From the IMG/VR virus record IMGVR_UViG_3300025325_000135, positions 1-24,010 of that record: DNA of 24,010 nt. One strand, 5' to 3'. Source of the stretch: a virus. The notes beneath the pieces were generated by a model. It was not told the DNA's origin, did no database searches, and worked only from the letters and a program-made list of their open reading frames with translations. Of the stretch, positions 1-24,010 are shown piece by piece. The position numbers and the translations under genes were made by a program. Numbering within the stretch: position 1 is the first letter of the stretch; each line of letters starts with the position of its first letter.

Positions 1-5
1 CGCTG

Positions 6-385
6 GTGCCGGGCGGCGCCAGCGTGGGGGTGCGGATGACTGGCTGTCGCCCCCGCGGCCGTCTCGGCGCCAAGCCGCGCGGGTCGATGAATCGCACCGA
101 GGAAGCGTACGCGCAGCATCTCGAGGTCCAACGACGCGCCGGCGCCATTGCTGCCTGGTGGTGGGAATCGGTCAAGCTGCGGCTGGCAGACAAGACGTGG
201 TACACGCCCGATTTCCTGGTGCAGCTCCCCGACGGCGCGCTGGAACTGCACGAGGTGAAAGGCTACCTCGAAGACGATGCGGCCGTGAAACTCAAAGTCG
301 TGGCCGAGCTCTATTGGCTGTTCCCGGTCTATCTCGTACGGCGAGCGGGCCGTGACGGTTGGGATGTGCAGGAGGTAGGGACGGG

Positions 386-389
<4 letters not shown>
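6..389 (+). CDS. DUF1064-like PDDEXK-fold nuclease protein (start uncertain)
   Basis: This resembles the DUF1064 family of small phage proteins with a restriction-endonuclease (PDDEXK) fold, thought to process branched or damaged DNA. Counted from the internal ATG at 87, the visible motif elements are E5/E6, the strand with PD at 41-42, and E56-V-K58, which matches the E...D...ExK active-site layout. The conserved run LRLADKTWYTPDFLV is typical of the family. Length is 100 aa from the ATG at 87 or 127 aa from the GTG at 6. The frame is open to the left edge of the window, so the true start may lie outside. The sequence just before M87 (RLGAKPRGS) looks like family sequence, which argues for an upstream start. 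The stop overlaps the methyltransferase start in an ATGA junction. Family assignment is by pattern and is fairly sure; the substrate is unknown. Confidence 0.75.
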
Positions 390-1187
<798 letters not shown>

Positions 1188-1195
<8 letters not shown>

Positions 1196-1376
1196 GAACC
1201 GCGCGACGGCTGAGCCGCCCGTCTGCTCCCGCAATTGTTGGCTCTCCGACCAGGTTGCGCATCCCGCGTGTCAGGAGCCCGCGCGCTGGCGCAGCCGTCT
1301 CAGCTCGCTGACTTGGTGTGACATACACCGGCACCCGAACGATGTGCCGCTGGAGGAGGAGGAGCCGGCGGGATGA
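1188..1376 (+). CDS. Small Cys/His-containing hypothetical protein
   Basis: A 62-aa protein I do not recognise. It contains C13, C17, C28 and C44 plus H47 and H49, which could bind a zinc ion, and ends in an acidic stretch (LEEEEP). The ATG overlaps the end of the methyltransferase gene by 8 nt, and its stop overlaps the next start in an ATGA junction, so it fits the translational-coupling chain seen throughout the block. There is an AGGA-like site at 1180-1183 just upstream. That fit is the main reason to believe it is real; no function is assigned. Confidence 0.55.
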
Positions 1377-1573
1377 CGCACGTCCTCTGGCAGCGCTGCC
1401 CAGTCTGCAATGGGACGGGCTTTGTCTCGCGGCCGCCCGGTGTTGCAGGCGACCAGACAGCGTTCTCGTCCAGCGGCGGCACCAGGATGGTCATCAGTAC
1501 CCCTGATACAGCGCTCGGTTGGCCAACACCAGGGCTGGACATAGCGCTCGAGGAGAAGGAGCCAGCGCCATGA
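1373..1573 (+). CDS. Small protein with a CxxCxGxG zinc half-motif
   Basis: A 66-aa protein beginning MTHVLWQRCPVCNGTGFVSR. The segment C9-P-V-C12-N-G-T-G is a DnaJ-type CxxCxGxG half-site. It is followed by SRPPGVAGDQ, a combination I recall from short phage proteins that normally carry a second CxxC near the C-terminus. Here the C-terminal half has no cysteine at all, so a complete four-cysteine zinc site is not possible in a monomer. It sits between two ATGA junctions (1373 and 1570). Its function is unknown; it might bind zinc as a dimer or be a decayed family member. Confidence 0.6.
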   Translation: MTHVLWQRCPVCNGTGFVSRPPGVAGDQTAFSSSGGTRMVISTPDTALGWPTPGLDIALEEKEPAP

Positions 1574-1899
1574 AGCTCGTCGGTACCGAGTGCCTGCCAC
1601 TGTTCGACCCCCCGCTGCCACCGCCCCGCGCCACACGCTCGGCGCCCGCGACCTCGCACGAAGCGGCGGTGGCGATCGCCCCCCGGCAAGCGACGCTCGC
1701 CGCTCGCGCGCTCGACGTGATTCGCCGGGCCGGTGTGGTGGGCCGCACCGCCGACGAGGTGGCGGAGGAGATGGGGGAATCAGTCCTCGCCACTCGACCT
1801 CGCGTGACCGAGTTGCACCAAGCGGGGTACATTTGGGCGCCCGGCGACAAGCGCCGCAACGCCAGCGGGCTCCGAGTGATGGTCTGGGTGGCGACGTGA
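1570..1899 (+). CDS. Winged-helix-like small DNA-binding protein
   Basis: A 109-aa protein with a proline-rich N-terminus (residues 10-25) and a helix-turn-helix-like region at about 43-88 (ALDVIRRAG...RTADEVAEEMG...PRVTELHQAGYI), followed by a basic beta wing (DKRRNASG) and a hydrophobic end strand (LRVMVWVAT). This is the pattern of a small winged-helix protein of the kind found in phage early regions. It may be a regulator or a replication accessory factor; the target is unknown. The start at 1570 is supported by the ATGA overlap and the purine-rich GGAGAAGGAG at 1552-1561. The in-frame GTG or ATG further upstream at 1519 would overlap the previous gene by 55 nt. Confidence 0.7.
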   Translation: MKLVGTECLPLFDPPLPPPRATRSAPATSHEAAVAIAPRQATLAARALDVIRRAGVVGRTADEVAEEMGESVLATRPRVTELHQAGYIWAPGDKRRNASGLRVMVWVAT

Positions 1900-2456
1900 T
1901 GCAACACGCGATCCCCACCCGCTATCGCGGCATCCTGTTCCGCTCGAAGCTCGAAGCCGACTGGGCGCGGACCTTCGACGCCTTGGGTCTCACGTGGGAA
2001 TACGAACGCGAAGGCGAGTACTTCGGCGACCAATTCTACTTGCCCGACTTCTGGTTGCCCCGTGCCCGGCAGTACGTCGAGGTCAAAGCGGTCTGGGAAC
2101 CAGCCGACCTACGGAAGGCCCTCGCCCTCTGCCGGCACACCAAACGGACACCATACCGGCCCAGCCGCGGTGCCAACATCGCTCTCATCCGTGCCGAGCC
2201 GGATGGACGGTTCTTCGGCTGGCCGTGGCTTGGCGAGTGGGTCGAGCCGCTCCCGTCGTTTCACGAGATGCTCCTCGAGCAGACCCGCGAGCTGGCGCTT
2301 CTTCGCTGTGTCCGCTGCCTCGACTGGTGGTTCGCGGAACTCGACACGGATTACACCTGTCGGTGTTGTGGCGCCGTCGACGATTGGGTGGACGTCGCAC
2401 CCGCCTTCACCGGTCGGATCGAGCCGTGGCCGTTGACGACGCCGGAGGCCGCCTGA
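1899..2456 (+). CDS. PDDEXK-fold nuclease-like protein with C-terminal zinc ribbon
   Basis: A 185-aa protein. The N-terminal part has E19 in RSKLEADWARTF, then LPD at 48-50 and E61-V-K63, giving the E...D...ExK signature of restriction-endonuclease-fold enzymes. A C-terminal zinc-ribbon-like unit has C137-x2-C140 and C154/C156/C157. Related phage proteins are usually left as hypothetical or called endonuclease-like, and a role in replication or recombination intermediates would suit the position. The start is the ATG at 1899 in a TGATG overlap with the preceding stop; an upstream in-frame start at 1590 would lie wholly over the previous gene. This is the second PDDEXK-type protein in the window and is not closely similar to the first. 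Confidence 0.72.
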   Translation: MQHAIPTRYRGILFRSKLEADWARTFDALGLTWEYEREGEYFGDQFYLPDFWLPRARQYVEVKAVWEPADLRKALALCRHTKRTPYRPSRGANIALIRAEPDGRFFGWPWLGEWVEPLPSFHEMLLEQTRELALLRCVRCLDWWFAELDTDYTCRCCGAVDDWVDVAPAFTGRIEPWPLTTPEAA

Positions 2457-2458
2457 AC

Positions 2459-3250
2459 ATGGCTGACTGGATCCGGGTCCAGAAGAGCGTACACGACGAT
2501 CCCCAGGTGATCGCCATGGCCGCCGAATTGGGCATCTCCACCGCGGCCGCGGTGGGGCATTTGGTGGCTCTGTGGATCGGTATGGCGGACCACGCGCGGC
2601 ATGGTACGGTCGATAAAATTCACTCAAACGTGATCGAGTCGTGGGCGCGCTGGAATTTGGCCGACGGAGCCTTCGCGGAGCGCTTCGCGGTCCACTTTGT
2701 TCGCAATGGCCGAGTGAAGAATTGGGAGAAGTACAACGGCAAACCGTTGCGACTCGCAGAGATAGAGGCCGAGCGGAAGCGTGCGTACCGGCGCCGGATG
2801 TCCCGCCGACGGTCCGGTGGACGTCCGGCGGACGGTCCGGAGACAGTCGCCGGACCGGAAAAGTACGGACGGACGAGACGGACGAGACGGACGGACGAAC
2901 TACTACAAGAGAAACAACAACTACCGGCGGACGTGTTTGACGAAGCGTGGGCTGCCTACCCAAAGCGGCCCAACAACTCCCGGGCGGATGCCTGGCGAGC
3001 ATGGCAAGCCCGGGTCCGAGCTGGTGCTGACCCCGCCGCGATGCTCGCCGGCGTCCAGGCCTACGCCAGCTACGTCGAGCGCGAGCACACCGAACCGCAG
3101 TACGTGAAGCGCGCAGCCACCTTCTTCGGCCCTGGCGAGCATTGGCTTGCGGACTACGCTCCCCCGCCGGCGCGCATGGTCCCGCTCTACGATGCGAACG
3201 GGCTCCCATCCCGAGAAGCCGTTGAGCTACTCGGAGTGCCTCGCCAATGA
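2459..3250 (+). CDS. Replication initiator-like protein
   Basis: A 263-aa protein in three parts. Residues 1-105 (starting MADWIRVQKSVHDDPQVIAM) resemble the N-terminal DNA-binding domain of phage replisome organiser or initiator proteins. Residues 105-150 are a very basic, low-complexity linker rich in RRTRRTD. The C-terminal part (about 158-230) has FDEAWAAYPKRPNNSRADAWRAW and FFGPGEHWLADY, motifs I associate with the helicase-loader or initiator C-terminal region of phage replication proteins. It directly precedes the primase-helicase gene with an ATGA overlap, which supports a role in origin binding and helicase loading. GGAGG at 2444-2448 lies 10 nt before the ATG at 2459. The DNA encoding the linker contains repeats described separately. 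Confidence 0.72.
   Translation: MADWIRVQKSVHDDPQVIAMAAELGISTAAAVGHLVALWIGMADHARHGTVDKIHSNVIESWARWNLADGAFAERFAVHFVRNGRVKNWEKYNGKPLRLAEIEAERKRAYRRRMSRRRSGGRPADGPETVAGPEKYGRTRRTRRTDELLQEKQQLPADVFDEAWAAYPKRPNNSRADAWRAWQARVRAGADPAAMLAGVQAYASYVEREHTEPQYVKRAATFFGPGEHWLADYAPPPARMVPLYDANGLPSREAVELLGVPRQ
2808..2924 (+). repeat. Iteron-like repeat cluster and A-rich stretch, candidate origin
   Basis: GACGGTCCGG occurs at 2808-2817 and again at 2831-2840, starts 23 bp apart. The palindrome GGACGTCC lies between at 2819-2826, and an inverted relative, CCGGACCGGA, at 2850-2859. Two tandem copies of GGACGAGAC follow at 2871-2888, then a partial third. An A-rich, G-poor stretch (2897-2924) comes next, unusual in this GC-rich block. 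Repeats inside an initiator gene next to an AT-richer stretch recall the lambda O gene origin. Origin function is inference. Confidence 0.4.
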
Positions 3251-5070
3251 CCGCGCTCGCGAAGGCACTATCACGGCTGCCCCGGGCGGCGTTGGAGTAT
3301 GCACGCCGCGGCTGGGTCTTGATTCCGCTCCACACCGCGCCGCAAGGGCACTGTAGCTGTGGGCTCCCAACCTGCCCGAGCCCCGGCAAACATCCGCGGA
3401 CTTCGCATGGGCTCCTCGAGGCGAGTGCCGATCCCGCGACCGTCGAGCGGTGGTGGACCCAATGGCCCGACGCGAACATCGGCTGCAAGCCAGGTGCAAG
3501 CGGCTACGTCGTGTTGGATCTCGACGGCCCGGACGGTGAGGCCACCGCGCAAGCAGCCGGGCTCCTGGCGGAACCAACGCTCGAAGTACAGACGGGTCGC
3601 GGCCGGCATCGCTGGTACCGGCACCCTGGTGGCCACATCCCCAACGGGACGTTAGGCGTGAAGCTCGACGTGCGGGGGGACGCCGGCTACGTGCTCCTGC
3701 CGCCGTCAGTGCACGCCTCCGGGGCAGTCTATCGCTGGCTCGGGCGGATCGACGAGGTGGCTGCGCTCCCGCCGGCCATCGTCGTGCGGATTCAAGGGGT
3801 CCCGGGCGAGGGCGGCGCTGGGCCGCGTGGGGACAAGCTCCCCGCGTGGATGATTCCGTGGCTCACCGTCCAGCCGGGTGAGCGGAACAACACGATGACC
3901 CGGTTTGTCGGCTGGGCGTACCGCCAGGGCCACGATGCGCCCACGGTGCTGGTGATGGCGCTCGGGCTGAATACGCAATGGGCCCAGCCGCTCGAGCCGC
4001 GCGAGGTCGAGGCCATCTGCCGGAGCATCGGCGCGCGGGAAGCGACCCGCCCCCAGCGTCGAACCGACACCGGGGTGGTGCTCCGGACCGTCGACGAGGC
4101 CCCGGTCACCGAGCCCCCGCCGTCACTCCATGCGCTGGCGTACGATCAGATCGAAGCGGCGATCGAGCTCGGCCGGCAGGAATACACAGGGTCGCCGCGC
4201 TGGTGCTGGAGTGAGCTTGATCGGTTGGTGGGCATGATGCTGCCGGGCGACTTCGTGATCGTGGGCGCGCTGACGGGCAACGGGAAGACGGCCTGTCTCA
4301 TGTCGCAGATGCAAGCCTGGGCGAGCGCGGACACCACGGTACTCTACGTGCCGCTGGAGCTTGACCCGCCCGTGCTCCGCCGACAGTGGGCCGCGTGGCT
4401 GCTCGGGCTCGACTGGGTCACCGTCGCGCGGAACCAGTGGGCTGACCTGCCCCCCGGCGCCCAGGCGGAGCACGAGCAGATGCTGGCCAAACAACTCGCC
4501 AACCCCCACGTGCACTTCCCGCCCGATCGCCGGATCACCCTGACCAACCTCGCCACCTGGATCGAGCGCGCCGTCCGTGAAGTGGGCGCGCAGGCGGTGA
4601 TCATCGATCATTTCCATCGCCTCGACTTCGGCGCCGTGGGGGCGAACTATCGTGTGCAGGTGACCGAAGCGGCGCGGGCGCTGAAGGACTTGGCGCGGCG
4701 GCATGGGGTCGTGATCGTGGCCGCCGCGCAACTGAACCAAGATCCGCATCCGCTCGACCGGTATTACCCGCCGGGGCTCAAGCGGTTGAAGGAATCGGCG
4801 GGAATCAGCGAGGAGGCCAACGTGGTGCTCATGCTCTCGCGGCGGCTCCGCACCGACGTTGACACAGCGACGATCGCCTCGATTCGCGCAGGCCAGCAGC
4901 AGGTCCGGGCGCTCGAGGAGCCCAACGTGATGGTCGTCACCTGTCGCAAGCACCGGCTCGACGATCATGCCCGCGACCGGAGTATCCGACTCGCGGTGCG
5001 CGACGGGCGCGTCACGAATCTCGCCCCGTACTTTCCCGAGTCCGTACCGGCTCGGTGGGAACCCACCTGA
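3247..5070 (+). CDS. Fused primase-polymerase / DnaB-like replicative helicase
   Basis: A 607-aa fusion. Residues 10-170 are a bifunctional primase-polymerase (Prim-Pol) domain: RRGWVLIPLH, a C36-x-C38...C43 plus SPGKHP element, the catalytic DLD at 91-93, and the GRGRHRWYR segment at 117-125. Residues 195-265 look like a primase C-terminal helical domain. Residues 315-580 are a RecA-fold helicase of the DnaB type, with Walker A GNGKT at 344-348, Walker B VIIDH at 451-455, the AAAQLNQD segment at 492-499 and SGISEEANVVLMLSR at 518-531. It would synthesise primers and unwind DNA at the phage fork. It overlaps the initiator-like gene by ATGA. No DNA polymerase gene is visible in the window, so the phage either recruits the host polymerase or encodes one further left. 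Confidence 0.92.
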   Translation: MTALAKALSRLPRAALEYARRGWVLIPLHTAPQGHCSCGLPTCPSPGKHPRTSHGLLEASADPATVERWWTQWPDANIGCKPGASGYVVLDLDGPDGEATAQAAGLLAEPTLEVQTGRGRHRWYRHPGGHIPNGTLGVKLDVRGDAGYVLLPPSVHASGAVYRWLGRIDEVAALPPAIVVRIQGVPGEGGAGPRGDKLPAWMIPWLTVQPGERNNTMTRFVGWAYRQGHDAPTVLVMALGLNTQWAQPLEPREVEAICRSIGAREATRPQRRTDTGVVLRTVDEAPVTEPPPSLHALAYDQIEAAIELGRQEYTGSPRWCWSELDRLVGMMLPGDFVIVGALTGNGKTACLMSQMQAWASADTTVLYVPLELDPPVLRRQWAAWLLGLDWVTVARNQWADLPPGAQAEHEQMLAKQLANPHVHFPPDRRITLTNLATWIERAVREVGAQAVIIDHFHRLDFGAVGANYRVQVTEAARALKDLARRHGVVIVAAAQLNQDPHPLDRYYPPGLKRLKESAGISEEANVVLMLSRRLRTDVDTATIASIRAGQQQVRALEEPNVMVVTCRKHRLDDHARDRSIRLAVRDGRVTNLAPYFPESVPARWEPT

Positions 5071-5080
5071 GGTACGATCT

Positions 5081-5503
5081 ATGACCACCGCTCCCGCCCT
5101 TGCCGTGATCACGCTGGCGCCCCGCGATGTCCCGGTCCTCCGGCTCGCGCTGCCGATCCTCACCGCCACCCTCAAGACCGCCAGGAAACACGCGGCGGCC
5201 CTCGGTCTCTCCCTGGCACCGTTTGACGCGCTCATGGCCGGCACGGCGGGGATCGCCGAAGTGTTGGCCGTGGTGCAACTCGACGCCGATGTGGCGCTGC
5301 CGGCCCATCTCGCGCGATCCACGCGGATTGCCTTGGCGCTCGAATACGACCAGGTGGTGAAGCTGCGCACCAAGGAGACCGACCTCCTGCTCGACGGCGA
5401 CGAGACCAGCGCCCGGATCGCGCACCTGGACCGGCTGCTGCGGCTGCTGGACGCGCAGGGCGAGCTCGACTTCCCGCCGCCGGGGACGGCGGGCGAGTTC
5501 TGA
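5081..5503 (+). CDS. Hypothetical helical protein in the replication block
   Basis: A 140-aa protein that I do not recognise. It is rich in Ala and Leu and appears mostly helical. The C-terminal half (about 85-130) has charged heptad-like spacing (YDQVVKLRTKETDLLLDGDE, ARIAHLDRLLRLLD) that could form a coiled coil, then a proline-rich tail. TGAGGT at 5068-5073 ends 7 nt before the ATG at 5081 and serves as a ribosome binding site. The in-frame upstream start at 4967 would overlap the helicase gene by about 100 nt and is not preferred. The stop shares one base with the next start (TGATG). Placement between helicase and HNH genes suggests early expression and nothing more. Confidence 0.65.
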   Translation: MTTAPALAVITLAPRDVPVLRLALPILTATLKTARKHAAALGLSLAPFDALMAGTAGIAEVLAVVQLDADVALPAHLARSTRIALALEYDQVVKLRTKETDLLLDGDETSARIAHLDRLLRLLDAQGELDFPPPGTAGEF

Positions 5504-5955
5504 TGCGCCTCATGTATCGCGGCGATTACCTCCCCCCAGTCGAGCGGAAGGCGCTCCACAACGCGGTCCGCGCGGCCGCCGGCAACCGGTGTATCCGGTG
5601 CGGCCACCCAAACGAGACCGCGACCCAGCGGGCCCCGTGCAGCGACCGATGCACGCACCCGCGTAACGACAAGCAGCGGGTCCTCACGGTTCACCACCTC
5701 GACGGCGACAAGGCGAACAATCGTTGGTGGAACCTCCTCGCGCTCTGCCAGGTCTGTCACCTGCAGATCCAAGGCAAGGTGGTTCCCGAGCGGCCCTACC
5801 TCTGGACGCACGCGCCGTGGATGGTCCCCTACGTCTGCGGATTCTACGCCTCGTACTACGGCCAGCTGGAGATCAGTCGAGCCGACGCTGAGGCCGATCC
5901 CATGCGATGGCTGTTGCTGGGGCAACCGTGGCATGCCACGGAGGCGGCCCGATGA
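5503..5955 (+). CDS. HNH endonuclease-like protein
   Basis: A 150-aa protein with a clear HNH layout: C30-x2-C33, the catalytic segment LTVHHLDGDK with H64-H65, N77 in WWNLLALC, and C82-x2-C85-H86. The four cysteines would hold a structural zinc and H65 is the likely catalytic base. The tail (95-150) is aromatic-rich and not recognised. It may be a free-standing HNH nuclease used in DNA metabolism, or a homing-type element; no intron boundary is visible around it, and its TGATG and ATGA junctions show that it is integrated in the operon. Confidence 0.82.
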   Translation: MRLMYRGDYLPPVERKALHNAVRAAAGNRCIRCGHPNETATQRAPCSDRCTHPRNDKQRVLTVHHLDGDKANNRWWNLLALCQVCHLQIQGKVVPERPYLWTHAPWMVPYVCGFYASYYGQLEISRADAEADPMRWLLLGQPWHATEAAR

Positions 5956-6200
5956 CCAAGCGCGCTATGCTGTTGGCAGACGGTGACGCCCAAGCGCGCG
6001 GCGGCCGCATGATGACCTTCGAGCTGGGCCCGGGGCTCAAGGTCGACCTGCCCAAGCTGATCGATAGCCGCCTCCTACTCCAGGCGAACTCAGGCGGGGG
6101 CAAGAGCTGGGCGCTCCGCCGGCTTCTGGAGCAGACCCACGGCAAGGTGCAGCAGCTCGTGATCGACCCCGAGGGCGAGTTCGCGACCCCGGTGCAGTGA
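5952..6200 (+). pseudogene. N-terminal fragment of a P-loop ATPase (HerA/DUF87-like)
   Basis: An 82-aa reading frame whose last 45 residues are the classic start of a phage or bacterial HerA/DUF87-like ATPase: IDSRLLLQANSGGGKSWALRRLLEQTHGKVQQLVIDPEGEF. Walker A is SGGGKS at 47-52. Family members as I know them are several hundred residues long and continue with Walker B and arginine-finger regions. Here the frame ends six residues after DPEGEF, and no remaining ATPase sequence is found in the next 200 nt in any frame. Without Walker B the product could not be a normal ATPase. The start is the ATG at 5952 (ATGA overlap). The most likely explanation is a deletion that removed the rest of the gene; a functional short nucleotide-binding peptide is possible but less likely. 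Confidence 0.78.
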
Positions 6201-6397
6201 GCGGTCGCCGCCTCCTGACAATGACGGAGGGATCTAGTAACTTGCACGACAACAATGCTGGGAGCCCTCGAGGCCGCGTCTCCACGGGGAGACCGGCCTC
6301 GGACGTGCCGGAGAGGGGCGAGAGTAAAGTGAAATGCCGTTGCCGCGCATTCTACCTGGTCCGGCAGGAAGCGGCCAGCAACGAGGTCCCCCAGTGA
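6197..6397 (+). CDS. Doubtful 66-aa reading frame
   Basis: This frame has a GTG overlapping the ATPase stop (6197-6200) and a stop overlapping the HNH start (6394-6397), so it would fit the overlap chain. The predicted protein is basic, low in hydrophobic residues and unlike anything I know. It has no ribosome binding site, and a long hairpin at 6269-6301 runs through it. I think it more likely to be an untranslated or degenerate interval than a gene. Confidence 0.2.
   Translation: MSGRRLLTMTEGSSNLHDNNAGSPRGRVSTGRPASDVPERGESKVKCRCRAFYLVRQEAASNEVPQ
6213..6241 (+). promoter_or_regulatory. Weak promoter-like pair at the early/late boundary
   Basis: CTGACA at 6213-6218 matches five of six bases of the sigma-70 -35 box. 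After a 17-bp spacer comes TAACTT (6236-6241), which matches only three of six of the -10 box. The place, just after the replication genes and before the packaging genes, is where a late promoter would be useful. The evidence is thin. Confidence 0.2.
6269..6301 (+). promoter_or_regulatory. Strong RNA hairpin between replication and packaging genes
   Basis: CGAGGCCG at 6269-6276 pairs with CGGCCTCG at 6294-6301, and GTCTCC at 6278-6283 pairs with GGAGAC at 6288-6293, around an ACGG loop. Only C6277 is unpaired, giving a 14-bp GC-rich stem. No T tract follows, so it is not a standard intrinsic terminator. It could be an RNA processing site, an attenuator or a stabilising 5' structure for the packaging genes. 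Confidence 0.6.
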
Positions 6398-6753
6398 CGC
6401 GGCCGAGCCGCGTCTGCGAGGAGCCAGGGTGCCCGCAGTATGCGCCCTGTCCCCTGCACGCGCGGGGATCTGCAACAGACCGGGGATACGACGCCCGATG
6501 GGCAAGCTACGCGGCCCAGTATCGGGCGCAGCATCCGTGGTGCCATCCGTGCGAGCGCGGGGGGATGCGGTCCCCTACCGCCGCCGTCGATCATATCCAG
6601 CCAGTCAAGGGCCCGCAGGACCCTGGCTTCTGGGATCCGGCGAATCACCAGGCCGTGTGTCGGTCATGCCATGCCCGGAAGACAGCAGAGGAAGGGCGAG
6701 CCTCCCAGGTAACTGCGGCAGTCCCGCGATCTGCACGGTGGATCATGCGATGA
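6394..6753 (+). CDS. HNH endonuclease next to terminase
   Basis: A 119-aa protein of the packaging-linked phage HNH family. It shows C8/C13 in an EEPGCP motif, the segment RGYDARWASYAAQYRAQHPWC, C50-x2-C53, catalytic D66-H67 (AVDHIQPV), N84 in DPANHQAVC and C89-x2-C92-H93. Such HNH proteins are commonly encoded just before the terminase genes of HK97-like phages and can be needed for terminase cleavage of concatemeric DNA, as shown for HK97 gp74. The GTG at 6394 was chosen because GAGG at 6383-6386 lies 7 nt upstream and because homologues typically begin shortly before the first cysteine motif; the ATG at 6334 is an alternative that would add 20 residues. Confidence 0.85.
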   Translation: MTRPSRVCEEPGCPQYAPCPLHARGSATDRGYDARWASYAAQYRAQHPWCHPCERGGMRSPTAAVDHIQPVKGPQDPGFWDPANHQAVCRSCHARKTAEEGRASQVTAAVPRSARWIMR

Positions 6754-6845
6754 GCTCAGCGATCGTGATTTCTTCTAGGCAGGGGGGTCCGCGGAAACCC
6801 GAAGGCCCTGTCTTTTGGGCGTACGCAATTGGGCGGTTTTGAGCC

Positions 6846-7325
6846 ATGCCGGGTCCCGTACCGAAGCCAGCCCAGCTCCGCCAGCGCCGGAATCGGTACA
6901 CGACCGCCGCCACCCTACCCAGCGAACGGATTTCCGCCCGGCGAAAAGTGCCGCCATTGCCCGAGCGGGAAAGCAAGGCAGAAGTCTGGCATCCGCGGGT
7001 GATCGAGTGGTGGCGGGCGGTCTGGCGGTCCCCGATGGCCCAGGAATACCTGGGCGCTGACATGCGGGGTGGGCTCTACTTGCTGGCGGAATTGCACCAG
7101 CGGCGGTGGACGGAAACGGACACGAAGGTGCTAGTGGCCTTGGCGGCCGAAATCCGCCAGCAGGAAGTCCGATTCGGGCTCAGCCCGATCGACCGACGTC
7201 GGCTGCAGTGGGAGGTCGCGAAGGGTGAGACGGCGGCGGACGAGACGGCGAAGCGCCGGACCCGCCGTGCCGCGGAGGCGGCCGCTCTCAAGGATCCGCG
7301 GGATGTCTTGAAGGTGGTGTCATGA
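6846..7325 (+). CDS. Terminase small subunit (P27-like)
   Basis: A 159-aa protein starting MPGPVPKPAQLRQRRNR, the characteristic opening of phage P27-type small terminase subunits. The middle (about 45-125) is helical and contains the WHPRVIEWWRAVWRSPMAQEYL and ETDTKVLVALAAEIRQQEVRFGLSPIDRRRLQWEV segments typical of the family. The charged Ala/Arg-rich C-terminus would contact the large subunit. It recognises the packaging site on the phage genome and hands DNA to the motor. About 90 nt without a gene precede it, and its stop overlaps the next start by ATGA. No strong ribosome binding site is visible before the ATG. Confidence 0.88.
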   Translation: MPGPVPKPAQLRQRRNRYTTAATLPSERISARRKVPPLPERESKAEVWHPRVIEWWRAVWRSPMAQEYLGADMRGGLYLLAELHQRRWTETDTKVLVALAAEIRQQEVRFGLSPIDRRRLQWEVAKGETAADETAKRRTRRAAEAAALKDPRDVLKVVS

Positions 7326-7516
7326 CCGCCCTTCCACCGGCAATCGAGTTCGAGCTCCGCTATCGCGTCGCCATGGAGCTCCTGTATTCCTGGTTGCCTG
7401 GGCTCTCACCCGCCCCTGTCGCGACGGAGCGCACGCGTCGTGGGTGGCACTGGGGCGATCCGCCGGCCTTCCCCCCCGGGCATCCGCTGAGTGGGCGGAC
7501 GGAGCCGGCCGTGTGA
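7322..7516 (+). CDS. Small hypothetical protein between terminase subunits
   Basis: A 64-aa protein, not recognised. The N-terminal 28 residues could form an amphipathic helix (IEFELRYRVAMELLYSWLPGL); the rest is rich in Pro, Trp and Gly. It begins in an ATGA overlap with the small terminase gene and ends in a GTGA overlap with the preferred large terminase start, so translation through it would couple the two subunits. It could be a packaging accessory or only a coupling peptide. Confidence 0.6.
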   Translation: MTALPPAIEFELRYRVAMELLYSWLPGLSPAPVATERTRRGWHWGDPPAFPPGHPLSGRTEPAV

Positions 7517-9171
7517 TTATCATGGTCCCCCCGCCCGACGCCGAGCCCTGGCCGACGCTGGGGCCGCAGGTCGTCGCGTTCATCGAGCAGCACCTAGTCC
7601 ATGGTCCCGGGGATCTCTTGGGTCAGCGCGTGAGGCTCAACAATGAACAGCGCGCCTGGCTCTATCGACTCTACGAGATCCACCCGCCGTACCGCATGAC
7701 GCAGAAGGGTGGGCGCTCATCGAAGGCCAAGCACCCCCGCGCCGGGACGCGCCGGTTCGAGCGATGCGTGCTCTCGCTCCGGAAGGGATCGAGCAAGACG
7801 GAGTTCGCGGCCTGGATCGCCGCCTGCGAGCTCCACCCCGACGCGCCGGTCCGCTGCGCTGGCTTTGCCACCGTCCGCGGGGTGCCAAACCAGCCGCTCG
7901 GCCGTGGGGTCACGGATCCCTACATCCCGATGATCTCGTACGCCGAGGAGCAGACCGAAGAGCTGGCGTACGGCGCGCTCCGCCGGATTCTGGAGGAATC
8001 ATCCCTCGCTGGCGACTTCGACATCGGGCTCGAGCGCATCATGCGCCGCGGTGGCGATGGGAAGGCGGAAGCGGTGTCCGGCTCGCCGAACGCTCGTGAC
8101 GGGGCGCGGACGACGTTTTCACATGCGGACGAAACCCACCGGATGAGCTTGGACCATCTCCGGCGGGCGTGGACCGTCATGCTCGCGAACCTCGCCAAGC
8201 GGCCGCTGGCGGACCCTTGGGCGCTCGAGACCACGACGGCACCGGAGCCCGGTGCCGGGTCGGTCGCCGAGAGCACGATGGACTTCGCATTGAAGCTCGC
8301 CGCCAAGCCCGAAGCGGCCTCTGGCGCCCGTTTGTTCTTCTTTCACCGTGAAGCGGCGGGCTCACACGACCTCTCGACGGATTCAGGACTTCGGGCGGCG
8401 ATTCTCGAGGCTTCGGGGCCATTCGTGGCGAGATGGAGCGACGTCGACCGGATTATGCGGCGTTTTCGGGACGATGACACCGACCCCGCGTACGCGGAAC
8501 GCGTCTGGCTCAACCGTCGGGTCCAGGCCACCGCCAAGGCATTCGACGTCGCGACGTGGAAGACGCTGGTGCGGCCCGGCTATGTGGTCCCACCGGGCGC
8601 GGCGATCACGCTCGGATTTGACGGGTCGCGATATGAGGATGCGACCGGGCTGGTCGGCACCGAGCTCGAGAGCGGCCATCAGTGGGTACTTGGCGTCTGG
8701 GAGCGACCGCCGACGCTGGCGTCGTGGGAGGTCCCGGTCGAGGAGGTCGATGGCATGGTCCGCGATGCCTTCGAGCGGTGGCACGTGGTCCGGATGTACT
8801 GCGACCCGCCGAAATGGGAAAGCTGGGTCGCCACGTGGGCGGGCCGCTACGGGGAGAAGCGGGTCGTCGAGTGGTGGAGCAACCGGCGGCGGCCGATGGC
8901 CTATGCGCTCCGAGCTTATCGGGGCGCGATGCAGGCGGGTGAGCTCACCCATGACGGCGACGCGGCTTTCACGCGCCACCTCGGGAACGCCTGTCGGGCT
9001 CTGACCAGCCTGCGAGACGAGGAGGGTCAGCCCCTCTGGATCCTGCGGAAGGAACGCCCGGATAGCCCGCACAAGATCGATCTCGCGATGGCGAGCACGC
9101 TCTCCTGGGAAGCGCGGACCGACGCGATCGCCGCAGGCGAGCAGACACGGAGGCTGGCATGGGTGCTCTAA
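7513..9171 (+). CDS. Terminase large subunit (packaging ATPase/nuclease)
   Basis: A 552-aa large terminase. The ATPase half has a Walker A-like SLRKGSSKT (88-96), the segment ISYAEEQTEELAYGALRRIL (141-160) and a Walker B-type FSHADETHRM (202-211) with D206-E207. The RNase H-fold nuclease half has LGFDGSRYEDATGLVG with D370, YCDPPKW with D431, and HKIDLAMASTLSWEAR with D523, the three acidic residues expected to bind metal. It pumps DNA into the prohead and cuts the ends. GTG at 7513 is preferred because GGAG at 7501-7504 lies 8 nt upstream and it overlaps the previous stop as GTGA; the ATG at 7522 is the alternative. Its length suits the family. Confidence 0.95.
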   Translation: MIIMVPPPDAEPWPTLGPQVVAFIEQHLVHGPGDLLGQRVRLNNEQRAWLYRLYEIHPPYRMTQKGGRSSKAKHPRAGTRRFERCVLSLRKGSSKTEFAAWIAACELHPDAPVRCAGFATVRGVPNQPLGRGVTDPYIPMISYAEEQTEELAYGALRRILEESSLAGDFDIGLERIMRRGGDGKAEAVSGSPNARDGARTTFSHADETHRMSLDHLRRAWTVMLANLAKRPLADPWALETTTAPEPGAGSVAESTMDFALKLAAKPEAASGARLFFFHREAAGSHDLSTDSGLRAAILEASGPFVARWSDVDRIMRRFRDDDTDPAYAERVWLNRRVQATAKAFDVATWKTLVRPGYVVPPGAAITLGFDGSRYEDATGLVGTELESGHQWVLGVWERPPTLASWEVPVEEVDGMVRDAFERWHVVRMYCDPPKWESWVATWAGRYGEKRVVEWWSNRRRPMAYALRAYRGAMQAGELTHDGDAAFTRHLGNACRALTSLRDEEGQPLWILRKERPDSPHKIDLAMASTLSWEARTDAIAAGEQTRRLAWVL

Positions 9172-10478
9172 CCAAGGTCCTCGACTGGTTCCGGCCTCGC
9201 TCGGAACGGAAGCACTTCTCCGTCATCACCGAGGATGGCTTCATCCCCGCGGACCTCGCGGCGCGCTGGAGCCGGTTCGGCGGACTCCCGGACGCCTTTC
9301 TCGAGGCGAACGTCATCATGAGCCCGGTGAACTGGATCCTCCGGAACTTCACCGAAGCCGAGGCCAAGGTGGAACGGCGGACCGAGCAGGTCTGGTCCGT
9401 CGATGAAGAGCACGGCCTCACGCGGCTCCTCGCGCAGCCGAACCCGTTCTACGGCGACACGCTGCTCTGGAAGGCCACGGTGTTGAGCTTCTGCTTCGAT
9501 GGGAACGGGTACTGGCAGAAGATCCGCAACCGCATCGGCGACGTGCTCGGCTACTGGTACCTTCCCCATTTCCTGGTGGAGCCGCGGTGGCCCCAGGATG
9601 GCTCGGAGTTCATCAGCTACTACGAGTACCGCCCTTCGGCGACCGGCATCCCCATGCGACTCCCGGTTGGTGACGTCGTGCACTTCCGGTTCGGGTTGGA
9701 TCCGCTGAACCCCCGGAAGGGGCTCTCACCGCTCAAGCCGCTGCTCCGCGAAGTCTTCACGGACGAGGAGGCATCCACCTTCTCGGCGGCGATTCTCGGG
9801 AACATGGGCGTGCCGGGTGGCGTCATCGCGCCGGGCTCGTCGGAGGCCCTCCCGTCCGAGGAGGACGTGATCCGGATGAAGGACTACATGCGGAACTTCA
9901 CGGGCGCGCGGCGCGGCGAGTGGTTGGTCGTCGGCGCGCCGACCGACATCAAGCAATTCGGGTTCGATCCCAACAACTTGATGCTCGGGAACCTGCGGGA
10001 CATCGCGGAAGAGCGGGTCTGTGCGGCCCTCGGCGTGCCGGCGGCCGTCGTGGGCTTCGGCTCAGGCCTCCAGCAGACCAAGGTTGGGGCAACGATGCGC
10101 GAGCTCCGCAAGGAAGCCTGGAACAGCTGCATCCGGCCGATGCAAAACGATATGGCGAAGCAGCTCACCAACCAGGCGATCCCAGACTTCGGCGCGCAGG
10201 TGCGTCGGTTCCGGGTCCGCTTCGACACCTCCACCTTCGCGGCCTCCCAGGAGGAGGAGAAGGAGAAGGCGGAGCGGGCGGCACGACTGGTGGAGGCCGG
10301 CATTCTGCGCGTGGACCGGGCCCAGCAGATGCTCGGGCTCGAGGTCGACCCAACCCGGGCGATCTACCTCGGGCCGGGCGAGGCGACCCCGGAACCCACA
10401 GACGCTGGGTCAGGAATGAACGGCAATGGCGGCATGCCGGCGAACCGGATGAGCGGACTTCTTTCGGAGGAGGCCTGA
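9159..10478 (+). CDS. Portal protein, HK97 family
   Basis: A 439-aa HK97-type portal subunit. Recognisable parts are SPVNWILRNFTEAEAKV near residue 50, WKATVLSFCFDGNGYW near 105, the GDVVHFRFGLDPLNPRKGLSPL segment near 170, and IAEERVCAALGVPAAVVG near 285 followed by the QTKVGATMRELRKEAW helix. The C-terminus is a charged helix (EEEKEKAERAARLVEAG) and a flexible Gly/Asn-rich tail. Twelve copies would form the portal ring at one capsid vertex, docking terminase during packaging and the connector afterwards. The start overlaps the large terminase gene by 13 nt. Confidence 0.93.
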   Translation: MGALTKVLDWFRPRSERKHFSVITEDGFIPADLAARWSRFGGLPDAFLEANVIMSPVNWILRNFTEAEAKVERRTEQVWSVDEEHGLTRLLAQPNPFYGDTLLWKATVLSFCFDGNGYWQKIRNRIGDVLGYWYLPHFLVEPRWPQDGSEFISYYEYRPSATGIPMRLPVGDVVHFRFGLDPLNPRKGLSPLKPLLREVFTDEEASTFSAAILGNMGVPGGVIAPGSSEALPSEEDVIRMKDYMRNFTGARRGEWLVVGAPTDIKQFGFDPNNLMLGNLRDIAEERVCAALGVPAAVVGFGSGLQQTKVGATMRELRKEAWNSCIRPMQNDMAKQLTNQAIPDFGAQVRRFRVRFDTSTFAASQEEEKEKAERAARLVEAGILRVDRAQQMLGLEVDPTRAIYLGPGEATPEPTDAGSGMNGNGGMPANRMSGLLSEEA

Positions 10479-10479
10479 G

Positions 10480-11181
10480 ATGGAAACCAAGACGATCGCG
10501 GCCGTCGAGCTCAAGGACGCGGACAAAGGGAAGGTGCTGCTGCGGTTTGCCACGCTCGATGTGATGGACCGGGACGGCGACATCATCAAGCGCGGCGCGA
10601 TCGGCAAACAGCGGGTCAAGGTTTCCTCCTATGGGCATGATGCGATGTTTGGGGGCCTGCCGATCGGTGGCGGCACGACCAAGGAGGTGGGCGACGAGGC
10701 CCAGGCTGAGATCCAGCTCTTTCTGGATACCCCTCGGGGTCGCGATACCTTCACCGTGCTGAAGGAGTTCGGCGAGGATCAGGAGTGGTCTTTCGGCTAC
10801 GAAGTCAAGGAATGGGCTGCGCCGAGCGAAGAGGAACGCCAGCGCGGCGTCTACCGTATCCTCAAGCGGCTCGAGGTCTTCGAAGTCTCGCCGGTCATGC
10901 GCGGGGCTGGTGTGGCGACGGCGACGTTGAGCGCCAAAGACGCGGCGCGGAAAGCGCCAGAGGGGATGCCCCCCCCAAGCGATGGATCGCCGCCGGCGCC
11001 GGATGACACGGCGCAAGCCGCCGCGGCAGCGGACGCTGAGGCCAAGGCCGCCCAGGATGCCGCAGCTGATCGGGCTGCCCAGGCGGACGCCGACGCCAAG
11101 GCCGCTGCCACGGTGAAGAACGCCGCGGCCGAGGAGTTCGAGCGCTTCCAGCGGACGTTGCGCCGGTTCCAGACGACGTGA
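10480..11181 (+). CDS. Prohead protease, HK97 family, with Ala-rich tail
   Basis: A 233-aa protein. Residues 1-150 are an HK97-type prohead protease (peptidase U35): DVMDRDGDIIKRGAI at 27-41, likely catalytic His in SSYGHDAMFGGLPIG (H53), likely catalytic Ser in EWSFGYEV (S104) and EVFEVSPVM at 132-140. It would cleave the N-terminal domain from the capsid protein during maturation. Residues 155-233 form an unusual low-complexity tail, first Pro-rich, then Ala/Asp/Lys-rich (repeats like ADAEAKAAQDAA), probably a long helix or coiled coil. A run of eight C bases at 10969-10976 lies at the junction. GGAGGAGG at 10466-10473 is the ribosome binding site for the ATG at 10480. Confidence 0.92.
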   Translation: METKTIAAVELKDADKGKVLLRFATLDVMDRDGDIIKRGAIGKQRVKVSSYGHDAMFGGLPIGGGTTKEVGDEAQAEIQLFLDTPRGRDTFTVLKEFGEDQEWSFGYEVKEWAAPSEEERQRGVYRILKRLEVFEVSPVMRGAGVATATLSAKDAARKAPEGMPPPSDGSPPAPDDTAQAAAAADAEAKAAQDAAADRAAQADADAKAAATVKNAAAEEFERFQRTLRRFQTT

Positions 11182-11453
11182 GCCTGCCGGCAGTGGCCCA
11201 GGGTGACGCGGCGGGGCTTGGCTTCGAGAGCCTCAAGCCCCGGGCCCAGCTGCGCTGCCATTGCTGCTCGATGTGGTTAACGGAGGTGGCGATGGGGATG
11301 CATCTCGTGGCCATCTTCAAGGCGTCCCGCTACGGATTCCTCGGACCAACGCATCCCCAGGAGGTCCGGTTGCGGTGCCGGCGGTGCGGGTGGGTCAACA
11401 TCTTCCACCCATTGACAGCCGAGCGGCACCTACGTACTGTGGAGACGAAGTAG
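11178..11453 (+). CDS. Com-like zinc-ribbon protein
   Basis: A 91-aa protein with two CxxC pairs, C27-x2-C30 in LRCHCCSMW and C67-x2-C70 in LRCRRCGWVNIF, separated by a 36-residue segment rich in hydrophobic residues. The layout recalls the phage Mu Com zinc-finger protein, which binds RNA and activates translation of a downstream gene, although the spacing here is longer. It starts at a GTG overlapping the protease stop (GTGA) and is followed immediately by a structured 109-nt leader and the major capsid gene. An RNA-binding or regulatory role is suggested by the fold type and position only; a structural zinc protein is equally possible. Confidence 0.65.
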   Translation: MSLPAVAQGDAAGLGFESLKPRAQLRCHCCSMWLTEVAMGMHLVAIFKASRYGFLGPTHPQEVRLRCRRCGWVNIFHPLTAERHLRTVETK

Positions 11454-11475
11454 GACATCCCCGGTAGGGCCATTT

Positions 11476-11558
11476 GACGGCCGACCATGACATGCGCATC
11501 CGCGCAGCCTGGTTGGCCGTCTTCGTTTGCGAAGCCGCCAACCGAATCAGGAGGCGGC
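11476..11558 (+). promoter_or_regulatory. Structured leader of the capsid gene with occluded RBS
   Basis: Three successive hairpins can form. GACGGCCGACCA (11476-11487) pairs with TGGTTGGCCGTC (11510-11521) with one G-U, and TGCGC (11493-11497) with GCGCA (11502-11506) inside its loop. CTTCG (11521-11525) pairs with CGAAG (11530-11534). GCCGCC (11534-11539) pairs with GGCGGC (11553-11558), which covers the end of the capsid gene's AGGAGG (11549-11554). A role in translational control or transcript stability is inference. Confidence 0.55.
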
Positions 11559-11562
11559 TCCA

Positions 11563-12810
11563 ATGTCCGAATCCACGGCCCTCGTCGAACAGCGCGACGC
11601 CTTCCACACCAAGCAGCGTGAGCTCCAGGAGATTCTCGAGGAAGCCAAGGACGGGGACGGGTTCGACCTGTCCCGGGCCAAGGTCCTCGAGAAGCTGGGC
11701 GCCAAGGACGCGAGCGAAGCCGTCGGCAAACTCAAGGAGCGGAACCGAGAGCTCGACGATCTCGGCCAGCGCCTGACGCAGGCCCAGCTCAAGGAGATCT
11801 CCGACGCCGTCCAGTCTCGCGACAGCCAACTCAAGTCGCCGGTCCACGGGCCGCAGCATCCGGATGCTGCGGCCGGCGAACGCAAGTCCTGGGGTCAACT
11901 CTTCTCCGAGAGCAAAGAGTTCAAGGCGTCCAAGGCCACGCACACCCCAATTCCCTTCGCGCTCGAGATCGGGCTGAAGACGCTCTTCCAGACCTCGGCG
12001 GGGTTCGCGCCCGAGAGCGTCCGGTCGGGCGTGCTGGTCGAAGGGGCGACCCGGCCGATCCAGGTCACCGACTTGATCCCCACCTTCCCGATCTCACAGG
12101 CGAGCTTCGTCTACATGGAGGAGACGACCCGGACCCACGCCTCGCTGGAGAAGGCAGAGGGCGTCGCGTTCGCTGAGTCGGCCTTCGCCTGGACGCAGCA
12201 GACCTCCACGGTGCGGAAGATCACCGACTCGATTCCGGTGACCGATGAGCAGCTGGAAGACGAGGCCCAGGTCCGGAGCATCCTGGAGCAGCGCCTGGGC
12301 TTCGGGCTCCGGCAGCGGCTCGACCTCCAGATCTTGGTCGGGACCGGCGTCGCGCCTCTCCTGCTTGGCATCAACGCCGTCACCGGGATCCAGACCCAGG
12401 CCAAGGGCGCCGATCCCGCGATCGTCGCGTTCATGAAGGCGCTCACCAAGGTGCGGTTCACCGGTCGGGCGAGCCCGAGCGGGGCGGTGTTCCATCCGAA
12501 CGACTGGCAGGACATCCTGCTCACCCAGAACTCGAACGGCGACTACCTGTTCGGGAATCCATTCCAGGGCCCCGGACCCCAGAGCCTGTTCGGGATCCCG
12601 GTGGCGATCTCGGACGCGCAGACCGAGAACACGGGGCTCGTGGTGGATTTCACCAACTTCACCCGACTCGATGACCGCCGCGGCGTCATGATCCAGCTGG
12701 GCTACTCGGGCACGCAGTTCGTCGAGGGCAAGATCACGCTGCGGGCGGACATGCGGGTCGCGTTCACCGTGACGCGACCGGCTGCGGCCTGCACCATCAC
12801 TGGCATCTGA
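11563..12810 (+). CDS. Major capsid protein, HK97 family
   Basis: A 415-aa HK97-fold capsid subunit. Residues 1-95 are charged, helical and coiled-coil-like (RDAFHTKQRELQEILEEAKD, KLKERNRELDDLGQRL), matching the delta domain that acts as internal scaffold and is removed by the prohead protease. The fold proper follows, with GVLVEGATRPIQVTDLIPTFPI near 157-178, the TVRKITDSIPVTDEQLEDEAQVRSILEQRLGFGLRQRLD backbone-helix region near 213-251 and GNPFQGPGPQSLFGIPVAISDA near 340. The gene lies after the portal and protease, the standard order. The ATG at 11563 has AGGAGG at 11549-11554; the in-frame upstream start at 11527 lies within the leader structure and lacks such a site. Confidence 0.95.
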   Translation: MSESTALVEQRDAFHTKQRELQEILEEAKDGDGFDLSRAKVLEKLGAKDASEAVGKLKERNRELDDLGQRLTQAQLKEISDAVQSRDSQLKSPVHGPQHPDAAAGERKSWGQLFSESKEFKASKATHTPIPFALEIGLKTLFQTSAGFAPESVRSGVLVEGATRPIQVTDLIPTFPISQASFVYMEETTRTHASLEKAEGVAFAESAFAWTQQTSTVRKITDSIPVTDEQLEDEAQVRSILEQRLGFGLRQRLDLQILVGTGVAPLLLGINAVTGIQTQAKGADPAIVAFMKALTKVRFTGRASPSGAVFHPNDWQDILLTQNSNGDYLFGNPFQGPGPQSLFGIPVAISDAQTENTGLVVDFTNFTRLDDRRGVMIQLGYSGTQFVEGKITLRADMRVAFTVTRPAAACTITGI

Positions 12811-12825
12811 CCGGCGGGGCCGTCG

Positions 12826-13149
12826 ATGGGGATCCAGAGCGATGTCCAGTACGCGGTGATTGATCACGCGGTGAGTGGCGACAATACCCTGGTCGCCGCG
12901 GTCACCGGCCTCAAGATCCGCGTACTGGCCTTCGTGCTGGTGGCGGCGGGGACGGTGACCGCCCGGTTTGAATCCGGCGCGGGCGGCACCGCCCTCAGCG
13001 GCCAGATGTCGATGGCCGCGAACACGCACATCATCGGGCCCTACAACCCCGCCGGGTGGTGCGAGACGGCGGCGGCGGCGCTGCTCAACCTGGAGCTCTC
13101 AGCGGCCGTCTCGGTCGATGGCGTGCTCGTCTACGTACTCGTCGAATAG
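12826..13149 (+). CDS. Small beta-rich protein, decoration candidate
   Basis: A 107-aa protein made of short alternating hydrophobic strands with Gly turns (NTLVAAVTGLKIRVLAFVLVAAGTVTARFESGAGGTALSG; AALLNLELSAAVSVDGVLVYVLVE). No signal peptide or long hydrophobic helix is present. It resembles a small beta-sandwich domain that I have seen in proteins encoded just after capsid genes or within phage fibres. The position directly after the major capsid gene suggests a head decoration protein that stabilises the mature shell, but this is inference; a head fibre is also possible. Confidence 0.65.
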   Translation: MGIQSDVQYAVIDHAVSGDNTLVAAVTGLKIRVLAFVLVAAGTVTARFESGAGGTALSGQMSMAANTHIIGPYNPAGWCETAAAALLNLELSAAVSVDGVLVYVLVE

Positions 13150-13163
13150 CGAGGAGTCACCTT

Positions 13164-13556
13164 ATGTCCGTCATGGAAGGCACCCGGGCGCTCAAGAGCT
13201 GGATCGGTGAGTACGACTTCGCCGTCGACGGCGGCGGCACCGGTCTCCCGCAAACCATCACGTTGCGCTCGAACGACGGGCCGATCCCGATCGGCGCGAT
13301 CATCACCTCAGGGTATCTCGACGTCCAGACCTCGTGCGCCTCGGCGACCGGCACGATGGCGCTCAACTCCGAGGCCGCCGGGGATCTACTCGTGGCGGTG
13401 GGCCAGGCCGGCCTGACCGCCGGTCGGAAGAGCATCATTCCGGTGGCGACTGGTGCGACCGCCGTGAAGCTCACCGCCGCGCGGAATCCGGCGGTGACAA
13501 TCGCCACGGCGGCGTTCACGGCCGGCAAGTTCACCCTGGTCCTGCTCTACCGGTGA
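13164..13556 (+). CDS. Small beta-rich head-associated protein
   Basis: A 130-aa protein with a beta-strand pattern: GAIITSGYLDVQTSCASATGTMALNSEAAGDLL in the middle and KLTAARNPAVTIATAAFTAGKFTLVLLYR at the end. Such proteins are common between the capsid and connector genes of HK97-like phages and are usually called hypothetical. The ATG at 13164 has GAGGAG at 13151-13156, 7 nt upstream, and is preferred over an in-frame start at 13056 that would overlap the previous gene. The strong ribosome binding site suggests a structural protein made in quantity, possibly a second decoration protein. Confidence 0.65.
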   Translation: MSVMEGTRALKSWIGEYDFAVDGGGTGLPQTITLRSNDGPIPIGAIITSGYLDVQTSCASATGTMALNSEAAGDLLVAVGQAGLTAGRKSIIPVATGATAVKLTAARNPAVTIATAAFTAGKFTLVLLYR

Positions 13557-13596
13557 GTCGGTGGGTGGGCTCACGATCATCCGGGGAGGACCCGCC

Positions 13597-13875
13597 ATGC
13601 CGCCCGCGTTCGTTGCCGATCGCCGCCTCTACCTGACCGCCGACCGATCTCGGATCGTCGAAGAGGGCGATCCGGCCGCCGCCTTTCTGCTCGTCGCGGC
13701 AGGGCGCGACGTCCCAGTGGCGGATGCGGCCCGGTACGGGCTCACGCTGGACGCCCAAGGTGTGGTGGAGGTGCGATCGGCGGCCCCTCCGTCACCGCAG
13801 CCGGAACTGCCTGCAACTCCATCGACTCCCGTGAAGAAGCCGGCGACCAAGGCGTCGAAGGGGAACCGTGCTTAA
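13597..13875 (+). CDS. Small head-region protein with Pro/Lys-rich tail
   Basis: A 92-aa protein. Residues 1-55 form a compact unit (RRLYLTADRSRIVEEGDPAAAFLLVAAGRDVPVADAARYGL) of a type often found just before the connector gene in HK97-like phages. The C-terminus is proline-rich and then basic (ATPSTPVKKPATKASKGNRA), suggesting a flexible, nucleic-acid- or surface-binding tail. GGGGAGGA at 13583-13590 lies 6 nt before the ATG at 13597, which is preferred over the GTG at 13561. The function is unknown. Confidence 0.65.
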   Translation: MPPAFVADRRLYLTADRSRIVEEGDPAAAFLLVAAGRDVPVADAARYGLTLDAQGVVEVRSAAPPSPQPELPATPSTPVKKPATKASKGNRA

Positions 13876-14431
13876 CTGGGCGACCGTCCGCGATCGCGTC
13901 GCCGCCGCGGCGACCATGAACTCGACCGAAGTCGACCTGATGATCGCGGATGCGCAGGCCTTCCTCGAGCAACAGACGGGCCGGTACTTCGGGCTGCCCG
14001 CGTCGGCGACCCAGGTCCTGACTGGCACCGGTGGGTTTCTCCTTTTCCTCCCCGACAAGCTACAGACCGGCACTCCCGCGGTCACCGAACGCGCCTATCC
14101 AGGGGCTGCTGAGACCGCGGTGACGGGGTTCGAGGTCCGCCAAGGCAAGGCCGGGACGACCCTTGCCCGGACCGACGGTAGTCTCTGGCGTCAAGGGTAT
14201 GAGTACGAAGTGGTCTACACCCGCGGCTATCTGGTCGACAGCGGGCCGCCAGACATCCTCCGGCTGGCGCTCGATCTGATCGCGCTGCGGCTCAATCAGC
14301 AAGACCTCGAAGGCCTGCAAAGCGGCTCGATTGGGAAGTTCAGCTTCACCCGATTCAGTGGGAACGATCTGGACTCGGTACCAGGTGCCCAGTCGACCAT
14401 TCATGCCTGGCGACGGCCGGTGCTCGTATGA
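13868..14431 (+). CDS. Head-tail connector protein (gp6-like)
   Basis: A 187-aa protein of the HK97 gp6-like connector group. The N-terminal helices (NWATVRDRVAAAATMNSTEVDLMIADAQAFLEQQTGRYFG) and later PPDILRLALDLIALRLNQ fit the family, whose members form a ring under the portal. A beta-rich middle (about 45-115) is larger than in the smallest members. It starts at a GTG overlapping the previous gene by 8 nt and ends in an ATGA overlap with the next neck gene. Position and helix pattern support the call. Confidence 0.8.
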   Translation: MLNWATVRDRVAAAATMNSTEVDLMIADAQAFLEQQTGRYFGLPASATQVLTGTGGFLLFLPDKLQTGTPAVTERAYPGAAETAVTGFEVRQGKAGTTLARTDGSLWRQGYEYEVVYTRGYLVDSGPPDILRLALDLIALRLNQQDLEGLQSGSIGKFSFTRFSGNDLDSVPGAQSTIHAWRRPVLV

Positions 14432-14760
14432 GCGCCGTCACGCTCTTCCGGGCGACGCTGCGCCGGGTCCCCACCTCCCAGCGGCTCGCCGCGACGCTGC
14501 GGAACAGCGCCGGCACCGAGACCAGTGGCACCGTCCTCGAGGGGATTCTCGAGGACGAAGGCCGGAGCTTCGAGGGCGGGTCGGCGGTGCAGCGTGGGGT
14601 CCACCAGGTCGCCCTGCTGGCCGAGGGCCTGGCGTTCGCCCCGGCGATCGGGATGCAGCTCACCGTCGCCGACGTCAGCTGGGTCCTGCTCGACGTGGAC
14701 ATCCTGGAGCCGACCGACGGTGGGGCACCCATCCTCTACCGGCTCACGGCCGAACGATGA
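14428..14760 (+). CDS. Head-tail joining / stopper-like protein
   Basis: A 110-aa protein with several beta strands (SAVQRGVHQVALLAEGLAF, MQLTVADVSWVLLDVDILEPTDGGAPILYRLTAE), as in small neck stopper proteins of siphoviruses (lambda FII- or SPP1 gp16-type). No specific motif proves the family. The position between the gp6-like connector and the gp10-like protein is the usual stopper position. It is joined to both neighbours by ATGA overlaps (14428 and 14757). Confidence 0.65.
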   Translation: MSAVTLFRATLRRVPTSQRLAATLRNSAGTETSGTVLEGILEDEGRSFEGGSAVQRGVHQVALLAEGLAFAPAIGMQLTVADVSWVLLDVDILEPTDGGAPILYRLTAER

Positions 14761-15113
14761 TCCCCGCGGCCTCACTGCAGCGATTCGAGCAGGAGCTGGC
14801 CCGGTCCACCGAGCGGGTCACCCAGCTCGCCGACCGGTTCGTCGACCAGGTGGTGGGCACGCTCTTCACGGAGATCCGGGACGGCGGCCGCTACTCCCCC
14901 GGCACGCCGAGCCGCACGGGGCGCACCAAGCGGGCGTGGGCACGTGAGGACCAACCCGACAAGAGCATCCTCAGCAATCCGTTGCCTCATGTGGTCATCC
15001 TGGAAGGCGGCTCCTCGGACCAGGCCCCCCAGGGATTCGTCCGGATCGCTGCCGCGGCCGCCCCCCTCATCGCTACCGACATTGCCCGCCGCCTGGTCGC
15101 GGAGCGCGCATGA
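14757..15113 (+). CDS. Neck/tail-completion protein (HK97 gp10-like)
   Basis: A 118-aa protein starting MIPAASLQRFEQELARSTERV. The helix RFVDQVVGTLFTEIRDGGRYSPGTPSRTGRTKRAW followed by HVVILEGGSSDQAPQGFVRIAAAAAPLIATDIARRLV matches the HK97 gp10-like head-tail joining group, in which a helix leads to a segment becoming exposed in the neck. The start is the ATG at 14757, in the ATGA overlap; longer in-frame starts upstream would lie over the preceding gene. The stop is immediately followed by the next ATG at 15114. Confidence 0.75.
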   Translation: MIPAASLQRFEQELARSTERVTQLADRFVDQVVGTLFTEIRDGGRYSPGTPSRTGRTKRAWAREDQPDKSILSNPLPHVVILEGGSSDQAPQGFVRIAAAAAPLIATDIARRLVAERA

Positions 15114-15557
15114 ATGAGCGATGCCCTGATCGTGGCCGCCCTCGAGACTCGGCTCTTCACCGTGCCGGGCCTGCCCGATGCGAGCCACCGGGCGCTCGAG
15201 AACACGAGCTACGAGCCCACCGTGGGCGAGGCCTGGATTCGGGTGACGCATCGCTGGGGCAACGAGCGGCTGCGGACCCTCCCGGCCTCGGGGGGGCGAG
15301 TCTGGCGTTTCGGTTTCATGCAGGTCGACCTCTTCGTGCCGCTCGTGCCGGCGACGGGTGGCGCCGGGGCACTGACGACCCTTGCGCAAGCGGTGAAGGA
15401 CGTGTTCCCAGCCGGCGCACCGCTCGCGGTGGGTGGCACCGTGACGGACTTCTACCTCCGCGAGAGCCGCCGCTGGGGGGGCCAGCGGGACCGGACCTGG
15501 TGGTCGGATCACGTCGACGTCCGCTGGGACTGCGTCGTCACCAACCCGACCTTCTGA
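15114..15557 (+). CDS. Tail terminator-like protein (DUF4128-like)
   Basis: A 147-aa protein. The pattern ALIVAALETRLFTV, then ALENTSYEPTVGEAWIRVTHRWG, and WRFGFMQVDLFVPLVPATGGAGALTTLAQAVKDVFP is that of DUF4128-type minor tail proteins, related to tail terminators such as lambda U. A hexamer would cap the tail tube after it reaches the length set by the tape measure and would join it to the head. The gene sits directly before the tail tube gene, the common order. Family match is from pattern memory. Confidence 0.78.
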   Translation: MSDALIVAALETRLFTVPGLPDASHRALENTSYEPTVGEAWIRVTHRWGNERLRTLPASGGRVWRFGFMQVDLFVPLVPATGGAGALTTLAQAVKDVFPAGAPLAVGGTVTDFYLRESRRWGGQRDRTWWSDHVDVRWDCVVTNPTF

Positions 15558-15569
15558 GGAGTTGATACC

Positions 15570-17105
15570 ATGGCGGACGCTGGCGGCACGATTCTCGGCT
15601 ACGTCAAGGGCTCGGTCGCCCTCGGCAACACGTTCGGCACCCAGATCGCGACCCCCGCGATCAAACGGGTCCGGATCTCCACGGACACCCTGGCGCGCAA
15701 TATCCAAACCGCCGAGAGCCCCGAGCTCGTCAGCGGCTACGACGTCGAGGACATCCGGCCGGTGGCGGAGGATGTCGGCGGGCAGGTGACCGCGCCCCTG
15801 CTCTGGGGGAACTTTGACGACTGGATCGAGGCGCTCCTCTTCTCCACCTGGCAGCTCACCCCGCAGCGGTTCAATGCCGCGGCGGACCAGGAGATCACCG
15901 ACGTGGCGGCGGCCACGGGGGTCATCACGATCCTCGCCGCGGCGGCGGGGAATCCCAATCGCGCCGGCACGTTCGCGATCGGCCACCTGGTGCGGTCGAG
16001 CGCGTTCACCAATGCCGGCAACAACTTCCTGAAACGGGCATCGGCGGCCAGCTCGACCTCCGTCACCGTCTCCACGGCAGGCCTGGTGAACGAAGCCGCG
16101 CCGCCCGCGGCCGCGCGGCTCAAGGCCGTCGGCTTTGAGGGGGCCGCGGCCGACATCACCGCCACGGCCGGTGGGACGAACTCCATCGGCGCGACCGCGC
16201 TCAACCTCACCACGCTCGGGCTCGCCCGCGGGATGTGGCTCAAAGTCGGGGGCACCGCCGCCGGCAACAAGTTCGCCACCGCGGCGAACAATGGCTGGGT
16301 GCGCATCTCGGTGTCGGCCACGACTCCGATCACGGCCACCACGATCATCCTGGACCGCGTCCCGGCCGGGTGGGCCACGGACGCCGGCACGGGCAAGACG
16401 ATCCAGGTCTGGGTGCCGGATTGGATCACCAACGCGGCCGACGCGCTGGTCTGGTTCGATCTCGAGCGGCAACTCCCGCAGCTGGCGACCGACGAGTACC
16501 ACTACCTGATCTCCTGCGTCCCGACCTCGCTCGTCCTCGCGATCCAGGCCGGTCAACTCAAGGACGCTCAGATGGCGTTCATTGGCGCGTCCGGCTCGGA
16601 AGTGACTGCGCGGGTGGCGGGCGCCACCGATCCGACGGCGGATTCACTCGGGACGATCCCTCGGGTCGGGAGCGCCTTCGACGCCTCGAACAACGTCGCC
16701 CAGATCGCCGAGGGCGGTTCCCTCCTGACAGATGTCGTCACCGGGCTCACCTGGACCATTGCCAACGGGGTCCAGGGCCTCCGGGTGGTTGGGCGTCGTG
16801 GCTTCGGTCGGATCACCCGCCAGCGCTTCCGGCCGACGGTGGCGCTGCAGGCCTACTACGACAGCAAGGCCACGCTCGACAAGCTCGGGAACGATACCGA
16901 GACGTCGCTCCACTCGATCTTCACGGATCCCAACGGGACGCGCGCCTTCATCGTGGACTATCCGTCGGCCAAGCTCGCCAGCGGCGCCGTGCAGGGGATC
17001 CAGGCGGATGGCCAGCTGCAGGTGCCCTATGGGTTCAGCGCGCGCCGCCAGACCAATCTCTCCGCCAGCGTGATGTTGTGCCGTCTAGAGGAGTACGCCG
17101 TCTGA
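15570..17105 (+). CDS. Major tail tube protein with internal insertion
   Basis: A 511-aa tail tube subunit, large compared with simple tube proteins of about 150-350 aa. The N-terminal part (GSVALGNTFGTQIATPAIKRVRISTDTLARNIQTAES) and the C-terminal part (DALVWFDLERQLPQLATDEYHYLISC onward to QTNLSASVMLCRLEEYAV) look like the tube fold. Between about 100 and 285 are two related beta modules, one around FTNAGNNFLKRASAASSTSVTV (near 146) and one around GNKFATAANNGWVRISVSATT (near 232), perhaps exposed on the tail surface. GAGGAG at 15557-15562 gives a good ribosome binding site for the ATG at 15570. Confidence 0.88.
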   Translation: MADAGGTILGYVKGSVALGNTFGTQIATPAIKRVRISTDTLARNIQTAESPELVSGYDVEDIRPVAEDVGGQVTAPLLWGNFDDWIEALLFSTWQLTPQRFNAAADQEITDVAAATGVITILAAAAGNPNRAGTFAIGHLVRSSAFTNAGNNFLKRASAASSTSVTVSTAGLVNEAAPPAAARLKAVGFEGAAADITATAGGTNSIGATALNLTTLGLARGMWLKVGGTAAGNKFATAANNGWVRISVSATTPITATTIILDRVPAGWATDAGTGKTIQVWVPDWITNAADALVWFDLERQLPQLATDEYHYLISCVPTSLVLAIQAGQLKDAQMAFIGASGSEVTARVAGATDPTADSLGTIPRVGSAFDASNNVAQIAEGGSLLTDVVTGLTWTIANGVQGLRVVGRRGFGRITRQRFRPTVALQAYYDSKATLDKLGNDTETSLHSIFTDPNGTRAFIVDYPSAKLASGAVQGIQADGQLQVPYGFSARRQTNLSASVMLCRLEEYAV

Positions 17106-17170
17106 GGACCTGGTCGGACTGATCGCAGAGCCCGCCGTCGCGTGCACCGGCGCGCGGGTGAAAGAGGGGA

Positions 17171-17226
17171 GAGTCGCGACGCCCCGACTCGACGATGCCC
17201 GAACCGCGGTTCGGGGTGCACCATCG
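17171..17226 (+). promoter_or_regulatory. Inverted repeats in the tube-chaperone gap
   Basis: The 152-nt gap between the tail tube and chaperone genes holds GAGTCG/CGACTC (17171-17176 with 17185-17190), an exact 18-bp palindrome CCCGAACCGCGGTTCGGG (17198-17215), and flanking CGATG/CATCG (17193-17197 with 17222-17226). No T tract follows. As RNA these form one or two hairpins. They could lower read-through from the abundant tube transcript or serve as a protein-binding palindrome. Confidence 0.55.
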
Positions 17227-17257
17227 CCGAGCGGGGCGTTTCCCATGAGGAGGGTGT

Positions 17258-17731
17258 GTGGCGAAGAACCTGTACGAGCTCTACCAACCCGACATCGAGG
17301 CCGCGGCGCGCGGAGTGCCGTTTACCACGTCGCGTGGGATCACCCTCTGGCTGCTTCCTGATTGGGCGGCCGAGTGGGACCGGTGCGCCGTCGACCGCGC
17401 CATCCTGGTCAAGGACTACCTCGCGCTCGATTGGTGGGAGATGCCGTCGGACCTCCGCGACCGCGTGACCGTCCGCGAGTTCGAGACGGCTGTCGTGGCG
17501 TGGGATGCCACCGACGCCGAGGGGACACCGATGCCCTGCACGGTGGACGCCAAGCGGCAGGTGGCGCGCGACATCCGGCCGCTACTGCTCGAGGTCATGG
17601 CCGAAGTGCGGCGGCGACGCGAGGAGCGCCGGGGGGCAATCGTAGCCCTGGGAAAAGACTTCGCGCCGTCCTCCGCGCCGAGCTCGAACACCCGAGCGGA
17701 CGAGAGCGCGCCGCCACCCACCGTGCCCTGA
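17258..17731 (+). CDS. Tail assembly chaperone, short form (lambda gpG-like)
   Basis: A 157-aa protein placed between tail tube and tape measure genes, where siphoviruses encode the tail assembly chaperone. It contains ITLWLLPDWAAEWDRCAVDRAILVKDYLALDWWEMPSDLRDRVTVREFETAVVAWD and a basic helix (EVMAEVRRRREERRG). The end, DFAPSSAPSSNTRADESAPPPTVP, is disordered and is made only when no frameshift occurs. It starts with GTG at 17258 after AGGAGG at 17248-17253. The protein would coat the tape measure and recruit tail tube subunits, and is not expected in the finished virion. Sequence similarity to known G proteins is weak; the call rests on position plus the frameshift. Confidence 0.82.
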   Translation: MAKNLYELYQPDIEAAARGVPFTTSRGITLWLLPDWAAEWDRCAVDRAILVKDYLALDWWEMPSDLRDRVTVREFETAVVAWDATDAEGTPMPCTVDAKRQVARDIRPLLLEVMAEVRRRREERRGAIVALGKDFAPSSAPSSNTRADESAPPPTVP

Positions 17732-18015
17732 TCCGGGCGGGACAGCCACTGCCGGCGGCGCTGACGCTTCGGGTGACCCCGGCCGTGGAGGTGTACTGGC
17801 GGGCCTATCGGGTGCTCGATCAGCAGCGGGGCTTTCACCAGGGCGGGGCCAACCCGCTGGGGTACGAGGCGATCCGGCGGTACGCGGTGGACCACGGCCT
17901 GCCCGTCGACGACGTGGTGACGGTGCTGCAGATGATGGATGGTGAGTACTTCGCGATCCAGCACGAGCGACTGACGGCGATGCGAGCCCAACAGGAGCGG
18001 ACGAAGACACGATGA
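17258..18015 (+). CDS. Tail assembly chaperone, -1 frameshifted long form (gpGT-like)
   Basis: A second reading frame, one base back, overlaps the end of the short chaperone and runs to 18015. A -1 shift at 17650-17656 joins residues 1-133 of the short form to 119 more residues (RLRAVLRAELEHPSGRERAA, later VEVYWRAYRVLDQQRGFHQGG and DDVVTVLQMMDGEYFAIQHERL), giving 252 aa. The added T-like domain is expected to contact tail tube protein. This frame has no good start codon of its own near the overlap, and its stop overlaps the tape measure start as ATGA. That arrangement is the conserved siphovirus pattern described for lambda G/GT. Confidence 0.85.
17650..17656 (+). promoter_or_regulatory. Programmed -1 ribosomal frameshift site G GGA AAA
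   Basis: The heptamer GGGAAAA lies in phase as G GGA AAA in the short chaperone frame and fits the X XXY YYZ rule, so both tRNAs can re-pair after slipping back one base. A GCTCG/CGAGC hairpin (17682-17697) lies 25 nt downstream, with CGCGC/GCGCG (17674-17678 with 17706-17710) possibly enclosing it. The distance is longer than the usual 5-9 nt, so the stimulator is uncertain. Confidence 0.85.
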
Positions 18016-20588
18016 CGCTGCCGGTGACGGGGATCGAGCTCACGATCGGCTCGGCGGGGGTGCTGCGGGGCCGGGACGAGTGGACCCGGGGCATGCAGGC
18101 GATTCAGACGTCGGCCCGGCAGACCCAGGGCGAGCTCCAGGGCTTGCAGCGCGCCGGCCAGCAGTGGGCCGCCGATCACCAGCAGGTCCGTACGGCCGCT
18201 CAGGCGACGGCACGATCCTTCACCACGCTCACCACGGGCACCATCAACTGGTCCCAGTCGATGCGACAGCTACGCGGCCCGCTCACGATCCTCGCGGGCG
18301 ATGTGGTTGGCGTCCAGGGTCCCCTGGCGCGATTGGTCGGCATCGTCGGTCAGTTGGGCGTCGGGACTCCTGTCACCGTCGGTGTGCTCGCCGGCATCGC
18401 CGCCATTGGCGTCGCCATGCGGCTGCTCAACCGCGACTCCAAAGAAGCGAAAGAGGGGCTGGAGGCGCTGCTCAAGCGGGCGCAGGATCTAGCTGCGCAG
18501 GAGCGGAAACAGTCGGGGCGTGAGGCCGAAGTCGACCTCGACGTGATCGGCGCGCTGCTCGACCAGGCCCGGGCGAGAGCCGAGTCGCTCCGGCAGGTGG
18601 CCGAGAATCAGGAAACGTTCTTCGGTCGGATCCCCAACGCCACCCGGGAGGCCCTCCGCGAAGCCAATCAACTGGTGGCGAGGTACCAGGATGCGCAGGC
18701 GCAGTTCCAACGGGACCTCGATCGGATCCGGGAGGAGGCAGCCGAACGCGAGCGGCAGCGACAGGAGGCCCTGGCGCGCAAGCGCGAAACCGAGCACCAG
18801 AAGGAACTGGCCCGCCAGCACGAGCTCCAGCGGATCATGACCGAGAGTCTCAAGATCCGCGATGCGATGCTCCGGGGCGAGGGTCCTCGACCGGGAGTCG
18901 TCGGCACCGGGGCGCTACCCTCGGTGGGCGGTCAGCGATGGCTCGCCGCCGCCGACGCGCTTGACGCACGAGGAGGCTTGAAGTTCAGCGACACGGCCAA
19001 GCGGCTCGCCTTTGCCATTGACCAGATCCGGGACGCGGCGGCCGATTCCGCCGAGGAGACGAAACGGACGGCGGACGAAGAGCGGCTCCTCCGGCTCGAG
19101 CGTGAGCGCACGATCGGGCAGATCCGGCAGGCCATCGACGCCACCCTCAACCTCGCGATCGCATTAGACGTCCTGGACCAGCGGACGGCGAGCGCGCTCT
19201 CAGGCGTGGTCGAACTAGGGGAAGGGCTGGCGACCAAAAACCCGCTGGGCGTCATCTCGGGTGCGCTTAAACTCCTGGGCTCGGTCTTCGGCGACGGGGG
19301 CAAGGCGGCGCGGGAAGCGGCTCGAGAGATGGCCAGCGCGGTGGATGCCTTCGCCCGCGCGACGGCGGCCGTCGAGTCGCCCATGGAGCGCCTTGCCCGC
19401 GAGTACGCGGATCTGGTCAACACGATCAACACCTCGGCCGCCACGATGGCGGATAAGGCGGGGGAGATCCAGCGGGCGACCGAATCGTACCGGCAGCAGC
19501 AGGCGATCCTGCTCGGCCAAATCACGAAGGACGCCTCGACCACGCGCCAGGGCTTGTTCGCGCGGGAGCTGGAAGCCACCGGACAAGGGCGGGCCGCGGC
19601 CACCGCGCGGCTGCTCGCGGAACAGCAAGCGGAGTTCGAGGCGTTCCTCCAGCAGTTCCGTGATCTGCCGGAGGCAGAGCGGGCCGCGCTCATGGCGACG
19701 CTCGAGCATGTCCAGGCGCTTGAACGGGAAGCCGTGGCGGCCCGCGCGGCGGCCGAAGCCCTCCAACGCACCACCGAGCTCGCCAGCACCGCCCTCGGAC
19801 TCGAAGCGGACCTGGCCGAGCTCCGGGGCGATACGGGGCTCGCGGCCGAGCGGCGCCGGCAAGCCCGCGACCTCACCCGCGAGCTGCAGCAGGAAATCGC
19901 GATGCAGGAGGCGGTGCGTGAGGGATGGTCCGAGGCCCAACTCGCCCAGCTCGCCTACATCCAGAGTCTCCAAGACCAGGTGGACGCGACCCGTGACGCG
20001 ACGGAGGCCGCTCGCGCACTGGCCGAGGCGCAAGAGGCCCAGGCCCAGCATGCCGCCAGTATCGCGGAGCGCGAGGCGCGGCTCGCGGGCCGCGGCGCCG
20101 AAGCCGACACGATCCGGATCAACGAAGCCGCTCGTCAAGAACGGGACAAGGCGCTCCAGGAGCTCCAGGCCGGTCGCGTCACCCAGACCGCCTACCAGCG
20201 CTGGCTCGATGTCATCGAAGGGGAACGGGGGAATGCGCTCATCGGCCTCAGTGCGCCGATGGGACTCCAGGCCATCGCCCGTGGCGGGGGTGGGGCGGCC
20301 CAGGCCCTCACGGCCGTCTCGAGCGTGGTGACCGACCAGTCAGCCCTGCTCCTGGTCGATCTCCAGCGGAGCGAGGTGGAGATCCTCCGGGCCATCGAGA
20401 TCAATACCCGCACCGGGACTGGCGGCGGCAGCGGGATCGTGATCCGGATTACCAATCGGTTCGGAGCCGATGTCTCCGAGGCCGACATCACGCGCATCGT
20501 GCGGGACCTCGAGCGTAAGCTCGACGAAGCCCTTGGGGCTCAGGTGCCCAAGCAGCAGCTCTTCAGCGGCGACGTGGGACGGCACTGA
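18012..20588 (+). CDS. Tail tape measure protein
   Basis: An 858-aa protein, the longest gene in the window, following the chaperone as expected. The N-terminus (TGIELTIGSAGVLRGRDEWTRGMQAIQTSARQTQGELQGLQRAGQQW) is typical of tape measures. Residues about 90-140 form a hydrophobic Gly/Val/Ile-rich segment that may insert in the host membrane at infection. Residues about 155-290 and 470-720 are long charged helices with coiled-coil character, and the C-terminus is a short beta/helix unit (GIVIRITNRFGADVSEADITRIVRDLERKLDEAL). It fixes tail length and is ejected with DNA. No lytic or peptidase domain is recognised in it. Confidence 0.92.
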   Translation: MTLPVTGIELTIGSAGVLRGRDEWTRGMQAIQTSARQTQGELQGLQRAGQQWAADHQQVRTAAQATARSFTTLTTGTINWSQSMRQLRGPLTILAGDVVGVQGPLARLVGIVGQLGVGTPVTVGVLAGIAAIGVAMRLLNRDSKEAKEGLEALLKRAQDLAAQERKQSGREAEVDLDVIGALLDQARARAESLRQVAENQETFFGRIPNATREALREANQLVARYQDAQAQFQRDLDRIREEAAERERQRQEALARKRETEHQKELARQHELQRIMTESLKIRDAMLRGEGPRPGVVGTGALPSVGGQRWLAAADALDARGGLKFSDTAKRLAFAIDQIRDAAADSAEETKRTADEERLLRLERERTIGQIRQAIDATLNLAIALDVLDQRTASALSGVVELGEGLATKNPLGVISGALKLLGSVFGDGGKAAREAAREMASAVDAFARATAAVESPMERLAREYADLVNTINTSAATMADKAGEIQRATESYRQQQAILLGQITKDASTTRQGLFARELEATGQGRAAATARLLAEQQAEFEAFLQQFRDLPEAERAALMATLEHVQALEREAVAARAAAEALQRTTELASTALGLEADLAELRGDTGLAAERRRQARDLTRELQQEIAMQEAVREGWSEAQLAQLAYIQSLQDQVDATRDATEAARALAEAQEAQAQHAASIAEREARLAGRGAEADTIRINEAARQERDKALQELQAGRVTQTAYQRWLDVIEGERGNALIGLSAPMGLQAIARGGGGAAQALTAVSSVVTDQSALLLVDLQRSEVEILRAIEINTRTGTGGGSGIVIRITNRFGADVSEADITRIVRDLERKLDEALGAQVPKQQLFSGDVGRH

Positions 20589-21427
20589 TGGCGACCGGCA
20601 TCTGTTATCTCGACGAACGCGACCTCCAGGCCGACTTCTCCCTGGAGGTGACGGCGCTCGACGGCTGGCCCGGGGGGCTCGGGACCGCCTCCCGGGAGGT
20701 CGATCTCCTCGACGGACCCGAGATGTGGGGCGCGTTGATCGATCCTCGACTCATCCGGCCGTCAGCCAGTCGAGCGACGATTACGGGCGTCCTCGATACG
20801 GCGTCCATGGCGACTGCTCGCATCGCGCTGGACGCGCTCTACGCCGCGGTCGGTGAAGGCGAAGTCCGGGTCCGCACCATCTACGCGCCCGATCGCTACT
20901 GTCTCGCGACGCTCGACCAGAGTAGCGGCGAGCCGGATGCGATTGGCATCGTCAACGGCATCGTCAAAGTGACGCTCGGGTTCCTGGTCAAGGACAGCGT
21001 GGCATTCCGGTCCCACTCCGACGGGTACGGTCTCAGTACAAGCCGCACGGCCTGCCCCATCGGGACGGACCACAGTGCCCCGATGATCAGCGTCCACGGG
21101 AGCGGCGCGACCCTGACCAACCCCTCGATCGTGGTCCGGAATGCGGCGGGCGATCCCGTGCAGTCGATGGGGTTCAGCACCGCCTCGCTCGGTGGCGGCG
21201 TACTCGGGGCGACCGATTACCTCCTCATCGATGCGTTCCGCGCAGTGATCAGCAAGTCACTCGCCGGGACCCTCAGCGCCGCCGAATCGCTCTGGACCTC
21301 AGGCGATTTCCCACTCCTCCGGCCGGCCGACGGCTGGGTTGAGGACGCGATCTATCCGACGGTCGAGCTGGCCGCGACGGCCGGAAGCCCGAAGGGGACA
21401 GTGACTTATCGGCGGAGATACCGGTGA
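20588..21427 (+). CDS. Distal tail (Dit)-like protein
   Basis: A 279-aa protein directly after the tape measure. It has strands and segments expected in phage distal-tail or baseplate-hub proteins (Dit/lambda M-L region): an N-terminal beta domain to about residue 140 (ATITGVLDTASMATARIALDALYAAVGEGEVRVRTI, GIVNGIVKVTLGFLVKDSVAF) and a second beta domain (PMISVHGSGATLTNPSIVVRNAAGD... DYLLIDAFRAVISKS), resembling the galectin-like second domain seen in Dit-type proteins. It would form a hexameric hub between tail tube and tip. Assignment rests on position and fold pattern. It overlaps the tape measure by one base (TGATG). Confidence 0.72.
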   Translation: MATGICYLDERDLQADFSLEVTALDGWPGGLGTASREVDLLDGPEMWGALIDPRLIRPSASRATITGVLDTASMATARIALDALYAAVGEGEVRVRTIYAPDRYCLATLDQSSGEPDAIGIVNGIVKVTLGFLVKDSVAFRSHSDGYGLSTSRTACPIGTDHSAPMISVHGSGATLTNPSIVVRNAAGDPVQSMGFSTASLGGGVLGATDYLLIDAFRAVISKSLAGTLSAAESLWTSGDFPLLRPADGWVEDAIYPTVELAATAGSPKGTVTYRRRYR

Positions 21428-22716
21428 CTCAGATCCTCCCCCGCGCCGGCCGTCGGTCCCGCTTCCTTCTGGACTGGAGCGCCGACTCCTGCTTGGAGCG
21501 TCCGGATCGCCTCCTCACCGCGCTCACGGGGCAGGCGGCGACCTTCGCCCGGGCGACGGTGGGGACGATGATCGACGCCGGCGGCCGGGTCAACCTCGCC
21601 GTGCACTCAGAGCCCCGGTTCGAATGGGTGGATCTTGACGGCGATGGTGTTCGCGAGACGCCCGGGCTCTTGCTCGAGGGGACGCGGACGAATCTACTCC
21701 TCCAGTCGGAGAATTTCGGGGCGACCTGGGCGACGGTGGGGACGCCGACGCGCACCGTGGCGGCCAAGCTGTGCGGGGTGCTGACCCTCGACCTGCTCGG
21801 CGATGATGATGGCACGGCGCTGGAGGGCTATACACAGCCGGCCTCGTTCACCGGCAACGCGGCCAAGGCGGTGAGCCTCCATCTCGCGGCGGGGACCTCG
21901 ACCTCGACCGTGGTCCGGCTCCGCGACACCACGGCCGCGGCCGATCGCTTGCTCGCTGTGATCACCTGGTCCGCTGGCGTGCCCACGGTCACGATGACGA
22001 CGGGCACCAACCTCGGCGGGACCAACGGCGAGTTCCTGAGCGACGGGGTCTACCGGTTCCGGTTCCAGACGACCGCGGTCACGGCCGCCAATGTCAACTC
22101 GGTCCAGCTCTATCCCGCGACCACCTCGGGGCTGGCGGTGGCCACCACCGGCACCGTCTACGCCGGCGGCATGCAGGCGGAGAACGCGCTCTTCCCCTCG
22201 TCATACCTCCCCACGACTACCGCCACGGTGACGCGCAACGCGGACAGCTGCTCGCTGGTCTGCAACGTGGTGCCCCGGGCGCTCACCCTGTACGGGAAGG
22301 CGCGGAGCCTACAGCCCTCGGTCTTCGACGGCTCGTTCCTGGCTGCGTTGGGGACCGCCGCCGGCACCCGGCTCACTGTGCATCGGACGAGCGGGGCGGC
22401 GAGCCTCACCGGCACCCACAGGAGCGCCGCCGGGACGGTGACCAGTGCCGCCGCGGCCACCGTCGTGCTCAACAACCTCCTCGAGTGGCGCACGGTCCTC
22501 GGCGCGGATGGCAGCCTCCAGCAGTTCGCTTCGGTCAACGGCGCCGCGGAGACAAGTGGCTCCGCCTCCGCCGCCAACGCGCTCGACGCGGCCTGGGCGG
22601 CTCAGACGCTGTATCTGAATCAGGATCCGACCCCCGCCAACCAGGGCTTCCTGGTGCTCTTCGCCCTGCGCCTCGCGGCCGGGGCCGAACCGATCGCCGT
22701 CCTGCGAGCGGCCTAA
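21424..22716 (+). CDS. Putative receptor- or carbohydrate-binding tail protein
   Basis: A 430-aa beta-rich protein. The segment GLLLEGTRTNLLLQSENFGATWATVGTPTRTV and the later GGMQAENALFPSSYLPTTTATVTRNAD are motifs I know from phage fibre and head-spike proteins that carry carbohydrate-binding-like domains. Between them lie strands typical of a jelly-roll (AKAVSLHLAAGTSTSTVVRLRDTT; GVYRFRFQTTAVTAANVNSVQLYP). A second sandwich-like region (about 285-430) resembles a concanavalin A-like fold. It begins as a GTG in a GTGA overlap with the Dit-like gene. A role in binding the host surface is likely but inferred; the receptor is unknown. Confidence 0.75.
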   Translation: MTQILPRAGRRSRFLLDWSADSCLERPDRLLTALTGQAATFARATVGTMIDAGGRVNLAVHSEPRFEWVDLDGDGVRETPGLLLEGTRTNLLLQSENFGATWATVGTPTRTVAAKLCGVLTLDLLGDDDGTALEGYTQPASFTGNAAKAVSLHLAAGTSTSTVVRLRDTTAAADRLLAVITWSAGVPTVTMTTGTNLGGTNGEFLSDGVYRFRFQTTAVTAANVNSVQLYPATTSGLAVATTGTVYAGGMQAENALFPSSYLPTTTATVTRNADSCSLVCNVVPRALTLYGKARSLQPSVFDGSFLAALGTAAGTRLTVHRTSGAASLTGTHRSAAGTVTSAAAATVVLNNLLEWRTVLGADGSLQQFASVNGAAETSGSASAANALDAAWAAQTLYLNQDPTPANQGFLVLFALRLAAGAEPIAVLRAA

Positions 22717-22732
22717 CACGGCCGGTTCTCTA

Positions 22733-24010
22733 ATGCCCAGCCTCGCATATCTAAAACTGTCCGATCGTCTGGCCTGTCAAGCCGGTCCTGCCGTTATTTA
22801 CGGGGTGCTGCACCCCGAGGAGCTGCTCGAGGCCAGTGACCTGATGGCGATCGAGGAGCAGGAGTCGCTGAGTTTCGCCTACGCCCGGGTGGATCGCCAG
22901 GGCGAGCCCCGGAGCATCACCGCCCAGATGCGCGCCGGCCGGGTTATCACCGAGATGTGGGAGGACGACTCGTTCGACGAGTGGCGCCTGGGCGGCCTCG
23001 TCCAGGGTCGGGCGCTTCGCGGCCGTGTCAGCGTGCAAGGCGTCCCCTTGAGCCTCGATTTGGCCGAGCGGCCTGGGGCCGCGAGCGGGAAGGGCTGGGT
23101 GTCGGAGCTCAGCAACGGCGAGCGGATCTTCGACTACGAGATCGCGGAACGCACCGCCTCGAGCATCCTCTCCAGCTACGTGATCCCGAACCTCGCCTCC
23201 TGGATCACGCTGGGCACGGTGGACCCGACACTCGTCATCCCTGCGATCAGCGTCAACCGCTTAACGCCCTGGCAACTGGCGCTCGCGGTCCGCGACGCCC
23301 TGCGGGAAATGGACGTGCCGTGTGAGCTCCGGCTCCGTCGGAATGGCACGACCGACTACAAGCTGGATCTGGTCACGCAGATCGGCGCCAGTGCCGCGAC
23401 GCCGATTTTTCATCCACACTGTAGCCTTCGGTCGCTGGTGGTGCGGACCGACCCCACGCTCCAGGCGACGCGCCTGCTGGTCCGCGGTGGCACGGCGCCG
23501 GACAGCTTCCCCGGGATCCTCGGGCGAGCCCGCTGGAAAGGGGGCGCGCCAAGCGGCACCGTGATCGCACTCAGCGATCGGAACGGTGGGAGCTCGCCCA
23601 TCGCCTTCGCAGATCAGTGGGTCGGGGCCTATCTCCTCCGGGTCAAAACCGGCCGGACGTTTGCGATCACGGCGGCGGATGCCGTGGCGGGCAGTGTCAC
23701 GCTCGGTGGCGGGGTGAGTACGATCGCCGCGGACGAAGACTTCGAGTTCCGGCTCACTGAGCCGCTCACCAATACGGCGCGTCGGATCGGCGCGGATACC
23801 AACCCGAAGACTCATGCCTTTGTGCTGACCGTCGTCGCGAGCACGGTCTTCACCTTGGTCGAGCGATGGGTGACCACCGATGCGGTCGGCGTCGACGATC
23901 AGCACATGGACTGGTATCTCCGTCGAGCGAGCGCGGTGGCCACGCCGACCTTTAGCAACATGACGTCGGGTGGGGTTCTGACGGTCTCCAGCGTCGCGGG
24001 GATTCAGGTG
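22733..24010 (+). CDS. Tail-tip / Tal-like protein, incomplete at right edge
   Basis: An open frame starts at ATG 22733 and runs without a stop through the last codon of the window, giving at least 426 residues (MPSLAYLKLSDRLACQAGPA...). Early parts (VIYGVLHPEELLEASDLMAIEEQESLSFAYARVD, RVITEMWEDDSFDEWRLGGLVQGR) fit baseplate-hub or tail-tip proteins that follow Dit, and IIPAISVN-like strands plus TPWQLALAVRDALREMDVPCELRLRRNG are typical of the hub region of such tail-tip proteins. Later repeats of beta strands (TFAITAADAVAGSVTLGGGVSTIAADEDFEFRLTEPL) suggest added domains. It would form the tail tip, possibly with peptidoglycan-cleaving activity further downstream. No clear ribosome binding site precedes it. 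Confidence 0.78.
   Translation, partial: MPSLAYLKLSDRLACQAGPAVIYGVLHPEELLEASDLMAIEEQESLSFAYARVDRQGEPRSITAQMRAGRVITEMWEDDSFDEWRLGGLVQGRALRGRVSVQGVPLSLDLAERPGAASGKGWVSELSNGERIFDYEIAERTASSILSSYVIPNLASWITLGTVDPTLVIPAISVNRLTPWQLALAVRDALREMDVPCELRLRRNGTTDYKLDLVTQIGASAATPIFHPHCSLRSLVVRTDPTLQATRLLVRGGTAPDSFPGILGRARWKGGAPSGTVIALSDRNGGSSPIAFADQWVGAYLLRVKTGRTFAITAADAVAGSVTLGGGVSTIAADEDFEFRLTEPLTNTARRIGADTNPKTHAFVLTVVASTVFTLVERWVTTDAVGVDDQHMDWYLRRASAVATPTFSNMTSGGVLTVSSVAGIQV

Follow-up and report, generated by a model that had tools for sequence, protein, structure and literature searches.

The stretch of DNA analysed here (the window) comprises 24,010 nt of IMG/VR virus record IMGVR_UViG_3300025325_000135, from an uncultivated tailed phage. 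In its tail region the tail tube gene, G, T and the tape measure gene follow one another in intact order, and upstream of the G and T reading frames there is, in addition, a tail terminator gene (PF13554). The features of the locus are listed in Table 1. Since family searches with the long ORF that follows T gave no strong match, its assignment as the tape measure gene is by the properties given in the table. The tape measure ATG at 18012 overlaps the stop codon of the -1 frame (18013-18015); this frame is open to 18015 and ends on the tape measure start, as a sequence-only reading of the same DNA had stated.

Two further observations concern other parts of the window. A perfect (CTG)9 repeat, corresponding to nine cysteines, is found at positions 670-697 within an N6/N4 DNA methylase gene (359-1195, PF01555); it is unusual for a phage enzyme and possibly variable in length. 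A 97 aa ORF at 5907-6200 looks truncated; its match to the HerA central domain (DUF87) is confined to the initial part of that domain.

Table 1. Features of the chaperone locus, with positions in the window
Feature	Position	Strand	Basis
Tail tube protein	15570..17105	+	PF18906 Phage_tube_2, 3.4e-20; phrog_290, 2.3e-38; upstream of G
Frame-0 product, putative G-type tail assembly chaperone, 157 aa	17258..17731	+	GTG start, TGA stop (17729-17731); ORF, codon usage
G run CGGGGGG, candidate stimulator, weak	17630..17636	+	13 nt spacing 5' of the heptamer; duplex energy -9.1 kcal/mol with anti-SD
Slippery heptamer G GGA AAA	17650..17656	+	X XXY YYZ in exact register; homologues have in-phase heptamers at this junction
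Predicted T-type extension after -1 slip, 119 aa plus stop	17656..18015	+	PF23812, phrog_3817, codon usage, Foldseek
Dual-frame overlap, 24 codons plus stop; frame-0 tail DFAPSSAPSSNTRADESAPPPTVP	17657..17731	+	Translation, near-equal codon scores
Tape measure ORF, 858 aa	18012..20588	+	Length, sequence character, synteny

The heptamer and the change of coding frame

The GTG start of the G gene is preceded by the SD-like sequence GAGGAGG. The codons CTG GGA AAA GAC occupy positions 17648-17659 in frame 0, and the G GGA AAA that the sequence-only reading had placed in the zero frame of this gene is present in exact phase. GGGAAAA occurs nowhere else on the + strand of the window. With a strict heptamer defined as an in-phase X XXY YYZ in which Y is A or T, only one is found in 14 window genes, which together hold 5,048 in-frame codons. 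Among trials in which the codons of the gene were shuffled, 4.7% had a strict heptamer anywhere in the usable stretch and 1.2% had one at 15 codons or fewer from the junction; synonymous resampling of the gene gave a heptamer in 1.8%. A GGGAAAT at 23304-23310, in phase and with a -1 frame open for 86 codons, lies inside an ORF of doubtful status (22957-23325) and was set aside as probably a chance occurrence.

The -1 frame is open from 17362, an in-frame TGA being present upstream at 17359. A codon-usage score trained on the remaining window genes places the change of coding frame around the heptamer. Over the 133 codons up to the heptamer, frame 0 scores +97 bits and frame -1 scores -84, and past the overlap the relation is reversed, with +75 bits for frame -1 and -92 for frame 0. 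Within the 24-codon overlap itself the two frames score about equally (+4.4 for frame 0 and +3.9 for frame -1). The third frame is strongly negative throughout. The computed junction of a -1 slip reads ...IVALGK/RLRAVL... (the slash marks the junction), identical to the LGK-RLR junction predicted earlier, and gives a long form of 252 aa compared with the short form of 157 aa. A tandem slip predicts ...IVALGK/RLRAVLRAELEHPSG..., of 252 aa.

Folding of the sequence downstream of the heptamer gave a z-score of about -1.1 to -1.4 at best, which is not significant and agrees with the earlier remark that a stimulatory structure is not obvious. The downstream folds of homologues mostly show no consistent structure, with z-scores of about -3 in two of them (L110 and L113). 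Upstream, the position of the CGGGGGG run is not conserved, and EBPR siphovirus 3 and the IMG/VR relative L118 have a TGGAGGA 6 nt upstream of their heptamers. Upstream runs able to pair with the anti-SD are suggestive only as stimulators. The less common G GGA AAA site, in a 68% GC genome and with no downstream structure, might be tuned by the upstream anti-SD-pairing G run in combination with the rare GGA and AAA codons, but we hold this to be unlikely.

The two products and their homologues

The -1 product matches the Pfam family PF23812, Phage_TAC_18, over residues 27-101 (33.1 bits, E 6.3e-8; the curated cut-off is 27 bits) as well as phrog_3817, tail chaperonin (E 4.1e-11). By sequence it is thus a recognised tail assembly chaperone domain. 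In a Foldseek search, a model of the T part (pLDDT 74) was similar to joined pre-tape-measure chaperones in their C-terminal part, e.g., those of Caulobacter phage CcrColossus and Acinetobacter phage Loki. The same model gave no useful match in the PDB, and no solved structure was found in a sequence-profile search. The T protein had zero matches among plasmids, and two scans of bacterial genomes, with the T proteins of the window and of the IMG/VR relative L061, revealed no relative.

The frame-0 protein is diverged in sequence, in that a Pfam search gave no match and phrog_313 (tail assembly chaperone, G part) matches it at E 0.21 only, which is weak on its own. The same family matches at E up to 0.1 for seven of the nine aligned G proteins. 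When the window protein was compared with the eight other G proteins by hhalign, an E of 2.1e-5 and a probability of 77% were obtained, and the profile alignment centres on the segment W...G.PMPCT. A search of the phage collection with this protein gave zero matches, and in IMG/VR only a near-identical contig was recovered. For the frame-0 protein, the model obtained with AlphaFold (pLDDT 46) was discarded as too poor.

Homologues were collected with the T protein alone, without use of the heptamer. With a permissive limit, this search gave 73 phage records, most of them from Septimatrevirus and its relatives, and ten annotated records were read in detail (L026, L027 and L108-L115). All ten have a partner G frame and an in-phase heptamer at the junction. 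The heptamer lies at or near the same protein position and differs in sequence: A AAA AAC is found in Septimatrevirus and Xanthomonas phages, G GGA AAC in Bixiavirus and Microcystis phage Mwe-JY26, and G GGA AAG in EBPR siphovirus 3. Five distinct IMG/VR relatives with the same gene order also carry slip heptamers, T TTT TTC in one (L028) and A AAA AAA or A AAA AAG in the others (L091, L061, L118 and L119). PF23812 is matched by the -1 part in each of the nine aligned members. The window protein in its joined form can be aligned with the joined protein of Kakheti25 in one stretch over residues 76-232 (E 1e-6 among 16 proteins), straight through the junction at 133/134. The sequence-only reading had also foreseen that gene callers would miss the long form or place a false start, and this is so in nine of the ten records, which annotate T as a separate gene with a TTG, GTG or ATG start. 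Only the Kakheti25 record annotates a projected frameshift.

It should be noted that a second, heptamer-guided scan of capsid relatives is biased, as a heptamer was required, and the main evidence is drawn from elsewhere. Some of its matches (L038, L058, L081 and others) look like chance. One match of the T-protein scan, in L004, lies outside the chaperone region of that contig and is probably also due to chance; the contig does have a separate G/T-like pair, the heptamer of which is A AAA AAG.

Several capsid relatives depart from the arrangement of the window. Two with 64-68% capsid identity to the window (L030, 7115-7854, and L034, 11863-12815) have a chaperone pair without a PF23812 match, in which a -1 overlap with T TTT TTA or T TTT TTC is found just before the tape measure. 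Because the type of pair differs and yet the -1 overlap and slip sites are present, this suggests that the chaperone pair has been exchanged among capsid relatives with the mechanism kept. In a third relative (L033, 6580-7214; 64% capsid identity) the chaperone-like pair is of another kind: its overlap contains no in-phase X XXY YYZ, and GTG and ATG starts are present in its second frame; thus the second product may be made in another way. Among distant homologues, a stand-alone Phage_TAC_18 gene with its own ATG is found in L122 (2459-2824), L123 (2402-2761), L124 (2393-2761) and L125 (2402-2764), directly after the tape measure gene, an unusual location for a tail assembly chaperone. In the three of these where the next gene was read (L122, L123 and L125), it encodes a protein with several CxxC motifs. 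These exceptions, together with L033, show that a T-like domain can be encoded alone, but not in the gene order of the window.

Proposed mechanism and alternatives

The family of the T domain, the alignment of G with known upstream chaperones, the gene order and the heptamers of the homologues all support the G/GT-type chaperone pair proposed in the sequence-only reading. It is highly probable that the window encodes a G/GT tail-assembly-chaperone pair of a long-tailed phage, in which a -1 slip at G GGA AAA gives a 252 aa fusion next to the short protein of 157 aa. Observed directly are the reading frames, the presence and rarity of the heptamer, the switch in coding, the family of the T domain and the conservation of the arrangement. 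We infer from them the slip event and its rate, the ratio of the products and the roles of both. Most ribosomes would translate from 17258 as far as the frame-0 stop and produce the short chaperone. A minority would slip back by one base at the heptamer, with the P-site codon GGA re-pairing to GGG and the A-site codon AAA to AAA, and would continue in the -1 frame to 18015. If lambda is taken as the model, the part shared by both products would coat the tape measure, and the T domain present only in the fusion would recruit the tail tube protein.

It is very improbable that the -1 frame is instead an independent gene, with a start codon of its own that is used by re-initiation or coupling past the frame-0 stop. 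The starts given by gene callers to the homologous second frame are in its favour, as are the distant T-domain genes with an ATG of their own, although these lie after the tape measure; in every homologue examined that has a T domain in the same gene order, the second frame is without its own start. In the window, the -1 frame has no ATG, GTG or TTG from 17501 to 17772, and the Phage_TAC_18 match begins at 17728. A start at 17773 would lose about 15 residues of this match, and one at 17500 or earlier would add at least 50 residues with a negative coding score. Thus the -1 frame has no start that covers the whole domain unless more than 50 non-coding-looking residues are added. Moreover, the segment that links heptamer and domain can be aligned with homologues, and a separate gene leaves the unique heptamer unexplained.

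An assembly or sequencing indel, which would hide one open frame or two unrelated frames, could be suspected since the junction lies within a G/A run, a common place for such errors. However, a second contig covers 13782-18067 (4,286 bases) with one mismatch and no gaps, which makes an indel at the heptamer unlikely; the same -1 arrangement is present in many isolate phages, and across the overlap frame 0 and frame -1 both have positive codon scores. Taken together, we give this explanation hardly any credence. Nor does it seem credible that transcriptional rather than ribosomal slippage changes the frame: the G3A4 tract permits either in principle, but transcriptional slippage usually needs longer single-base runs, A4 being short, and the X XXY YYZ phase is kept in homologues with different bases.

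Comparison with known systems

The G/GT pair of lambda uses the slip heptamer G GGA AAG. This sequence is rated highly shift-prone in E. coli, and in lambda a low-level -1 slip joins G and T, the two products being present at about 30:1; both G and GT bind the tape measure, and the T part provides the binding to the tail tube protein (PMC5009743). The window shares with lambda the order tail tube - G - T - tape measure, a -1 slip site near the 3' end of G and a GGGAAA-type heptamer. It differs in that its heptamer ends in A, whereas that of lambda ends in G, and in that frame 0 extends for 24 codons beyond the heptamer. Family searches with the window proteins gave no match to lambda G or T.

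Among homologous pairs, gp18/gp19 of Pseudomonas phage vB_Pae-Kakheti25 (Septimatrevirus) has the same -1 direction, a homologous joined protein and a junction within one codon of that of the window. However, its heptamer is A AAA AAC with a stop immediately after, and its T is separated from the tape measure by an HK97 gp10-like gene. In EBPR siphovirus 3 (gp12/gp13) and Microcystis phage Mwe-JY26 the homologous junction has GGGAAAG and GGGAAAC, respectively, with the tape measure right after T, and EBPR siphovirus 3 also displays a frame-0 tail, of 21 codons. The identity of their T parts to that of the window is only 24-29%, and in both phages the two frames are annotated as separate genes.

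With the window the comparative series becomes AAAAAAC, GGGAAAC, GGGAAAG, GGGAAAA and TTTTTTC, in which the heptamer varies and its position and frame are constant. The annotation is also corrected: otherwise the long chaperone would be overlooked or a false start assigned to it, as happened in most related records examined. The understanding of phage tail assembly is unchanged, and the example is real but ordinary. Given what is published on lambda G/GT, on the AAAAAAC adjoining the G stop in Acinetobacter phage Loki, a relative of Kakheti25 (PMC5313236), and on frameshift joins of such kind, which are often missed in annotation according to PRFect (PMC10885494), the window fits the established lambda G/GT kind, and what is new is its sequence and the heptamer G GGA AAA.
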